A stretch of DNA of 64,000 bases from Brachybacterium equifaecis (lineage in GTDB: Bacteria; Actinomycetota; Actinomycetes; Actinomycetales; Dermabacteraceae): assembly GCF_023509525.1 (NCBI RefSeq), contig NZ_JAKNCJ010000002.1:496001-560000 (forward strand), in the 5' to 3' direction. The notes under the pieces were generated by a model, which was not told where the DNA came from, did not search any database, and saw nothing but the letters and a program-made list of their open reading frames with translations. The translations under genes and the position numbers were made by a program. This document shows, piece by piece, positions 1 through 64,000 of the stretch. Positions within the stretch are counted from its first letter, which is position 1, and every line of letters starts with the position of its first letter.

Positions 1-1484
1 AGGTAGATCTCGGGGCGGGCGACGAGCGCGCGGGCGATGCACAGCCGCTGGCGCTGACCGCCGGACACGTTCGTGCCGCCCTGGGCGATCGCCGAGTCGA
101 GCCCGTCGGGCATCGCGGCGACGAAGTCGCGTCCCTGCGCGACGGTGAGCGCGTGCCACAGCTCCTCGTCGGTGGCATCGGGCCGGCCGAAGCGCAGGTT
201 CGAGGCGATCGTGCCGGAGAACAGGTAGGGCTTCTGCGGCACGAGGCCGATGCCCTGCCACAGCAGCTGGGGATCCAGATCGCGGACGTCGTGGCCGTCC
301 AGCACCACGCGGCCCGCGGTGGCATCCATGAGCCGGGGCACGAGGTTCAGCAGCGTGGACTTGCCCGCGCCCGTGCCGCCGATGATCGCGACGGTCTGCC
401 CGGCGCGGGCGTCGAAGGTGATGCCCTCCAGCACCGGCGAATCGGCCCCGGGGTAGGTGAAGGAGACGTCCTCGAAGGCGAGCTGCCCGTGCACGTCGAC
501 CGCCGTGACGGGCCGTGCGGGCGGGACGACGGAGGATTCGGTGCTGAGCACCTCGTCGATGCGCTCGGAGCTGACCATGGCGCGCGGGATCATCATCGTC
601 ATGAAGGTGGCCATCATGACCGCGATCAGGATCTGGATCAGATAGGCGATGAACGCGGTGATCGAGCCGATCTGCATCTGGCCTGCATCGACGCGGGGCG
701 CGGCGAACCACAGCACGAGCACGCTCGAGACGTTGAGCAGGAACATGATGATGGGGTTGATGAGGATCATCAGCAGGCCGACGCGCCTGTTCGTGTCGGT
801 CAGGAGCTCATTGGCGTGCTCGTAGCGCTCGCGCTCGAAGTCTTCGCGGGTGAAGGCGCGCAGCACGCGGATGCCGGTGATCTGTTCGCGCAGAACGAGG
901 TTGATCGCATCGATGCGCTCCTGCATGACGCGGAACAGCGGCGCCGCCTTCCAGATGATCAGGCCCACGGCCAGGAGCATCAGCGGCACCATGACCGCGA
1001 TCAGCCAGGCGAGCCCGGCCTCTTCGCGCAGCGCCAGGACGATGCCGCCGATGCCCGTGATCGGCGCCTGCACGAGGAACTGCATCGTGAAGAAGACGAG
1101 CATCTGGACCTGCTGGACGTCGTTCGTCGAGCGGGTGATGAGGGAGGGCGCACCGAAGCGGCCGACCTCCTGCGCCGAGTAGGTGGCGACCTGGTCGAAC
1201 ACGCGGCTGCGCAGGTCGCGCCCCACCTGCATCGCGGCGCGCGCAGCGGCGAAGTTCGCGACGATCACCGCGAGGATGTTCGCGAGGGTGACCAGCAGCA
1301 TCCAGCCGCCGAGGCGCCAGATCACGGGGACGTCGCCCTGGGCGACGCCCTCGTCGATGATGTCGGCGTTGAGCGTGGGCAGATACAGCGAGGCCAGCAC
1401 GCCGATCAGCTGGAAGACGATGACGACGAGCACCCAGGGCCAGTACGGCCGGAGTGCGCGCAGGGAGAGGCGGAGCAGCGTCAC
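1..1484 (-). CDS. ABC transporter, fused permease/ATP-binding half (3' part outside the window)
   Basis: This is a half-transporter of the multidrug/lipid exporter type: an N-terminal membrane domain of about 300 residues followed by a nucleotide-binding domain. The GTG start at 1484 begins V-T-L-L-R-L-S-L-R and is preceded by GAAGGA five bases upstream. Hydrophobic helices fill roughly residues 15-300. Walker A reads GGTGAGKST near residue 366, the Q-loop region VPQKPYLF follows, and the signature SGGQRQR lies close to the window edge. The reading frame runs off the left edge just before Walker B, so about 494 residues are visible. Exporters of this kind often work as heterodimers with a partner encoded directly downstream, which would lie outside the window. 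The substrate cannot be told from the sequence. Confidence 0.93.
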   Translation of the reverse strand, partial: MTLLRLSLRALRPYWPWVLVVIVFQLIGVLASLYLPTLNADIIDEGVAQGDVPVIWRLGGWMLLVTLANILAVIVANFAAARAAMQVGRDLRSRVFDQVATYSAQEVGRFGAPSLITRSTNDVQQVQMLVFFTMQFLVQAPITGIGGIVLALREEAGLAWLIAVMVPLMLLAVGLIIWKAAPLFRVMQERIDAINLVLREQITGIRVLRAFTREDFERERYEHANELLTDTNRRVGLLMILINPIIMFLLNVSSVLVLWFAAPRVDAGQMQIGSITAFIAYLIQILIAVMMATFMTMMIPRAMVSSERIDEVLSTESSVVPPARPVTAVDVHGQLAFEDVSFTYPGADSPVLEGITFDARAGQTVAIIGGTGAGKSTLLNLVPRLMDATAGRVVLDGHDVRDLDPQLLWQGIGLVPQKPYLFSGTIASNLRFGRPDATDEELWHALTVAQGRDFVAAMPDGLDSAIAQGGTNVSGGQRQRLCIARALVARPEIY

Positions 1485-1581
1485 GAGGATCCTTCGATGG
1501 AGCAGGGCGGGAAGGGCGCTTCCCGCCGGACTCGGAGCCTACTCGCGGGGGCGGACAGTCGGCGGGAGCAATGCCCCTCCG

Positions 1582-2100
1582 GTGGGCGACCACACCTCGA
1601 AAGAGCTCGCGACGCCGGTCGCCAACGCCGTCACCCCTTACCCCTCGGATTACACCAAGTGCAACACCGATTGCAGCGTCATGGGCGACGTCGTCACGGT
1701 GATCGTGGACAACATCGGCGGGGACGACACCTGCTCCGATACGCCCAAGACATACAACGACCTCCCCGGGCGTCCTCCGGAGGGCAACGCTTGGGTCTAC
1801 ATGATCACCCAGGAGCCTGATCGCGGAGAGAACTACGAGGTCACGAGTCACGGTGGCTTCCAGCCTCAGTCCGGATCCCTCGACAACCAGTACGTGGGTG
1901 TGAAATCGGTCGGTCCGAACGGCCGCACTCGATTCACGTGGCAGGTCACCATGATCAATCCGACCTGCTCGCCAGGCGACGGTGCCATCGAGTACCAGCT
2001 CTTCTATCCTCCGCACTACGCCCCCGCCGGCCAGATCTCCAACCCTGAGTACCGCATCACGACGATCTCCCCCTGGGGCACGAACGTGTGGGAGCGCTGA
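1582..2100 (+). pseudogene. orphan fragment of a Cys-containing, secreted-looking protein
   Basis: An open frame of about 170 residues ends at TGA 2098-2100 and reads like real protein: many Tyr, Asn, Thr and Pro residues, Cys in TKCNTDC, DDTCSD and NPTCSPG, and few of the Arg/Ala runs typical of shadow frames here. I recognise no family. The only upstream start in frame is GTG at 1582 with a poor, distant GGGAG; the next ATG is at 1681. No signal peptide precedes the Cys-rich part, although the composition suggests an extracellular domain. Codon use is visibly less GC-rich than in the neighbours. The simplest reading is the 3' remnant of a secreted-protein gene that lost its 5' end. A small functional protein from GTG 1582 is the alternative. 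A strong hairpin follows the stop. Confidence 0.45.
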
Positions 2101-2125
2101 TCTCCAGCGAGACGTCGCACTCCGA

Positions 2126-2159
2126 CGAGTCCCGCACCCCCGAGGGGGTGCGGGACTCG
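2126..2159 (+). terminator. intrinsic-terminator-like hairpin after the orphan fragment
   Basis: Two 15-base arms (2126-2140 and 2145-2159) are perfect reverse complements around a CGAG loop. There is no T-run, as is common in GC-rich actinobacteria. It lies 25 bases after the stop of the fragment ending at 2100. Confidence 0.7.
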
Positions 2160-2243
2160 CGCATTGTCGACCCGCTTCCATTCCCCAGCGATCCCGACCT
2201 GCACCCGCGCCCGACATCCGCCTGTCAGCGCAGGAACACTCCG

Positions 2244-2249
2244 TAGGCT
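2244..2249 (+). promoter_or_regulatory. -10 box TAGGCT placed for a leaderless start of the DUF6318 gene
   Basis: TAGGCT is followed by six bases (GGCCCG) and then the ATG at 2256. The first base of the start codon therefore falls at the expected +1. No Shine-Dalgarno sequence lies upstream of the ATG, which fits a leaderless mRNA. The -35 region is not distinctive. Confidence 0.5.
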
Positions 2250-2255
2250 GGCCCG

Positions 2256-2903
2256 ATGAACTCCCGCATGCAGAAGGTCGTGATCCTCGTGGTCGCACTG
2301 GTCCTGGTGCTGCCGCTGGGTGCCGTCGGGCTCCTACAGGCGTTCGGTCCTGGGGAAGGGGACGTCCCTGCTGCGACCGCCCCTGCGGACACGCGCCCTG
2401 CGGTCGACCCCGCGTCCCAGCCTTCGCCCTCGCCGACCACGGCGCCTGCGCTCCCCGCCGGCCTCACGGAGCAGTCGGCCGACGGCGCCCAGGCTACGGC
2501 TCGCTACACGCTGGAGTCCTACGCGTACATGATGGCGATCGGGGACATGCAGGCCTGGGGCGCCGTCATCGACGGCGGATGCCAGGTGTGCCAGAGCTTC
2601 CTCAGCAACGCCACCCAGCTGCACTCCCAGGCCGGATACCAGTCAGGCGGCGTCTTCACCGTCACGGGAACGACGTTCGAGGGCACGGGCGAGCCCCCGG
2701 CGAGCGGCACCGTCACCCTGCAGGTCACGCAGGATCCGGCGGTCATCATCGATGACCCCACCCGGGAGGGAGTGGACGTCCCCGGATTCGCCGGCGAGAT
2801 GCAGATGGTCATGGTCTGGGATGGCACGCAGTGGCGGGTCGGCGACATGGCGATCACCGCAGACTCCGGATCGGTCTCGGACGGCGGCGGCGCGCAGGGC
2901 TGA
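2256..2903 (+). CDS. DUF6318-like exported protein
   Basis: This 215-residue protein begins with a short basic stretch and a hydrophobic segment (about residues 8-30) that should act as a signal peptide or membrane anchor. A Pro/Ala/Thr-rich linker follows to about residue 70. The C-terminal domain has TARYTLESYAYMMAIGDMQA and a C-x-x-C pair (GGCQVCQSF) followed by a beta-rich part. This resembles the actinobacterial DUF6318 family, whose function is unknown. There is no lipobox Cys at the end of the hydrophobic segment, unlike many lipoprotein relatives. The gene seems to be transcribed alone from a leaderless promoter. Its last codons lie in a 24-base tandem repeat shared with the convergent methyltransferase gene. 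Confidence 0.8.
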   Translation: MNSRMQKVVILVVALVLVLPLGAVGLLQAFGPGEGDVPAATAPADTRPAVDPASQPSPSPTTAPALPAGLTEQSADGAQATARYTLESYAYMMAIGDMQAWGAVIDGGCQVCQSFLSNATQLHSQAGYQSGGVFTVTGTTFEGTGEPPASGTVTLQVTQDPAVIIDDPTREGVDVPGFAGEMQMVMVWDGTQWRVGDMAITADSGSVSDGGGAQG

Positions 2904-2938
2904 TCAGCCAGCGGGACGCAGGGCTGATCAGCCAGCGG
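2893..2938. repeat. 24-base tandem duplication spanning the stops of two convergent genes
   Basis: Two identical 22-base copies (2893-2914 and 2917-2938) lie 24 bases apart. Each contains the 12-base palindrome GGCTGATCAGCC, which gives TGA on both strands. The left copy supplies the stop of the DUF6318 gene (2901-2903) and the right copy the stop of the methyltransferase gene (2928-2930). Confidence 0.9.
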
Positions 2939-3836
2939 CGCGATAGAGGAACAGCTCCGTCCGGTACGGCACGCCGACGACGCTGCCCGGGGCGTGCCCG
3001 AGGTGCTCGTGCAGGTACCAGTCGAGGTTCGCGAGCACTCGGCGGCGCTGCTCCTCGGCCGCGGTGATGACGTAGCTGCGCGTGCGGGCGAGATCGATGA
3101 GGTCGGGGGTCGGCATCGGATCCTCCCAGCGCAGGGACTGCGTGCTCTCCAGGGCGAAGACCGGAGGCATCGGCGGCTCGAAGTCCTCGCGGTGCACGTC
3201 GCCCGCATGCATGATCCTCGAGAGGCGATGAACCCACGGGACCTGCACGTCGAGGCTGTTCCACAGCAGGGCCAGCACTCCACCCGGCCGGAGGATCCGC
3301 AGGCACTCCTGCGCGGCCGCCTCGGCATCGAACCAGTGCCACGCCTGCGCCACGGTGATCAGATCGGCCGAGGACTCCCCCAGGCCCGTCGCCTCCGCCG
3401 TCCCGATGTGCGCGGTCACGCTCCCTCCCGCCGAGACGGACCAGGAACCCTCCCCTGCTTCCGCACCCTCCGAGGGGGAGCCGCCTCCCGCCCTGCCCTG
3501 CTCAGCGCCAACGGCCAGGGCGGTCTCGAGCATCGAAGCAGACGGGTCGACGGCTACGACGCGCAGTCCCCTCCGCGCGAGCTGCCAGGAGAGCTTCCCC
3601 GTGCCCGCACCGAGATCCACCGCATCGCGAGCGCCTGCGGGCGCGGCGGCGAGCAGCGCGTCGAGGAGAGCATCCGGATACCCGGGGCGCAGCCGGTCAT
3701 AGTCGGCGCCCTGGCTCTCGAACGCGGCGGCGAGGGCCCGCTTGCGCGCATCGCTGCCGAAGCGCGGCGCGTCGCGCGAGGAGACGGCAGGGGCGTTCAG
3801 GGCGCTCGGCGCGTCCCGTCCCCCGGGGCCCGTCAC
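2928..3836 (-). CDS. class I SAM-dependent methyltransferase
   Basis: A 302-residue predicted methyltransferase. The glycine-rich SAM-binding loop VDLGAGTGKLSWQLARRG is followed by the acidic strand end VVAVDPSASML, and later by an LRPGGVLALLWNS-like strand typical of the Methyltransf_11 group. The first 30 residues look disordered. The GTG start at 3836 lies in a sequence that nearly copies the end of the upstream DUF456 gene, so an internal start just before the folded domain (near KRALAAAFESQGADYDRL) is possible. The gene follows the DUF456 gene on the same strand, and I infer co-transcription. The Tyr/Asp-rich N-terminal motif resembles small-molecule methyltransferases, but the substrate is unknown. 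Confidence 0.85.
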   Translation of the reverse strand: MTGPGGRDAPSALNAPAVSSRDAPRFGSDARKRALAAAFESQGADYDRLRPGYPDALLDALLAAAPAGARDAVDLGAGTGKLSWQLARRGLRVVAVDPSASMLETALAVGAEQGRAGGGSPSEGAEAGEGSWSVSAGGSVTAHIGTAEATGLGESSADLITVAQAWHWFDAEAAAQECLRILRPGGVLALLWNSLDVQVPWVHRLSRIMHAGDVHREDFEPPMPPVFALESTQSLRWEDPMPTPDLIDLARTRSYVITAAEEQRRRVLANLDWYLHEHLGHAPGSVVGVPYRTELFLYRAAG

Positions 3837-3920
3837 AGTCCGGAGCCCTTCACAGCTCGAGGTCCATCATGGCGCGGGGGTCGACCGTGCTCGCGGCCCG
3901 TCCCTCGGTGCCCGTCACAG
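3815..3920. repeat. degenerate direct repeat at the DUF456 / methyltransferase junction
   Basis: A 24-base block at 3815-3838 is repeated at 3897-3920 with two mismatches. A shorter related block (TTCACAG context) lies near 3849-3855. On the minus strand each block reads TGTGA followed by GGGC. The upstream block holds the stop of the DUF456 gene and the downstream block the GTG start of the methyltransferase gene. This suggests that a former GTGA overlap was pulled apart by duplication. Confidence 0.7.
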
Positions 3921-4421
3921 CGCGAAGAAGTGCAGCGCCGTGAAGATGCCGAAGGTGAGCAGCGACAGGAAGCCGCACAGCAGCTCCAGGCAGATGCCGA
4001 TGCCGAGCGCCTTGATCGCCACCCACGAGGAGTCCCAGGCAAGCTTCGGATCCTTGCGGCGGTACCACTCGGCGCCGAAGAGCCCGGCGACGAATCCGAT
4101 GGGCAGGCCGATCACGGGGATCGCGAAGAAGCCGATGATCGCGGCGACGATGCCGATGACGATCGGCCAGTACGGCACCTCTGCCTGGCGGAGCTTGCGC
4201 CCGGTCATGACGTAGCTGCAGGTCATGCCTGCGGCGCAGAAGAGCGCGATGAGGCCGAACCCGAGCCAGGCCCAGCCGCCGAGCACGATCGCCCAGACCA
4301 GCGAGGCGATGAGGATCGTGATGGAGCCGGGGATCACGGGGACGACGATCCCGGTGAGGCCCACCGCGTAGGCGATGCCGACGAGGATGGTGACGAGGAC
4401 CTGCAGGGTCAGAGAATCCAC
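3915..4421 (-). CDS. DUF456 family membrane protein
   Basis: A 168-residue, strongly hydrophobic protein with about five membrane segments and the Gly/Pro-rich loops VGLTGIVVPVIPGS and PVIGLPIGFVAGLFGAEW, which match the DUF456 family of small membrane proteins of unknown function. The GTG start at 4421 is supported by GGAGG five bases upstream. It probably heads a two-gene unit with the methyltransferase, from which it is separated only by the repeat-rich stretch at 3815-3920. A possible -10 box (TACGAT on the minus strand at 4464-4469) lies upstream. No enzymatic residues are evident. Confidence 0.88.
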   Translation of the reverse strand: MDSLTLQVLVTILVGIAYAVGLTGIVVPVIPGSITILIASLVWAIVLGGWAWLGFGLIALFCAAGMTCSYVMTGRKLRQAEVPYWPIVIGIVAAIIGFFAIPVIGLPIGFVAGLFGAEWYRRKDPKLAWDSSWVAIKALGIGICLELLCGFLSLLTFGIFTALHFFAL

Positions 4422-4543
4422 GGTGCCTCCGGGGGTCGGTGCGGGGTGCGTTCGGGAGCGGTCATCGTATCGGGAGAGTCCGCGAGCGCTTCAGTCTGCA
4501 ACCCGCAAAGCGGCTCACCCGGCGGCCCTGCGCCGGCGGAGCA

Positions 4544-4615
4544 GCAAAGTCCTCGGTGTGAGGGCCGCTCGCGTGGACTGGTCCACGCCACCGGCTCTCA
4601 CACCGATGGTTTTGC
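4544..4615. repeat. 72-base imperfect palindrome downstream of sbcC
   Basis: The core at 4554-4605 pairs CGGTGTGAG with CTCACACCG and GCGTGGAC with GTCCACGC around a two-base centre. GCAAA/TTTGC ends extend the symmetry to 4544-4615. It lies 70 bases after the sbcC stop and could act as its terminator. It is longer than a normal terminator and resembles the long palindromes near 25.9 kb and 58.7 kb. Otherwise the gap 4422-4683 holds nothing recognisable. Confidence 0.75.
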
Positions 4616-4683
4616 GGATCCTTACTGAGGAGGAGCGGAGCCGCGGCGCGCTGACAGGCCGAGCGAGGGTGCGCGTCGCTGCC

Positions 4684-7600
4684 TCACGCGGTGACCGTCG
4701 CCGTGGAGGTCCGATCCGGGCCGCGGCGCACGTGGATCTGTTCGCTGATCTGGGCTTTCATGTCCCCCACGTGACTGACGATCCCGATCGTGCGGCCGTG
4801 CTCGGCGAGGCGGCCGATCTCCCGGATGACGGTCTCGAGCGTCTCCGGATCCAGCGAGCCGAAGCCCTCGTCGATGAAGAGGGTCTCCATCTGGACGCCG
4901 CCCGCTTCGGCGGTGACGATGTCCGCGAGGCCGAGCGCGAGCGCGAGGGAGACGAAGAACGTCTCGCCTCCGGAGAGCGTCTCGGGCACGCGCACCTGGT
5001 CGGTGCGGCGATCCATGACGAGCAGGTCCAGCCCGGTCTTCCGGGCGCCGCGCGCGCCGGTGTCCCGCAGCAGCTCGAGATCCGCGCTGGAGAAGAGGGC
5101 GAGGCGCGCGTTCGCGGCGGTGATGACGTCCTCGAAGCGCCGCATCAGCACGAAGGTCGACAGGGGGATGCGGTCGCCATCAGCGCTGCGGCCCGTGGCG
5201 AGGTCGGCGACGCGCACCACGGATCCGGCCCGCTCACCCACCTCGCGCACGCTCCGGATCGCGCCGCGCAGAGCTGTTCGGGCCTGGTCGGTGCGAGTCT
5301 GCGCGGACGATGCCCTGGCCGCGACCCCGGCGGCATCCCGAGCGGCCTGCTGGGCGAGGGCGAGCTGGGCCGTGCTCTGCTCGAGAGCAGCCTCCGCACC
5401 GCTCAATGCCTCGTCGCTCGATTCGACACCTGCGATCCCCTCCTGTGCCATCCCCTCTGCGAGGCGCGCGGAATCCAGGCGGTGCTTCTCGAGCAGCGCG
5501 GTGAGCTCGCGCTGAGTGCGCGGCTCCAGCACTGCCGCGTGCACCGAGGGCTCCTGCGCGAACGGATCCGCAGCCGCAGGGCCGGCGTCAGCGTCACCGG
5601 AGATCCCCGCGACTCGCAGTGCGTCGGCGAGCTGCGCGCTCGCGGCGGCGCGCGACTGGGCGCTCTCCTCCGCGAGCGCCGCGGCCCGCTGTCGTGCCTG
5701 GTCGCGCTCGCGCAGGCTGGTGGCGAGGGCGCTCGCGGCGCGGGCCCGCTCCTGATGCTCGGCGCGGCGCGCGAGGACGCTCTCGTGCGCGCCGCGGCCG
5801 GCGGCGACTCGGGCCTGGTCCTCCTCGAGGGAGGTGCGCAGCGCGGCGGCCTCCGTGCGCTGCGTCTCCAGCGCGAGAGCCGTCTTCTCGCGCTGCTGCA
5901 CGAGGGCGCTGGTGGCGTCATCGTGCTTCTCGATCGCTGTCTCTGCCGCGGCGGCCTCCCCCTGCGCCTTCTGGGCGGATGCGACCACGGCGCTCGCCTG
6001 AGCGAGCGCCGTCTGCGCGTCCGGGAGCGCAAGGCCGCCGGCCCGTGCGGTGAGCTCCTCGAGCTCCTGGAGGGCGAGGGCGTGCTTCTGCTGGGCCGCG
6101 GCGAGGGCGGCATCCGCAGCCTGCCGCGCCGCTTCCGCGTTCTCGACCTGCTCCGCGCTCACGGCGTCGTCGGACGGCGCTGCGGGGGCCGGGTGCTCGG
6201 TGCTCCCGCAGACGGGGCAGCTCTCCCCCGGCTCGAGCTGCTGCGCGAGCTCCGCCGCGATCCCCGCGATCCGTCGTCGGCGCAGATCAGCCTCCGCCTC
6301 GAGAGCGCGCGCTGCGGCACTCAGCGCCGCACCCGCGGCATCCGCCGCGCGCTCCAGCACCGGCCGGTGCGCCTGCGCCTTCGTCGCCGCGTCGCGCCGG
6401 GCCGTCGCGGACTGCTCCGCGAGACGGGCATCGCCGAGGCCTGAAGCCGCGGCACGGGCGGCGTCGCGCTGGGTGAGGAGGGCTGCACGGGCTTCGGGCC
6501 GCGCAGCGATCTGCGTGCCGAGGGCCTCGAGATCCGACTCGAGGGCCGTCAGCTGCGAGAGCCGGGCGCCGAGCGACTGCTCCCGCGCGGGGAGTGCTTT
6601 CTCGGCCTCGGCGAGGGCGGTCAGCTCGCCGGCCGAGGATGCCGCGGACTGGCTGGCCTCGGCGAGGGCGGCGGCGGGGTCCTCTGCCGTCAGGAGCGCG
6701 GTGAGATCGGGGTGCTCGCCGGCGGTGCGCTCGCGCAGCTGATCGAGCGCGCGCTCGCGATCGCCCGCTTCCTGGAGGGCCGTGTCGCGCCGGGCGAGCA
6801 GCGCTGCGACGGGTCGCGCATGCTCGTGGCCCAGGAGGCTGCGCTGGGCATCCTGCGCAGCAGGTGCCGACTGCTCCAGCTGCGCGGCCAGGGCATCGAG
6901 CTGCCTGCGCCGCAGGATGAGGTCTCGCTGCGAGCGCGAGGTCTCCGCAGCGGTGCGGGCCGCGGTCTCGGCCTGCGCCCGCGCGCTCGCCTGCTGCGCG
7001 ACCGTCTCCGCTTCCGCCGTCAGGGCCTCGGTGCGCGCAGCTGCGGCCTCGGTGATCGCATCCAGCTGCATGAGGTCGGCCCAGGCATCGAGCTGCTTCC
7101 GGTCCTCGTCCTCCAGGCCTGCTGCCTCGCCGAAGCGGGCGAGCGACTGGCCGAGCACTCCCCTCGCCTCGTCGACCTGCCGCTTCGCGCCCTTGCGCAT
7201 CTCCCCGAGCTGCTTCTCGACGTCCTGGTAGATCTCCGTGCCGAACACCCGCTGCAGCACCTGCTGGCGGTCCCCGGAGCTCGCCCGCAGGAACCTGGCG
7301 AACTCGTTCTGCGGGAGGAGGACGGTCTGGGTGAACTGCTCGCGGGTCAGGCCGACGGCGCGCTGGATCTCCCGGCCCACCTCGTCCAGTCGCATCGCGA
7401 TCGGCTCGACGCCGCCTCCCGCACCCGCGCGGTCCGCGACGACCTCGGGGATCAGCGCGGGCGAGCCCAGTCGCCACAGCAGTGCCTTCGCCTGCTCCTT
7501 CGTGGTGCCGGTCCCGCGCAGCTTCGCGCGCTGGTACTCGGGCTCGCGGCGCACGCGATAGATGCCGCTGCTCGTCTCGAACACGAGGTCGACGACGCTG

Positions 7601-7827
7601 GCTTCGCGGGGGCTCGCGAACTGGGAGCGGATGCGATCCCCGCTCGCCCCGGCGCCCGCGACGGTCCCGTACAGCGCGTAGACGATCGCATCGAGGATCG
7701 TGGACTTCCCGGAGCCCGTCGGCCCCTCGAGCAGGAACATTCCGCTCGCGCCGAGGGCGGCGAAGTCGATCGTGACGTCCCCCGCGAACGGGCCGATGCC
7801 GCGCAGGCGCAGGTGGTGGAGCCTCAT
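4684..7827 (-). CDS. sbcC: nuclease SbcCD subunit C (SMC-like ATPase)
   Basis: The ATPase subunit of the SbcCD (Rad50-Mre11 type) complex, which opens DNA hairpins and processes blocked DNA ends. The 1047 residues match the usual length of about 1050. Walker A (GPTGSGKST) is at residues 35-43. A very long Ala/Glu/Gln/Arg-rich coiled coil follows, interrupted by the zinc hook CPVCG near residue 534. The C-terminal ATPase half has the signature LSGGETFFVSLALALG near residue 947 and Walker B/D-loop FIDEGFGSLDPETL near 985. The ATG overlaps the sbcD stop by four bases (ATGA), so the two are translationally coupled. The mixed-charge coiled coil produces long open frames on the opposite strand that should not be read as genes. 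Confidence 0.97.
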   Translation of the reverse strand: MRLHHLRLRGIGPFAGDVTIDFAALGASGMFLLEGPTGSGKSTILDAIVYALYGTVAGAGASGDRIRSQFASPREASVVDLVFETSSGIYRVRREPEYQRAKLRGTGTTKEQAKALLWRLGSPALIPEVVADRAGAGGGVEPIAMRLDEVGREIQRAVGLTREQFTQTVLLPQNEFARFLRASSGDRQQVLQRVFGTEIYQDVEKQLGEMRKGAKRQVDEARGVLGQSLARFGEAAGLEDEDRKQLDAWADLMQLDAITEAAAARTEALTAEAETVAQQASARAQAETAARTAAETSRSQRDLILRRRQLDALAAQLEQSAPAAQDAQRSLLGHEHARPVAALLARRDTALQEAGDRERALDQLRERTAGEHPDLTALLTAEDPAAALAEASQSAASSAGELTALAEAEKALPAREQSLGARLSQLTALESDLEALGTQIAARPEARAALLTQRDAARAAASGLGDARLAEQSATARRDAATKAQAHRPVLERAADAAGAALSAAARALEAEADLRRRRIAGIAAELAQQLEPGESCPVCGSTEHPAPAAPSDDAVSAEQVENAEAARQAADAALAAAQQKHALALQELEELTARAGGLALPDAQTALAQASAVVASAQKAQGEAAAAETAIEKHDDATSALVQQREKTALALETQRTEAAALRTSLEEDQARVAAGRGAHESVLARRAEHQERARAASALATSLRERDQARQRAAALAEESAQSRAAASAQLADALRVAGISGDADAGPAAADPFAQEPSVHAAVLEPRTQRELTALLEKHRLDSARLAEGMAQEGIAGVESSDEALSGAEAALEQSTAQLALAQQAARDAAGVAARASSAQTRTDQARTALRGAIRSVREVGERAGSVVRVADLATGRSADGDRIPLSTFVLMRRFEDVITAANARLALFSSADLELLRDTGARGARKTGLDLLVMDRRTDQVRVPETLSGGETFFVSLALALGLADIVTAEAGGVQMETLFIDEGFGSLDPETLETVIREIGRLAEHGRTIGIVSHVGDMKAQISEQIHVRRGPDRTSTATVTA

Positions 7828-9011
7828 GACGCCTCCTGCCGGCCTGCGCGCACGGCGCTGTAGGCGTCATCGAGGATCTCGTGCTCGAGCGGGGTCGGGG
7901 GCGCACCGGTGACGAAGTCGAAGAACTCGTCCATCACGGCGAGGGGATCCGCCTCGCGACGGACGAGCGGAGCGAGGTCCCGCTCCCCGCGGCCCTGGGG
8001 ATCGAACTCGGTGAGCAGCAGGTGCGGGAACACCTGGTGCAGCCGCTCCTGCAGGTGGGGCGGGCGGGCGGCGTCGGTGATGATCGCCTTCAGCCAGTCC
8101 TGCCCGTGCGCGGGGGCCTCGGCGAGCACCTCCTCGAGCGTTCCCCGGAGCTCTGTGAGCGGCCTCGGCACAGGGGTCGAGATCCGCTCGACGGTCATCT
8201 CGGCGGGGCCGCCTGCCGACGGGGCGCCGATGTCGAGGAGGAGGACGCTCTTGCGGTGGTCCTTCTCGGAGAAGGAGAACGCCAGCGGCGAGCCGGAGTA
8301 CCAGGCGGGGGCGCCGACGAGCGCGCTGAGATCCTGCCCGCCATGGAGGTGCCCGAGCGCGAGGTAGTCGATGCCGCAGAAGACGCTCCCGGGCACGGAC
8401 CCGATGCCGCCGACGGAGAGGTCGCGCTCGGAGTCGCTGGCACTGCCTCCTGCGACGAAGGCGTGCGCGAGCACGATCGCGCGGGGGCGCTGCGCGTGCC
8501 GGGCGTGCTGGGCGATCCGCTCGCGCACCCTGTCCATCGCTGCCTGCAGGACCGCGGCGTGGCTGCGCCCCAGGGTCTCCTCGCCTTCAGGGGTGAGGGC
8601 GTGGCGGACCATGTCGGGCTCGAGGTAGGGCAGCCCGAAGACGAGAACCTCGCCGTGCTCGTCCTCGAGGACGACGGGGTGCTCGATGCCGGGCAGGTCC
8701 GTCAGCAGATGCACGCCGCTGCGCAGCAGGTCCCGGCCGAATCCCAGTCGGGCCGCGGAATCGTGGTTGCCGGGAGTGAGGATCACCGTGGTGATGCGCG
8801 CCAGGCGCGAGAGCGTGCGGCCAAGAAGTTCGACGGAGGCGACATCGGGCACCGCGCGGTCGTAGACGTCGCCGGGGATGACGACGGCGTCGACCTCGCG
8901 CTCCGCCACCAGATCCACCAGCCAGTCGTGGAAGCGCACCTGATGCTCGTGCAGGCTCTCGCCGTGGAGGGTCCGCCCCAGGTGCCAGTCGGAGGTGTGC
9001 AGGATTCTCAT
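7824..9011 (-). CDS. sbcD: nuclease SbcCD subunit D (Mre11-like)
   Basis: The Mn-dependent nuclease subunit that pairs with SbcC in double-strand break and hairpin processing. The 395 residues are close to the usual 400. Phosphoesterase motifs are present in order: TSDWHLG (residues 6-12), GDVYDRA (about 48), TPGNHDSAARLG (about 81), and a later HAFVAGG and ALGHLHGGQ. The ATG at 9011 has no Shine-Dalgarno sequence. Instead, a TAGAGT -10 box lies six bases before it, so I infer a leaderless mRNA starting at the ATG. The gene heads the sbcDC operon. Confidence 0.97.
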   Translation of the reverse strand: MRILHTSDWHLGRTLHGESLHEHQVRFHDWLVDLVAEREVDAVVIPGDVYDRAVPDVASVELLGRTLSRLARITTVILTPGNHDSAARLGFGRDLLRSGVHLLTDLPGIEHPVVLEDEHGEVLVFGLPYLEPDMVRHALTPEGEETLGRSHAAVLQAAMDRVRERIAQHARHAQRPRAIVLAHAFVAGGSASDSERDLSVGGIGSVPGSVFCGIDYLALGHLHGGQDLSALVGAPAWYSGSPLAFSFSEKDHRKSVLLLDIGAPSAGGPAEMTVERISTPVPRPLTELRGTLEEVLAEAPAHGQDWLKAIITDAARPPHLQERLHQVFPHLLLTEFDPQGRGERDLAPLVRREADPLAVMDEFFDFVTGAPPTPLEHEILDDAYSAVRAGRQEAS

Positions 9012-9017
9012 GGCTCG

Positions 9018-9023
9018 ACTCTA
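9018..9023 (-). promoter_or_regulatory. -10 box TAGAGT, leaderless promoter of sbcDC
   Basis: On the minus strand TAGAGT is followed by CGAGCC and then the sbcD ATG. The 15-base string CTAGAGTCGAGCCAT recurs exactly upstream of ndh at 15288-15302. The -35 element is weak. Confidence 0.5.
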
Positions 9024-9099
9024 GGGAGGGGCGCCGACATTCGAGGACAGGCCGGCTCCGAGAGCCCTCTCCCCGCGTCCCGGCCCTGGGCAGCGAGAA

Positions 9100-9171
9100 G
9101 GCCCCCGAGCCGTTCCGCCGGAGCGGAGCGACCCGAGGGCCTCGCGGAGGGCGGGCGCACTCAGCGCCCGC
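9100..9171 (-). terminator. two hairpins after the ExeM-like nuclease gene
   Basis: Directly after the stop at 9179 the minus strand can fold GCGGGCGC with GCGCCCGC (9151-9171). It can then form a longer imperfect stem (9100-9142) that pairs outer GGCCC/GGGCC and inner TCCGC/GCGGA. There is no T-run. Together they probably end transcription of the nuclease gene. Confidence 0.6.
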
Positions 9172-9178
9172 TCCTCGA

Positions 9179-9720
9179 TCAGTTGTCGACGAAGTCGATG
9201 CCTGCCGTGTCCATGCGATGCATGAACGCAGCCATCGCATCACGGTTCATCGGACCCCACGGACGGTACGACCCATCCGGGAAGCCCGTCGTGATGCCCT
9301 GCTCCTTCAGCCACGCGATCTCCTTCGCGTACTGCAGACCCGCCGGAACATCCGAGAACGGACCCGCCGCCGGCGCCGACGCCGCAGGCTCCCCCGCGTA
9401 CCGGTACACGAACGCGGCCATCGCATCACGATCGATCGGCGTCACCGGACGGAACTCCCGAGTCCCGTCGGCCTTCACCCAACCCGTGGTGATGCCCTCC
9501 TGGTAGGCCCACAGCACCGCGGCATAGTGCTCGTCCCCGGCCTTGATATCCGTGAACGGCGACGCCCCGGAAGTGTCCACCGCAGGCGATCCAGCCATGC
9601 GGTACAGGAACGCGGCCATCGCATCGCGGTTCACCGGGGAAACGGGACGGTAGGAGCCGTCGGCCCAGCCCGTCACGTAGCCCTGCTCCGCCGCCCAGCA
9701 GATGTCGTCGTGGAACTGCA
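9179..9720 (-). repeat. SLH-coding DNA repeat, copy 1
   Basis: The 3' end of the nuclease gene is closely similar at DNA level to 12465-13010 in the nucleotidase gene. Long stretches are identical, for example the segment around 9412-9475 versus 12698-12761. Synonymous sites agree as well, which points to recent duplication or gene conversion. Confidence 0.88.
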
Positions 9721-12334
9721 GCGACGCGGGCACATCCGCGAACGTGCACTCGAACGGCGCGGGGGGCGCGGTGATCTCGGACTTCATGCCCACGATCAGC
9801 GGGTTGTGGTCCGAGGAGGCGAAGGGGCCGCCCTCGTACAGGTCCGTGACGTTGGAGTTGTGGCGGGAGTACTGGAAGGCCGGAGACTCCGGTCCGTTGA
9901 TGCCCCAGTCGTCGGCGCCCGTCAGACGCTCCAGGGCCGAGGGGCTCGCGAGGACGTGGTCCAGGGAGCCCACCATGCCGCCGTAGCTGTAGGACCAGCC
10001 CTCCGGGTCGAAGTGGCTGCTGACGTCCGTGTAGCCCTTGCCGTAGAAGAGCTGCAGGGGCTCCTCCTGGGTGTAGGCGTTGAAGTCTCCCACGAGGAGG
10101 ACGTCCTGCACGTGGAGCGCGCTCTGGCGCCCCTCGACCCAGGTGTTCAGCGCGCCGGCCTGCTGCAGGCGGGAGGTGCGGGAGTTGCCCTGGACCGGGT
10201 CGGCCGGGAGGCTCGCGTCCTCCGCGTCCTTGGAGCCCTTGGACTTGAAGTGGTTGACCACGTAGAAGAACGGCTCGCCTGCGGAGACGGTGCCGTCGGC
10301 AGAGGCCGAGATGGGCTCGAAGACCTGGCCGATGGGCTCGCGCGCGTTGTCGAACGCGGGATCGCCGATGAGGATCTGCGCATCGCCGACGGGGCGCACC
10401 TGGCCGGGCTTGAAGATGATCGCGCTGGTAATCGCGTCCTGGCCGCCCTTCTGGCCGGCCGCCGCGTACGCGGGCGCGGTGCGGACGTAGTCCCAGGTGC
10501 CGGCGCCGTCCTTCTCGTTGAGCGCTGCGACGAGGGTCGCGGTGGCCTCGTCGGGCGTCTCGCCCAGGCGCGCGGAGTTCTCGATCTCCATCAGGCCGAC
10601 GACGTCCATCCCGGAGGCGGAGATCGCCTCGACGATCTTCTTCTCCTGGCGCTCGAAGTCCGCCTGGCCCCAGGCGCCGCGCAGGTCGCAGCCGCCGCGC
10701 ACCGAGACGCCGACTCCGGCACGGTCCGTGTAGGGGGTGCAGCCGGTGGTGTCCGCGCCGAGGGTGGTGAAGTAGTTCAGCACGTTGAAGGAGCCGACCT
10801 GGAGGTCGCCGCCGACGGCGTCGGGGGCGGAGGTCCGCGTGTTCTCGAAGGCGATGCCGTCGCTGGCGGAGCTCGACCACGGGGTCGTCGGGTTCAGCCG
10901 CCACGCGTTGAAGGACGTCGTGAAGATGACGGGCTTCTCGAACTCCACGGCAGCGCCCACGCGCACCGGCTCCTGGTTGGAGAGGTAGGACAGCGGCTCG
11001 TCGGTGGCGCGGGAGAAGTTCGTGGTCTTCGCGTCATCCAGCAGGATGACCTGCGCGGCGGCGGCGTTGAACTCCGCCGTGGCCTCGGGGCCGGGGCGCA
11101 TGACATCACCGGGCTGGCGCAGCGGCTTGTCGCCGATCGCGAGGCTGACCTCGCCGTAGTTCATCGTCCCGTAGACGTCCGTCACGGTGAAGGCGCCCTT
11201 CCCGGGCTGCAGGAGCATGTGCTCGAGCGACTCGCGAGCGGCCTCATCGGTGGGGAACGCGCCGGTGAAGGTGGAGGGTGCGACGGCGGGGAGCGCATCC
11301 GGCAGCACGGAGAAGTCTGCGGCCCGCGCCACCGAGATCTGCGTGGAGCCGTTGAACTCGGAGACCGCGCCCGTGATCTTCACGCTCTGGCCGATCTGGA
11401 CCGACGCGACGGTCGCGGGCGAGTACACGAACAGGGCCGTGGAGCCCTTGTGGCTGGAGAAGTCGAGCGCGCCGCCGGTGCCGCCGGTCTGGATGACGTA
11501 GCCGTTCAGGCCGCCGGTGGCGTACACGGCGGTGACGACGCCGGTGGTGGTGACGGTCTGCCCGGCGAGCGGCGAGGCGGCGCCGGTGCCCTGGATGTCC
11601 GCGATGGAGACGACGCTCGCGGAGGGCGGCGTGGTCGGATCGGTCGGGGTGGGCGGATCGGTGGGCGTGGTGGGATCGGTGGGCGTCGCGCCGGAGTTCT
11701 GCGGAGTGGGGGCGCCGACGGCGAAGTCCTGGCTGTTGCTGCCCGTCGCCGCGATGCGCGAGGCCGAGGTGGAGTTCGACAGCGCCGGCGCCGCCGCATC
11801 GCCGGCGAAGACCGTGGCTGAGCCGAAGCCCACGACGTCCAGAACAGCCGGGTTCTCGGAACAGGTGGCGGCGGTGCACTTGATCGCCGCGGTTCCGTTG
11901 GACAGCAGGAACGTCCCGTTGGTCGCACTGGCTGCGATGGTGCCGACGGCGTCTGGCGTCGGCAGGTCCTTCGCGATCTCGTTGCCCGCCGCGAGCTGGA
12001 TCAGGTACGTCGAGCCTGCGGGAATCGTCCCCGTCAGGCTCACCGATCCACCAGGGTTGCCATTCGCGGCGAAGTACTGCAGCGACCAGCCGTCGACGGA
12101 GACCGCCGCGCTCGAGCTGTTCTTCAGCTCCACGAAGTCGTTCTTGAACTCCGCACCCTTGTTCCCGCCCCCGCCGTACACCTCATTGATCGAGACGGCC
12201 GTGGGGACGATCGGGCCGGCGAGCGCGGCGCTCATGCCGAAGGGCAGCAGGGTGGCGCCGAGGGCGGCGGCTCCGGCGCAGGCGGCGAGCCGGCGCAGCG
12301 CCGCGGCGCGCAGAGGGAGGGTGCGGATGGTCAT
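9179..12334 (-). CDS. secreted ExeM/NucH-like endonuclease with lamin-tail domain and three SLH-like repeats
   Basis: A 1051-residue exported nuclease. A signal peptide (about residues 1-40, Arg-rich then Ala-rich) is followed by a lamin-tail domain (about 45-160: SINEVYGGGGNKGAEFKNDF), a Pro/Thr linker (PTDPTTPTDPPTPTDP), an OB-like region (SIADIQGTGAASPLAGQTVT) and an endonuclease/exonuclease/phosphatase domain (about 515-855). That domain shows VGSFNVLNYF, MEIEN, VVNHFKSKGS, LVGDFNAY and SSDHNPLIVG, the expected catalytic motifs. The last 185 residues are three S-layer-homology-like repeats (FADVP/FTDI/FSDVP, each ending R-P-x-x-P-x-x-R-D-A-M-A-A-F). The family degrades extracellular DNA; the repeats probably hold it on the cell wall. 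The ATG at 12334 has AGGAGA upstream. The gene lies 130 bases downstream of a nucleotidase gene with the same anchor. Confidence 0.93.
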   Translation of the reverse strand: MTIRTLPLRAAALRRLAACAGAAALGATLLPFGMSAALAGPIVPTAVSINEVYGGGGNKGAEFKNDFVELKNSSSAAVSVDGWSLQYFAANGNPGGSVSLTGTIPAGSTYLIQLAAGNEIAKDLPTPDAVGTIAASATNGTFLLSNGTAAIKCTAATCSENPAVLDVVGFGSATVFAGDAAAPALSNSTSASRIAATGSNSQDFAVGAPTPQNSGATPTDPTTPTDPPTPTDPTTPPSASVVSIADIQGTGAASPLAGQTVTTTGVVTAVYATGGLNGYVIQTGGTGGALDFSSHKGSTALFVYSPATVASVQIGQSVKITGAVSEFNGSTQISVARAADFSVLPDALPAVAPSTFTGAFPTDEAARESLEHMLLQPGKGAFTVTDVYGTMNYGEVSLAIGDKPLRQPGDVMRPGPEATAEFNAAAAQVILLDDAKTTNFSRATDEPLSYLSNQEPVRVGAAVEFEKPVIFTTSFNAWRLNPTTPWSSSASDGIAFENTRTSAPDAVGGDLQVGSFNVLNYFTTLGADTTGCTPYTDRAGVGVSVRGGCDLRGAWGQADFERQEKKIVEAISASGMDVVGLMEIENSARLGETPDEATATLVAALNEKDGAGTWDYVRTAPAYAAAGQKGGQDAITSAIIFKPGQVRPVGDAQILIGDPAFDNAREPIGQVFEPISASADGTVSAGEPFFYVVNHFKSKGSKDAEDASLPADPVQGNSRTSRLQQAGALNTWVEGRQSALHVQDVLLVGDFNAYTQEEPLQLFYGKGYTDVSSHFDPEGWSYSYGGMVGSLDHVLASPSALERLTGADDWGINGPESPAFQYSRHNSNVTDLYEGGPFASSDHNPLIVGMKSEITAPPAPFECTFADVPASLQFHDDICWAAEQGYVTGWADGSYRPVSPVNRDAMAAFLYRMAGSPAVDTSGASPFTDIKAGDEHYAAVLWAYQEGITTGWVKADGTREFRPVTPIDRDAMAAFVYRYAGEPAASAPAAGPFSDVPAGLQYAKEIAWLKEQGITTGFPDGSYRPWGPMNRDAMAAFMHRMDTAGIDFVDN

Positions 12335-12427
12335 GGGGGTCTCCTGGTGGGGGTGAGGGGAGGAGCGGCTTCGAGGTGGAGGCGTGAGGGAGGGGGCGCG
12401 GCGCTTCGCCTCGCCCCCTCATGGGCG

Positions 12428-12457
12428 GCGGGGCGGCCCGTCTCCGGGCCGCCCCGC
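12428..12457 (-). terminator. perfect hairpin after the nucleotidase gene
   Basis: Thirteen-base perfect arms (12428-12440 and 12445-12457) flank a four-base loop, eight bases after the stop at 12465. A second GC-rich stem (about 12390-12420) follows. This should separate the nucleotidase and nuclease transcripts. Confidence 0.8.
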
Positions 12458-12464
12458 GTGCTGA

Positions 12465-13010
12465 TCAGTTGTCGACGAACTCCACGCCGGCCTTGTCCAT
12501 GCGGTACATGAACGCGGCCATCGCGTCGCGCTTCATCGGGCTCCAGGGGCGGTACGTCGCATCCGGGTAGCCGGTGGTGATGCCCTGCGCCTTCAGCCAG
12601 GCGATCTCCTTCGCGTACTGCAGACCCGCCGGAACATCGGTGAACGGACCCGCCGCCGGCGCCGATGCAGAGGGCTCCCCCGCATACCGGTACACGAACG
12701 CGGCCATCGCATCACGATCGATCGGCGTCACCGGACGGAACTCCCGAGTCCCGTCGGCCGCGACCCACCCCGTGGTGATGCCCTCCTGATAGGCCCACAG
12801 CACCGCCGCGTAGTGCTCATCCCCGGCCTTGATATCCGTGAACGGCGACGCGCCGGAAGTGTCCACTGCAGGGGATCCGGCCATGCGGTACAGGAAAGCG
12901 GCCATCGCATCGCGGTTCACCGATTCGAAGGGGCGGTAGGAGCCGTCGGCCCAACCCGTTACATAGCCCTGGTCGGCCGCCCAGTAGATCTCATCGGCGA
13001 ACTGGAGGTC
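12465..13010 (-). repeat. SLH-coding DNA repeat, copy 2
   Basis: This partner of copy 1 at 9179-9720 encodes the three SLH-like repeats of the nucleotidase. The middle repeat is almost identical between the two genes, while the outer ends differ more. Confidence 0.88.
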
Positions 13011-15038
13011 CTCGGGGACGTCCGTGAAAAGACCGTCCTCGAACGAGACGGGCACGAGGATCTCGGTGCCGGCCTCGGGCGTCGTCGTGATCGAGGCCAG
13101 GTGGTCGCCGCGGGGGATCGCGCCTGCCGGGATCGCGATCTGTGCGGCGAAGGAGCCGCCCGTCTGCGCGGTGTACGGCGCCGAGTAGGTGGCCCCGGCG
13201 ATCTCGACGGACACCTGGGTGACCTGCGGGGCGCCGAGGGAGCGGCTCTCCACTCCCGAGATCGTCAGGAGCGTCCCGCCATCGGCAGCCTCGCCGAGCA
13301 CGACCTGCGCGCCGCGCGCGGAGTAGTCGGGGGCGAGATTCTGGTGAGCCTTCAGGTAGTCGATCCACGCGTCGCGGTCCAGAAGGCCCGTGTCGGTGGT
13401 GCCGGTGCCCTTGGCGAAGGTATGGAAGTTGTCGCCGCCGGCCACGAGGAAGCTCGCTGCGACGACCGTGTAGGTGGCGTCGAGATCGATGGGCTCGCCG
13501 TCGATCATCACCGAGGTGATGCGCTCATCGCGCTTCTGCGAGGCGTCGTAGGTGTAGGTGACGTTGTCCGACAGGCCCAGCTGCAGGTAGCCGCGCGAGG
13601 GGGTCGTGCCGTCGGCGTTGCGCTGCCACTGCTCCTCGAGGAGCTGGACGAACTGCGCGCCGGTGAGCTGCGTGGTCGAGAGGTTGTTGACGAAGGGGAC
13701 GATGTCGTTCGCCTCCTTGTACGTCACCACCCCGTCGCCCTCGGCGCCGGCAGCGGCGTAGTTCAGATCCGCGCGCACACCGCCGGGGTTCATCACGCCG
13801 ATGGTGGCCTTCGTGCCGCCGTAGGAATCCTGGTTGGTGGCCCACACCATCGACTCCGCGAGCCCGTTCGACAGGGCCGAGGCGGATCCGCGGTCATCGC
13901 CGCGGCTCGCTCCGGCGTCGGCCTTGCGGGTCCAGACCCCGTTCACGTACTCGGCGCGGTTGGGGGCGAACGCGGTGGTGACGTCTCCGGTGATGGTGCC
14001 GACGCTCTGCTGGGCGGCGATGTCGCCCTGCTTGGTGGCCTTCTCGGAGATCGCCGCGGCAGCGGCGTAGGTCGGATCCGAGGCGCACGCGGCGAGGTCG
14101 GCGCCCTTGGTGGGGACGAGGCCAGTCTTCGCGGGCACCGCGTCCCAGTCGCCGTCGGCCCCGAGCTCGAGGGTGACCTTGCCCAGATTCTCGCCGTAGG
14201 AGCCGGTCTGCATGATCGGGCGCGTCTCGCCGGACTGACCGGGCACGGGCGCCTGGAAGCTATAGGTCTGGTGGGTGTGCGCGTTGAAGATGACGTCGGC
14301 CTCGGCGGAGGTCTCGTTCACGATCGTGTCGAACAGGGCGCCCGCCGTGGGCGCGCTGCCGGCCGGGGCGCTCGCGGAGGAGCCCTCGTGGTACTCGACC
14401 ACCAGCACGTCGTACTTCTCGCCCGAGGCCTTGAGCTCGGCGATCGCGGTGTTCACGGAGGCGACAGGGTCGCGGAATTCGATGCCGGCGAGACCTGCCG
14501 GAGAGGTCAGGGCAGGGGTCTCCTGGGTGACGGCGCCGACGACGGCGACCTTCACATCGCCCGCATCGACGAGGGCGTAGGCCGGGGTGGTGCGCTTGCC
14601 GCCCTCGTAGACGTTCACGGCGAGGTAGGGCCACTTCGCCTGCTTCGCGATGCGGTCGCGCAGGTCGGCGTAGCCCTGGTCGTACTCGTGGTTGCCCGTG
14701 GCGCTCGCCTGGAGGCCGAGGGCGTTGAGGTAGTCGATCGTGGGCTGGTCGTTCTGGATGTAGGAGGCGAACTCGCTCGCGCCCACGAGATCGCCCGAGG
14801 CGAGGAACGCGGAGTTCGAGACGCCCGCGCGCTGCGTGACGAGCGTGCAGGCGAGCGGCTTCGCGGTCGCCGTGATCCGGCCGTGGAAGTCGTTGATGTT
14901 GAACAGCGTGACCTGGTCGCCGGTGCCGGCGGCGAGGACGGGGCCCCCGATCGCAAGGGCGGAGGTGAGGGTCACGGCGGCGAGGCCGAGGCCGGCGGCC
15001 GAGCGGCGAGCGGAGCGCCGCGCGAAGGATGAGGACAT
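12465..15038 (-). CDS. secreted UshA-like 5'-nucleotidase/metallophosphatase with three SLH-like repeats
   Basis: A predicted cell-surface enzyme of 857 residues that removes phosphate from nucleotides. After a signal peptide (about 1-38, RRSARR then a hydrophobic core ending VLAAG) comes a calcineurin-type domain with LFNINDFHGR, SGDLVGASEF, TGNHEYDQG and FNAHTHQTY. The 5'-nucleotidase C-terminal domain follows (about 345-535: VMNPGGVRADL, VVAASFLVAGGDNF). A short beta domain and three SLH-like repeats (about 665-857) end the protein. The ATG at 15038 is chosen because GGAGA lies five bases upstream; a TTG one codon earlier is an unlikely start. The shared anchor with the downstream nuclease suggests joint use of extracellular DNA as a phosphate and nucleoside source. 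Confidence 0.93.
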   Translation of the reverse strand: MSSSFARRSARRSAAGLGLAAVTLTSALAIGGPVLAAGTGDQVTLFNINDFHGRITATAKPLACTLVTQRAGVSNSAFLASGDLVGASEFASYIQNDQPTIDYLNALGLQASATGNHEYDQGYADLRDRIAKQAKWPYLAVNVYEGGKRTTPAYALVDAGDVKVAVVGAVTQETPALTSPAGLAGIEFRDPVASVNTAIAELKASGEKYDVLVVEYHEGSSASAPAGSAPTAGALFDTIVNETSAEADVIFNAHTHQTYSFQAPVPGQSGETRPIMQTGSYGENLGKVTLELGADGDWDAVPAKTGLVPTKGADLAACASDPTYAAAAAISEKATKQGDIAAQQSVGTITGDVTTAFAPNRAEYVNGVWTRKADAGASRGDDRGSASALSNGLAESMVWATNQDSYGGTKATIGVMNPGGVRADLNYAAAGAEGDGVVTYKEANDIVPFVNNLSTTQLTGAQFVQLLEEQWQRNADGTTPSRGYLQLGLSDNVTYTYDASQKRDERITSVMIDGEPIDLDATYTVVAASFLVAGGDNFHTFAKGTGTTDTGLLDRDAWIDYLKAHQNLAPDYSARGAQVVLGEAADGGTLLTISGVESRSLGAPQVTQVSVEIAGATYSAPYTAQTGGSFAAQIAIPAGAIPRGDHLASITTTPEAGTEILVPVSFEDGLFTDVPEDLQFADEIYWAADQGYVTGWADGSYRPFESVNRDAMAAFLYRMAGSPAVDTSGASPFTDIKAGDEHYAAVLWAYQEGITTGWVAADGTREFRPVTPIDRDAMAAFVYRYAGEPSASAPAAGPFTDVPAGLQYAKEIAWLKAQGITTGYPDATYRPWSPMKRDAMAAFMYRMDKAGVEFVDN

Positions 15039-15288
15039 CAACGTCTCCTGGGGGATGGGGTGGGGATCTCAGTGATCCCTGTCATTGAACCCCGGCCCAC
15101 CGACGGACGAGACCGATGTGACCATTTCGTGACCAGGTGCCTCATCAGCCGTTCCGTGCGCGCCATGCGCTGTTCACCCGGGCTGTGCGTGCGGGCCGGC
15201 ACTTCCCGCGCGCTCCCCCGCAGACTCTGCGCGCGCTCCCCCGGCTCCGCCCGCGCTGCCGTGCATGCGGCGAGGGGGAGGGTTCCTC

Positions 15289-15294
15289 TAGAGT
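15289..15294 (+). promoter_or_regulatory. -10 box TAGAGT upstream of ndh
   Basis: The string CTAGAGTCGAGCCAT (15288-15302) is identical to the sbcD promoter core. The predicted start of transcription is near 15301, about 32 bases before the ndh ATG. The rest of the 15039-15332 gap shows no other recognisable element. Confidence 0.45.
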
Positions 15295-15332
15295 CGAGCC
15301 ATCGCCCCCCGCTCTCGTCGCCAAGGATCACC

Positions 15333-16757
15333 ATGCTCACTTCCGCCCTCGACCGCCTCCTGGGCCGGCGCACCACCGTGCCCGCAGCGGACGGCTCCTC
15401 CTGGCCCCACGTCGTCGTCGTCGGCGGCGGCTTCGCGGGCGCGAACGCCGTGCTGCACCTGCGCGACACCCGCGTGCGCATCACCCTCATCGACCGCAAT
15501 GCGTACAAGACCTTCCAGCCCCTCCTGTACCAGGTGGCCACGGCCGGCCTGAACCCGGGCGACGTCACGATGATGCTGCGCTCCCTCTCCCTCACGGTGC
15601 CGAACATGCGCTACCGCCAAGGCGAGGTCGTGGGCGTGGATCCGCAGCGGAAGGTCGTCAGCCTCGAGGGCGGCGAGGACGAGCCCGAGGAGATGGCGTA
15701 CGACTACCTCGTGCTCGCCAACGGCGCCACCACCACCTACTTCGGCACCCCCGGCGCCGAGGAGTACGCGATGCCGATGTACACCCGCGCACAGGCCCTC
15801 GCGATCCGCGAGCGCGTGTTCTCCGAGCTCGAGCGCACCAGCCGCGCGGGCGACTCGGACAAGCTCCAGGTGTGCATCGTGGGCGGCGGGCCGACGGGCG
15901 TGGAGATCGCGGGCGCGCTCGCGGACTTCCGCCTGCAGGAGCTCGACGTGCTCTACCCGGAGATGGATCCGGGCACGCTGCGGGTCTCCGTGCTGCAGCG
16001 CGGCACGGAAGTGCTCAAGGAGTTCCGCGAGGAGTACCGCGGCTACGCGGCCGAGGAGCTCCGCTCGCGCGGGGTGCAGCTGAAGCTCGGCCACGGCGTG
16101 AAGGAGGTCGGGTACGACTACGTCGTGCTCGATGACGACTCGGTGCTCGAGTCGGACATCACGATCTGGGCCGCGGGCGTCGCGATCTCGAAGGCCGTCG
16201 CGCAGTGGGGCTTCCCCCAGGACAAGCACGGCCGCATCATCGTGGACCGCACGCTGCAGGTGGAGGGCTTCCCGGGCGTCTACGCCGCGGGCGATGTCGC
16301 CGGCGGCGAGGACGCCCTCCCCCAGCTCGCGCAGCCCGCCATCCAGACGGGTCACGCGGTCGCGAAGTCCATCGCGGCCGACGTCGCGGGCCGTCGCCCG
16401 GAGCCGTTCACGTACGCGGACTTCGGCACCATGGCCACCATCGGGCGCCGCGCCGCGATCGTGCAGCTGCCGCAGACCCCGCTGGTCAAGCGCGCGCACC
16501 TGGAGAACGTCGGATTCACCGGCACGATCGGCTGGCTGGCCTGGCTCGGCGTGCATGTGGGCAAGCTGCTGGGCCACCGCAACCAGCGCGCCGTCTCGAT
16601 GAACCTCGTCTCGCTGTACACGAGCGGGCTGCGCACCCGGCACCAGCCGAACCCGATCATCGGCGAGGTCGACTCGATCGCGGCCGCCCGTCGGTTCCGC
16701 GAGGAGGCCGGCTCGCGCCGCTTCGGCCCGGACAAGGACACCCCCGGGCACGACTGA
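15333..16757 (+). CDS. ndh: type II NADH:quinone oxidoreductase (NDH-2)
   Basis: A non-proton-pumping NADH dehydrogenase that passes electrons from NADH to menaquinone at the inner face of the membrane. The 474 residues hold an N-terminal FAD-binding motif (VVVVGGGFAGANAVLHL, near residue 27), the NAD-binding motif (VCIVGGGPTGVEIAGAL, near 181) and the flavin-contacting YAAGDVAGG (near 317). A C-terminal amphipathic stretch (TGTIGWLAWLGVHVGKLLG) is typical for membrane attachment. The ATG at 15333 is chosen because AAGGA lies five bases upstream and the FAD motif starts shortly after; a longer upstream frame has no such support. The gene is monocistronic and ends at a strong hairpin. Confidence 0.95.
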   Translation: MLTSALDRLLGRRTTVPAADGSSWPHVVVVGGGFAGANAVLHLRDTRVRITLIDRNAYKTFQPLLYQVATAGLNPGDVTMMLRSLSLTVPNMRYRQGEVVGVDPQRKVVSLEGGEDEPEEMAYDYLVLANGATTTYFGTPGAEEYAMPMYTRAQALAIRERVFSELERTSRAGDSDKLQVCIVGGGPTGVEIAGALADFRLQELDVLYPEMDPGTLRVSVLQRGTEVLKEFREEYRGYAAEELRSRGVQLKLGHGVKEVGYDYVVLDDDSVLESDITIWAAGVAISKAVAQWGFPQDKHGRIIVDRTLQVEGFPGVYAAGDVAGGEDALPQLAQPAIQTGHAVAKSIAADVAGRRPEPFTYADFGTMATIGRRAAIVQLPQTPLVKRAHLENVGFTGTIGWLAWLGVHVGKLLGHRNQRAVSMNLVSLYTSGLRTRHQPNPIIGEVDSIAAARRFREEAGSRRFGPDKDTPGHD

Positions 16758-16772
16758 TCCCGGAGCCTTCCT

Positions 16773-16809
16773 CGCAGCGCCCTCGCCCTTCTCGGGCGGG
16801 GGCGCTGCG
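16773..16809 (+). terminator. terminator hairpin of ndh
   Basis: CGCAGCGCCCTCGCCC pairs with GGGCGGGGGCGCTGCG around a short loop, 15 bases after the ndh stop. There is no clear T-run. Confidence 0.8.
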
Positions 16810-16820
16810 TCCGTCCGACG

Positions 16821-16866
16821 GTCCGACGGTCTCAGGGCCGGCGGTCCGACGGCCTCAGGGCCGACG
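16821..16866. repeat. 23-base tandem duplication covering the stop of the transglutaminase-like gene
   Basis: Copies at 16821-16843 and 16844-16866 differ at two positions. The right copy contains the TGA (minus strand, 16855-16857) of the gene ending there. The left copy carries the same TGA outside the gene. Confidence 0.85.
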
Positions 16867-19239
16867 GCGCTCCCGCAGGAGCGCGAGCAGATCATCGGCG
16901 TCCTGGCGAAGGGATGCCACGACATCCGCGCCGGATCCTGCCGAGGCGGCCGCGGCTGGTCCTGCCGGGTCGGCCGGCCCGCCATCGACCGCTCCGACAT
17001 CGACCGCTCCGCAGACGGCCGGCTCCGGCGCATAGCGGGCGTCGGCCACGGCATCGGCCACGCGAGCGCCCGCCCGGTGCACAGGTGCGGCCGGGTCCGC
17101 GCCCGCGTCCCGCAGGAGGCCCTCCATCGCCGCCGCAGGCGGTCGGCTCGGGTCCAAGCGGAGCGCGCGCGGCGGCCGCCCCCAGGCGCCGGTCCATCCG
17201 AGCAGGCGGATCCGGCGGTCCCTCCTGCGCATGTGCTCCTGCACCTCGCTCCAGGCGAGCAGCCCGGCCGCTCGGCGGGCGGACTCCGCCGACGCCCGCG
17301 AGGCCTGCGCTCCCCCGCCCCGCACTGCGATCTCCTCCCACCCCTCCTCACGGCGGCGCGCTGCGCGGCGCCGCCCGAGGACCGCCGCGCCGATCAGGGC
17401 CGCGGCCGCCAGGGCGACGGCGAGCCCGATCAGGGCGCCCCTCTCGAGCTGCGCCGCGGAGCTGCGGGGATCCTCGGTCGCGGGGATCGCGGTGGCCGAG
17501 GGCGCGGCCGAGGGCGACACGGGGGCGGTCGTCGGCGAGAGGGACTCCGCCTCGGGCGCGGTCACCGGGATCTCCTCGCCCGGGTCCTCCGGCGCGATCG
17601 GCGGCGGGGCGATCCCGTTCCCGGAGGTCGCGGGCGTCGGCTCGAAGCGCACCCAGCCGACCTCCGGTCCGAAGTACACCTCGGGCCAGGCGTGGGCATT
17701 GCGGTTGGTGACGACGTTCGAGGTGCCTGTGCTCTGCCCGGCGGTGAATCCGATGGACACGCGCGTGGGGTAGCCCAGATGGTTCATCATCAGCGCGAAC
17801 GTGCCCGCGAACTGCTCGCAGTAGCCCACGCGGTCATCGAGGAAGCTCTGGATCGGGTCGGCGCCCCGCGGGGTCCGCGCGGTCACGGAGTACGCGAAGC
17901 CGTGGAAGTAGTCCTCCAGCGCCCGGGCGGAATCGTAGCCGCCGCTCGCTCCGGCCTCGCCGACGATCTGCTCGGCGAGCGCGCCGACCTCATCCGGTGC
18001 TTCGATGTCCAAGTAGCCGCGCGGGAGCTCAGCGCCCGCGGCCTGCACGTCGATGCCGCGCAGCTGCTCGGGGGCGGGCTCCTGGGCGGCCCCGGAGATC
18101 TCGTACTGCCAGCCGGAGAGATCCCGCGGGGCGCCCGCGAGCGCCACTGAGCCGCTCTGGATCATGAGCGCTTCGCTCTCCCCGCCGTGCAGGACCATCC
18201 CCGTGAACTCCTGGCCCGCGGGCACGGGGAGCCTGTCGGAGACGAGTCCGCTGATCCTGATCTCGGAGGTGGAGGAGAAGCCGCCGGTGAACGGCATCGG
18301 GTCCTCCCCGGCGAGCGCCCCCTCGACGAACTCCTCCCCGGTGAACTCGCGCAGCGTGCGCAGCCGCAGGTAATCGGGTGTCGGCGCGTCCGTGGCGTAG
18401 GTGAGCACCGTCGTCTCCTCGGCCTGGAGGAGGTCGCGGCGCACGGAGATCGAGTCGTCGATCATCGTCGGCCCGAGGGGCTGGGTGCTTCCCTGCCCGG
18501 TGACGCTCCCGATGTCGAGAGGCAGGGCGGGTCTGGCAGGGGTCGGCAGGACGGCCGCGACCTGCGGAGCCGCCCCGGCCACGAGGAGCGCGCAGAGCAC
18601 CCCGACGGCGGCTCTGCGCCCGTCGAACCGGCCGTGCGACGCGCCTGCGCCGAGCACCAGCAGGGCGCCGAGTGTCGGCCCCGCGATCACATACCAGGGA
18701 GCCCCCTCGGGATGCATGAGTGCTGGAACGAGCTGGAAGCAGAGCAGCAGCACGGCGGACACCCCCCACCAGCCGCCTTCAGCGCACAGGACGTCCAGGG
18801 CGAGCACCACGACGCCCACCAGGAGGATCAGCACCGCACGTGCCTCGGCGCCGAGCGCGACCGGCGGCACCTCCATCGTCAGGGCGGTGAAGCCTTCGGT
18901 GACGAGAGGCACCTGGCCGCGCAGCAGGTCGGCAGGGCCTCCCGTGGGGAGTATCCCGCCGTGCATCTCCACCGCGAGCACCAGCAGCGCGAGCGCGCCG
19001 CCCTGCAGCAGGGGCAGGAGAATCGTCGGACGCAGCGCCAGGCGGCCGAGCACGCCGACCCCGCACACGGTCGCGGCGGCGAGAGCAGCGGCGCGCAGCC
19101 AGTCGAGGTCCGCGATGAGCAGCGAGAGCGGGGTGCTCGCAAGGATCACCGCGACCCCTAGCACAGCGCTGAGCAGCGCTCCGCGGCGTCGGCGCGCGCG
19201 ACCGGCGGCTGCGGCGGCCGTCTCGGCGCGCCGGCTCAT
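16855..19239 (-). CDS. transglutaminase-like membrane protein (TgpA/DUF3488 type)
   Basis: A 794-residue protein with about six N-terminal membrane helices (to about residue 215), a large extracytoplasmic part, a transglutaminase-like domain, one more helix (LIGLAVALAAAALIGAAVLG) and a cytoplasmic tail. The catalytic Cys lies in GYCEQFAGTFALMMNHLG (near 473) and the His in NRNAHAWPEVYF (near 516), followed by VRFEPTP. Related proteins occur with MoxR ATPases and DUF58 proteins and are thought to act on envelope proteins or peptidoglycan, but the reaction is not established. The ATG at 19239 overlaps the DUF58 stop by four bases; a longer upstream frame that skips this overlap is not credible. 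It is the last gene of the moxR operon. Confidence 0.9.
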   Translation of the reverse strand: MSRRAETAAAAAGRARRRRGALLSAVLGVAVILASTPLSLLIADLDWLRAAALAAATVCGVGVLGRLALRPTILLPLLQGGALALLVLAVEMHGGILPTGGPADLLRGQVPLVTEGFTALTMEVPPVALGAEARAVLILLVGVVVLALDVLCAEGGWWGVSAVLLLCFQLVPALMHPEGAPWYVIAGPTLGALLVLGAGASHGRFDGRRAAVGVLCALLVAGAAPQVAAVLPTPARPALPLDIGSVTGQGSTQPLGPTMIDDSISVRRDLLQAEETTVLTYATDAPTPDYLRLRTLREFTGEEFVEGALAGEDPMPFTGGFSSTSEIRISGLVSDRLPVPAGQEFTGMVLHGGESEALMIQSGSVALAGAPRDLSGWQYEISGAAQEPAPEQLRGIDVQAAGAELPRGYLDIEAPDEVGALAEQIVGEAGASGGYDSARALEDYFHGFAYSVTARTPRGADPIQSFLDDRVGYCEQFAGTFALMMNHLGYPTRVSIGFTAGQSTGTSNVVTNRNAHAWPEVYFGPEVGWVRFEPTPATSGNGIAPPPIAPEDPGEEIPVTAPEAESLSPTTAPVSPSAAPSATAIPATEDPRSSAAQLERGALIGLAVALAAAALIGAAVLGRRRAARRREEGWEEIAVRGGGAQASRASAESARRAAGLLAWSEVQEHMRRRDRRIRLLGWTGAWGRPPRALRLDPSRPPAAAMEGLLRDAGADPAAPVHRAGARVADAVADARYAPEPAVCGAVDVGAVDGGPADPAGPAAAASAGSGADVVASLRQDADDLLALLRERRRP

Positions 19240-20450
19240 CGCGCGCTCCCGGCGGCCCGCTCGAGGATCTGCTGGAGCGAGGCGCCGGCGGGGGCGGAGA
19301 CGCGGCGCCATCCGCCGAAGCGCTCTGCGCGGATCGCCCCTCCCCCGGCGCCCGCGGGTCGCAGGCTGATGGCGGTCCCCTGTGCCGCGCCTGCTCCCCC
19401 ACCGCTGCCGTCCGGGGCCGACGGCGCCCCGTCGCTCTCCGCGGCGAGGACGAAGACGATCGACCCCGCTTCCGCCGCGACGTGTAGCGCGGCGAGGGGA
19501 TCGCCGGGCCGGTCCTCGAATCGGACACCGGCGAGCGCGATGAGCGCGTCCTGTGCGGCGAGCTGGGAGGGCGCATCACGGTCCCCGGGCTCCGAGGCGA
19601 TCTGCGCGCCGCCCGCGCCGAGGACGCGCGTGTCCCAGCCGTGGGCGGTGAGAGCGAGCAGGAGGGAGGCTGCGTGGTCGACGAGCCGGTCGTGGAGCTC
19701 GGCTGCTCTCGCAGCATCCTGCGGGCGCGCCCGGGTGTCCAGGATGATCACGGCTCCCGGGCTCTCCGCCGGCTCCTCCTCGCGAGTCATGAGCGTGCCG
19801 ACCCGGGCGCTCGCGCGCCAGTGGATCCGGCGGAGATCGTCGCCTGCGACGTAGGGGCGGGGGATCACTCCGAGCTCCCCGGACCTGCCGGCCGCTGCGG
19901 CACGGTCCTCCTCCCCGCGGGCGAGACCGAGCGCGAGGGCTCCTGCGAGCGGCTCCGCTCGGGGCAGGCCGATCACGGCGGCGCCGTCGTCCTGCCGGAT
20001 GCGCAACCGCATCAGGGCGAAGGGGTCCTGCAGGAGCGTCTCCATCGGCCCGAGCGGGTGGGCCCCGCGGCGCAGCACGGCGAGGGTGCAGTCCGTGCGG
20101 GATGCGAGCGGCAGGACGGCGGGAGCGGCGATCTGCGCCGGCACGCGCAGATGCACCTCGCCGCTCGCCATCGGGACCTTCTGCAGGAGGGAGCTTTCGT
20201 CCAGGTGCAGGGACATCGCGGTCTCATCCCCGACGCTCAGGACCGGCCGCTCGATGATGCGCTGCAGGCGGAGCCGGACGCCTCCGAGGAGCACGCAGAT
20301 CACGGCAAGAGCGAGAGCGAGCAGCAGCGCTGCGGAGATCGCGGCGGCAGCGGCCAGTCCCGTGATCCCGGCGAGCGCCCACAGCGCCGCCGCGAGCACG
20401 AGCAGCGCGAGGCCGCGCGGGGTGGGAGCGAGCCGGGAGCGAGCGGCCAT
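19236..20450 (-). CDS. DUF58 domain-containing protein
   Basis: A 404-residue protein with two N-terminal membrane helices (about residues 12-55), a beta-rich central part and the conserved DUF58 block RPYVAGDDLRRIHWRASAR. A VWA-like C-terminal part includes VIILDTR. DUF58 proteins are usually encoded beside MoxR ATPases; the pair is proposed to act as a chaperone or activator for complexes at the envelope. The ATG shares its last base region with the moxR stop (TGATG, 20448-20452), and the gene's own stop overlaps the next start (ATGA). A Ser/Gly-rich insert (SAPDGSGGGAGAAQG) sits near the C-terminus. The role in this organism is inferred from context only. Confidence 0.9.
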   Translation of the reverse strand: MAARSRLAPTPRGLALLVLAAALWALAGITGLAAAAAISAALLLALALAVICVLLGGVRLRLQRIIERPVLSVGDETAMSLHLDESSLLQKVPMASGEVHLRVPAQIAAPAVLPLASRTDCTLAVLRRGAHPLGPMETLLQDPFALMRLRIRQDDGAAVIGLPRAEPLAGALALGLARGEEDRAAAAGRSGELGVIPRPYVAGDDLRRIHWRASARVGTLMTREEEPAESPGAVIILDTRARPQDAARAAELHDRLVDHAASLLLALTAHGWDTRVLGAGGAQIASEPGDRDAPSQLAAQDALIALAGVRFEDRPGDPLAALHVAAEAGSIVFVLAAESDGAPSAPDGSGGGAGAAQGTAISLRPAGAGGGAIRAERFGGWRRVSAPAGASLQQILERAAGSAR

Positions 20451-21511
20451 CAGTCGACCGGCACCTGCGCGAGCACGTCCGCGAGGATCGCGTCGGCGTC
20501 GATGCCGCGGGCGATCGCCCCGGGCGCCGGGTGCAGGCGGTGGCGCCAGACGGGCCCGATCACGGACTGGACGTCCTCCGGGCGCACGTACTGCTTCCCG
20601 CTCATCGCGGCGCGGGCCTTCGCGGCGCGCACGAGGTGCACGCTCGCGCGGGGCGAGGCGCCGAGCGCGCACTGCGGATGCTCGCGGGTCGCGGCGGCGA
20701 GGCGCACCACGTACTCCACGAGGGCGGGCGCGGCGTGGATGCGGCGCACGGCCCGCACCTGCGCGGCGATCTCGGCGGGGTCGGTGCGTGCGCGCAGGGC
20801 GTCCACCAGCTCGCGCTCCCCGCGGGGCGGAGGCCCGGCCTGCGCGGCAACCATCCGCGCCTCGGCGGAGGCGGCCGGATAGCCCATGGAGGTGCGGGCG
20901 AGGAAGCGGTCGCGCTGCGCCTCGGGCAGGCGGTACGTGCCCTCCATCTCCACCGGGTTCGCGGTCGCGACCACCATGAACGGCTCGGGCAGCGGATAGG
21001 TCGCGCCGTCGACGCTCACCTGGCGCTCCTCCATCGCCTCCAGCAGCGCGGACTGCGTCTTCGCGGAGGCGCGGGTGATCTCGTCGGCCAGGAGGATCTG
21101 GGTGAACACGGCCCCGGGCCGGAACTCGAGCTCGCCGCTGCCGGGCATCAGCACGCTCCCGCCGGTGACGTCGGCCGGGAGCAGGTCGGGGGTGAACTGG
21201 ATGCGGGCGCGATCGGTGCCGAGCGCACCGGCCAGGGCTTTGGCGAGCATGGTCTTGCCGGTGCCGGGGACGTCCTCGATGAGCAGGTGCCCGCCGGCGA
21301 GCAGCACCATCACGGCGAGCTCGGCGACCTCGCGCTTGCCCTCGATCACCGTGGCGATCTCGGCGATGACCGCCTGCGCGGTCTGCGCGATGCGCTGCGC
21401 CTCCTCCGGCGTCAGCAGGGCCGACGGCTCCGCGGGGGCGGGCGCTGAGGACCGGGTGGGGCGCCGCGGCGCGGCGGGCGGTCGCGCCGCGGGGGCCTCG
21501 CTGTGCGTCAT
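20450..21511 (-). CDS. MoxR family AAA+ ATPase
   Basis: A 353-residue MoxR-type ATPase. After a Pro/Ala-rich N-terminal tail of about 30 residues come Walker A (VPGTGKTML, residues 81-89), Walker B (FTQILLADEITRASAKTQSA), sensor motif VVATANPVEMEGTYRLPEAQ and the lid domain (SPRASVHLVRAAKARA). MoxR ATPases are thought to remodel or insert cofactors into partner complexes. The next two genes, DUF58 and a transglutaminase-like protein, are the usual partners and overlap by one to four bases. GAGGAG lies just upstream of the ATG at 21511. A -10-like TAGACT at 21549-21554 fits an operon promoter between the permease stop and this start. Confidence 0.93.
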   Translation of the reverse strand: MTHSEAPAARPPAAPRRPTRSSAPAPAEPSALLTPEEAQRIAQTAQAVIAEIATVIEGKREVAELAVMVLLAGGHLLIEDVPGTGKTMLAKALAGALGTDRARIQFTPDLLPADVTGGSVLMPGSGELEFRPGAVFTQILLADEITRASAKTQSALLEAMEERQVSVDGATYPLPEPFMVVATANPVEMEGTYRLPEAQRDRFLARTSMGYPAASAEARMVAAQAGPPPRGERELVDALRARTDPAEIAAQVRAVRRIHAAPALVEYVVRLAAATREHPQCALGASPRASVHLVRAAKARAAMSGKQYVRPEDVQSVIGPVWRHRLHPAPGAIARGIDADAILADVLAQVPVD

Positions 21512-21548
21512 GGGGCTCCTCGGTCGCTCGGCGCAATGGCTCCTGGGA

Positions 21549-21554
21549 AGTCTA
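21549..21554 (-). promoter_or_regulatory. -10 box TAGACT of the moxR operon
   Basis: Minus-strand TAGACT lies about 38 bases before the moxR ATG, in the 75-base gap after the permease gene. The -35 element is not recognisable. Confidence 0.35.
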
Positions 21555-21586
21555 CGGAGCCCCCGCGCGCCGCGGGCCGGCTTCGC

Positions 21587-23074
21587 TCAGGTCTGCGCGT
21601 CCAGCACCACTCCCTCGAGCTCCTCCTCGGGCACCGCCATGAGCCGGCGGTGGCGCAGGGCGAGGAAGATCGCGCCCAGCACGACCCACACGGCGAGCGC
21701 GATGAGCGGCGGCGTGCTCAGCTGACCGGGCGATCCGGGCACGAACAGCAGGGCGAGGAATCCGGCGGCGATGATTGCGCCGAGCATGGCGATCGCCCGG
21801 TAGAGCGGGCGCCGACGGCCGAAGACGTCGCTCTCCCCGGCCCGCGAGGGGTGCGTGAGCTTCACGGCCGCGAGGCACGTGTAGCCGTAGGCGATGGTGA
21901 CGCCGACGGAGGTCATGTCCACGATCCAGGTGAGGGCGGAGCGGCCGAAGAACGGCGCCACCAGGCACAGCGCGGTGACGAAGGCGATCGCGACGATCGG
22001 GGTGCCTCGGCGTGCGCTCACCCGGCCGAAGGCGGGAGGCAGCATCTGGGCGCGCGACATCGTCATCAGCACGCGGCTCGCGGAGACGGTGAAGCCGTTC
22101 AGTCCCGTGACCACGCCCATCAGCACCGCGATGACCATCAGGATCCGGCCGACGGGTCCGAGGATCGCGGCGATCGCGTCGGCCGTGGCCCACACGGACC
22201 CGTCGACCGCGGAGCCGGCCTCGGCGACGGCGATCGAGGAGGCCAGCACCATCGCCATGTACACAGCGGCGGAGGTCGCGATCGCGGCGAGGATCAGGCG
22301 CAGGGCTTTCTTCGGGGAGAAGTCGAACTCGCCGGCGGCCTGGGGCACGTTGCCGAAGCCGACGAAGGCCCACGGGGCGAAGGCGACCATCACCGCGATC
22401 GCCGAGAGCGGCGAGACCTCGCGCGGGAAGGCGGGGGCGATCGCGAACCCGTTCTGCACCACGTGCACGAGCGAGGCGCCCAGGACGATCGCGACCGCGG
22501 CCAGCAGGATCACGCAGGCGACGAACTGGAAGCGACCGGACAGGGCCGTGCCCAGCGAGTTCACGATGCCCGTCAGCACGATCGCGGTGCAGGCGACGAT
22601 GACGCTCGGCAGGTAGATGTCCCACCCGGCGACGGTGTACAGGTGCCAGCGCTCCATGATGCCCGGGAAGAGCATCCGGGCGGCCAGCGAGACGGCCGTC
22701 GCGTTCAGCGCGACGATGCACGCGTACGCGAGCGCGAGGAACCAGCCGACGACGAACGCGTGGCGGCGCCCGAACTCGGCGAGCACGTAGGCGAGCTCCC
22801 CGCCCGTCACGGGCAGCACCCGGATCACCATGCCGTAGCTGACACCGATGATGCCGATCAGCACTGCGCCGATCGCGAAACCGATCAGAGCGCCGGCGGT
22901 TCCGCCCGCCCCCAGCCAGTCGACGGGGAGGATGAACGCGCCCCAGCCGACCGCCGATCCGAGCGCGATCGCGAACACCCAAGACGGCTTGAGGGTGGAG
23001 GCGAGGGGCTGCGCGGAGGGGTCGGCCTCGGTGCCGGAAGGGGACGTGCCGGGTCTGTCGGGGGTCGAAGACAT
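21587..23074 (-). CDS. APC superfamily amino acid permease
   Basis: A 495-residue transporter with about twelve hydrophobic segments. The first helix carries the small-residue motif SAVGWGAFILPVDWLG expected for substrate contact in APC permeases, and GGELAYVLAEFGRRHAFVVG follows helix 2. The ATG at 23074 gives MSSTPDRPG; 25 further in-frame upstream codons lack family-like sequence. The last residues (PEEELEGVVL) are acidic. The substrate cannot be assigned. The gene stands alone between the moxR operon and the rhamnose genes, all on the same strand. Confidence 0.9.
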   Translation of the reverse strand: MSSTPDRPGTSPSGTEADPSAQPLASTLKPSWVFAIALGSAVGWGAFILPVDWLGAGGTAGALIGFAIGAVLIGIIGVSYGMVIRVLPVTGGELAYVLAEFGRRHAFVVGWFLALAYACIVALNATAVSLAARMLFPGIMERWHLYTVAGWDIYLPSVIVACTAIVLTGIVNSLGTALSGRFQFVACVILLAAVAIVLGASLVHVVQNGFAIAPAFPREVSPLSAIAVMVAFAPWAFVGFGNVPQAAGEFDFSPKKALRLILAAIATSAAVYMAMVLASSIAVAEAGSAVDGSVWATADAIAAILGPVGRILMVIAVLMGVVTGLNGFTVSASRVLMTMSRAQMLPPAFGRVSARRGTPIVAIAFVTALCLVAPFFGRSALTWIVDMTSVGVTIAYGYTCLAAVKLTHPSRAGESDVFGRRRPLYRAIAMLGAIIAAGFLALLFVPGSPGQLSTPPLIALAVWVVLGAIFLALRHRRLMAVPEEELEGVVLDAQT

Positions 23075-23168
23075 GCGCCCCACCCTTGCAGGTGCGCCCG
23101 GGAGGAGTTCGACGGCCCGGGCCCCGACCTCCGATACGCCTCTCGGCACCGAAACCTCAGCGGGAGCA

Positions 23169-24566
23169 TCAGCTCCTCAGGTACGCCTCCAGCGCCTCGA
23201 ACTGGTCGCGCGGGGTGAAGCCGGTCGCCTCGAGCTTGCTCAGGTCCAGCATCGAGTTCAGCGGCCGGGGTGCGATGCCGTCCTTGCCCGCGTAGTACTC
23301 GGCGGTGCTCACGGGGGTCACGCGCGAGCCGTCATGGCCGGTCAGCGCGAACACTCGCGCAGCGAGGTCGGCCCAGGAAGCAGCTTCTCCCGCGTTCGAG
23401 ACGTTGTAGACGCCTGCCTCGGGGCGCTCGTGCAGCAGGTGCTCGATCGCGCCGGCGAGATCCTCGGTGAAGGTGAGGCGGCCGCGCTGGTCCGAGACGA
23501 CCGACGGATCGATGCCGCGCTCGGCGAGCGAGGCCATGATCCGCACGAAGTTCTTCCCCTCCCCCACGACCCAGCTCGTGCGCAGCACGTAGTGGTCCGG
23601 GAGGGTCTGGGCGATGCGGTCGCCGGCGGCTTTCGTCTGCCCGTAGACGCCGAGCGGGCTGAGCTCCTCGTCCTCCCCGTGCAGCGCGCTCGTGCCGTCG
23701 AAGACGTAGTCGCTGGAGACGTGCACGAGCGTCGCGCCGTGCGCGCGCGCCGCCTCGACCAGGCGTGCGACACCATCGACGTTCACGGCCCAGGCGGCGC
23801 GGCGGCCCTCGGCCGTCTCGGCCTCATCGACCGCGGTGTACGCGGCGGCGTTGATGATCGTGCCGTAGGGGCGGAAGTCGAAGGCGGCGACCGAGTCGGC
23901 GCGGGAGATGTCCAGCGCGTCCCGGCCGACCGCGTCGACGTCGGCCCGATGCTCCCAGCGCTGCGCGAGCGCGCGGCCGAGCTGGCCGTTCGCGCCGACG
24001 ATCATGGTCCGCTTCGGGGGCACGGGGACGACGGCGGCCATGCGGGGGTGCGCGCGGTCCTTGTCGCTGAGCTCCGCCTCTGCCAGCGGGATCGGCCACG
24101 GGATCCCGGCCGTCTCGTCGGCCAGGTTCAGGAAGGTGTACTCCGCCTGCGCGGCCTCGGACCAGTGGTCGCTCACCAGGTACGTGTACGCGGCGGGCGC
24201 CTCGAGGGTCTGGAAGGCGTTGCCGACGCCGCGGGGCACGAAGATCGCGACGTCCGGGGTGATCTCATGCCAGTACGTCGCCCCGAAGGACTCCCCCTCG
24301 CGCAGGTCCACCCACGCGCCGAAGACCTTGCCGGTCGCGACCGAGATGTACTTGTCCCACGGCTCCGCGTGGATGCCGCGGGTGACCCCGACGGCCTGGT
24401 TGAAGGAGATGTTGTTCTGCACCGGGCCGAAGTCCGGCAGTCCCGCCGCGACCATCTTGGCGCGCTGCCAGTTCTCCTTGAACCAGCCGCGGTTGTCCCC
24501 GGGAAGGGGCAGGTCGATGACCAGCAGGCCGGGGATCGAGGTGGAGTGGACGGCAAGCTGCTTCAC
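23169..24566 (-). CDS. rfbCD: fused dTDP-4-dehydrorhamnose 3,5-epimerase / reductase (RmlC-RmlD)
   Basis: A single 465-residue protein carrying the last two steps of dTDP-L-rhamnose synthesis. Residues 1 to about 185 form the epimerase cupin (DNRGWFKENWQ, NNISFNQAVGVTRGIHAEPW, FVPRGVGNAFQTL). Residues from about 198 form the reductase Rossmann fold (MIVGANGQLGRALAQ, INAAAYTAVDEAE, HVSSDYVFDG, YGQTKAAGD with the Tyr-Lys pair). I choose GTG 24566 because GAAGGAG lies six bases upstream; an ATG at 24584 would place this site inside the coding region. Two-domain fusions of this type occur in several actinobacteria. The gene is the third in the rfbA-rfbB-rfbCD order. Confidence 0.93.
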   Translation of the reverse strand: MKQLAVHSTSIPGLLVIDLPLPGDNRGWFKENWQRAKMVAAGLPDFGPVQNNISFNQAVGVTRGIHAEPWDKYISVATGKVFGAWVDLREGESFGATYWHEITPDVAIFVPRGVGNAFQTLEAPAAYTYLVSDHWSEAAQAEYTFLNLADETAGIPWPIPLAEAELSDKDRAHPRMAAVVPVPPKRTMIVGANGQLGRALAQRWEHRADVDAVGRDALDISRADSVAAFDFRPYGTIINAAAYTAVDEAETAEGRRAAWAVNVDGVARLVEAARAHGATLVHVSSDYVFDGTSALHGEDEELSPLGVYGQTKAAGDRIAQTLPDHYVLRTSWVVGEGKNFVRIMASLAERGIDPSVVSDQRGRLTFTEDLAGAIEHLLHERPEAGVYNVSNAGEAASWADLAARVFALTGHDGSRVTPVSTAEYYAGKDGIAPRPLNSMLDLSKLEATGFTPRDQFEALEAYLRS

Positions 24567-24672
24567 AGCATGCTCCTTCGGCATTCGCGGGGACGGATCA
24601 CGGAGAGGGGAACAGGCAGGCGCGCAGCCACCAGGTGCGACTCTCGGGGGCACCGGGCGGCTGCGCGAGCGG

Positions 24673-25740
<1,068 letters not shown>

Positions 25741-25900
25741 TCATGCGCCGCCCCGTCGCGCCCGGCCGATCCCGCGGCGGGAGCGGGGATCTGCTCACAC
25801 TGGGGCGCGGCGGGAGCGGGGGGCGGCGCGCGCCTGGATCGGCGCAGGGCTCAGGCCCACCCCGGCCCCGTGATCGCATGCCGTGCTCTTCGTACGACAC

Positions 25901-25956
25901 CGAGACGCAACGGAGGACCCGAGATCCGGCGATCTCGGGTCCTCAGATGCGTTTCG
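25901..25956. repeat. 56-base palindrome A
   Basis: A perfect 14-base stem (25913-25926 with 25931-25944) around the loop CGGC ends in GAGATC/GATCTC. Outer arms (CGAGACGCA and TGCGTTTCG) continue the symmetry with mismatches. It lies downstream of rfbA. Confidence 0.85.
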
Positions 25957-26001
25957 CGGGCGGAAGGGTGCTCGCGCGCCCGCGCCGAGGCCCCGATGCA
26001 G

Positions 26002-26057
26002 CGAGTGCCACGTGGCGAGGCGAGATCGCAGGATCTCGGCTCGCCACGTGGCACTCG
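26002..26057. repeat. 56-base palindrome B
   Basis: Two 26-base arms (26002-26027 and 26032-26057) pair with a single mismatch around GCAG. The inner end GAGATC/GATCTC matches palindrome A. At 57 bases after the rfbA stop it may end rfbA transcription, but the stem is much longer than needed. Confidence 0.88.
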
Positions 26058-26113
26058 GTGTCTGTGTGGGTGGGTGGAGGGCCGGCTGGGGCCTGCCGCC
26101 GGCCCGCCCCGGC

Positions 26114-26986
26114 TCAGGAGCGCTCGCGCTCCAGCGTGTCGAGCAGGTACTTGCCGTACCCGGACTTCACGAGCGGCTCGGCGCGCTCGCGCAGCTCCTC
26201 GTCGCTCAGATAGCCCATGCGCCAGGCGACCTCCTCGGGGGCGCCGATCGACAGGCCCTGGCGCTTCTGCACGGTACGGATGAACTCCCCGGCGGCGGCG
26301 AGATCATCGAAGGTGCCCGTGTCGAGCCACGCGGTGCCGCGCGTGAGGACCTCGACCTGGAGCGTGCCGTCCTCGAGGTAGGTGCGGTTGAGGTCGGTGA
26401 TCTCGAGCTCTCCGCGCGGGGAGGGGGCGAGGGCCTTCGCGCGCTCGGAGACGGTCTGGTCGTAGAAGTACAGGCCCGGCACGGCGAGGTTCGACTTCGG
26501 CTTCGCGGGCTTCTCCTCGAGAGAGAGCGCCTTGCCGTTCTCGTCCATCTCGACGACGCCGTAGGCGGTGGGATCGCTGACCCAGTAGCCGAACACGGCC
26601 GCGCCGTCGACCTCGTGGTAGCGGCGCAGCTGGGAGCCCATGCCCTGGCCGTAGAACATGTTGTCACCCAGCACCAGGGCGGCACGATCGCCGTCGAGGA
26701 AATCCTCGCCGAGGATGAACGCCTGCGCGAGACCGTCCGGGGAGGGCTGGGCGACGTACTCGAAGGAGACGCCGAACCGCGAACCGTCGCCGAGAACGCG
26801 CTGGAACGCCTCCTGGTCGGTGGGCGTGGTGATGATCAGGAAGTCCTGGATGCCCGCGAGCATCAGCGTGCTCAGCGGGTAGTAGATCATCGGCTTGTCG
26901 TAGACCGGCATCAGCTGCTTCGAGACGCCGATGGTCAGGGGGTGCAGTCGCGAGCCGGTCCCGCCGGCGAGAATGATTCCACGCAT
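26114..26986 (-). CDS. rfbA: glucose-1-phosphate thymidylyltransferase
   Basis: The first enzyme of dTDP-rhamnose synthesis, which joins dTTP and glucose-1-phosphate. The 290 residues match the family length. The N-terminal nucleotide-binding motif [18 protein letters not shown] is followed by [29 protein letters not shown] (metal-binding Asp) and [16 protein letters not shown]. The ATG at 26986 starts at this motif; upstream in-frame codons are not family-like. No Shine-Dalgarno sequence precedes it, and CATACT seven bases upstream could be a -10 box for a leaderless start. It heads the rhamnose gene set on the minus strand. Confidence 0.96.
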
Positions 26987-27102
26987 GGAGCCCAGTATGT
27001 CAGGAGCGCGCGCAGGGGCGGCGGTCCTGCGCCGCGCGTTCTGGACAGGCACCACCGTGCGCGGTGAGCCTCACGCGGCCCGCGCGCCCTGCCCGGCGCA
27101 GA

Positions 27103-27798
27103 TCAGGCGCGGCGATCCTCCGCCCAGCGGTCCGCAGCCTCGCTCGCCGCGAGCACCTCGGCGGCGGGCGAGATCGGGGCCTTCTCGCCCTTCATCCGCC
27201 GGCGCAGCGCCTCGATCACCATCGGCAGCACGGAGATCGCCACCAGCACGAGCACCGCGGCCTCGAGGTTGTCGCGGATGAACGGCACGCCGCCGAGCGC
27301 GTAGCCGAGCATCGTGATCAGGCCGACCCACAGCACCGCGCCGAGAGCAGACCACGTGTAGAACGTGCGGCGCGGCATCTGCGAGACGCCCGCGACGACC
27401 GTGACGAAGGTGCGCACGATCGGCACGAAGCGGCCGATCACGAGGGCCCGCCGGCCGTACTTCTCGAAGAACTCGATGGAGGTGTCGAAGTACTTGCGCT
27501 TGAGGATCCGGCCGTCGCGCTCGTAGAGGCCGTGGCCCGCTGCGCGCCCGATCTCGTAGCCGCACACGTTCCCGGCGAACGCGGCGAGCGTCAGCGTGAG
27601 CAGCGAGAGGGCCAGCGGCGCCGCGAGCGCGCCCTCGTGGCTGAACATGCCCACCGCGAACAGCAGGGAGTCGCCCGGGAGGATCGGGAAGAACAGCCCG
27701 CACTCCACGAAGACGATGAGGTGGGCGACCCACCAGAACGCATCCCCGAACCGCTCGAGCAGAGCGGCGGGGTCCATCAGCATGTGGATCAGATCCAT
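27103..27798 (-). CDS. DedA family membrane protein
   Basis: A 231-residue polytopic membrane protein of the DedA/SNARE-associated family. Recognisable segments are VECGLFFPILPGDSLLFAVG near the N-terminus, the glycine motif AGNVCGYEIGRAAG, the family block FEKYGRRALVIGRFVPIVRT and FYTWSALGAVLWV. DedA proteins are linked to flipping of lipid carriers and membrane homeostasis; the exact role here is unknown. The ATG at 27798 gives MDLIHMLMDP without a clear ribosome site. A C-terminal charged tail (ASEAADRWAEDRRA) is likely cytoplasmic. It lies upstream of rfbA on the same strand with a 116-base gap. Confidence 0.92.
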   Translation of the reverse strand: MDLIHMLMDPAALLERFGDAFWWVAHLIVFVECGLFFPILPGDSLLFAVGMFSHEGALAAPLALSLLTLTLAAFAGNVCGYEIGRAAGHGLYERDGRILKRKYFDTSIEFFEKYGRRALVIGRFVPIVRTFVTVVAGVSQMPRRTFYTWSALGAVLWVGLITMLGYALGGVPFIRDNLEAAVLVLVAISVLPMVIEALRRRMKGEKAPISPAAEVLAASEAADRWAEDRRA

Positions 27799-27972
27799 GG
27801 GGGCATTCCGTTCAGGCGGCCAGCGGCCTGCGGGGTCGCGGCCTCAGCAATGGTGCGCGGGCGGGCGGGGTCCGCGCCACCTGTGGTGACCGATTCCGCG
27901 TGGAGGCCCTGTGGAGAATACGTGCGGGCCTGCGGACCCGAGAGCCGGGCCGACGAGCTCAGGCCGACAGAT

Positions 27973-28005
27973 CCCGGGCCGACGGGGGACGCCCGTCGGC
28001 CCGGG
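27973..28005 (-). terminator. terminator hairpin of the lysC-asd operon
   Basis: Perfect 14-base arms (27973-27986 and 27992-28005) around GGACG, nine bases beyond the asd stop. Confidence 0.82.
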
Positions 28006-28013
28006 GACGCGCC

Positions 28014-30484
<2,471 letters not shown>

Positions 30485-30559
30485 CGGGGGACTCCTTCGG
30501 GGGACGGGCCGGTGACCGGCGCCCGCAGCGGGACCGCGGGCAGCAGTGGCGTTCCCCTG

Positions 30560-30565
30560 ATCCTA
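30560..30565 (-). promoter_or_regulatory. possible -10 box TAGGAT upstream of lysC
   Basis: Minus-strand TAGGAT lies 75 bases before the lysC start. The -35 region is unconvincing, so the assignment is weak. Confidence 0.3.
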
Positions 30566-30672
30566 CGGAATACGGCCGTCCGGCCGGGCAGACGCCCGGA
30601 TCGCGGGCGCGCGGAGGCGGCCCGCGGCGGGCGCGCAGCGTGCTCGCCAGAGCATCCAGCGTGCGCGCGCAG

Positions 30673-30713
30673 GCACCGTCGGCCGTCCGGCTGCCCCGGT
30701 CGGCCGACGGTGC
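30673..30713 (-). terminator. hairpin downstream of the broken PfpI-like gene
   Basis: Thirteen-base perfect arms (30673-30685 and 30701-30713) around a 15-base loop, about ten bases after the stop at 30725. Confidence 0.65.
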
Positions 30714-30724
30714 GAAGCCGAGAT

Positions 30725-31264
30725 TCAGGCGCCGAACTGCTCCAGCAGGCGGGCGTTGAAGGCCTCGAGGTCATCGGGGTTGCGGCTGGTGGTGATGCCG
30801 CGGTCGGTGACGACCTCGGCGTCCTTCCACTTCGCGCCGGCGTTCTTCAGATCCGTCTCCAGGGCGGTGTAGCTGGTCATCTCCAGTCCGTCCACGAGCC
30901 CGGCCTCGATGAGGACCCACGGGCCGTGGCAGATGGAGGCGATGGGCTTGCCTGCTGCGGCGAACGCCTTGGTCAGGGCGACGGCGTCCGCGTCCACGCG
31001 CAGGGAGTCGGCGTTCAGCGTGCCGCCGGGGATCACGAGGCCGTCGAAGTCCTCGGCCTTCGCACCCGCGATCGGGGCGTCGACGGGGAACTCCTGGCCG
31101 CGGTCCCAGTCGCCCTGGAGCGCGACCACGGTGCCCTCCTCGGCGGAGAGCAGAACGGTCTTCGCGCCGGCGTCCTGCAGGGCCTTCAGGGGCTCGGCGA
31201 GCTCGGGCTACTCGACGCCGCGGTTGGCGAGGAAGGCGATGGTGCGTCCGGTGAGGTCAGCCAT
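30725..31264 (-). pseudogene. PfpI/DJ-1 family protein interrupted by an amber codon
   Basis: The full frame from ATG 31264 would encode a 179-codon PfpI/DJ-1-type protein (protein deglycase/protease-like). It begins MADLTGRTIAFLANRGVE, then meets TAG at 31208-31210, and continues without another stop as PELAEPLKALQDAG and the rest of the domain. The nucleophile Cys lies in PIASICHGPWVLIEAG, and DFDGLVIPGG is intact. TAG would be one base from CAG (Gln), a plausible ancestral codon. A 134-residue product could start at GTG 31129 but would lack the first Rossmann strands. I infer a recent nonsense mutation or a sequence error. Everything else in the gene looks intact, so decay has not progressed. 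Confidence 0.85.
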
Positions 31265-31301
31265 GGGGGTGGTCCCTTCGGTGGAGGTCTGTGTCGCGAC
31301 C

Positions 31302-31307
31302 ACGCTA
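31302..31307 (-). promoter_or_regulatory. possible -10 box TAGCGT of the PfpI-like gene
   Basis: Minus-strand TAGCGT lies 38 bases before the ATG at 31264, in the gap shared with the divergent ABC gene. Confidence 0.35.
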
Positions 31308-31456
31308 ACGGGGCAGCTCCAACGGGCGGTGAGCGGCACCTGGGCGAGGCCTGGACGCAGCCGGTCCGGCACGCGCACGCCACCTCCACAGATCCCCCTC
31401 CCCCTCCGCACGAGAACGCCATCGCGCACGGGGCGGCGCATGCAAGGATCGGGCAC

Positions 31457-32494
31457 ATGACCTCCCTGCCCGGCCCCTCCTCCGCCTCGCCTCCCGGCCC
31501 GCCCGGTCCGACGGGCTCCGCCCCCACCGGCGCAGTGCGCGCCGACTCCGTCCCCGCCATCGAGGCGAGCCGCCTCTCCCGCAGCTTCGGCAGCGTGCAG
31601 GCAGTGCAGGATCTGAGCCTCAGCATCCCGCGCGGCCAGGTCACGGCGATCGTCGGCCCGAACGGCTGCGGCAAATCCACCCTGATGCTGATGGCGGCGG
31701 CGCTGCTCGCCCCGCAGAGCGGCCGGATCCTCGTCAACGGGGTCGACCCGTCGCAGAACCCCTCGGCGGTCAAGGCGATGGTCGGCTGGATGCCGGATCA
31801 GTTCGGCGCCTGGGACTCCCTGCGAGTGCGGGAGGTGCTCGAGGTGATCGGCGCCGCGTACTTCCTGCCGCGGCCGGTGGTGCGCGAGCGCATCGAGGGG
31901 CTCCTGGACGAGCTGGACCTGCGCACCCTGGCCGATCAGCCCGCCCACGTGCTCTCCCGCGGGCAGAAGCAGCGCCTCGGCCTCGCCCGCGCCCTCCTGC
32001 ACGAGCCGACGGTGCTGATCCTCGACGAGCCCGCCTCGGGCCTGGATCCCGCGGCGCGGCGCCGACTGCAGGGGGTGGTCCGCTCCCGGGCGGACGCCGG
32101 CGCGGCGGTGCTGATCTCGAGCCACATCCTCTCCGAGCTCGAGGAGATGGCCGATCGCGTGGTGCTGATGGACGGCGGCCGCGTCACGGAGTCCTCGAGC
32201 CTCGCGGAGCTCGCCGCCCAGCCGCAGTCCTGGCGCATCCGGAGCCTGTCGGCCTCAGCCCTGTGGCGCGCTCTGCAGGACGTCGGGCTGGACTGGGTGG
32301 TGGTCCAGGAGCCGTCCCGCACCGCCACCGGCCACGCCGAGGCGGTGCTCCAGCTGCCCGATGCGCCGACCGCGTCCAGGCTGCTGCGCGACCTCGCGCA
32401 GCGCGACGCGCAGATCGTCGAGTTCGCCCCGACCACCGGCCGCCTCGAGGCCGCCTACCTCCGCACCGATGCAGCCCGGGAGGGTTCACGATGA
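31457..32494 (+). CDS. ABC transporter ATP-binding protein
   Basis: The ATPase subunit of a two-gene ABC-2 type transporter, 345 residues. A Pro/Ser/Gly-rich tail of about 35 residues precedes the domain. Walker A is GPNGCGKST (residues 66-74), the Q-loop region is VGWMPDQFGAWDSLR, the signature is LSRGQKQRLGLARAL (Arg in place of the second Gly) and Walker B is VLILDEPASGLDP, followed by the switch SSHILSELEEMADRVV. A C-terminal extension (about 270-345) may contact the permease. The ATG at 31457 is supported by AAGGA eight bases upstream. The stop overlaps the permease start (ATGA). The substrate is unknown. Confidence 0.93.
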   Translation: MTSLPGPSSASPPGPPGPTGSAPTGAVRADSVPAIEASRLSRSFGSVQAVQDLSLSIPRGQVTAIVGPNGCGKSTLMLMAAALLAPQSGRILVNGVDPSQNPSAVKAMVGWMPDQFGAWDSLRVREVLEVIGAAYFLPRPVVRERIEGLLDELDLRTLADQPAHVLSRGQKQRLGLARALLHEPTVLILDEPASGLDPAARRRLQGVVRSRADAGAAVLISSHILSELEEMADRVVLMDGGRVTESSSLAELAAQPQSWRIRSLSASALWRALQDVGLDWVVVQEPSRTATGHAEAVLQLPDAPTASRLLRDLAQRDAQIVEFAPTTGRLEAAYLRTDAAREGSR

Positions 32495-33606
32495 GCACCG
32501 CAGCCCCTCACCGCTCCTCCCTGTCCGCGCGACCGCGCGGCGTGTGGCTCATGGCCGCCCTCGAGCTGCGTCAGCGTGTGCGCTCCAAGCGCTGGTACGC
32601 GGCCTTCGCCGTGTGGATCCTCGTGCTGCTCGGCACCAGCGGGCTGATGCTCGGCGGGGCGTACTGGACGACGGGCGGCGGGTCCAGCGTGCAGTGGGCC
32701 GCGCATCTGGTGTTCTCGCTGGTGGTGATGCTGGTGGTGTTCGCGATGCTGCTGGTGCTGCCCGCCCTCAGCGCGGGCGCGATCAACGGCGACCGCACCG
32801 CCGGTACCCTCGCGATCCTGCAGGTGTCCCTGCTCAGCCCGATGGAGATCGCGCTCGGGAAGGTGCTCGCGGGATGGATCACGGGGCTCGCGTTCCTCGG
32901 CGCGGCCCTGCCCGCGCTGCTGCCGGTCGCCCTGGTCGCGGGGGTCTCCCCCTTCTACGTCCTGCGGGTGCTGGCGATGATCGCATTCCTCGCGCTGTGC
33001 ATCGTGGCGCTCGGCGTGGGACTGTCCTCGTTCGCCTCGCGCCAGCTCGGCTCCGTCGTGCTCACGTATCTCGTGGTGCTGGGGACGACGTTCCTGCTGC
33101 CCGTGATCGTCAGCGCCTCCTCGCTGATGCTGTACGAGGAGCGTCCCGTGACGACCTGGTCCGAGCAGTGGGACGACGACAGCTACGAAGGCTCGGCGGA
33201 CCGCTGCGTGGAAAGCGTCGAGACCTTCCCCGTCTCGCGCAGCGACCTGGTGGCTCCGCTGCTGTGGGTGAATCCCATGGTGATGGTCGCGGGGATGTCC
33301 CCCGTGCCTGCGGGCGGGGATCCCTGGGGCGAGGGCACCTCCCCCTCGGACTACACCGACCTGCTGCAGATCATCAGCATCGGCGTCGCCTATGCGAGCA
33401 ACCCCCAGCACCCGTCCCTGCACACCACGTGCTTCGACCCGTCCGTGCCGGGCTACCCGGGCGATTTCGGCTCCCCGCGCGGGAACCCCGTGTGGCTCGC
33501 GGGCGCGGCGATCTGGGGGCTGACGGCACTCGGCGCGGTGGCGTTCACCGTAGCCCGGCTGCGCACTCCGATGACCCGTCTCGCGGCGGGCACCCGCATC
33601 GCCTGA
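32491..33606 (+). CDS. ABC-2 type transporter permease
   Basis: A 371-residue membrane protein and the partner of the preceding ATPase, to which it is coupled by an ATGA overlap. It has about six hydrophobic segments. The first two are separated by a Gly/Thr-rich external loop, and the block GAINGDRTAGTLAILQVSLL with SPMEIALGKVLAGWITGLAF is typical of ABC-2 permeases, where it contacts the ATPase. A large external domain between helices 5 and 6 (about 215-335) carries Cys residues in DRCVESVE and HTTCFDPS that could form a disulfide. The last helix ends with a short basic tail. The cargo is unknown. Confidence 0.88.
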   Translation: MSTAAPHRSSLSARPRGVWLMAALELRQRVRSKRWYAAFAVWILVLLGTSGLMLGGAYWTTGGGSSVQWAAHLVFSLVVMLVVFAMLLVLPALSAGAINGDRTAGTLAILQVSLLSPMEIALGKVLAGWITGLAFLGAALPALLPVALVAGVSPFYVLRVLAMIAFLALCIVALGVGLSSFASRQLGSVVLTYLVVLGTTFLLPVIVSASSLMLYEERPVTTWSEQWDDDSYEGSADRCVESVETFPVSRSDLVAPLLWVNPMVMVAGMSPVPAGGDPWGEGTSPSDYTDLLQIISIGVAYASNPQHPSLHTTCFDPSVPGYPGDFGSPRGNPVWLAGAAIWGLTALGAVAFTVARLRTPMTRLAAGTRIA

Positions 33607-33615
33607 CCGGTGCGG

Positions 33616-33642
33616 GCGGGGCGGGGCGGGGCGGGGCGGGGC
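33616..33642. repeat. GGGGC pentamer run between convergent genes
   Basis: About five tandem copies of a five-base GGGGC unit lie between the permease stop and the end of the convergent membrane-protein gene. This is likely a slippage-prone simple repeat. Confidence 0.85.
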
Positions 33643-33659
33643 AGGCTACCCGCGGGTGC

Positions 33660-35327
33660 TCAGGAGCGGGGGCCGCGCAGGACGGTCTCGGAGCGCGGGA
33701 TGGCGTGGGTCGCGGGCCCGCGCGATCGACGCGCCGTGTCCTGATCGGCCGACGCTCCGAAGTCCGGGAGCGCGGCGGGATCCGGCCCACCGGCTTTCCC
33801 GTCGGCCCCCTCGCCGGGCGCCCCGCCGGAGCTGGCGGCGGTCTCGCCGAGAGGCGCGTCGAGCAGCAGGAGACCGTGCACCCCGGCCGCATCGATCTCG
33901 CGGCGGCGCTGCTCGGCGCGCACCCGCGGATCGGCGGCGCGGTCGGCGCGCGTGCCGTGCAGCGGTGCGACGAGCATCCACGGCACGGGCCGGCGCACAT
34001 AGCGGCCAGCCGGCCCGTAGACGACCTCTCGCAGGCCCCGCCGCATGGCGCTCGCGCCGGCCGCGCCGATCAGGGGCGCGAGCAGGAGCGCGTCGGTGAT
34101 GATCCATGCCCACCCCGCCCCGGTCATCGTCCCTGTCGCGAGCAGCACTGCCGTCAGCGCCGCGATCGCCCCGATCGCCATCGCCCCGTGGAGCCAACCG
34201 GTGGTGCGCACGACGCTCGCCTCCCACGGATTCACGCGGGCGCGATCCTCCCAGAGCGGGTAGGTGCGCAGATCGGAGGCCGATCCGCGTCGGGAGCGGG
34301 CCAGGCGCATCGCCGCGAACGGCGCCGCGCCCATCCCCGCGACGAGCAGGGCCGCGATGGGGATGCCGGCGGCGTAGACCGTCCAGGGAAGCTCGCTGCG
34401 GGTCTGCGAGCCTCCCAGGCCGTCGGTCTCGAGGAGCCTCGCGAACATGACGACCGCATCGACGGCGGTGAAGATCAGCCACGCACAGGCCAGGGCGGCG
34501 GGCACCAACCAGCTCAGCCACTCCCGGCCCGCGACCCGCAATGCCCGGCCGAATCCCGCGAGGGAGATCTGCTCCTGCAGGGAGTTGGTGGGCGGCAGGT
34601 GCCTGCGGTCCTGCACCAGGAGCCGGGCGGCGATGAGCGGGGCATCCTCGGTAGCGGTGCCCTGCAGGCGCTGCCGCAGCGCCTCCGCGGGCTCTATTCC
34701 GAGCAGCCGAGAGGCGCTCAGCACGCGGCGCAGGATCACGAAGGCGATCAGCACCATCCCCAGCCCGAAGGCAACAGCGCCGAGCGGGCCGGCCGCGAGA
34801 GCCCGCCACTGCAGCGGCACCTGGAGGACGACGAGCGCGAGCAGCAGCGCGATCGCGGCGCACGGCGCGATGAGCAGGGGCGCGGCGGCGCGTGCGGAGA
34901 CCGCGCGCTGGAAGTCCTCCTCGCCGAGGTGCTCCTGCGGGCGCAGTCGCGCGACCAGCGCGCTGGACAGCGGGAGCGCGGCGAGGCTGAGCCCCGTGCC
35001 GAGCAGGGGGACGATCCCGAGGATCCGCGCGACGTCTCCCCAGGAGAACCCGATCGCGGCGCGCTGGGAGCTGCCGAGGCTCGGCTCGGCGAGGGAGAAG
35101 ATCAGGGTGAGCACCCAGAAGCTGGGGGCCGCGCCGAGGATGTAGGCCGCGCTCAGAAGCAGCCACAGCCCCCACAGCACGAGCGCGGGACCCCACGCCC
35201 GGCGCAGCAGGCGCCGGGTCAGATCGCGCCGCGAGTCGAGCACGAACTCCTGGGGCAGGACGAGCTGGGGGTCCAGCGCCGGCAGAGGCCGGGGCGCGGG
35301 GAGATCCTGCAGCGGGGCCAAGCTCAC
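33660..35327 (-). CDS. polytopic membrane protein of unknown function
   Basis: A 555-residue protein I cannot assign to a family. About ten hydrophobic segments occupy residues 45-440, with two halves separated by a cytoplasmic-looking stretch (LRQRLQGTATEDAPLIAARL, about 205-250). The C-terminal 110 residues are hydrophilic and rich in Arg, Gly and Pro, probably disordered and cytoplasmic. The layout resembles permease-like proteins that accompany ABC-2 transporters, and the gene converges on the ABC pair at 31457-33606. It ends 14 bases before recR starts its 3' end, on the same strand, so it may be transcribed behind recR. Function remains open. Confidence 0.75.
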   Translation of the reverse strand: MSLAPLQDLPAPRPLPALDPQLVLPQEFVLDSRRDLTRRLLRRAWGPALVLWGLWLLLSAAYILGAAPSFWVLTLIFSLAEPSLGSSQRAAIGFSWGDVARILGIVPLLGTGLSLAALPLSSALVARLRPQEHLGEEDFQRAVSARAAAPLLIAPCAAIALLLALVVLQVPLQWRALAAGPLGAVAFGLGMVLIAFVILRRVLSASRLLGIEPAEALRQRLQGTATEDAPLIAARLLVQDRRHLPPTNSLQEQISLAGFGRALRVAGREWLSWLVPAALACAWLIFTAVDAVVMFARLLETDGLGGSQTRSELPWTVYAAGIPIAALLVAGMGAAPFAAMRLARSRRGSASDLRTYPLWEDRARVNPWEASVVRTTGWLHGAMAIGAIAALTAVLLATGTMTGAGWAWIITDALLLAPLIGAAGASAMRRGLREVVYGPAGRYVRRPVPWMLVAPLHGTRADRAADPRVRAEQRRREIDAAGVHGLLLLDAPLGETAASSGGAPGEGADGKAGGPDPAALPDFGASADQDTARRSRGPATHAIPRSETVLRGPRS

Positions 35328-35340
35328 GGCGTCGCCGCCC

Positions 35341-35934
35341 TCAGACGGCTCGGCGGCCGAGGAAGGCGCGGCCCAGCGTCATCTCGTCGGCGTAGTCGAG
35401 GTCCCCGCCGACGGGGAGCCCGGAGGCGAGGCGGGTCACGGTCAGCTCCATCGGTGCGAGCATCCGCGAGAGGTAGGCGCTGGTGGCCTCGCCCTCGATG
35501 TTCGGGTCCAGCGCCAGGATGATCTCCTGGGTCTCGTTGCTGGCCAGGCGCCGCATCAGCTCGCTGATGCGCAGGTCGTTGGGGCCGACGCCGCCGATCG
35601 GATCGATCGCCCCGCCGAGCACGTGGTAGCGGCCCTTGAACTCGCGGATCCGCTCGATGGCGACGATGTCCTTGGACTCCTCCACCACGCAGATCACCTC
35701 GTCGGTGCGGCGCGGATCGGCGCAGATCCGGCAGAGATCCTCTGCCGAGACGTTCCCGCAGACCTCGCAGAACCGCGCGGTCTCCTTGACCTTCATCAGC
35801 ACCTCCGCGAGGCGGCGCGCGGATTCCTCCTCCGCATCCAGGAGGTGGAACGCGATGCGCTGCGCGGACTTCGGGCCGATCCCGGGCAGCTTGCCGAGCT
35901 CGTCGATCAGGTCTTGGACGATGCCTTCATACAC
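35341..35934 (-). CDS. recR: recombination mediator protein RecR
   Basis: RecR works with RecO (and RecF) to load RecA on single-stranded DNA gaps. The 197 residues match the family. The helix-hairpin-helix segment [20 protein letters not shown] is followed by the zinc finger C-x2-C...C-x2-C ([19 protein letters not shown]) and the Toprim domain ([34 protein letters not shown]). The GTG start at 35934 gives the normal N-terminus (V-Y-E-G-I-V-Q-D-L). TAGAGT ends seven bases upstream, so the transcript is probably leaderless. The dnaX gene on the same strand lies upstream, separated here by a GyrI-like gene in opposite orientation. Confidence 0.96.
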
Positions 35935-35941
35935 GCTGGCC

Positions 35942-35947
35942 ACTCTA
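35942..35947 (-). promoter_or_regulatory. -10 box TAGAGT, leaderless promoter of recR
   Basis: Minus-strand TAGAGT is followed by GGCCAGC and then the GTG start. This is the same layout as at sbcD. Confidence 0.5.
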
Positions 35948-35996
35948 GACGGGGGCGCCGACGAACGAGACGGGCGGGGCGCCGATGCCGGGCCGG

Positions 35997-36002
35997 TACG
36001 CT
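35997..36002 (+). promoter_or_regulatory. possible -10 box TACGCT of the GyrI-like gene
   Basis: TACGCT lies about 60 bases before the ATG at 36064. The -35 element is unclear. Confidence 0.35.
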
Positions 36003-36063
36003 GGGCGGACGATCCGATCCGCCGCCCCGGCCCTCGTTCCGGCCCCTCGCCCCAGGAGAGACC

Positions 36064-36606
36064 ATGCCCGCCTCGATGCCCGCCCCGTACGACCTCGAGT
36101 CGCCCTTCGAGGAGGTCCGCGTGGCCCAGGCCCCGGCGGTGGCGACCGCGGCGGTGCGGCGCATCGAGTTCCCCGTGCACAAGCTGCCGCGGCTGATGGA
36201 CGGAGTGTTCTCCCACCTGGCCGAGGCCCTCGCGGAGCAGGGGCTCACCCCGATCGGCCCGGCGTTCGCCCTGCATCACCGCTTCCCCGTGGACACCGCG
36301 GACCTCGAGCTCGGACTGCCCATCGACCAGCCGCTGACCAGGAGCTTCACGCTCCCCAATGGTCTGCTGGTGGAGCCCTCCGAGCTGCCCGCGGGCCGGG
36401 TCGCGATCCGCAGCCACATGGGCGGGTACGCGAGCCTCGCCGAGTCCTGGGGCGCGTTCGTGGAGTCCTGCGGGGATGCCGGCGAGCAGCTGGCCTATCC
36501 GTTCTGGGAGCTGTACGTCAGCAATCCCGCCGAGGTGAGCCGGCCGGCCGAGCTGCGCACGGACATGGTCTCGCTCCTCCAGGAGCGGGCCGCGACCCGC
36601 GCGTGA
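36064..36606 (+). CDS. GyrI-like / AraC effector-binding domain protein
   Basis: A 180-residue single-domain protein of the GyrI-like small-molecule-binding fold. Characteristic pieces are [63 protein letters not shown] (the central binding-site strand and helix) and [14 protein letters not shown] near the end. Stand-alone members bind hydrophobic or cationic compounds and some hydrolyse cyclopropanoids. No DNA-binding domain is present. The ATG at 36064 has AGGAGA just upstream. It sits on the opposite strand between dnaX and recR, which are usually close neighbours, so it looks like an insertion into that locus. Confidence 0.85.
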
Positions 36607-36621
36607 GGTGCGCGGGAGGGG

Positions 36622-39600
36622 TCAGCGGCTCTCGTCGATGATCTCGAGCACGCGCCCGCCGAGGACGGTCTCGGCGATCTGACGGCCGTTGCGGGTCTCG
36701 AAGGTCGCATCCTCGTCGTCGCGGGAGGCGCCGCCGGTGGGGTCGTCGGCGAGCGCGTCATCCGCCTGAGGCCCGCGCGGGGTGGGGGCCGACGGAGGCG
36801 TGCGGGCATCCCGGGCTGCGGGCCCTCCGCTCGGACCCGTCGTTCGCGCGGTCTGCCCTGCTGTGCGTACGGGCGCTGCCGGGGTCTCAGGAGCAGCCGG
36901 GGTCTCGGGGGCTGCTGCGGTCACGGGTGCCGCGGCGCCGCGGCTCTGCCCGGCGATGCCCCCACCGGGCGCAGCGACGGGCGGATCGTCATCCCAGGAG
37001 CCGGAGGCTGCACGGTCCGAAGGGGCTTCCGTCTGCACGCGAGCATCCGCGGTGTGGTCTGACGGGGTTCCCGCCTGCGCAGGGGCGCCTGCGGCGGCAG
37101 CCTCACCGCTCGATCTGGGCTCGCCCTCTGGCTGCAGGGAGCGCACCACGATGCCTTCGGCGATGGCGCGGCGCAGCGCCGCCTGGCCGTGGGTGCGCGG
37201 CTCGCCGGCGGGCACGCTGTCGCGGCCCTCATCGGGGACGGCGGCGGTCCCGCCGGCGGAACCGGCTGGGGCCTGCGGCGCGTCCTGCTGTGCCGGCGCC
37301 GCCTGAGCTGTCGGCGTGGGCGGGGTCGCCGACTGAGCGGCGCCCTTAGCCTGCGGGGCGGTCTCGGTCGCGGACTGAGCCGCACGCTGGGCCTGCGGCG
37401 CGGGCTGGGTCGTGGGCCGAGCGGCGCCCTGAGCCCGCGGGGCGGCTGCGGAACGGGCGGAGGGCGGCGTCCACGAGTCCTCCGTGTCCGGCGGGTACTC
37501 GTCATCGGGCCCCAGCGGGACCTCGTCGTCCCAGGGCGGCGGGGCGTCGTGGTCGGCGCTCGTCGGACGCGACGCCGGGATCCTGGCGGCTGCGCGGCCG
37601 CCCTCCTGCACTGCGCTCCCCCCGCCCGCGGGGCGCTGCCGGTCCGTGGGTCCGCTGCCGGATCCGGGCCCGCTCGGTGCGCGCCCGCCGCCGGATGGGG
37701 GCCCGCCGACGGATGTGGGATCACCCGCCCCCGGCCCGCCCGTGCCCGCTCCGCCCGGACCGGTCCCGCCCGGGCCCGTTCCGCCCGGGCCCGTTCCGCC
37801 CGGGCCCGCTGCGCCGGGGCCGGCCCCGCCCGGACCGGGCCCACCAGCTCCGCCTGCTCCGTCGTCGCCGGGGTTCTCGTCGACGATCGCGCTGACCTGG
37901 AGTTCCGCGCCGAGCACGCGCTTCGCGGCCTGGGCGATGTTGTCGGCGCCGGTGCCGCGCTGGAATGCGCTGAGCAGACCCGGCGAGCGGAACGAGATCA
38001 TGAGCTCGCTCCCGCGCACTGCGCTGACCTGCGCGTGCTGAGACACGAGCGCCCATACCGGGCGGCGGATATGCTGCACGGCATCGAGGATCGCCGGCCA
38101 CTGCGCACGCACATCCTCCGTGCTCGGGCCGGACCCGGCTCCCGCGCCGGATCCCGCCGCCGCCACCGTCGCCTCCCCCGCCGTCTGCGCGGCAGGGGCC
38201 CCCCGCTGCGCATTCGCGGGGGCAGGCTGCTCAGCACTCTCCGCCGCCTGCGCGCGCGGGGCGGCCTCGCCGCTCCCGGTCTCCTGCCCTGCGACCTGGC
38301 CCTGGCCCTGGCCCTGACCTGCGCCCTGACCCGGGATGGCGGCGACAGGCCCCCAGCCGTCCTCGGAACTGTCCGCGGGCTGCGCAGTCGAAGCTGGGGC
38401 CGCCTCAGGCTGCGCCCCCGGTGAGGGGGCGGGCCTCTGCGCCGCGGGCGCCTGCCCGGCAGGAGGAGCGGGCTCCACCTGCGGGCGGGCGGAGCGCTGC
38501 GGCACCTGCTCCTCGCGCGCGCGGCGCGCGGCCTCGGCCTGCTCCTGCGCAGCCTGGCGAGCCCGCTCGCGCCCCGATCCGGCGCCGGCCGGAGCACCGC
38601 CGCCCGCAGTGGGCGCACCCGTGGCAGCTCCCGTCGGCGCGGCGCCGCCGGCAGTCTGCGCACCGCCCGTCGCCGCTCCCCCCAGCTGGGGTGCTCCGAG
38701 CTGGGCTCCGCGCAGCAGCAGCCGCGCCGCGAGCAGCTCGAGGTGCAGTCGCGGAGAGGTGGCCCCGCTCATGGTGCTCAGCGCCTGGTTCACGAGGTCG
38801 CCGCACAGCGACAGCTCCACCGGCGGGAACCAGGAGACCTGCTCGCGCATGCGCTCGAGCTCGTCGGCCGGCATCTCCGGCAGCAGCTCATGCCCACGAT
38901 CGGGCACGGCGGCCAGGACGATCAGATCGCGCAGGCGCTCCAGCAGATCCTCGACGAAGCGGCGGGGCTCATGCCCGGTCGCGAGCACCTGCTCGATCGC
39001 GCCGTACAGAGTCGCCGCATCCCGCTGCCCGATGGCGCTGATCGCCCGGTCCAGCAGCGCGGAGTCGGTGAAGCCCAGCAGGTTCACGGCGGTCGCGTAG
39101 TCCACGCCGTCCTCGCCCGCGCCGGCCATCAGCTGGTCCAGCACCGACATGGTGTCGCGCGCGGAGCCTGCGCCCGCGCGCACGACCAGCGGCAGCACTC
39201 CCTCACCGACCTGCACTCCCTCCGCCTGGCAGACCGTCTCGAGGTACGGACCGAGCACCTGCGGCGGGATCAGGCGGAACGGGTAGTGGTGGGTGCGCGA
39301 GCGGATCGTGCCGATGACCTTGTCGGGCTCCGTGGTCGCAAAGATGAACTTCACGTGCTCCGGCGGCTCCTCCACCAGCTTGAGCAGAGCGTTGAAGCCC
39401 GCAGAGGTGACCATGTGCGCCTCATCGATGATGAACACCTTGAAGCGGTCGCGGGCCGGGGCGAACGTCGCCCGCTCGCGCAGCTCGCGGGCATCGTCCA
39501 CGCCGCCGTGGCTCGCCGCATCGATCTCGACCACGTCGAGGCTGCCGGGGCCCCCGCGCGCCAGATCGCGGCACGAGTCGCACGTGCCGCAGGGGGTGTC

Positions 39601-39804
39601 CGTCGGCCCCTCGGCGCAGTTCAGGCAGCGCGCGAGGATGCGCGCGGAGGTCGTCTTGCCGCAGCCGCGCGGGCCGGAGAACAGATAGGCATGGCCGATC
39701 CGCCCGGATCGCAGCGCGCGCATGAGCGGCACGGTGACATGGTCCTGCCCGATGACCTCGGCGAAGGTCTCGGGACGGTATCGACGGTACAGAGCTGTGG
39801 CCAC
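36622..39804 (-). CDS. dnaX: DNA polymerase III subunits gamma and tau
   Basis: The clamp-loader ATPase of the replisome, 1060 residues and far longer than the 600-700 common in other bacteria. The AAA+ core (about 1-365) shows Walker A GPRGCGKTT (44-52), zinc-binding Cys in NCAEGPTDTPCGTCDSC, Walker B VFIIDEAHMV and sensor FATTEPDKV. A second folded region (about 570-640, PAILDAVQHIRRPVWALVSQ) is the tau-type domain. The rest of the C-terminal half is low-complexity Ala/Gly/Pro/Gln sequence with short repeats, and the protein ends in a conserved-looking FETRNGRQIAETVLGGRVLE segment. The GTG start at 39804 has TAGCCT six bases upstream and no ribosome site, so a leaderless start is likely. 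Confidence 0.96.
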   Translation of the reverse strand: MATALYRRYRPETFAEVIGQDHVTVPLMRALRSGRIGHAYLFSGPRGCGKTTSARILARCLNCAEGPTDTPCGTCDSCRDLARGGPGSLDVVEIDAASHGGVDDARELRERATFAPARDRFKVFIIDEAHMVTSAGFNALLKLVEEPPEHVKFIFATTEPDKVIGTIRSRTHHYPFRLIPPQVLGPYLETVCQAEGVQVGEGVLPLVVRAGAGSARDTMSVLDQLMAGAGEDGVDYATAVNLLGFTDSALLDRAISAIGQRDAATLYGAIEQVLATGHEPRRFVEDLLERLRDLIVLAAVPDRGHELLPEMPADELERMREQVSWFPPVELSLCGDLVNQALSTMSGATSPRLHLELLAARLLLRGAQLGAPQLGGAATGGAQTAGGAAPTGAATGAPTAGGGAPAGAGSGRERARQAAQEQAEAARRAREEQVPQRSARPQVEPAPPAGQAPAAQRPAPSPGAQPEAAPASTAQPADSSEDGWGPVAAIPGQGAGQGQGQGQVAGQETGSGEAAPRAQAAESAEQPAPANAQRGAPAAQTAGEATVAAAGSGAGAGSGPSTEDVRAQWPAILDAVQHIRRPVWALVSQHAQVSAVRGSELMISFRSPGLLSAFQRGTGADNIAQAAKRVLGAELQVSAIVDENPGDDGAGGAGGPGPGGAGPGAAGPGGTGPGGTGPGGTGPGGAGTGGPGAGDPTSVGGPPSGGGRAPSGPGSGSGPTDRQRPAGGGSAVQEGGRAAARIPASRPTSADHDAPPPWDDEVPLGPDDEYPPDTEDSWTPPSARSAAAPRAQGAARPTTQPAPQAQRAAQSATETAPQAKGAAQSATPPTPTAQAAPAQQDAPQAPAGSAGGTAAVPDEGRDSVPAGEPRTHGQAALRRAIAEGIVVRSLQPEGEPRSSGEAAAAGAPAQAGTPSDHTADARVQTEAPSDRAASGSWDDDPPVAAPGGGIAGQSRGAAAPVTAAAPETPAAPETPAAPVRTAGQTARTTGPSGGPAARDARTPPSAPTPRGPQADDALADDPTGGASRDDEDATFETRNGRQIAETVLGGRVLEIIDESR
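37748..37842. repeat. 15-base in-frame repeats in the dnaX tail
   Basis: Tandem copies of a CCGCCCGGGCCCGTT-like unit encode repeated G-P-G-G-T/A units in the low-complexity part of the protein. The period is a multiple of three, so length changes keep the frame. Confidence 0.85.
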
Positions 39805-39810
39805 GGGATC

Positions 39811-39816
39811 AGGCTA
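39811..39816 (-). promoter_or_regulatory. -10 box TAGCCT, leaderless promoter of dnaX
   Basis: Minus-strand TAGCCT followed by GATCCC and the GTG start. Its first three bases are the TAG stop of the upstream gene (39814-39816). Confidence 0.5.
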
Positions 39817-40785
39817 GTGGAGGCCTCTGACATCCGAGGCGCGCGGGCCCTGGGGCTGGGGATCGCGCAGCTGCGCGAGGCGGCCGCGCAGCAGCGCGTG
39901 AAGACGCATCTGCAGGTCAGCACGAGGATCCCCCACCTGCTCCGTCTCGTCGAGCGCGGCGAGCTGCGCGCGGCTGCGCTCCAGCCCCTTCGCCCGGCGG
40001 GCCGCAGCGGCGCGGGCGGCGAGCGTCGTGCCCAGCACCGTCAGCACGCCGAAGACCACCTCGAAGCCGCCGTCGGGCAGCCATCCGAAGAGGAGCCCCA
40101 TGAGGGGCGGGATCCAGCCCAGCAGGAATCCGAGCACACTCCCCAGCAGGTCCGCGACGGGGCCGACGACCGCGCCGATCGCTTCGAGCACCGGGGAGAT
40201 GGCCTCCACGGCCGGTCGCGCCGCCTGTTCGGCGGCGTCCTGGGCGGGCTGGGTGGCGCGATCCAGCCAGACCCGCAGGCCCAGCAGCGGCAGCAGCACC
40301 TTGGCGGCGGCGATCAGTCCGCGGATGATCGCGGCGCGCCACGGATGGCGCAGCGCCTTCTCATCGCGCTCCGCCGAGCTCGAGCCGTCCTCCGGGACGA
40401 GGACTGTGCCGACGCCGCCGTAGGCAGTCTCGATGTGGACCTCACCGGCCGTCATGCGGCCCCGCGGGATGATGCGGATGGTGAGCTTGCGGGCGCCGCT
40501 CGCGGCCTCGTCGTCCTCCGCGGCCTCGCCGTCGGCCGGACCCTCGCCGGCCTGAGCGCCGCCGCCCTGCGGGACGACCCTCACGGAGACGCCCTCCCCC
40601 GATGTGCGGCGCGTGCTGCTGCGCACGGGCTCACCGCCCACGAGCACAGCGCCGACCCCCGGCCGGAAGCCCTTCCAGCGCACTTCGACCTCGACCAGCT
40701 CCCCGCGGTGCACGCCGCGGAAGAGGGTGGTGGATCCGTCGGAGAGCGGGGGCGCTGGGACCGATCTCGTCGTCCCGTCTCCCAT
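39814..40785 (-). CDS. membrane protein of unknown function linked to a MerR regulator
   Basis: A 323-residue protein I do not recognise. Residues 1 to about 130 are soluble and beta-rich, with two parallel halves (GELVEVEVRWKGFRPGVGAV and AGEVHIETAYGGVGTVLV). A membrane segment (AAIIRGLIAAAKVLLPLLGL), an amphipathic Ala-rich stretch (AEQAARPAVEAISPVLEAIG) and two further hydrophobic segments (LGSVLGFLLGWIPPLMGLLF, VVFGVLTVLGTTLAARA) follow. The C-terminus is charged. The ATG overlaps the stop of the MerR gene by one base (TGATG), which strongly suggests co-translation. A longer frame extending upstream is only a shadow of the MerR gene. It may be a target or partner of the regulator. Confidence 0.72.
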   Translation of the reverse strand: MGDGTTRSVPAPPLSDGSTTLFRGVHRGELVEVEVRWKGFRPGVGAVLVGGEPVRSSTRRTSGEGVSVRVVPQGGGAQAGEGPADGEAAEDDEAASGARKLTIRIIPRGRMTAGEVHIETAYGGVGTVLVPEDGSSSAERDEKALRHPWRAAIIRGLIAAAKVLLPLLGLRVWLDRATQPAQDAAEQAARPAVEAISPVLEAIGAVVGPVADLLGSVLGFLLGWIPPLMGLLFGWLPDGGFEVVFGVLTVLGTTLAARAAAARRAKGLERSRAQLAALDETEQVGDPRADLQMRLHALLRGRLAQLRDPQPQGPRASDVRGLH

Positions 40786-41501
40786 CAGCGCTCCTCCCCG
40801 CCGCGCCGCTGCTCCTCGGCCCGGCCGGATTCCTCGGCGATGGAGAGATGCTGCTGCGCGAGCCGCCGCAGGACGGCCAGGAGCGGGTCCACGAGCACGG
40901 TGCCGAGCACGACCTGGCGCACCGCCCGATCCTTCTGCGACGGCACAGAGGCGATGTCGATGCGCGCGATCTCCTCGACGGCATCGGCGTAGGCATCGAG
41001 CCGCGCCGCATCCAGCCCGAGCCCCGTGGCGTCGCACGCGCTCCACGCCGCCTCGAGGTCCTCGACCAGCCCATGGGGGGCGTCGATCCTCCAGCCCCGA
41101 GCGCGGAGCCAGCGCGCGGCAGGACCCTCCGACGGCCGCGCGGACTCTGCCGCGCCGGGCTCGAGTTCAGGGCCGGGCGCCATCGCCCCCTCCGCCCCCG
41201 GGCGCTGCGCGGGCTGCGAGCGCACCACCGAGGGCAGCGCCGACTGCGCCGCATCGAGCACATCCAGCCGGGGGGCTGTCGGACCGTCGATCACGGCCAG
41301 CACCGCTGCGACCTCGCCGATGCCCAGCCCCCCCACATCGATGAGGGCCCGGATCAGGCGCAGTCTTTCCACATGCTCCTGCCCGTAGGCGGCCTGGGTG
41401 CGGGAGAGCGAGATGCCCGGCGGCAGGAGCGCTTCGCGCAGGTAGTACTTGATCGTCGGCACCGGGACGCCCGACGCGGCGGACAGCGCGGAGATCTTCA
41501 T
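40785..41501 (-). CDS. MerR family transcriptional regulator
   Basis: A 238-residue regulator with an N-terminal MerR winged helix (KISALSAASGVPVPTIKYYL, then SRTQAAYGQEHVERLRLIRA, to about residue 70). A long Pro/Ala/Glu-rich linker and a C-terminal helical domain follow (about 135-230, SACDATGLGLDAARLDAYAD). No Cys cluster for metal sensing is present, so it likely senses a small molecule or acts as a TipAL/DesR-like regulator. The ATG at 41501 has AAGGAG upstream. It faces the DUF4188 gene across a 160-base gap in which two promoters overlap head to head, and it probably controls both itself and that gene. Confidence 0.88.
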   Translation of the reverse strand: MKISALSAASGVPVPTIKYYLREALLPPGISLSRTQAAYGQEHVERLRLIRALIDVGGLGIGEVAAVLAVIDGPTAPRLDVLDAAQSALPSVVRSQPAQRPGAEGAMAPGPELEPGAAESARPSEGPAARWLRARGWRIDAPHGLVEDLEAAWSACDATGLGLDAARLDAYADAVEEIARIDIASVPSQKDRAVRQVVLGTVLVDPLLAVLRRLAQQHLSIAEESGRAEEQRRGGEER

Positions 41502-41510
41502 GGCCGCTCC

Positions 41511-41542
41511 TTGATTTTAGCAAGTTCTACTATCTAGATTAA
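41511..41542. promoter_or_regulatory. overlapping divergent promoters of the MerR and DUF4188 genes
   Basis: Plus strand: -35 TTGATT (41511-41516), 18-base spacer, -10 TAGATT (41535-41540). Minus strand: -10 TAAAAT (41514-41519), 17-base spacer, -35 TTAATC (41537-41542). The same 32 AT-rich bases carry both, so the two polymerase sites exclude each other. The core includes ATCTAGAT, a palindrome. Confidence 0.65.
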
Positions 41543-41661
41543 GGGTGTCCCACCACGATCGCACACCGTTCCTCCGCAGCATCCGCTCGACCGCCCGCGC
41601 GCTCCCGAGCCGCGGGCCCCGCCGCCCGATCCGTCGCAGACCCGAGCAGAAAGGCTCTCCT

Positions 41662-42198
41662 ATGAGCCGCCAGAAGCCCCCCACCCTCACCCATGCCCAC
41701 GAAGGGCCCGTGACCGTCTTCCACATCGGGATGACGATCCGCCGGCCCCACCGCCCCGACCTCTGGGGTCCCGTCCTCATGGCGATGCCCCGCATGATCC
41801 GCGAGCTCGAGCGCAACCGGGACGACGCGGCCGGCGGCCGGGCCGAGGACCTCGGCTTCCTGGGCGGGGATTTCGCGCTCAGCGGCCATGGGCCCTGGAT
41901 GGTGCAGTTCTGGCGCACCCCCGAGCTCCTCCAGGCCTACGCGCGCGATCCCGCACGCGCCCACCTCCCCGCCTGGAAGGCGTTCAACGCGGGGGTCCGG
42001 CGCAGCCCCGGCGCCGTCGGGGTCTGGCACGAGACGTACGTCGTTCCGGCCGACGGCATCGAGACGCTCTACGTCAACGGAGCACGGGTCGGCCTCGGGC
42101 GCATCGCGGGCACGATCCCCGTGGAGCGGCGCGGCGTCACGGCGCGCGAACGGCTCGGCGCGACTCGAGAGGCGCCCGGCCCGAGCCTGCGCGGCTGA
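41662..42198 (+). CDS. DUF4188 domain-containing protein
   Basis: A 178-residue protein matching the DUF4188 family, a ferredoxin-like fold related to dimeric alpha/beta-barrel proteins of unknown reaction. Family segments are VTVFHIGMTIRRPHRPDLWG, VLMAMPRMIRELERN, LGFLGGDF, WMVQFWRTPELLQAYARD, HLPAWKAFNAG and VGVWHETYVVP. The His and Tyr of HETY and the Trp residues are good candidates for a ligand pocket. I choose ATG 41662 (AAAGG eight bases upstream); an in-frame GTG at 41545 lies at the predicted transcript start and would add a 39-residue Arg-rich tail. It is divergent from the MerR gene. Confidence 0.88.
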   Translation: MSRQKPPTLTHAHEGPVTVFHIGMTIRRPHRPDLWGPVLMAMPRMIRELERNRDDAAGGRAEDLGFLGGDFALSGHGPWMVQFWRTPELLQAYARDPARAHLPAWKAFNAGVRRSPGAVGVWHETYVVPADGIETLYVNGARVGLGRIAGTIPVERRGVTARERLGATREAPGPSLRG

Positions 42199-42203
42199 CA
42201 CTG

Positions 42204-42225
42204 CGGCGGCGAGCCCTCGCCGCCG
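42204..42225 (+). terminator. small hairpin after the DUF4188 gene
   Basis: Nine-base perfect arms (42204-42212 and 42217-42225) around GCCC, six bases after the stop at 42198. Confidence 0.6.
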
Positions 42226-42230
42226 GCGGC

Positions 42231-42259
42231 CACCTCGCTGGGTGGTCACCTCGCTGGGC
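42231..42259. repeat. short direct repeat CACCTCGCTGGG
   Basis: Two identical 12-base copies (42231-42242, 42248-42259) lie between the DUF4188 terminator and the SRP RNA gene. Confidence 0.75.
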
Positions 42260-42307
42260 AGTCGCCTTCCAGGGCGGTTGCTCCGCAGGCACGGCCTGCG
42301 GGCATGA

Positions 42308-42400
42308 GACGACCCCCCGTGCACCTGCCAGAGCCCGCCTGCCCTTGCTGCCGTCAGGCCCTGGGGGAGTTCAGCGAGATGACACCGCACGAGGGGTCGC
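42308..42400 (-). ncRNA. ffs: signal recognition particle RNA (4.5S-type)
   Basis: A small SRP RNA of about 93 bases. The ends pair (CGACCCC with GGGGGGUCG, then CGUGC with GCACG). The middle folds back into the apical hairpin with the strongly conserved asymmetric loop: CCAGGGCC, tetraloop UGAC, then GGCAGCAAGGGC. The AGCA of the loop contacts Ffh. The tetraloop is UGAC, which fits the known URRC alternative, and not the common GGAA. The ends are estimated from base pairing and may be off by a few bases. In related bacteria this gene often lies next to dnaX. Confidence 0.88.
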
Positions 42401-42404
42401 TTCG

Positions 42405-42410
42405 AGTGTA
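42405..42410 (-). promoter_or_regulatory. -10 box TACACT of the SRP RNA gene
   Basis: Minus-strand TACACT ends about five to seven bases before the predicted RNA 5' end. The -35 is weak (TTCGTG region). Confidence 0.5.
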
Positions 42411-42950
42411 GCGAATGCCCTCGGCGACCACGAACTGCGGTCGCGCGCTTCACACGCGGGAAACGCGGGGCGCTGCGTCGACTGAGGGCGGGGGCGCCGC
42501 CGGGGCGGCCGGTCTGGGGATGTCTGCGGCCGTCGGAATGAGGGCCCGCCCCCATCGAGGCGTACCTGGCTGTCGGAATCGCGGTCCTATCCGACGCTCA
42601 CGTACGCCTCGACCTCCGCGGGCGAGGGCGCGACGGGGCTGCTGCGCGGTGTGGCGATGGGCGAGAGGGCAGCGGGGCGAGGTGACGAGAGGTCAGCGGG
42701 ACGCTGCAGCGCGGGGCGGCGGGGCCTCCTTTGCACAGACTTTCTCCAGCTGATCCAGGAATTGCACACAGATGCCGTCAAAATGCAGTACCTTTGGTCC
42801 GATCCTGCACCATGGCAGGCATCACATGCTCGAGTCCTCACCGTGAGCCGACCCCGCCCCACCCAGCTGTCGCGCCGCTCCTCTCCGTGCCGCTCCTCCG
42901 CGGACCGGGCGGAGGGGCCGTCCCTTCCACCTCTCCCAGAGGAGCCCCGC
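42411..42950. other. 540-base gap upstream of the alanine symporter gene
   Basis: No credible gene is seen. The stretch 42730-42800 is clearly richer in A and T than its surroundings. It contains TTGCACAGA at 42731 and TTGCACACAGA at 42762, a direct repeat that could hold a -35 element or regulator sites. I could not identify a matching -10 box. GAGGAG just before 42951 is the ribosome site of the next gene. Confidence 0.5.
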
Positions 42951-44507
42951 ATGTTCACAGATCTGGTCGACTCGGCCAACAATCTGATCTGGTCACTCCC
43001 GCTCGTCGTCCTCTGCCTCCTGGCAGGCCTCTACTTCTCGCTGCGCACGATGTTCCTGCAGGTCCGGGGCACCCCCGACATGCTCGAGCAGCTCCGCAAG
43101 GGCGAGGCCTCGCCCGACGGCACCTCGTCGCTCCAGTCCCTCATGATGTCGCTCGCCGGCCGCGTGGGCATGGGCAACATCGGCGGCGTCGCCACGGCGA
43201 TCGCCCTCGGCGGCCCCGGCGCCGTGTTCTGGATGTGGGTGATGGCGTTCCTCGGCGCCGCCACCTCCTTCGTGGAGTGCACGCTCGGCCAGATCTACAA
43301 GGAGAAGGACAAGGACACCGGCGAGTACCGCGGCGGCCCGGCCTACTACATCGAGAAGGCGTACAAGGGCACCGCTGTCGCAGGCGCTTTCAAGGTCTAC
43401 GCGATCGTGTTCGCGATCGTGACCGTCTTCGCCATGTGCTTCTTCCTCCCCGGCGTGCAGGCCAACGGCATCGCCGCCTCGGTCGAGAACGCCTGGTCGA
43501 TCGCCCCGTGGATCACGGGCCTCGTGACCCTCGCGGTCCTCGCCGTCATCGTGATCGGCGGCGTGAAGCGCATCGCGAACTTCGCCGTCGTCGTCGTCCC
43601 GGTCATGGCGATCGTCTACATCCTCGCCGTCGCCGTCGTGTTCCTCATGAACTTCGAGCAGATCCCCCACGTGTTCGGGCTGATCTTCTCCAGCGCCTTC
43701 GGCATCAACCCGATCTTCGGCGCCATCGTCGGCAAGGCCATCGAGATGGGCGTCAAGCGCGGGCTGTACTCGAACGAGGCCGGCCAGGGCACGGGCCCCC
43801 ACGCGGCCGCTGCCGCCGAGGTCTCCCACCCCGCCAAGCAGGGCTACGCGCAGTCCTTCGCCGTGTATGTCGACACCCTGTTCGTCTGCACCGCGACCGC
43901 CTTCCTGCTGCTGTCGACCAACGCCTTCCACGTCACCAGCCCTGACGGCGAGGTCCTCTACGGCGACGGCATCGTCGCGACCGACGTCGAACCCGGCCCG
44001 ATCTTCTCGCAGACCGCCTTCGACAGCGTCGTGCCCCACTTCGGCCCGACCTTCGTGGCGCTCGCGCTGATCTTCTTCTGCTTCACGACCATCCTGGCGT
44101 ACTACTACATGGCCGAGGTCAACCTCGCATACCTTATGCGCTGGGTGCCGAACCGCGCGGTGCGCCGCGTGCTCATCACCTGCCTCCAGGTGCTGATCCT
44201 GATCTCGGTGCTCGTGGGCGCCACGTCCACCGGCGGCGCCGCTTGGGCTCTCGGCGACATCGGCGTGGGCTCGATGGCGTGGCTGAACATCGTGGCGATC
44301 CTGATCCTGCAGGGCCCGGCCCTGAAGGCGCTGAAGGACTACCACGAGCAGAAGCGCCGCGGCATCGATCCGCAGTTCGATCCGCGCCCCCTCGGCATCA
44401 TCAACGCCGACTTCTGGGAGGCCCGGGCCGACGGCCGCGCCCGCTCCGGCGCCGACAGCGCCGCGAACGACGCCGGCACCACCGGCACGGGCTCGCACCG
44501 ACGCTGA
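42951..44507 (+). CDS. sodium:alanine symporter (AGCS family)
   Basis: A 518-residue Na+-coupled uptake carrier for alanine or glycine. The protein has about eleven membrane segments and the AGCS signature GRVGMGNIGGVATAIALGGP early on. GGPAYYIEKAYKG, GLYSNEAGQGTGPHAAAAAE (family motif with the Asn-Glu-Ala-Gly block) and AYYYMAEVNLAYL follow. The last 50 residues are hydrophilic (DADSAANDAG-like composition). The ATG at 42951 is chosen for AGAGGAG upstream and the normal N-terminus MFTDLVDSANNLIWSLP; a long upstream frame lacks family-like sequence. It stands alone and ends at a strong hairpin. Confidence 0.94.
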   Translation: MFTDLVDSANNLIWSLPLVVLCLLAGLYFSLRTMFLQVRGTPDMLEQLRKGEASPDGTSSLQSLMMSLAGRVGMGNIGGVATAIALGGPGAVFWMWVMAFLGAATSFVECTLGQIYKEKDKDTGEYRGGPAYYIEKAYKGTAVAGAFKVYAIVFAIVTVFAMCFFLPGVQANGIAASVENAWSIAPWITGLVTLAVLAVIVIGGVKRIANFAVVVVPVMAIVYILAVAVVFLMNFEQIPHVFGLIFSSAFGINPIFGAIVGKAIEMGVKRGLYSNEAGQGTGPHAAAAAEVSHPAKQGYAQSFAVYVDTLFVCTATAFLLLSTNAFHVTSPDGEVLYGDGIVATDVEPGPIFSQTAFDSVVPHFGPTFVALALIFFCFTTILAYYYMAEVNLAYLMRWVPNRAVRRVLITCLQVLILISVLVGATSTGGAAWALGDIGVGSMAWLNIVAILILQGPALKALKDYHEQKRRGIDPQFDPRPLGIINADFWEARADGRARSGADSAANDAGTTGTGSHRR

Positions 44508-44527
44508 CCGCTGAGCGGTCCTCCGCT

Positions 44528-44570
44528 GCAGGAAGCGCCGGCATCCCTCACGGGGTGCCGGCGCTTCTGC
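44528..44570 (+). terminator. terminator of the alanine symporter gene
   Basis: AAGCGCCGGCATCCC pairs with GGGGTGCCGGCGCTT around TCAC, with flanking GCAG/CTGC extending the stem, 20 bases after the stop. Confidence 0.85.
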
Positions 44571-44696
44571 GTGCAGGGCGGATGGGGTGCAGGGCTGTGG
44601 TCGACCGCGCGCAGGGCAGAGGTGGGCAGGTGCGAAGCCGGGCGAACCGGGGGCCCGGGTTCGGTCCTGCGCGGAGCATTCCGCCCAGCCCGGGCT

Positions 44697-44755
44697 CTCA
44701 GCTCCGCCGATAGGCCGGCCCTCAGCTCCGCTGATCGAGCGGCGCTCAGCTCCGC
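44697..44755. repeat. three 24-base-spaced copies of CTCAGCTCCGC at a gene end
   Basis: Identical 11-base copies lie at 44697-44707, 44721-44731 and 44745-44755, each 24 bases apart. The third holds the TGA (minus strand, 44746-44748) of the membrane-protein gene. The other two repeat that stop in the same frame beyond it. Confidence 0.88.
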
Positions 44756-45444
44756 AGGCCCCCGCCTTCCCGAGTCCCTTCCGCGGGCACCCGCAGCAGG
44801 GTCGCCGCTGCGAGTCCCACCCAGGCGATGCCTGCTGCCATCGCCAGCGCCACCGTCAGCTGCGGCGAGACCTCTGCGCCGAGCAGCCAGAGGAGCCCCA
44901 GCGGCCCGGCGGCGAGCGCGCCGATGCCCAGCACCGCTCCGACGACGCTCTGCAGGACGGTGCTGATGTTCTCGATGATCACCCCTGCGGCGAGGGCTGC
45001 AGCCGAGACCGCCGCGACCATGAGGCCGAGATCCAGCGCGCGCTGAGGCCCGGCGGCCGGCCAGATCCCGGGCTCGGACACGTGGACGGGCCCGATCGTC
45101 GACCACCAGCAGGCGGCGCCGGTGACCATCAGAGCGACCATGAGCGGAGCCAGCAGCTCGAACGCGAGGATCTGCACGCGGGTGCGCCGCTTGCGCTCCG
45201 AGCTCCAGACAGGGACCAGCATGAAGCCGAGCGCCCCGACGGCCACGCCGACGGCGATCGGCATCGTTCTCGGCACGTCTCCCCATTCGAAGGGGAACTC
45301 ATAGTTCTCCCGCACCCAGGGGATGCAGATCGCGAGCATCACGAGGCTCAGCACGACGCCGACCACCAGGGCGAGGCGCACGGCTCGGCCCGCGCCCCGC
45401 AGGATCGCGAGAGCCGGGCCCGGAGCCTGCTGATCGGCGCTCAT
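44746..45444 (-). CDS. small polytopic membrane protein of unknown function
   Basis: A 232-residue protein with about six hydrophobic segments: AVRLALVVGVVLSLVMLAIC, MPIAVGVAVGALGFMLVPVW, LLAPLMVALMVTGAACWW, LGLMVAAVSAAALAAGVII and two near the C-terminus. I recognise no family. The ATG at 45444 is chosen because GGGAG lies five bases upstream; an earlier ATG at 45469 has none. It follows the aldo/keto reductase gene by 86 bases on the same strand and may be transcribed with it. Its 3' end lies in a tandem repeat. No charged residues inside helices suggest a transport path, so no role is proposed. Confidence 0.7.
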   Translation of the reverse strand: MSADQQAPGPALAILRGAGRAVRLALVVGVVLSLVMLAICIPWVRENYEFPFEWGDVPRTMPIAVGVAVGALGFMLVPVWSSERKRRTRVQILAFELLAPLMVALMVTGAACWWSTIGPVHVSEPGIWPAAGPQRALDLGLMVAAVSAAALAAGVIIENISTVLQSVVGAVLGIGALAAGPLGLLWLLGAEVSPQLTVALAMAAGIAWVGLAAATLLRVPAEGTREGGGLRS

Positions 45445-45530
45445 CGCTGCTCCCGGATCTGCTCGCATGCCCGCACCCCTGTCTGGGCTCACGTCCGTGC
45501 CCGTCTCCGCGCCCGCGCCCCTGCCGTCGC

Positions 45531-46535
45531 TCAGGCCGGCCGCTGCGCCGGGGACAGGGTCTTGCCCGGATCGGTCTCCGGGATGTCGCCGAGGGCCTCG
45601 TCGATCTGCGCGAGGACCTCCGCGGAGAGCCTCACCCCGGATGCCTTCACGTTCTCGGTGACCTGCTCGGGGCGGGAGGCGCCGATGATCGCGCCGGCGA
45701 CGTTGTCGTTCGAGAGCACCCACGCCACGGCCAGCTGCGCCATGGTGAGGTCCTGCTCCGCCGCGATGGGCTTCAGCTTCTGGACCGCCTCGAGCACGGG
45801 GTCGTTCAGGAAGCGCTTGATCATGTCGGCGCCCCCCTTCTCGTCCTTCGCGCGCGAGCCCTTGGGCGCCTCGGCGCCGGGCTCGTACTTGCCGGTGAGG
45901 ATGCCCTGGGCGACCGGCGACCACACGATCTGCGAGAGCCCGAGCTCGCGGGACGTCGGCACCACGCGCTCCTCGATCACGCGCCACAGCATCGAGTACT
46001 GGGGCTGGTTCGAGATGAGCTGGAAGCCGAGCTCACGGGCGAGCTGGTGGCCCGCGCGGATCTGGTCGGCGTTCCATTCGGAGACCCCGATGTACAGGGC
46101 CTTCCCGAAGCGGACGACGTCGGCGAACGCCTGCATCGTCTCCTCGAGCGGGGTCTCATAGTCGTAGCGGTGCGCCTGGTAGAGGTCGACGTAATCGGTC
46201 TGCAGGCGGCGCAGGGAGCCGTCGATCGACTCCATGATGTGCTTGCGCGAGAGGCCCACGTCGTTGTGGCCCTTCGGGCCCGTCGGCCAGTAGACCTTGG
46301 TGAGGATCTCCAGGCCCTCGCGGCGCTCCCCGGCGAGGGCACGGCCGAGCACCTCCTCGGCGGCTGTGTTGGCGTAGACGTCGGCCGTGTCGAACGTGGA
46401 GATGCCGGAGTCGAGCGCCGCGCGCACGCAGGCGGTCGCGCGGTCGTCCTCGACCTGAGAGGCGTGGGTGAGCCAGTTGCCGTAGATGATCTCGGAGATC
46501 TTGAGGCCGGAGCGGCCGAGGTGTCGATGTTCCAT
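45531..46535 (-). CDS. aldo/keto reductase
   Basis: A 334-residue NADPH-dependent oxidoreductase of the aldo/keto reductase superfamily, closest in style to the voltage-gated potassium channel beta-subunit/YghZ group. The TIM barrel shows LGRSGLKISEIIYGNW, the catalytic tetrad region FDTADVYANTAAEEVLGRAL (Asp, Tyr) with LTKVYWPTG (Lys) and YQAHRYDYETPLEETM (His). NQPQYSMLWR and the cofactor-binding GAIIGASRPEQVTENVKASG follow. The natural substrate is unknown. The ATG at 46535 has no Shine-Dalgarno sequence; TAGGCT ends seven bases upstream, fitting a leaderless mRNA. Confidence 0.93.
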   Translation of the reverse strand: MEHRHLGRSGLKISEIIYGNWLTHASQVEDDRATACVRAALDSGISTFDTADVYANTAAEEVLGRALAGERREGLEILTKVYWPTGPKGHNDVGLSRKHIMESIDGSLRRLQTDYVDLYQAHRYDYETPLEETMQAFADVVRFGKALYIGVSEWNADQIRAGHQLARELGFQLISNQPQYSMLWRVIEERVVPTSRELGLSQIVWSPVAQGILTGKYEPGAEAPKGSRAKDEKGGADMIKRFLNDPVLEAVQKLKPIAAEQDLTMAQLAVAWVLSNDNVAGAIIGASRPEQVTENVKASGVRLSAEVLAQIDEALGDIPETDPGKTLSPAQRPA

Positions 46536-46542
46536 GCGCTCG

Positions 46543-46548
46543 AGCCTA
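46543..46548 (-). promoter_or_regulatory. -10 box TAGGCT, leaderless promoter of the aldo/keto reductase gene
   Basis: Minus-strand TAGGCT followed by CGAGCGC and the ATG. Confidence 0.5.
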
Positions 46549-46590
46549 CGCGCCGGGCCGGACGATCGAGCGGCCGCGCCGATCAGGTCC

Positions 46591-46621
46591 GCTCAGCCCC
46601 GCTCAGCTCAGCTCCTCGTCA
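46591..46621. repeat. repeated GCTCAG units at the end of the AbgT-type gene
   Basis: GCTCAG occurs at 46591, 46601 and 46606, next to the gene's own TGA (46619-46621 on the minus strand). It is a shorter relative of the stop-codon repeats at 2893 and 44697. Confidence 0.55.
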
Positions 46622-48235
46622 GTTCCCGAGGAAGATCCCGTTGCCCGGCCCGAGCGGCAGGTCCAGGAAGAAGAAGACCGCGAGGATCGCCGTCCACACC
46701 AACCAGAACGGCACCACGAACGGCAGCATCCGGGACATGAGGGTGCCGAACCCGGCGCCCGGCTCGTACTTCCGCAGCATGCCGAGCAGCACGATCATGT
46801 ACGGGTTCATGGGGGTGATCACCTGCGTGGCCGAGTCGCCCACGCGGAACGCCGCCTGCGTGAACGCGGGCTCGTAGCCGATCAGCGCGAACATCGGCAC
46901 GAACACCGCGGCCATGATCGTCCACATGCCCGAGCCCGAGATGATGAACAGGTTCAGCACGCTCGCCAGCAGGATGAAGCCGATGACGGCCGGGAAGCCC
47001 GTCAGCCCGATCCCCTCGAGCGCCTCGGCGCCGGTGACCGCGATCCACGCCCCGATGCCCGACCAGTTGAACAGGGCGATGAAGTTGCCGAGGATGAACG
47101 CGAGCACGATGAACGGCAGCATCTCCTTGAGCGCCTCCGTCATCATCGCGACCGCGTCGCGCGTGGAGCGCAGGGTGCCGGTGATCCAGCCGTAGACCAG
47201 GCCCAGCACCACGAAGTACGCGAAGACGATGAACACGATCGACTGCAGCAGCGGCGACTTCGGCAGGAAGCCGCCCTCCTCGTTGCGCCACGGGGAGTCC
47301 GGGATCAGCACGGCGAAGAGGATCACCGCCGTGAGCAGCACGCCCGCGATCACGGCGAGCAGCAGTCCGCGGTTCTCCTCGCGGCTCAGCTTCGCGCGCA
47401 TGTCCTCCTCCTCTGCCGCGGGAGCCACACCAGCGGTGCCGTCGGCGTCATCGGTCTCGACCTCGTCGCGCGAGACGCCCTGGCGCACCACGCGCGGCTC
47501 GATCACGCGGTCGATGATGAATCCGGCGACGAGCCCCAGCACCAGGGAGGAGGCGATGTTGAACCACCAGTTCGACACCGGGTTCACCGACTGGGTCTCC
47601 AGGTGCGGCAGCGCCTCCATCGCGGAGGTGGTGATGCCGGCGAACAGGGCGTCCAGCGAGGTCGGGAAAATGTTGGTGGAGTAGCCGGCGCCGGCGGCGG
47701 CGAAGCCGCCGAGGAGCCCGGCGACCGGGTGGCGGCCCGCGGCCTTGAACACGAGCGCCGCGAGCGGCGGGATCACGACGAATGCCGAGTCGGCCATGAT
47801 CGAGGCGACCACGCCCACGAAGCCCACCACGTACGGCAGTAGCCATGCCGGGGAGGAGCCGAAGAGCTTCCGGATCCCCGCGCCCAGCAGCCCCGAGTGC
47901 TGCGCGATGCCGATCGCGAGCAGGATCGGGAGGACCGTCAGCAGGGGCGGGAAGCCGATGTAGTTCTGGCCGAGGTTCGTGGTGAGCCAGGTGAGGCCCT
48001 CCCCGGTGAACAGTCCCTTGATCACGGTGGGCTCGTCGGCCCCGGGAACCTGCACCACCACGCCGGCCAGCGCCATCGCGGTGGAGACGAGGCCGGTGAC
48101 GAGGAAGAGGATCAGGAACAGCATGAACGGTTCGGGCAGCTTGTTGCCCAGGCGCTCGATGCCGTTGAGGAGGCGGTCGCCGCGGCCAGACGGCGGCGCC
48201 GATCCGGCGGGAGCGGTCTGCGGGGTGCTGCTCAT
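46619..48235 (-). CDS. AbgT family transporter (aminobenzoyl-glutamate type)
   Basis: A 538-residue membrane transporter of the AbgT family. Known members import p-aminobenzoyl-glutamate, a folate breakdown product, or export sulfonamides. The family-like segments are RLGNKLPEPFMLFLILFLVT at the N-terminus, IMADSAFVVIPPLAALVF, GAGYSTNIFPTSLDALFAGI, a variable acidic loop (DEVETDDADGTAGVAPAAEEE, interrupted here) and a C-terminal FILLASVLNLFIISGSGMW with the VPMFALIGYEPAFTQAAFR block. About twelve hydrophobic segments fit the family. It lies 103 bases downstream of an M20 hydrolase gene, the usual AbgA/AbgB-like partner, which supports uptake followed by cleavage. Confidence 0.93.
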   Translation of the reverse strand: MSSTPQTAPAGSAPPSGRGDRLLNGIERLGNKLPEPFMLFLILFLVTGLVSTAMALAGVVVQVPGADEPTVIKGLFTGEGLTWLTTNLGQNYIGFPPLLTVLPILLAIGIAQHSGLLGAGIRKLFGSSPAWLLPYVVGFVGVVASIMADSAFVVIPPLAALVFKAAGRHPVAGLLGGFAAAGAGYSTNIFPTSLDALFAGITTSAMEALPHLETQSVNPVSNWWFNIASSLVLGLVAGFIIDRVIEPRVVRQGVSRDEVETDDADGTAGVAPAAEEEDMRAKLSREENRGLLLAVIAGVLLTAVILFAVLIPDSPWRNEEGGFLPKSPLLQSIVFIVFAYFVVLGLVYGWITGTLRSTRDAVAMMTEALKEMLPFIVLAFILGNFIALFNWSGIGAWIAVTGAEALEGIGLTGFPAVIGFILLASVLNLFIISGSGMWTIMAAVFVPMFALIGYEPAFTQAAFRVGDSATQVITPMNPYMIVLLGMLRKYEPGAGFGTLMSRMLPFVVPFWLVWTAILAVFFFLDLPLGPGNGIFLGN

Positions 48236-48338
48236 GGGGGGCTCCTGAGGAGATGAGGGGAGGCTGCGGTCGGACGGGGTGCGCGGGGCCGACGGGGCCT
48301 GCGCCGAGACGGCCTGAGCGGGATGCGCGCGAGCGCGC

Positions 48339-49718
48339 TCAGTCGAAGAAGCGGGGCACGTCGATCGCGCCGCCGGCCTGCGCGAACTCCTCGGCGACCG
48401 CTGCGGCGAGCGCGGGATCGTGGAGGACGTCGAGCACGGTGGCGGCGAGGCCGTAGGCGCCGTCGGCCGCAGCGCTCGCCGCCTCCGGGCTGACGGCCGC
48501 GGCCGCGAACTCGCGCGTGTGCAGGGCCGTCTCGGCCGGGGCGATCCGGATGACGGGGTGCATTCCCGGCACGCGATAGGAGACGTTGCCGAAGTCGGTG
48601 GAGGCGGCGAGGGTCTCGGAGACGACGCCGCGCGGCAGGGGGTCGCGGCCGCGACGGCGCTGCGCCTGGACCCAGCGTCCGGTGAGCGCCTCGTTGGTGC
48701 GCACGGGCAGGGACGGCGGGTGCTCGTCCCAGGTGAGGGTGAGGCCGCAGCCGGCCATCATCGCCGCTCCCCGGGCGACCTCCTCCACGCGCGCCGAGAG
48801 ATCGCGCAGCGTCGAGGGCGCGAGCGAGCGCACGTACAGGTCGAGGCGGGCGAGGTCGGGGATGACGCTCGCGCGGTCCCCGCCCTCGCGGATCACCGCG
48901 TGGACGCGGTCCGACGGCGGGGTCTGCTGGCGCATGAGGCCGATGCCCTGGTACATGAGGCTCGCGGCGTCCAGTGCGTTGCGCCCCATGAAGGGCTGGG
49001 CGGAGGCGTGCGCCGTGCGGCCGTGGAACTCGACGGTAAGGGTGCGGCGGCCGAGCCAGGCCTGGTCGGCGAGGTCGTAGCCGTAGGGGTGGGCCATGAC
49101 GGCCGCGTCGATGTCCTCGAGCGCCCCTTCGCGGGCCATGAACTCCTTGCCCGTGTGGCCCTCCTCGGCGGGGGTGCCGAGGAAGACGACTCTCCCGGGC
49201 ACCGCGGCGGGGTCCTCCGCGGCGAGGCGTGCGAGGGCGAGGAACGCGCCGAGGCCCATCACGGCGATCACGTTGTGGCCGCAGCCGTGGCCGACGACCG
49301 GGAGGGCGTCGTACTCGGCGAGGATCGCGAGGGTCGGCGCCCCGTCGGCCCCGGCACCGATCTCCGCGCGCACGGAGGTCTCCAGTCCGTGCACCCCGAC
49401 CTGCGCGTCGATGCCGTGCGCGATCAGGAAGTCGGCGAGGGCGCGCGCCGAGCGGCGCTCCTCGAAGGCGACCTCGGGGTGTGCGGCGAGATCGTGCATC
49501 AGCGCCACCATCTCCTCGGCATCCTCGGCGACGGCGGACTCGAGCTGATCGTGCAGAGCGGTCGGGGCGCCCTGGTGCTCGGACCCTGGGTGGCGGGTGG
49601 TGCGCATCGCCGCCTCGCGCGCCTGGTCGAGCTCGCGGAGGTAGGCGTCCGAGGGGAGGGTGGGCTCCGCCGTCGGAGCGGCCGCGGTGCTGGAGGGGTG
49701 CGTCGCTGCATCTGCCAT
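48339..49718 (-). CDS. M20 family amidohydrolase (AbgB-like)
   Basis: A 459-residue metallopeptidase/amidohydrolase of family M20. After a 60-residue leader come the metal-binding His-Asp pair in LAEYDALPVVGHGCGHNVIA, the catalytic GTPAEEGHTGKEFM (Glu-Glu) and VMAHPYGYDLADQ. A dimerisation insert (TVEFHGRTAHASAQPFMGRN) with its His, and SASTDFGNVSYRVPGMHPV near the end, complete the pattern. It probably cleaves aminobenzoyl-glutamate or another N-acyl amino acid brought in by the AbgT-type protein encoded next. The ATG at 49718 has TAGTGT ending six bases upstream and no ribosome site, so the operon transcript is likely leaderless. Confidence 0.92.
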   Translation of the reverse strand: MADAATHPSSTAAAPTAEPTLPSDAYLRELDQAREAAMRTTRHPGSEHQGAPTALHDQLESAVAEDAEEMVALMHDLAAHPEVAFEERRSARALADFLIAHGIDAQVGVHGLETSVRAEIGAGADGAPTLAILAEYDALPVVGHGCGHNVIAVMGLGAFLALARLAAEDPAAVPGRVVFLGTPAEEGHTGKEFMAREGALEDIDAAVMAHPYGYDLADQAWLGRRTLTVEFHGRTAHASAQPFMGRNALDAASLMYQGIGLMRQQTPPSDRVHAVIREGGDRASVIPDLARLDLYVRSLAPSTLRDLSARVEEVARGAAMMAGCGLTLTWDEHPPSLPVRTNEALTGRWVQAQRRRGRDPLPRGVVSETLAASTDFGNVSYRVPGMHPVIRIAPAETALHTREFAAAAVSPEAASAAADGAYGLAATVLDVLHDPALAAAVAEEFAQAGGAIDVPRFFD

Positions 49719-49724
49719 GACCCG

Positions 49725-49730
49725 ACACTA
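49725..49730 (-). promoter_or_regulatory. -10 box TAGTGT, leaderless promoter of the M20-AbgT operon
   Basis: Minus-strand TAGTGT followed by CGGGTC and the ATG at 49718. Confidence 0.5.
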
Positions 49731-49853
49731 GCCGAAGGTCACACGTCGCGTCCGCGGGACCGGACAATTCCGGCAGGCGTCGCGCGTGATCCGCGTGGAC
49801 CAGCAGACCAATCGCTCAGAGGGCGCAAGCGCAGTCCGCCATGCGGTCACTCA

Positions 49854-49882
49854 TGGACCGCCTCGCCGTACTCCCCTAGCCT
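49854..49882 (+). promoter_or_regulatory. promoter of the metP-metS operon
   Basis: -35 TGGACC (49854-49859), 17-base spacer, -10 TAGCCT (49877-49882), with transcription expected near 49889 and an 80-base leader. Both boxes are reasonable matches to the housekeeping consensus. Confidence 0.5.
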
Positions 49883-49969
49883 GAGGCGCGCTTCTGCGCC
49901 GACGCGGCAGCCACCCTGCTCCCGTCGGCGCGCTCGCACCCTATCCCCCGAGCCCCCGGAAGGGTCCTC

Positions 49970-51703
49970 ATGTCCTCCTCAGTCCCCGCCGGCGCCGCCG
50001 GCGCTGCGGGCGCCCCCGAGAAGAAGAGCGCGAACCGCGGCGCCTTCTCCGGTCGCTCCGCGTTCATCTTCGCCGCGATCGGCTCCGCCGTCGGCCTCGG
50101 CAACATCTGGCGCTTCCCCGCCGTCGCATACGACAACGGCGGCGGCGCCTTCATGGTGCCCTACCTGATCGCACTGCTGACCGCCGGCATCCCCCTGCTC
50201 TTCGTCGACTACGCGATCGGCCACCGCTGGCGCGGATCGGCCCCCCTCGCCTGGCGCCGCCTGAAGCGCTGGAGCGAGTTCATCGGCTGGTGGCAGGTGC
50301 TGATCTGCGTCATCATCGCCATCTACTACGCGCTCATCATCGCCTGGTCGCTGAACTACATGGTGTTCTCCTTCGACCAGCGCTGGGGCGACGACCCGGC
50401 CGGCTTCTTCATGTCGACGTTCACGCAGTCCCTCACCGGGCCCGACGTCCACATGTCCTTCGACTACGTCGGCGCGATCGTGCTGACGATCATCATCGTC
50501 TGGGTCGCGACCCTCGTGACGATGGCGCTCGGCGTGGAGAACGGCATCGCGAAGACCTCGATGATCTTCATCCCGCTGCTGGTCGTCATGTTCCTGATCC
50601 TCGTGGTGCGCGCGCTGTTCCTGCCGGGCGCTTTCGTCGGCCTCGACGCGCTGTTCACCCCGAACTGGTCGGCCCTGCTGGATCCGATGGTGTGGATCGC
50701 CGCCTACGGCCAGATCTTCTTCTCGCTGTCCGTGGCCTTCGGCATCATGCTGACCTACTCCTCGTACCTCAAGAAGAACACCGACCTCACCGGCTCCGGC
50801 CTCGTGGTCGGCTTCGCGAACTCGGGCTTCGAGATCCTCGCCGGCATCGGCGTGTTCTCCGCGCTCGGCTTCATGGCGCAGGCCCAGGGCGTGCAGGTGG
50901 GCGAGGTCGTCTCCTCCGGCATCGGACTCGCGTTCATCGCGTTCCCGACGATCATCTCCGCGGCTCCCGGCGGCGCGCTCATCGGCGTGCTGTTCTTCGG
51001 CTCGCTCGTGCTCGCGGGCTTCACCTCGATCGTCTCGATCGTGGAGGTCATCATCTCGGCCGTGCAGGACAAGTTCGGCCTGAAGCGCGTCACCGGCACG
51101 CTCGTGGTGATCGTGCCGCTCGCGCTGATCTCGATCATCCTGTTCCCGACGACCATGGGCCTCGCGCTCCTGGACACGCTGGACAACTTCGTGAACTCCT
51201 ACGGCATCGTCGGGGCGGCCTTCGTCTCCACGATCGCCCTGACGTTCATCCTCCGCGCGCTGCCCGCTCTGCGGGACCACCTGAACTTCCGCGGAAGCTT
51301 CAAGGTCGGCATCGGCTGGCAGATCTGCGTGGGCATCATCGCCCCGGTCGTCCTCGGGACCACGCTCTTCTTCGCGACCCAGGCTCTGCTCACCGCAGAG
51401 GGTCCCTACAGCGACTACCCGAACTGGTTCGTGAACCTCTTCGGCTGGGGCATGGCCTTCGCGCTCATCGTCCTCGCCGTCGTGCTCTCCCTGGCCCCGT
51501 GGTCGCGGAACTCGAACCTCGACCAGCTGGATTCGGACGGCGACGAGATCGCTCCGGCGCTCGTCCCCGGCGAGCCGCTGAGCGTCGCGACCGCGCCCGA
51601 CGGCTCCACCGCCTCCACCCCCCACGAGCTGCGCCAGCCCTCGACCCGGATGTACACGGGCCTCGCGGGCGCAGCGGGCACCACCACCCCGGAAGGACGC
51701 TGA
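49970..51703 (+). CDS. metP: sodium-dependent amino acid transporter (NSS family, MetP-like)
   Basis: A 577-residue neurotransmitter:sodium symporter-type carrier with about twelve membrane helices. The first helix carries the substrate/Na+ site sequence FIFAAIGSAVGLGNIWRFP, followed by YDNGGGAFMVPYLIALLTAG. Later come FFSLSVAFGIMLTYSSYLKK (helix 6-7 region) and GLVVGFANSGFEILAG. The C-terminal 60 residues are hydrophilic and probably disordered. GGAAGG lies just upstream of the ATG. The next gene, starting two bases after the stop, encodes a MetS-like small subunit, so this should be the MetP subunit of a methionine/alanine uptake system like the one in Corynebacterium glutamicum. The actual substrate is inferred. 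Confidence 0.92.
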   Translation: MSSSVPAGAAGAAGAPEKKSANRGAFSGRSAFIFAAIGSAVGLGNIWRFPAVAYDNGGGAFMVPYLIALLTAGIPLLFVDYAIGHRWRGSAPLAWRRLKRWSEFIGWWQVLICVIIAIYYALIIAWSLNYMVFSFDQRWGDDPAGFFMSTFTQSLTGPDVHMSFDYVGAIVLTIIIVWVATLVTMALGVENGIAKTSMIFIPLLVVMFLILVVRALFLPGAFVGLDALFTPNWSALLDPMVWIAAYGQIFFSLSVAFGIMLTYSSYLKKNTDLTGSGLVVGFANSGFEILAGIGVFSALGFMAQAQGVQVGEVVSSGIGLAFIAFPTIISAAPGGALIGVLFFGSLVLAGFTSIVSIVEVIISAVQDKFGLKRVTGTLVVIVPLALISIILFPTTMGLALLDTLDNFVNSYGIVGAAFVSTIALTFILRALPALRDHLNFRGSFKVGIGWQICVGIIAPVVLGTTLFFATQALLTAEGPYSDYPNWFVNLFGWGMAFALIVLAVVLSLAPWSRNSNLDQLDSDGDEIAPALVPGEPLSVATAPDGSTASTPHELRQPSTRMYTGLAGAAGTTTPEGR

Positions 51704-51704
51704 C

Positions 51705-51812
51705 ATGTCGGTCTCGGCCATCATCATGCTGCTCATCGCGATCGGCACGGTCTGGGGCGGTCTCGTCCTGGCGATCGTGAACATCGTGCGCCACCCGGAG
51801 ATCGACGACTGA
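51705..51812 (+). CDS. metS: MetS-like small subunit of the NSS transporter
   Basis: A 35-codon membrane peptide that starts one base after the metP stop codon (ATG 51705, with GGAAGG ten bases upstream) and ends at TGA 51810-51812. It reads M-S-V-S-A-I-I-M-L-L-I-A-I-G-T-V-W-G-G-L, then a short hydrophobic end, VRHPEIDD and the stop. One transmembrane helix with the WGG motif followed by a positively charged and then acidic tail is the pattern of MetS, the small subunit needed by MetP in Corynebacterium. It is easily missed because of its size. Confidence 0.88.
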   Translation: MSVSAIIMLLIAIGTVWGGLVLAIVNIVRHPEIDD

Positions 51813-51864
51813 TCTCCTCTCGCGCCGCCGCCCGAGCCCGCTCCGGCGGCGGCGCGCCTGCACA

Positions 51865-51899
51865 GAGCGCCCGTTCCCGATCTCGGGGGCGGGCGCTCT
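51865..51899 (+). terminator. terminator of metPS
   Basis: AGAGCGCCCG pairs with CGGGCGCTCT, with an inner CCCGA/TCGGG, about 50 bases after the metS stop. Confidence 0.8.
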
Positions 51900-51995
51900 G
51901 CTGTGCACGGCAATGCTCAGGACGGCGATCGGCGCTCCGATGTGAGATGGGTCCGAAGGTTGCCGCCCGCGGAGAGAGGCGGACTGGACGTCCTG

Positions 51996-52001
51996 TAGTC
52001 T
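51996..52001 (+). promoter_or_regulatory. possible -10 box TAGTCT of the tRNA-Ser gene
   Basis: TAGTCT lies 21 bases before the mature tRNA 5' end, leaving a short leader. No good -35 is visible 17 bases upstream. Confidence 0.4.
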
Positions 52002-52022
52002 GGTGCCTGCTCTCAGAGCACT

Positions 52023-52107
52023 GGAGGATTCGCCTAGCGGCCTATGGCGCACGCCTGGAACGCGTGTTGGGTGCAAGCCCTCGGGGGTTCAAATCCCCCA
52101 TCCTCCG
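52023..52107 (+). tRNA. tRNA-Ser (anticodon GGA)
   Basis: Class II tRNA with an acceptor stem GGAGGAT paired to ATCCTCC and a G discriminator. The anticodon arm is CACGC-CTGGAAC-GCGTG with anticodon GGA, reading UCC and UCU. A long variable arm and the T arm GGGGGTTCAAATCCCCC follow. The CCA end is not encoded. Confidence 0.95.
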
Positions 52108-52241
52108 CCGTGGAACAGCCTCTGACCTGTGTGAATAGCACCGGGTCGGGGGCTGTTCGCGTATCCGGGGGCGGCTCCCGCCTCCGCCCCGGCTCCCCGG
52201 CCCCCGCACCCCCCCGCTTCCGCCTCCGCCCCCGCACAGAA

Positions 52242-52288
52242 CGAGACCGCCCTTCTGTGCCAGAAAGCGGCACAGAAGGGCGGTCTCG
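52242..52288 (-). terminator. terminator of the glucan operon
   Basis: Twenty-base perfect arms (52242-52261 and 52269-52288) around AGAAAGC, 36 bases after the stop of the GH81-like gene. This is one of the strongest hairpins in the window. Confidence 0.88.
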
Positions 52289-52323
52289 CGGAGTCAGCGG
52301 GCGGGCCGCACGAGGTCAGATCG

Positions 52324-54348
52324 TCAGCGGCTCATGATGTACGCGTACATGTACGAGCGCGTGTTGCCGTCATCGATCCACTCGTCCGAGAGCGTCTGGG
52401 CCTGCTGCAGAGCCGCGGCCTTCTGCTCCTCGCCGCCGAGCGCGGAGTACATCAGCAGCCAGTCGCCGTAGGTCTGGTTGTAGCCTCCGGCGGCGGTCGC
52501 CTCGCCGATGTTGGTGTCCACGCGGGCCGGGTCCACGCCCAGGAAGTCCGAGCTCGGGCTCAGCGGGAGGGCGAGGATCGCGAGCATCGCCGCCGGCTCC
52601 GGGGAGAACCAGGTGGCGTAGTCGCGCTTGGCCCCGAAGTTCAGCGGGATCACCGTGTGGCCGTAGCCCTGGTAGACGTCCTCCGAGCGATCGAAGTTCG
52701 TCCAGTAGCTCAGGGCGGAGCTCGCCTCGTTCGCCATCATCCACTGCGCCTGGGCGGCGAGCGGATCGTTGCCGGACGCCTCGGCCCACAGCTGGAGGCC
52801 CGCGTAGGCGTTGACCGCCTCCGAGGAGGACTCCTGGTTGTTGCCGTCGGCGAACGGGGAGGTGCCCGAAGCCCACGAATGCGACTGGTAGACGTCGAAC
52901 GTGCGGCGCACCGGCAGCTCGCCGGTGGTGGCGTCGTTCGCGATGTCGGCCGCCAGCAGATCCATCACCGGCGCGAACTCCTCGACCAGAGCCGGGTCGT
53001 CCTTCGCCACCACGCCCGCGGCATAGAGGAAGTATCCGTAGTGGAAGTGATGGTCGTTGTACTCCTCGGAGCCGAATGAAGGGGTCAGCCCGATCACTCC
53101 CTTGTTCTTCGCGTCATAGGCGAAGCAGAACGCGTCGCGCTCGGAGCAGCCGTCGGCCTGGGTCCACTGGCGCATCTGCGTGAGAAGGCGCTCCCTCGCC
53201 GTCGCCGCGGCCTCATCGGCTCCGACCTGCGAGGCGATCGAGTAGAGCATCGCATCGCGGTAGAGCGCCTTGCCGCCGAAGTAGGTATCGGCGGGGTACT
53301 CGGGCGTCGCTCCGACGTCTTCAGCGACCTGCTGGGCCAAGAGCTCCCTCTCGGACTGAGAGAGCCCGCTCAGATCGAGCTGCGCATTCACCGTCTGCTT
53401 CGGGGCACCCCAGCTGAGCTCGGTGCCTGAGCACAGAGAGAGCTCTCCGAACACCGAAGGATAGGTGCCGAGATCGCAGGTCAAGCCGACGAGCGACTTC
53501 TGCTGGTGCGGCATGGCGACGAACGCCGTCTCGCCGCCGCCAGCCGTGATGTACCCGACGGTGGTGGTGACGGAATCAGCCCCCACCTCGTACGTCGCGG
53601 AGGTGCTTGTGAGCGGATCGGCTGCAAGCCCAGCGAGTGCGGCGGCGTCTCCATCCTTCGGCACCGCGAACCAGGAGACGGTCGCTCCCTCCGGCACGTT
53701 CACGACGCTGCCGTCGAGGGTCGCCCCCTCTCCGAGCACCAGCCCGTAGACATCGCCCCCGAGATCGACCTCGTAGTGGTCTCCGGTCTGGACGAACTGC
53801 TGGTCGAGGGTGAGCTCGGCATCCTTGACGGCAGTGAAGCTGACGATCGGTGAGCCTTCGGCGATGACCGTGTCCCCGATCGCACCGCCGCTGGCGTCCT
53901 GCGCCTGCACCGTCACGGAGGCATCGTCGTAGGCGGAGACGACGCTACTGCCGGCATTAGCCACGGTGACGGAGACTGCGGGATTGAAACCGCTGGCGAT
54001 CGTCTTCTCGGTCACCGCGACGGCGGGCATTCCGAACGCGAAGCCGCCCCCCTGGAGACCGAAGCTCAACGGGAGGGGGAACACGGGCTGCGCCTCGTCG
54101 CCGAAGACCAGCCCGGAGAACCAGCGGTTCGTGGGCGGCACGAGGCCCTCCCCAAGGCGCGCGGGCTTGAGGTCAGTCGGCGTCGTGTATTCGGGAACAC
54201 CTGCCGTGAGGGACTGCACCTGCTCGACGCTGAAGACATCGCCGGAGGAGCTGCCTGTGGGGCCCGTCGGCGCGGGACCCTCGCCCATGCATCCGGCGAG
54301 TAGAACGGTGGCTGTCACGAGGGCGGCTGCGCGGACCCGGCGGGTCAT
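52324..54348 (-). CDS. GH81-like endo-beta-1,3-glucanase lipoprotein
   Basis: A 674-residue exported lipoprotein: basic N-terminus, hydrophobic core, then lipobox LLAGC with the Cys near residue 20. Family GH81 features follow: N-terminal VPPTNRWFSGLVFGDEAQPV and LPLSFGLQGGGFAF, then the C-terminal (alpha/alpha)6 part. The latter includes YNDHHFHYGYFLYAAGVVA (conserved Asp), FDVYQSHSWASG, DGNNQESSSEA (catalytic Glu region) and DVYQGYGHTVIPLNFGAKRD. GH81 enzymes cut beta-1,3-glucan. The gene is the last of a three-gene operon with an HlyD-like protein (ATGA overlap) and a GT2 synthase. By analogy with BcsZ in cellulose operons it may trim or release the polymer made by the synthase. Codon use is slightly less GC-rich than in flanking genes. 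Confidence 0.87.
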   Translation of the reverse strand: MTRRVRAAALVTATVLLAGCMGEGPAPTGPTGSSSGDVFSVEQVQSLTAGVPEYTTPTDLKPARLGEGLVPPTNRWFSGLVFGDEAQPVFPLPLSFGLQGGGFAFGMPAVAVTEKTIASGFNPAVSVTVANAGSSVVSAYDDASVTVQAQDASGGAIGDTVIAEGSPIVSFTAVKDAELTLDQQFVQTGDHYEVDLGGDVYGLVLGEGATLDGSVVNVPEGATVSWFAVPKDGDAAALAGLAADPLTSTSATYEVGADSVTTTVGYITAGGGETAFVAMPHQQKSLVGLTCDLGTYPSVFGELSLCSGTELSWGAPKQTVNAQLDLSGLSQSERELLAQQVAEDVGATPEYPADTYFGGKALYRDAMLYSIASQVGADEAAATARERLLTQMRQWTQADGCSERDAFCFAYDAKNKGVIGLTPSFGSEEYNDHHFHYGYFLYAAGVVAKDDPALVEEFAPVMDLLAADIANDATTGELPVRRTFDVYQSHSWASGTSPFADGNNQESSSEAVNAYAGLQLWAEASGNDPLAAQAQWMMANEASSALSYWTNFDRSEDVYQGYGHTVIPLNFGAKRDYATWFSPEPAAMLAILALPLSPSSDFLGVDPARVDTNIGEATAAGGYNQTYGDWLLMYSALGGEEQKAAALQQAQTLSDEWIDDGNTRSYMYAYIMSR

Positions 54349-55082
54349 CGCAGGCCGATCTTCTGGAGGAAGTCCATCATGGCGTCGGCCGGTCCGGCGA
54401 GGAAGCCCTCGCTTCGAAGCTGAACCGTGACGATCACCGGCGCCCCGTCCGTCGCCAGCAGGGTCAGATCGGACTCGTCGAGCTCCTTGCTGATGATCCG
54501 GGCTTCGGTGAAGGCCTGGCCCTCCTCCGTCGTCACCTGCGCGGAGACCACCTCGCCCGTCACCGTGGTGTTGTCCGGGAGGAGGATGGTGGCCTTCGCG
54601 CCCTGCTCGAGGCGGCCGTAGTCCCGCGGAGAGAGCTGGAAGTCAGCCATCACGGTACGGGGCGTGGACTGGACGATCGTCGCCAGCGGGGTGGAGCCGA
54701 TGATGTAGCCGCCCTGGATGGCATTGAGCTCGGTGATCGTGCCGTCTGCCGTCGCCTTGTAGACGACGGTGCCCTCGGCCGGATTGATGTCCGTGGCGAT
54801 GTCCGAGGAGGGCTCCACGCCGTTGGCTGCGTCCGCCAGGAGCGCAGGGCTGGAGAGTGTGAAGAGGACCTGGCCCGCGGTCACAGTGTCCCCGAGCTCG
54901 ACCTGCTGATCCGTGACGATGCCCGTGTACTGGGCTCCGATCACGAACCGGGGCTGCTCGATGACCGCAGTGGTCGACTGCACATGAGCCTGGCGCTGGG
55001 TGAACACGAGGATGAGGAAAGCGAGAACGGCGAGCAGCAGGATCGCAGAGCCGAGCAGACGGAAGCGGTTGCTCCAGGTCAT
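54345..55082 (-). CDS. HlyD/biotinyl-lipoyl-like membrane-anchored protein
   Basis: A 245-residue protein with one N-terminal membrane helix (LGSAILLLAVLAFLILVFTQ, about residues 10-29) and an extracytoplasmic barrel-sandwich domain. The two lipoyl-like halves are marked by FVIGAQYTGIVTDQQVELGD-TVTAGQVLF and by TVVYKATADGTITELNAIQG-GYIIGSTPLA. A beta-barrel part follows (VMADFQLSPRDYGRLEQGAK). Such membrane-fusion-like proteins, for example Alg44, accompany GT2 synthases of extracellular polysaccharides. The ATG overlaps the stop of the synthase gene and the stop overlaps the start of the GH81-like gene, so all three proteins are probably made together. It likely guides the polymer or stabilises the synthase complex. 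Confidence 0.85.
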   Translation of the reverse strand: MTWSNRFRLLGSAILLLAVLAFLILVFTQRQAHVQSTTAVIEQPRFVIGAQYTGIVTDQQVELGDTVTAGQVLFTLSSPALLADAANGVEPSSDIATDINPAEGTVVYKATADGTITELNAIQGGYIIGSTPLATIVQSTPRTVMADFQLSPRDYGRLEQGAKATILLPDNTTVTGEVVSAQVTTEEGQAFTEARIISKELDESDLTLLATDGAPVIVTVQLRSEGFLAGPADAMMDFLQKIGLR

Positions 55083-57082
55083 CGGGGGTTCCTTCCGGAG
55101 GAGGTGTCGTTGGTCGCGGAGTGCGTGGAGCCGGGGTTCTCAGCGGGGTCGCTGGTCCAGGCGTCGGTGGAGGGGCCGTCAGGACTCGGGCGCTCTGCCA
55201 CCGCGGTCGCCGCGCCGCTCACCATTCGGCGCCGCCTTCCCCGGCGGTGAGACTCCTCTTCCGGCGTGACCGGAGGGGCGACACGCGAAGGGGTGAAGGA
55301 CCGGCCCAGGGGCGGCGGGAGCGCCCGGCCCAGCGACTGCGAGGTGTCCGGCTCGGTCGGCTCCATCCCGAGCTCGTAGAGAATCGTGTCGGCCGGGGTG
55401 GTCATCGGCGCCGGAGCGGCGAGGAGGCTTGTGACCCATTCGTTCTTCAGCGCGAGTCCCGGATCGGTCTCGCCGTTCCGGCGCGTCTCGCGCTGCTCGC
55501 CGAAGGCGACCAGGATGAAGACGCCGAGGATCACAGTGTTCAGACCTGCCCAGAGCGTCGCGATCGACAGCTCGCTGTTGATGTCGTCCCGCCATGCGCC
55601 GACGAAGGTGGTGACGAGCAGGAGGATGAAGGTGAGCACCTGCGGGATCATCACGTTGAACGGGGAGCGCCGCTTGACCGTGCCGGTCACGCTCCACGCC
55701 TGGTCCCGGCCGATGATCACGTTGTAGAGGGCCTTCGCGTAGATCGGGAAGGAGCAGGCCGCGAGCATCAGGACCTCCCAGCGGAAGGAGCCCAGGGTGA
55801 AGAACGCCAACGCCACCTGCACGACGTAGAAGCCTGCGTAGAACAGCGCCCAGGTCTCCCATGTGACGTCCAGGGAGACCGGCCGGAGATCGAAGAAGAT
55901 CTCGAGCACGGGGACCAGCAGGAGCAGACCGGGGACGATGCCCGTGAGGTAATGGCTCGCGGTCACGAAGTACATCAAGCGCTGATCCAACGTGAGCCGA
56001 CGCCGGGGGCTCAGAGGATTCGACTGGAGCAGGATCTCGAAGCCACCGGTCGCCCAGCGCAGCTGCTGCTTAGAGAACGCCTCGATCGTGTCGGGGGCGT
56101 CTCCGATCGCGAGAGTCGTCGGGAGGAAGATGGACTTCCATCCGCGCTCGTGGAGCTTCAGGGAGGTCCAGACGTCCTCGGACTTCGACTCGGTGTACAT
56201 GCCGCCGATGTCGTCGATCGCTGCGCGACGGAACACCACGTTCGTGCCCACGCAGAACGCCGCGTTGAAGTGGTTGCGTCCGGGCTGCAGGAAGCGGTAG
56301 AACATCGCCTGCATGTAGCCCGCTCCGCGCGAGATGAAGTTGTGCAGGTTGCCGTATGTCTGCGGCGACTGCACGAAGGCGACCGTCTGGTTCTCGAAGA
56401 ACGGCAGCGTCTCCTCCAGCAGCCCCGGCAGCGGGATGAAGTCAGCGTCGAGGATGACGTAGAACTCCCCGGAGGTCATGCTCAGCGCATGGTTGACGTT
56501 GCCGGCCTTCGCGCCGTTGCTCGACAGGCGGCGGATGTACCGGCAGCCGATCTCCTCAGTGAGGGCCCGGACCTCATCGGAGTGGCCGTCATCGAGGATC
56601 CACACCGTGTGCTTGCCGCGCACGTTCATCGCTGCCGTCGCAGTCCTGCGGATGACATCGATCGGCTCGCCGTAGACCGTGATGAAGATGTCGACGGTGA
56701 TCGGCTTGCCGTTCAGGCGCATCGGCCACGCGGACGGCGTCTCCTTCAGGCCCTTCTTGAGGATGCTCTTGGCGCTGTACAGGTTGTCGCGAGCACGGAA
56801 GTAGTCGAACGTGCGCACCTCCTTGGAGCCCGCCAGGATCGTCCACATCGCGAAAAGTGCGTGGAAGAGCAGGATCGCCTCGGAGATGATCACGATCAGC
56901 CAGGGGAGGAGGTCGCCGCGATGGCTCGGCTGGAGCAGGAAGCCCGCATAGCCGAGGACGCCGATCGTCGCGATGATCGTCATCACGATCATGACGGGCG
57001 AGTATCGATCGCGAACTGCTTCGCGCCTACTCACAGGGTCGAAGCGGTCCACTGCCGCATAGTCGTGCAAGGGGCTGGACAT
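55079..57082 (-). CDS. processive GT2 family glycosyltransferase (glucan/cellulose synthase-like)
   Basis: A 667-residue membrane-embedded synthase. Two N-terminal helices (about 27-75) precede the cytoplasmic GT2 domain. Its motifs are WILDDGHSDE (near 162), VILDADFIPLPG (near 210), ESKSEDVWTSLKL (near 300) and KQQLRWATGGFEIL (near 337): the D, DxD, ED and Q-x-x-R-W set of processive beta-glycan synthases. Five or more helices follow, then a disordered Pro/Ser/Arg tail of about 110 residues. A C-terminal PilZ domain, common in bacterial cellulose synthases, is absent. The ATG at 57082 has GGAGG upstream; 15 earlier codons are not family-like. Coupling with a GH81-like glucanase suggests a beta-1,3-glucan product, but beta-1,4 or mixed linkage cannot be excluded. 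Confidence 0.88.
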   Translation of the reverse strand: MSSPLHDYAAVDRFDPVSRREAVRDRYSPVMIVMTIIATIGVLGYAGFLLQPSHRGDLLPWLIVIISEAILLFHALFAMWTILAGSKEVRTFDYFRARDNLYSAKSILKKGLKETPSAWPMRLNGKPITVDIFITVYGEPIDVIRRTATAAMNVRGKHTVWILDDGHSDEVRALTEEIGCRYIRRLSSNGAKAGNVNHALSMTSGEFYVILDADFIPLPGLLEETLPFFENQTVAFVQSPQTYGNLHNFISRGAGYMQAMFYRFLQPGRNHFNAAFCVGTNVVFRRAAIDDIGGMYTESKSEDVWTSLKLHERGWKSIFLPTTLAIGDAPDTIEAFSKQQLRWATGGFEILLQSNPLSPRRRLTLDQRLMYFVTASHYLTGIVPGLLLLVPVLEIFFDLRPVSLDVTWETWALFYAGFYVVQVALAFFTLGSFRWEVLMLAACSFPIYAKALYNVIIGRDQAWSVTGTVKRRSPFNVMIPQVLTFILLLVTTFVGAWRDDINSELSIATLWAGLNTVILGVFILVAFGEQRETRRNGETDPGLALKNEWVTSLLAAPAPMTTPADTILYELGMEPTEPDTSQSLGRALPPPLGRSFTPSRVAPPVTPEEESHRRGRRRRMVSGAATAVAERPSPDGPSTDAWTSDPAENPGSTHSATNDTSSGRNPR

Positions 57083-57271
57083 ATGTGTCCTCCGGCCGAC
57101 GGGGTCGAGAAGAACGAGCCCGTGCACGTCGGCGCGCTGCGGGTTCGGGGGCGGGGGTCAGGGCGGGAGCCTGCTCGCAGTCAAGGCTCTCCAGCAGGAC
57201 AGGCGGTCGCCACCACGACGCCCCGGGGCCGCCCCTCCGCATCTCCATGCGGCAGCTCGCCCCAACTGTCC

Positions 57272-57289
57272 ACGATGCCGCGGCATCGT
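57272..57289. repeat. 18-base perfect palindrome, candidate operator
   Basis: ACGATGCCGCGGCATCGT is its own reverse complement. It lies 190 bases upstream of the GT2 gene and 160 bases upstream of the rightward promoter. Its length and lack of a loop fit a dimeric repressor site better than a terminator. Confidence 0.6.
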
Positions 57290-57452
57290 ATTCATCCTGC
57301 CACTCCGAGCGCCGACCGGGAGGGACAGGACGAGTGTGTGGCGCACCTGGCTTTGCATTTCCGGCAAACCGGCTCAAAGCCGACAGTGTTCGTCACACTC
57401 CATTCACCTTGACCTCTCCGCAAGTTCACCCTTCGGTGCATCCAGTCGACGC

Positions 57453-57481
57453 TTGCGCGCGCCTCGACTTTAGTTTATGTT
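57453..57481 (+). promoter_or_regulatory. promoter of the flavin monooxygenase gene
   Basis: -35 TTGCGC (57453-57458), 17-base spacer, -10 TATGTT (57476-57481). The surrounding AT-rich stretch contrasts with the GC-rich background. Confidence 0.55.
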
Positions 57482-57535
57482 TCTACTATCGCCGCAGCTG
57501 GTCACCGCGGCACCACCCGCACCGAGGAGCACACC

Positions 57536-58696
57536 ATGCAGTTCGGAATCTTCAGCATCGCCGACATCACGCCCGATCCCACGACCGGCCGGGTCCCCAC
57601 CGAGCACGAGCGCCTGCTCACGATCGTCGAGCAGGCGAAGCTCGCCGAGCAGGTGGGCCTGGACGTCTTCGCCCTCGGCGAGCACCACAACCCGCCGTTC
57701 GTGACGTCCTCCCCCACCACCACGCTCGCGTACATCGGCGCGCAGACCGAGAAGCTCATCCTCTCCACCGCCACCACGCTGATCACCACCAACGATCCGG
57801 TGAAGATCGCCGAGGACTACGCGATGCTGCAGCACCTCACCGGGGGTCGCGTCGACCTCGTGATGGGCCGCGGCAACACCGGACCGGTCTACCCGTGGTT
57901 CGGCCAGGACATCCGCACCGGCCTCGAGCTCGCGATCGAGAACTACGAGCTGCTGCACCGCCTGTGGCGCGAGGATGTCGTGAACTGGGAGGGCCAGTTC
58001 CGCACGCCGCTGCAGCAGTTCACCTCCACCCCCCGCCCGCTCGACGGCGTCGCCCCGTTCGTGTGGCACGGCTCGATCCGCTCCCCGCAGATCGCCGAGC
58101 AGGCCGCGTGCTACGGCGACGGCTTCCTCCACAACAACATCTTCTGGCCCATCACCCACACCCGTCAGATGGTGCAGCTCTACCGCGAGCGCTACGAGCA
58201 CTACGGCCACGGCAAGGCCCACCAGGCGATCGTCGGCCTCGGCGGCCAGGCGTTCATGCGCAAGAGCAGCCAGGCGGCCGTCGCCGAGTTCCGCCCCTAC
58301 TTCGACAACGCGCCGGTCTACGGCGGCGGCCCCTCGCTGGAGGACTTCACCGCGCAGACTCCGCTGACCGTCGGCTCCCCCGAGCAGGTCATCGAGCGCT
58401 ACCTCACGATGGCCGACGAGGTCGGCGACTACCAGCGCCAGCTCTTCCTCATGGACCACGCGGGCCTGCCGCAGAAGACGGTGCTGGAGCAGATCGAGCT
58501 GCTGGGCACGGAGGTCGTCCCCGTGCTGCGCCGCGAGCTGGACGCCCGCCGCCCCGCCGACGTCCCCGACGCCCCGACCCACGCCGCGATGGTCGCCGCG
58601 CGCGACGCGGAGCAGGGCCGCTTCGATCCGTCGTACCGTTTCGAGACGGGCGACAACTGGACCGGCCTGCGCGCCGGGGACTCCTCGCAGCGCTGA
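57536..58696 (+). CDS. LLM-class FMN-dependent monooxygenase (CE1758 type)
   Basis: A 386-residue luciferase-like flavin monooxygenase. The TIM-barrel features are MQFGIFSIADITPDPTTGRV, LDVFALGEHHNPPFVTSSPT, LILSTATTLITTNDPVKIAE and DLVMGRGNTGPVYPWFGQ. VWHGSIRSPQIAEQAACYGD and the C-terminal TVGSPEQVIERYLTMADEVG complete it. It resembles the CE1758 subfamily, whose genes sit beside a CE1759-type FMN reductase, as here. The reductase would supply reduced flavin. The substrate of this pair is not known. The ATG at 57536 follows a purine-rich GAGGAGCACACC, a fair ribosome site. A long hairpin separates it from the reductase gene. Confidence 0.92.
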   Translation: MQFGIFSIADITPDPTTGRVPTEHERLLTIVEQAKLAEQVGLDVFALGEHHNPPFVTSSPTTTLAYIGAQTEKLILSTATTLITTNDPVKIAEDYAMLQHLTGGRVDLVMGRGNTGPVYPWFGQDIRTGLELAIENYELLHRLWREDVVNWEGQFRTPLQQFTSTPRPLDGVAPFVWHGSIRSPQIAEQAACYGDGFLHNNIFWPITHTRQMVQLYRERYEHYGHGKAHQAIVGLGGQAFMRKSSQAAVAEFRPYFDNAPVYGGGPSLEDFTAQTPLTVGSPEQVIERYLTMADEVGDYQRQLFLMDHAGLPQKTVLEQIELLGTEVVPVLRRELDARRPADVPDAPTHAAMVAARDAEQGRFDPSYRFETGDNWTGLRAGDSSQR

Positions 58697-58719
58697 GACT
58701 GCCGGGAAGCGACCGAGTC

Positions 58720-58757
58720 GGCGCACTCGCGTTCCACCGGTGGAACGTGAGTGCGCC
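58720..58757. repeat. 17-base-arm palindrome between the monooxygenase and reductase genes
   Basis: Arms 58720-58736 and 58741-58757 pair with one G-U position around CCGG. It may be a terminator, an attenuator or a mobile palindrome. Confidence 0.8.
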
Positions 58758-58904
58758 AGGTCCAGCCCTCACCCGGACGCGGCACCCGTCGCGGTCCGAT
58801 CCATCCCGTCCCGCACCCCAGTCGCAGGCTGCGCTTCCTGTCGCATTCCCGAACGCTCGCCGCAGACGCCCCCGCTCTCCGCACCCCACCCAGGAGGTAC
58901 TCCG

Positions 58905-59681
58905 ATGTCCGCACCGATCCGTCTGCTCGTCCTGAGCGCCGGGCTCTCCACCCCGAGCTCCACGCGGATGCTCGCCGATGTCCTCTCCCGTGCATCCGCC
59001 GACGCGCTCGAGTCCCGCGGGGCTCAGGTCGAGGTGCGCACCGTCGAGCTGCGCGAGCTCGCCCATGACATCACCGACATGATGCTGACCCGCTTCCCCA
59101 GCCAGAGGCTCGCCGACGTGATCAGCGCGCTCACCCAGGCCGACGCGGTGATCGCTGTGACGCCGATCTTCAACGTCGGCCCCTCGGGGCTGGCGAAGTC
59201 GTTCCTGGACGCCGTGGACCGCGAGCTCTGGACCGGCAAGCCCGTCCTGCTGGGCGCGACCGCAGGCACGTCGCGCCACTCCCTGGCGATCGACTACGCG
59301 ATCCGCCCGACCTTCGGCTACCTCCGCTCCGAGGTGGTGCCGACGGCTGTGTTCGCCTCCTCGGCGGATTTCGGCGCCACCTCCCCGGACGAGGCCGACG
59401 AGCAGCCGCTCGCCGTCCGCGCCCGGCGCGCAGGGGCGGAGCTCGCGACGATGCTCCTGGCGGGCGTCGGCGAGGCTGCGGAATCGGCGATCGAGCACGA
59501 GGACCAGGGGCAGGCCGCGGGCCAGGGTCAGGGCCGCCAGGCTCCCCAGGCCGGCCAGGCCGGCCAGGACCAGGCGATCACCGGCCCCGCGGCCGACGGC
59601 GGGGATGCCCGCACCGGCTCGTCCCTGGATCCCGAGTTCTCCGACTTCGTGCCGATGGATCGCCTCCTCGGCGGGAAGTGA
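58905..59681 (+). CDS. CE1759-type FMN reductase
   Basis: A 258-residue NAD(P)H-dependent FMN reductase of the flavodoxin-like fold. The phosphate-binding loop is LVLSAGLSTPSSTRMLAD. AVIAVTPIFNVGPSGLAKSF is the flavin-contact loop, and LLGATAGTSRHSLAIDYAIR follows. It should deliver reduced FMN to the monooxygenase encoded upstream. The C-terminal part carries a low-complexity insert of Gln, Gly and Ala (QAAGQGQGRQAPQAGQAGQD) not typical of the family, then a short ending DFVPMDRLLGGK. The ATG at 58905 is chosen for CAGGAGG upstream. Confidence 0.92.
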   Translation: MSAPIRLLVLSAGLSTPSSTRMLADVLSRASADALESRGAQVEVRTVELRELAHDITDMMLTRFPSQRLADVISALTQADAVIAVTPIFNVGPSGLAKSFLDAVDRELWTGKPVLLGATAGTSRHSLAIDYAIRPTFGYLRSEVVPTAVFASSADFGATSPDEADEQPLAVRARRAGAELATMLLAGVGEAAESAIEHEDQGQAAGQGQGRQAPQAGQAGQDQAITGPAADGGDARTGSSLDPEFSDFVPMDRLLGGK

Positions 59682-59723
59682 CGCGGGCCCCCGCTGCCCC
59701 TGCCGCTCTCCAGCCCCGCTCGG

Positions 59724-59729
59724 TACGGT
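59724..59729 (+). promoter_or_regulatory. possible -10 box TACGGT upstream of the lactonase gene
   Basis: TACGGT lies 33 bases before the ATG at 59762. The -35 match is poor. Confidence 0.3.
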
Positions 59730-59761
59730 GGGCGCACGCGCACCCGCCACCAGGAGGACCC

Positions 59762-60625
59762 ATGGACGCCGCACGGATCACCGACTCGCTCTGCTACCAC
59801 ACCGAGGGTCCCCGCTGGTCCGCGACCTGGGGTGATGGTGGCGCGCTGCGCTGGGTGGACATGCTCGCCGGCGACTTCCTCGAGCTCGATCCGCGCACCG
59901 GCGCGATCTCCCGCACCGCGACCGGCTCGCCCGTCGTCGCCTGCGTGCGCCCGCGGGCTGACGGCGGCGCCGTGCTCGCCGTGGAGAAGGGCTTCGCCCT
60001 CCAGGACCCCGACGGCACCATCAGCCTCCTTCCCGAGCTCTGGAGCGAGGACGTGCGGATGAACGAGGGCGCCATCGCACCGGACGGCTCCTTCTATGCG
60101 GGCACGATGGCGTACTCGCGCGCCGAGGGCGCCGCCTCGATGTGGCGCCTCCTGCCGGATGGCTCCTCGCGCCGCGTCGCCACCGGGCTGACCACCTCGA
60201 ACGGGCTGGACTTCACCCCGGACCGCGCCCGCGCCTTCTACATCGACACCCCGACCCACCGGATCGACATCCTGGACTGGGACGACGAGCACGGGCTCGT
60301 CGAGCGCCGCGCGCTGATCGACCTCTCCGAGGAGGACGGCAACCCGGACGGCCTCACGATCGACGCGGACGGCCGGATCTGGGTCGCGATGAACGGCGCG
60401 GGCACCGTGCTGTGCCTCGAGGAGAGCGGAGAGGTGCTCGAGCGGATCCGCGTCGGCGCACGCCAGAGCACCGCCTGCACCTTCGGCGGCCCCGATCTCG
60501 CCACCCTCTACATCACGACGAGCCGCGAGAACCTCGATCCGGGCGAGGATCCGACGGCGGGCTCCCTCTACGCCGTCGAGCCGGGCGCGAGGGGCCAGGC
60601 CGACGAGCTGCTGTTCCGCGGGTGA
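59762..60625 (+). CDS. SMP-30/gluconolactonase family protein
   Basis: A 287-residue six-bladed beta-propeller protein of the SMP-30/LRE lactonase family. Metal-binding and family positions are visible: the N-terminal Glu in YHTEGPRWSATWG, MNEGAIAPDGSFYAGTMAYS (Asn and Glu), GLTTSNGLDFTPDRARAFYI (Asn) and DGNPDGLTIDADGRIWVAMN (Asp). Members hydrolyse sugar or other lactones with Ca2+ or Zn2+. AGGAGG lies just upstream of the ATG. Its stop overlaps the sirtuin gene start by four bases (GTGA), so the two are probably co-translated. It may process a lactone formed by the monooxygenase upstream, which is inference from position only. Confidence 0.92.
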   Translation: MDAARITDSLCYHTEGPRWSATWGDGGALRWVDMLAGDFLELDPRTGAISRTATGSPVVACVRPRADGGAVLAVEKGFALQDPDGTISLLPELWSEDVRMNEGAIAPDGSFYAGTMAYSRAEGAASMWRLLPDGSSRRVATGLTTSNGLDFTPDRARAFYIDTPTHRIDILDWDDEHGLVERRALIDLSEEDGNPDGLTIDADGRIWVAMNGAGTVLCLEESGEVLERIRVGARQSTACTFGGPDLATLYITTSRENLDPGEDPTAGSLYAVEPGARGQADELLFRG

Positions 60626-61593
60626 GCGGAGCGTCGGGGATCGCGGGCCCCGCGGCCGACGTCGGCCGCTGGTTCTCCGCCGCCGCGCCCCGCTCCGGCG
60701 CCCGCGGCCTCCCGCGCCTTCCGGCCTGGGGGCCCGAGCCGAGCGACCAGTACGGCCGGCGCAGCAGCGCCGCAGAGATCGCCGAGGCTCTCGCCCTGCT
60801 GCGCGGCCGGCCGACGGCCGTGCTGACCGGCGCGGGCATGTCGACCGACTCGGGGCTTCCCGACTACCGCGGGCCCCGGGCGGTCCCCCGCTCCCCGATG
60901 ACCTTCCAGGAGTTCACGGGCTCGGACCTCTCGCGCCGCCGCTACTGGGCCCGCTCCACCGTCGGCTGGACGCAGTTCCTGCGCGCCCGCCCGAACCGCG
61001 CGCACCGCGCCCTGGCGGCGCTCGAGGGCGCCGTGCCGCTGACCGGCGTGATCACCCAGAACGTCGACGGTCTCCACCAGCAGGCCGGCTCCACCGAGGT
61101 GATCGATCTGCACGGCCGGCTCGATGCGGTGCGGTGCCTGGGCTGCGAGGAGATCATCGCGCGCGACCGCCTGCACGCGCGACTGCTGGCGATGAATCCG
61201 CAGGTCGCGAGCCGCCTGCCCGCGCTCGCGGCCGACACCGCCCAGGCGCCTGACGGCGACGCCGAGGTCGATCGCACCCACGAGTTCCGCTACCCCGCAT
61301 GCGCGCTGTGCGGCGGGATGCTCAAGCCCGACGTCGTCTTCTTCGGGGAGAGCGCGCGGCCCGCGACGCTCGCGCGCGCCCTCGAATCCCTCGAGCGCGC
61401 GGAGGCGCTGCTCGTGCTCGGCACCTCTCTCACTGTCATGTCCGGCCTGCGGTTCGTGCGCCGCGCGGCCGCAGCGGGAACGCCGGTCGTGATCCTCGGC
61501 GACGGGCCGACGCGCGGCGATGCGCTCGCGAGCATCCGCCTTCACGGCCGCCTCGCGGATGTGCTCGGCGACTGGGCGGGCATGCGGGACTGA
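60622..61593 (+). CDS. Sir2 family NAD-dependent deacylase
   Basis: A 323-residue sirtuin, longer than minimal bacterial sirtuins because of a 50-residue N-terminal extension and a 45-residue insert between the zinc Cys pairs. NAD-binding motifs are VLTGAGMSTDSGLPDYRG (near residue 71) and TQNVDGLHQQAGS, with the catalytic His in DLHGRL. The zinc site is RCLGCEEI and PACALCGGMLKPDVVFFGES. LLVLGTSLTVMSGLRFV follows. Class II (SIRT4-like) sirtuins share the TGAGMSTDSGLPDYR style. The GTG start overlaps the lactonase stop. It may regulate acylated metabolic enzymes; its link to the flavin/lactonase genes is positional. Confidence 0.93.
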   Translation: MSGASGIAGPAADVGRWFSAAAPRSGARGLPRLPAWGPEPSDQYGRRSSAAEIAEALALLRGRPTAVLTGAGMSTDSGLPDYRGPRAVPRSPMTFQEFTGSDLSRRRYWARSTVGWTQFLRARPNRAHRALAALEGAVPLTGVITQNVDGLHQQAGSTEVIDLHGRLDAVRCLGCEEIIARDRLHARLLAMNPQVASRLPALAADTAQAPDGDAEVDRTHEFRYPACALCGGMLKPDVVFFGESARPATLARALESLERAEALLVLGTSLTVMSGLRFVRRAAAAGTPVVILGDGPTRGDALASIRLHGRLADVLGDWAGMRD

Positions 61594-61597
61594 GCCC

Positions 61598-62638
61598 TCA
61601 GCGCAGCTCGCGCGTCGTCTCCCCCTGCACCAGGCGCATCGCCGCGCGCACGTCGGGCAGCGGACCCTCCCCTCCGCCCAGCACCCACTGCGCCCCCAGG
61701 CGCCCGAGCGCCTCGAGCCCGAGGTCGATCGTGGTCAGAGGAATGTCAGGGCGGCGCAGCACGACGCCGCCCCAGTTGTCCACACCCACGAGCGAGACGT
61801 CCTCGGGGGTGCGCAGGCCCCGTCGGCGCAGCGCATCGCGGGCGCCCCAGCAGATGGTGTCGTTCCCGCAGAGCACGCCATCGGGAGCGGGGCCCTGGTC
61901 CAGGAGCTCCTCCATCCCCGCCCGGCCCCAGCTGTGGGTCCAGGCGGCGCGGCCGGCGGCGACGCGCACCGGGAAGCCGAGCGCGCGGGCCCGCGCGACG
62001 AAACCCTCCGTGCGCTCGCGCGCGGTGCGGTCGCGGGCATCCCCGGGGATCGCGGCGAGCGCGCGGCAGCCCCGGGCCACGAGGTGCTCGGCAGCCATGG
62101 CGCCCGCCGCGGCGTAGTCGGGCATGAGCACCGGATCCGCCGGATCGGCGCTGCGGGTGAAGACGTACGCCGTCGGCACCGAGACCTTCTCGCGCAGCGA
62201 GGGGAGCACCGACAGCGGGCCGTCGCCGACCACGAGCAGGCCGTCGATCCGGCGCGAGCGCAGGGTGTCGATGTGGCGGGCCAGGGCGCAGTCGTCGAAG
62301 TCCGCGTCGTGCAGGATGACGCCCGTGTCGTGGAGGCCGAGCTCGCGGATCGCCCCCAGTGAGATCGGCCCCGACCAGGTGCCGCGGGCGTGGTGGGTCA
62401 GCATCCCGATGATGCCCGAGCGCCCCGAGGCGAAGGCGCGGGCCAGCCCGCTGGGCCGGAAGTCCAGCTCGCGCGCCGCGCTGACGACGCGAGCGCGCGT
62501 GCTCTCGGCGACGCGGCTCGCTCCGGAGAGCGCGCGCGAGGCGGTGGCCACGGAGACGCCGGCGGCGCGGGCGACCTCGTGGAGGGTCGGCTCGCGGGGG
62601 GACGGATCGCGGGGTGCGGGATCTTCGGGGGTGCGCAC
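61598..62638 (-). CDS. LacI family transcriptional regulator
   Basis: A 346-residue repressor. The helix-turn-helix is LHEVARAAGVSVATASRALS followed by the hinge FRPSGLARAFASGRSGIIGM. The periplasmic-binding-protein-like effector domain contains RRIDGLLVVGD, HLVARGCRALAAIPGD and PDGVLCGNDTICWGARDALR. GTG 62638 is chosen because AGAGAGG lies six bases upstream; an earlier in-frame start adds 13 residues without a site. It is divergent from uxaC with a 302-base gap, so it most likely controls uxaC and the uronate genes that would follow it. It converges with the sirtuin gene four bases away. Confidence 0.92.
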   Translation of the reverse strand: MRTPEDPAPRDPSPREPTLHEVARAAGVSVATASRALSGASRVAESTRARVVSAARELDFRPSGLARAFASGRSGIIGMLTHHARGTWSGPISLGAIRELGLHDTGVILHDADFDDCALARHIDTLRSRRIDGLLVVGDGPLSVLPSLREKVSVPTAYVFTRSADPADPVLMPDYAAAGAMAAEHLVARGCRALAAIPGDARDRTARERTEGFVARARALGFPVRVAAGRAAWTHSWGRAGMEELLDQGPAPDGVLCGNDTICWGARDALRRRGLRTPEDVSLVGVDNWGGVVLRRPDIPLTTIDLGLEALGRLGAQWVLGGGEGPLPDVRAAMRLVQGETTRELR

Positions 62639-62940
62639 GCGATGCCTCTCTGCGGGGGAAGAAGGGCAGGCGCCCACGATACGTCCGACCCCTGGACGCC
62701 CGCGGTCGGGCAGGGGGGACGCGCCCGTCGGCCCAGCCCATCAGGCGCGCGCGGCGGGCCCGTCGGCCGGGGCGGATCCCTGATCCCACGTGCAAACATC
62801 GGCAACCAGTGACCCCCGGCCCCCGAATCGGGGGAGCATCCTGGGGTAGGGCACGTCACATTCCGCACGCGCGGAGGGCGATGCCGACTACGCGTCACGG
62901 CCCGACAGGACCGCGCCGTCGAGCTCTCGAGGAGGAGACC
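62639..62940. promoter_or_regulatory. LacI/uxaC divergent control region
   Basis: TGCAAACATCGGCA (62791-62804) fits a LacI-type operator (TGNAANCGNTNNCA) at most fixed positions. A 15-base near-perfect palindrome CCCCCGAATCGGGGG (62820-62834) lies 16 bases on. GAGGAGGAG before 62941 is the uxaC ribosome site. The promoters themselves could not be placed. Confidence 0.45.
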
Positions 62941-64000
62941 ATGAACGCTGCACGCCTGACCCTTGACCCGAACCGCGCCTTCCCCGCCGATCCGGGCACG
63001 CGCGAGATCGCCGTGCGGATCTACGAGCACGTGAAGGACCTGCCGATCATCTCGATGCACGGCCACGTGGAGGCGCAGGCGTTCGCGGAGAACACCCCCT
63101 TCCCCGATCCCGCGCAGCTGCTGATCGTGCCGGACCACTACGTGTTCCGCATGCTCGCCTCGCAGGGCGTGAACCTCGATGACCTGGGCGTCCCCCGCCA
63201 GGACGGCGGCGCGGTCGAGACCGACTCGCGCGCCATCTGGAAGCGCTTCTGCGAGAACTGGAAGCTGTACCGCGGCACGCCCTCGCGCTTCTGGATCGAG
63301 CACGAGCTCGTCGAGGTGTTCGGCGTCGACCTCGTGCCGTCGGCCGAGACGGCTGACGCGATCTACGACCAGATCGCCTCCGTGATCGCCGAGGAGGACT
63401 TCACGCCCCAGGGCCTGCTGGACCGCTTCGACATCGAGATCATCTCCACCACCGACCCGGCCTCCTCGGATCTGGAGTTCCACCGGCAGATCCGCGAGCA
63501 GGGCCTCGGCCACCGCGTGGTGCCGACGTTCCGCCCCGACGCCGCGCTCACCCTCACCGGGCCGACCTTCAAGGCCGAGGTCGAGGCGATCGGGAAGCTG
63601 TCGGGCGAGGATGTCTCGACCTACGAGGGCTACCTCGCCGCGCTGCGCCACCGCCGCCGCGCGTTCATCGAGGCCGGCGCCCGCGCCACCGACCACGGCC
63701 ACCTGCTGCCGAACACCCAGCCCCTGCCCGACGAGGAGGCCGCCGCGCTCTACGGCCGCGCGGTCGCGGGCGAGGAGATCAGCGCCGAGGAGGGCGCCGC
63801 GTTCGAGGCGCACATGCTCTTCCAGATGGCGAAGATGTCCACCGAGGACGGCCTGGTCATGCAGATCCACCCGGGCGTGCGCCGCGACCACTCCACCGAG
63901 ATCCTCGAGACCTACGGCAAGGACAAGGGCTACGACATCCCGATCGGCGTGGATTACACCCGCGGCGTGCAGCCGATGCTCGACGCCTTCGGCCGGAACC
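62941..64000 (+). CDS. uxaC: glucuronate (uronate) isomerase, 3' part outside the window
   Basis: The first 353 residues of an isomerase of about 470 residues that converts glucuronate to fructuronate and galacturonate to tagaturonate. Family segments include the metal-binding MHGHVEAQAFAENTPFPDPA (His-x-His), DHYVFRMLASQGV, WKRFCENWKLYRGTPSRFWI and FDIEIISTTDPASSDLEFH. FRPDAALTLTGPTF and LVMQIHPGVRRDHSTEI follow. The ATG at 62941 has GAGGAGGAG four bases upstream. A LacI-type regulator is divergent, which suggests induction by a uronate or its product. The frame is open at the right edge. Confidence 0.94.
   Translation, partial: MNAARLTLDPNRAFPADPGTREIAVRIYEHVKDLPIISMHGHVEAQAFAENTPFPDPAQLLIVPDHYVFRMLASQGVNLDDLGVPRQDGGAVETDSRAIWKRFCENWKLYRGTPSRFWIEHELVEVFGVDLVPSAETADAIYDQIASVIAEEDFTPQGLLDRFDIEIISTTDPASSDLEFHRQIREQGLGHRVVPTFRPDAALTLTGPTFKAEVEAIGKLSGEDVSTYEGYLAALRHRRRAFIEAGARATDHGHLLPNTQPLPDEEAAALYGRAVAGEEISAEEGAAFEAHMLFQMAKMSTEDGLVMQIHPGVRRDHSTEILETYGKDKGYDIPIGVDYTRGVQPMLDAFGRN

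Follow-up and report, generated by a model that had tools for sequence, protein, structure and literature searches.

A three-gene operon on the minus strand of the window, the whole 64,000-nucleotide stretch of Brachybacterium equifaecis DNA analyzed here, quite probably directs the synthesis of a curdlan-like beta-1,3-glucan in this Gram-positive member of the Actinomycetota. On the best reading, a beta-1,3-glucan synthase that works independently of c-di-GMP would be joined by a protein capping the export path and by a beta-1,3-glucanase tethered to the membrane. The same trio was found in related bacteria, apparently including a known curdlan producer, and thus a long-known polymer gains a concrete, testable gene set.

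Organization of the operon

The ORF check bore out the first-pass annotation, which had placed the three genes at 52324-57082 on the minus strand. These are the GT2 synthase gene (55079-57082, minus strand, 667 aa from the ATG at 57082), the HlyD-like gene (54345-55082, minus strand, 245 aa) and the GH81 lipoprotein gene (52324-54348, minus strand, 674 aa). Both of the ATGA overlaps previously claimed are present in the minus-strand sequence, each of 4 bases, at the GT2/HlyD joint (55079-55082) and the HlyD/GH81 joint (54345-54348), and the former suggests translational coupling. The 4-base GT2-HlyD overlap was kept in 78 of 93 GT2-HlyD pairs, and a possible start giving a 4-base overlap was present in 68/75 HlyD-GH81 pairs. 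A hairpin and candidate terminator lies 35 bases past the GH81 stop (52242-52288, minus strand), with arms at 52242-52261 and 52269-52288 and a 7-base loop. It had been described as a 20-base perfect terminator; the perfect 20-bp stem was confirmed, but the terminator role is plausible only, because no T run follows the stem on the minus strand.

The GT2 synthase

By its sequence, the GT2 protein is a processive glucan synthase of the BcsA/CrdS/BgsA superfamily that forms a clade of its own. The motifs DDG, DAD, FCVGT, SED and QxxRW (QQLRW) were found, followed by a long tail, and a profile search at E up to 1 detected no PilZ domain, in agreement with the D, DxD, ED, Q-x-x-R-W set and the absence of PilZ reported earlier. 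Additionally, a search of the B. equifaecis genome (99.56% complete) for GGDEF gave 0 matches, while 8 of 14 control genomes matched.

The best curated model for the GT2 protein is the CelA equivalog and its best solved-structure relatives are BcsA proteins, as would be expected if the trio made cellulose and carried an atypical glucanase. This reading is extremely improbable, as the CelA score (234.4 bits) is far below the cut-off of 699.1, PilZ, BcsB and BcsZ domains are absent from all three trio proteins, the GT2 protein falls in a separate clade, the positions of BcsA His276 and Asn298 are occupied by Gln in 84/84 trio-clade GT2s, and the cellulase slot is occupied by a GH81. The PgaC/IcaA and NodC models scored 64 and 22 bits, such that a firm grouping with cellulose or poly-GlcNAc synthases was not observed. 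In the GT2 tree, which took 23 of the 84 trio-clade GT2s (own_L001 and own_L003 were omitted) and for which the program warned of several long branches, the trio clade (92/99) was separate from the CrdS/BgsA clade (99/96) and outside BcsA. The tree gave no firm order among the three clades and the CrdS row sat on a long end branch; due to these features, the tree argues only against membership, and GT2 phylogeny was rejected as a test of linkage. The distance between HMM profiles was likewise rejected, since BcsA, BgsA and CrdS all reach similar scores against the trio profile (188-233 bits).

Residue counts were made on the 84 trio-clade GT2s, which include second-cassette GT2s. In the alignment, CrdS positions 237 and 259 were each Gln in 84/84, as in CrdS and BgsA, and position 270 held Arg in 79 proteins and Lys in the other 5, basic as in CrdS and BgsA, all three unlike the four BcsA proteins compared. 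At these acceptor-side positions, the trio therefore matches CrdS/BgsA and not BcsA. The residues named for CrdS are Gln237, Lys270, His374, Trp422 and His442, the last three belonging to the channel (PMC6821405); the CrdS residues at 374, 422 and 442 were found in 0/84 trio-clade GT2s, which, like the position outside the CrdS clade, counts against the curdlan-like reading. The pair FCVGT and SED was, among the aligned references, common to the trio GT2 and CrdS alone.

The GT2 sequence by itself cannot tell a pure beta-1,3 product from a mixed-linkage one, and the main rival to a beta-1,3-glucan is a mixed-linkage glucan. The trio could make a beta-1,3/1,4-glucan as BgsBA does, with the GH81 cutting occasional beta-1,3 runs or another substrate, a reading that we consider unlikely. 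BgsA is described as a GT2 with an HlyD-like partner (PMC9495663) and shares Gln237, Gln259 and the basic residue 270 with the trio GT2, and the Gram-positive Romboutsia ilealis is reported to have a GT2 able to make mixed-linkage glucan (PMC10374906). Against this, the FCVGT and SED motifs of the trio and CrdS are replaced by FCCGS and TED in the two BgsA proteins compared, and the activation of BgsA by c-di-GMP (as described in PMC9495663 and PMC5567048) contrasts with the lack of a GGDEF match noted above. GH81 enzymes require contiguous beta-1,3 bonds. The rhizobial mixed-linkage polymer, described as a perfect alternation of 1,3 and 1,4 bonds (PMC9495663), would be a poor fit to a GH81.

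The HlyD-like protein

The description of the second protein as HlyD-like and single-pass held, as its HlyD_3 match (53.2 bits) exceeded the cut-off of 22.2 and its structural model (mean pLDDT 64) contained one N-terminal membrane helix (residues 3-28), two lipoyl halves and a barrel part modeled with low confidence. The closest solved structures were membrane fusion proteins. The gap between a weak Biotin_lipoyl match and the HlyD_3 match spans 33 residues here versus 193-195 in two partners with both matches, and merely an 8-residue helix lies between the lipoyl halves of the model. Domain spacing and model thus agree that the long helical hairpin is absent, unlike in Gram-negative partners. 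The protein is a short membrane-fusion type with one N-terminal membrane helix, a lipoyl-type domain and a probable barrel. BLAST found no similarity of this protein to CrdA or CrdC.

The GH81 lipoprotein

The third protein is a predicted endo-beta-1,3-glucanase-type lipoprotein. Its GH81 C-terminal domain (PF17652) scored 197.2 bits against a cut-off of 25.6, and a lipobox, LAGC, was read from the sequence at residues 17-20 (lipid Cys20); both support the earlier assignment as a GH81-like lipoprotein. The N-terminal domain PF03639 scored 15.3 bits, below its cut-off of 25.6, and the phmmer alignment to 6fop begins at residue 68, with the N-terminal-model region weakly covered. The motifs NDHHFHYGYF and NNQESSSEA are intact and align with CtLam81A and BhGH81, such that loss of the catalytic residues on alignment was not observed. 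We take the Asp and Glu of these motifs to be catalytic; one Glu is aligned to the Ala of 6fop, an E515A mutant structure, and is retained. The model has low confidence (mean pLDDT 63), and its 15 best solved matches were GH81 chains, several with laminari-oligosaccharides. BLAST found no similarity to CrdA or CrdC.

The proposal that this enzyme is a lipid-anchored analogue of BcsZ stood in part. The analogue reading was supported and the lipobox is present here, but a lipid anchor common to all trio GH81s was rejected because the N-termini of seven inspected Cellulomonas versions contain a hydrophobic segment but lack a lipobox, and an anchor and a cleaved signal peptide are indistinguishable there; a crude lipobox pattern matched 43/80 trio-linked GH81 genes. 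C. fimi culture supernatant is reported to contain a GH81 that lacks a typical leader (PMC4780727) and, if this is the trio enzyme, the trio GH81 there would not be firmly tethered.

Conservation of the trio

The trio is a conserved unit. A survey of 396 genomes of the order identified the trio-type GH81 at 57 places in 53 genomes (B. equifaecis included), with the HlyD-like and GT2 genes upstream at 51, a contig end at 1 and no partners at 5. A second, longer GH81 type was linked to these partners at 0/23 loci, two adjoining matches in G274 having been merged (24 places to 23 loci). The place count excludes G195 (E 6.6e-4) and takes the G401 gene once, without its second piece; some loci are truncated at contig ends, and Fisher tests on linkage and co-occurrence are descriptive only, as they ignore shared ancestry. 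Among the loci examined, 80 of 86 distinct trio-type GH81 genes keep gene order and strand, which places the arrangement beyond chance. In the phylum survey, 6/396 genomes matched and, besides B. equifaecis, all five fell in the weaker-scoring type. A Patescibacteria MAG carries GT2 and GH81 genes that are adjacent and divergent. A genomic site shared within the genus was rejected because, in G002 and G019, none of the five tested genes that flank the trio in the window lies close to it. A second GT2-HlyD cassette stands beside some trios; the idea that it holds another hydrolase was rejected, as three scanned proteins were GT2 domains with long tails only.

GH81 enzymes are mostly catabolic. 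The enzyme could accordingly be a scavenging or antifungal one for foreign beta-1,3-glucan, a chance operon-mate of an unrelated polysaccharide synthase, and the five partnerless trio-type GH81s are in keeping with this. So is a longer GH81 located, by coordinates, just downstream of the trio GH81 in nine Cellulomonas genomes (G423, G426, G428, G432, G451, G454, G455, G459 and G471; five checked, one scanned and found to encode GH81, CBM6 and fn3), which shows that hydrolases can gather there and contradicts the idea, true in the order sample, that the longer type never adjoins the trio. We nevertheless regard this reading as very unlikely given the linkage of the trio type (51/57 places) versus the longer type (0/23), the 4-base overlaps, and the distribution in 60 Cellulomonas genomes, where the trio-type GH81 occurs in 39/40 with the GT2 and 0/20 without it. 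The one exception has its GT2 and HlyD genes on a 4.7-kb contig with <600 bases left after HlyD. Additionally, the trio carriers C. fimi and C. gilvus are reported not to grow on curdlan (PMC3544764). Altogether, the intact GH81 motifs, the separation of the GT2 from cellulose synthases and the conservation of the trio lend indirect support to the original proposal that the operon serves a beta-1,3-glucan and includes its own tethered glucanase.

Cellulomonas and curdlan

C. flavigena, C. fimi and C. gilvus apparently carry the trio. The trio GT2 was located at the gene index of Celf_3456 in C. fimi (3454 expected), at that of Celgi_1506 in C. gilvus (1506 expected) and near Cfla_3154 in C. 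flavigena (3172 expected), and the last is probably one of two curdlan-synthase candidates listed in 2013. Descriptions of Cellulomonas curdlan go back decades, with a patent of 1990 and subsequent papers in the reference list of PMC3544764. Abundant curdlan is reported from C. flavigena and only little from C. fimi (PMC3544764), the former being also named a curdlan producer in PMC10819609. The candidates were chosen by 35-39% identity to the Agrobacterium enzyme, and the passages of PMC3544764 considered here list GT2 candidates, leave HlyD and GH81 neighbors unnamed and call curdlan reuse by C. flavigena unclear. A second Cellulomonas GT2 is the other listed candidate, which counts against the trio as the curdlan maker; its C. 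cellasea relative also has Gln237 and Lys270. The low curdlan yield of C. fimi and the failure of C. fimi and C. gilvus to grow on curdlan likewise count against the curdlan reading of the trio.

Proposed mechanism and implications

In the proposed mechanism, the GT2 would add glucose, presumably from UDP-glucose, onto a beta-1,3-linked chain and thread it through its own membrane channel, independently of c-di-GMP. The HlyD-like protein, held by one helix, may cap the exit or guide the chain at the outer face and, without the long hairpin, would need no outer-membrane partner. The GH81, held outside by a lipid anchor, or perhaps by a hydrophobic helix in Cellulomonas, would cut the emerging chain for release, untangling or sizing, and may later recover stored glucan. 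A broader proposal, which we favor by only a little over even, is that the trio is the missing Gram-positive curdlan machine, a c-di-GMP-free clade with an obligate, translationally coupled, tethered GH81 that edits, releases and recycles the chain as a store, and that it makes C. flavigena curdlan.

The published gene account of Cellulomonas curdlan, in the passages of PMC3544764 considered, reaches a list of GT2 candidates and goes no further, and the trio would offer a small gene set that can be tested. It also suggests a way for a cell to release and reuse its own glucan, indicates that an HlyD-type synthase partner can lack the hairpin reaching the outer membrane, and could serve to flag genomes with curdlan-type polymers throughout the bacterial order and perhaps in Patescibacteria.

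Comparison with known systems

The first-pass annotation knew of no well-described system with this exact trio and cited BcsZ and Alg44 as known parallels; the nearest analogues are crdASC and bgsBA, which it did not name. The bcs cellulose operon (BcsA, BcsB, BcsZ) likewise pairs a processive GT2 with a dedicated endoglucanase, but the trio has no PilZ or BcsB domain, other acceptor-site residues and a glucanase from a beta-1,3 family. The clostridial ccsZABHI cellulose locus is described as a Gram-positive synthase operon with its own glycosidase, but CcsZ is a GH5 endo-beta-1,4-glucanase whose hydrolysis of curdlan was not significant in a quantitative assay and limited in a plate assay (PMC7710045); HlyD is not a term used in that text. 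The Romboutsia ilealis GT2, likened here from its description, is Gram-positive and makes beta-1,3 bonds, but its product is a (1,3;1,4)-beta-glucan of mixed linkage (PMC10374906), and the text of that paper nowhere uses "HlyD", "gene cluster" or "membrane fusion".

The bgsBA system of Sinorhizobium/Rhizobium resembles the trio in its pair of HlyD-like and GT2 proteins without PilZ (L131). It differs in the FCCGS/TED motifs of BgsA, as opposed to FCVGT/SED, in the position of the trio GT2 outside the BgsA branch and, because it is described as a two-gene operon (PMC9495663), in having no glycosidase. The Agrobacterium crdASC system (CrdS, CrdA, CrdC) shares with the trio a GT2 of the same superfamily, an HlyD-family partner and a third protein. 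CrdS has FCVGT, SED, Gln237, Gln259 and a basic residue 270 in common with the trio GT2, which nonetheless lies outside the CrdS branch, and CrdA matches HlyD_3 at 24.3 bits versus 53.2 in the trio protein (cut-off 22.2), the latter having 245 residues and no hairpin compared to 484 residues in CrdA. CrdC has no Pfam family above cut-off and resembles a beta-1,2-glucanase only weakly (E 0.0027), and BLAST of the three trio proteins against it gave no similarity at E 0.01. In the trio, a GH81 stands where crdASC has CrdC.

Organization of the trio in the window

The three genes were recovered on the minus strand in the arrangement described by the first-pass annotation: a GT2 synthase (55079-57082), a short HlyD-like gene (54345-55082) and a GH81 gene (52324-54348), with both joints formed by 4-base ATGA overlaps. 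The synthase carries the DDG, DAD, SED and QxxRW motifs and, as had been read from the sequence alone, returned no PilZ match in the domain search. For the GH81 protein, the same kind of search scored the C-terminal domain at 197.2 bits against a cut-off of 25.6, with the N-terminal domain staying below its own cut-off, and phmmer matched a solved GH81 enzyme at 7.4e-51. Loss of the GH81 catalytic residues had been named as a possible objection to the beta-1,3-glucan reading; both motifs, NDHHFHYGYF and NNQESSSEA, are preserved. The structure predicted for this protein, built from four sequences, is of low confidence (mean pLDDT 63), and all 15 of its best solved matches are GH81 chains.

The 20-base perfect terminator proposed for the operon held up in part, as a perfect 20-bp hairpin is present 35 bases beyond the GH81 stop codon, but it is not followed by a T run. 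Close downstream of the hairpin is a tRNA-Ser (GGA) at 52023-52109 on the plus strand, the only tRNA gene of the window. Further along (46619-49718, minus strand), a putative AbgT-type transporter adjoins a putative M20 amidohydrolase, both recognized by eye, a pairing that would suit the use of aminobenzoyl-glutamate.

Conservation of the trio as a unit

The trio is a real, conserved operon. The GH81 of the window was found in 3 of 38 genomes of its genus, the window's own included, and the family-wide search (3 of 47 genomes with GH81) added none beyond these. Across the order, 61 of 396 genomes gave a GH81 match, with one weak match (genome G195) left uncounted, and the matches were divided by score: those of the trio type have E <=1e-98, and those of the second type E 1.5e-57 or weaker, the latter as a rule in longer frames. 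The trio type occupied 57 places in 53 genomes, and neighbours were tested on loci extracted with 1.5 or 6 kb flanks. A survey for GT2-HlyD-GH81 trios had been suggested on the first pass, and it returned a conserved unit, in which HlyD-like and GT2 genes of the same strand precede GH81 at 51 of the 57 places. One further locus (L058) has the HlyD-like gene upstream and then the contig end, and neither partner was present at the remaining five (genomes G132, G210 and G346, and second copies in G312 and G266). None of the 23 second-type loci, representing 24 places, had an HlyD-like or GT2 neighbour.

Over all loci gathered, 86 distinct GH81 genes of the trio type were counted, of which 80 were linked. 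The GT2 and HlyD-like genes share exactly 4 bases in 78 of 93 pairs. For the HlyD-GH81 joint, 75 pairs had a GH81 start in reach, and in 68 of them a possible start would give this overlap too. Among 396 genomes surveyed across the phylum, 6 matched, namely the window's own and five scoring like the second type.

Three trio-type GH81 genes without partners (L064, L068, L078) sit in other neighbourhoods, and the frames inspected showed no clear signal peptide or lipobox before the domain. At four other loci (L062, L067, L074, L080), the trio has beside it another GT2 of this clade, with an HlyD-like gene of its own behind it. These additional synthases are longer at the tail by several hundred residues, and the three proteins scanned contained nothing but GT2-type Pfam domains.

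The trio in Cellulomonas

One trio locus (L013) belongs to Cellulomonas cellasea, and the genus coded g42 was taken as Cellulomonas, with three members taken as C. flavigena, C. fimi and C. gilvus. At a presence cut-off of E <=1e-60, the GT2 was present in 40 of 60 g42 genomes and absent in 20; trio-type GH81 accompanied it in 39 of the 40, versus none of the 20. In the exception, G420, both the GT2 and the HlyD-like gene lie on a contig of 4.7 kb, of which fewer than 600 bases remain past the HlyD gene. Over 81 genomes, trio-type GH81 was detected at 51 places in 50 genomes.

All three genomes taken as C. flavigena, C. fimi and C. gilvus have the trio. A published study (PMC3544764) describes abundant curdlan in C. 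flavigena and a little in C. fimi and others, no growth on curdlan for C. fimi and C. gilvus, an unclear reuse of curdlan by C. flavigena, and, in each genome, two GT2s that are 35-39% identical to the curdlan synthase of Agrobacterium. Strain KU of C. flavigena produces curdlan, and C. gelida is reported in PMC3035266 to be a non-producer. Gene indices were interpolated, assuming that genes comprise CDS, tRNAs and three per rRNA operon. For C. fimi, C. gilvus and C. flavigena, in that order, the trio GT2 was placed at 3454, 1506 and 3172, where the published tags are Celf_3456, Celgi_1506 and Cfla_3154; the second GT2 came out at 3587, 937 and 2649, compared with 3585, 939 and 2615. Given this proximity, the trio synthase probably corresponds to one of the two published curdlan-synthase candidates. 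The other candidate (L217, L218, L219) has FFCGS and TED, motifs of the cellulose type, in each of the three genomes, and the C. flavigena trio GT2 shows FCVGT and SED. In the C. cellasea homologue of the second candidate (L128), the catalytic domain contains a large insert.

A GH81 protein without a typical leader is reported from C. fimi culture supernatant in PMC4780727, and it may be either of the two GH81 matches of this species. At five loci (L197-L201), a second, longer GH81 lies just downstream of the trio GH81, and the one scanned contains CBM6 and fn3 domains. In Cellulomonas genome G440, the GT2 is split between two frames (L205, 5209-6656, plus strand).

Synthase relationships and predicted linkage

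As a curdlan reference, an Agrobacterium plasmid locus with HlyD, GT2 and a third gene (L129) was taken as crdASC, because its GT2 has all seven CrdS residues (Q237, Q259, F262, K270, H374, W422 and H442, numbered as in PMC6821405) and its first gene, at 1455 bases, is near the 1458 given for crdA in PMC10819609. For the mixed-linkage synthase BgsA, an unannotated pSymB match in S. meliloti 1021 (L130) and its close R. leguminosarum relative (L131), whose record names its GT2 'Curdlan synthase', were used; the plasmid and the closeness of the pair suggest that both are BgsA.

Gln was found at CrdS positions 237 and 259 in all 84 trio-clade GT2s, and position 270 is Arg in 79 and Lys in 5. In the four BcsA sequences, position 237 is His, position 259 is Asn or Gly, and position 270 is not basic. 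Both BgsA sequences agree with the trio clade at the three positions, and these residues therefore argue against cellulose, not for curdlan over a mixed linkage. In C. cellasea, the relative of the second Cellulomonas GT2 shares Gln237 and Lys270, but its position 259 is Ala. Position F262 did not discriminate, and the CrdS residues at 374, 422 and 442 occurred in none of the 84. Among the references aligned, the combination of FCVGT and SED is common only to the 12 trio GT2s shown and CrdS, the latter represented by one sequence.

Phylogeny, named on the first pass as a possible refutation, kept the trio synthases apart from BcsA in a clade of their own (92/99). CrdS grouped with BgsA and two further GT2s (99/96), and BcsA stood apart (80/97); the branching order among the three groups is open, with long-branch warnings. 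An HlyD-GT2 pair on Agrobacterium fabrum plasmid pAtC58 (L015, 2456-5626, plus strand) grouped near CrdS and BgsA. Of all these lines of evidence, GH81 therefore points most strongly to beta-1,3 bonds, with which the other evidence is consistent.

Membrane partner, possible tether and regulation

Four reference GT2s of the CrdS/BgsA branch (L015, L129, L131, L134) are directly preceded by an HlyD-family gene; the trio likewise includes such a gene, placed downstream of its GT2. A weak first lipoyl match and the HlyD_3 match are 33 residues apart in the trio protein, compared to 193-195 in the two CrdS/BgsA-branch partners where Pfam marks both. The predicted structure (mean pLDDT 64) has one membrane helix and two lipoyl halves with a short helix alone between them, and the solved structures it matches best are membrane fusion proteins. 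Such a protein would sit on the membrane's outer face and serve there as a cap or guide, rather than as a tunnel to an outer membrane.

The GH81 of the window has a lipobox, and the seven Cellulomonas GH81 N-termini inspected have a hydrophobic stretch without one; the conserved point may be the holding of GH81 on the membrane. No GGDEF match was found in the window genome (99.56% complete), versus matches in 8 of 14 control genomes, and control by c-di-GMP of the kind seen in BcsA or BgsA is thus unlikely there.

Comparison with known systems

Outside the order, one case comes from a Patescibacteria MAG (L014, 3324-7197), in which a GH81 of 708 residues with a hydrophobic N-terminus adjoins, in divergent orientation, a GT2 with ICVGTN and AED motifs and a long branch in the tree. 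In Agrobacterium, CrdC (L129, 7068-8348, plus strand) has no Pfam family over the cut-off. It weakly matches an endo-beta-1,2-glucanase (E 0.0027), and its fold may resemble a hydrolase, in the place that GH81 holds in the trio. Among the matches listed in a search of mainly open-access literature, no title or abstract opening described a GT2-HlyD-GH81 trio. There is precedent in Gram-positives both for a synthase with its own glycosidase (PMC7710045) and for a GT2 making beta-1,3 bonds (PMC10374906). Altogether, the trio is most likely a Gram-positive curdlan-type system of the synthase-plus-glycosidase kind, its product being predicted.
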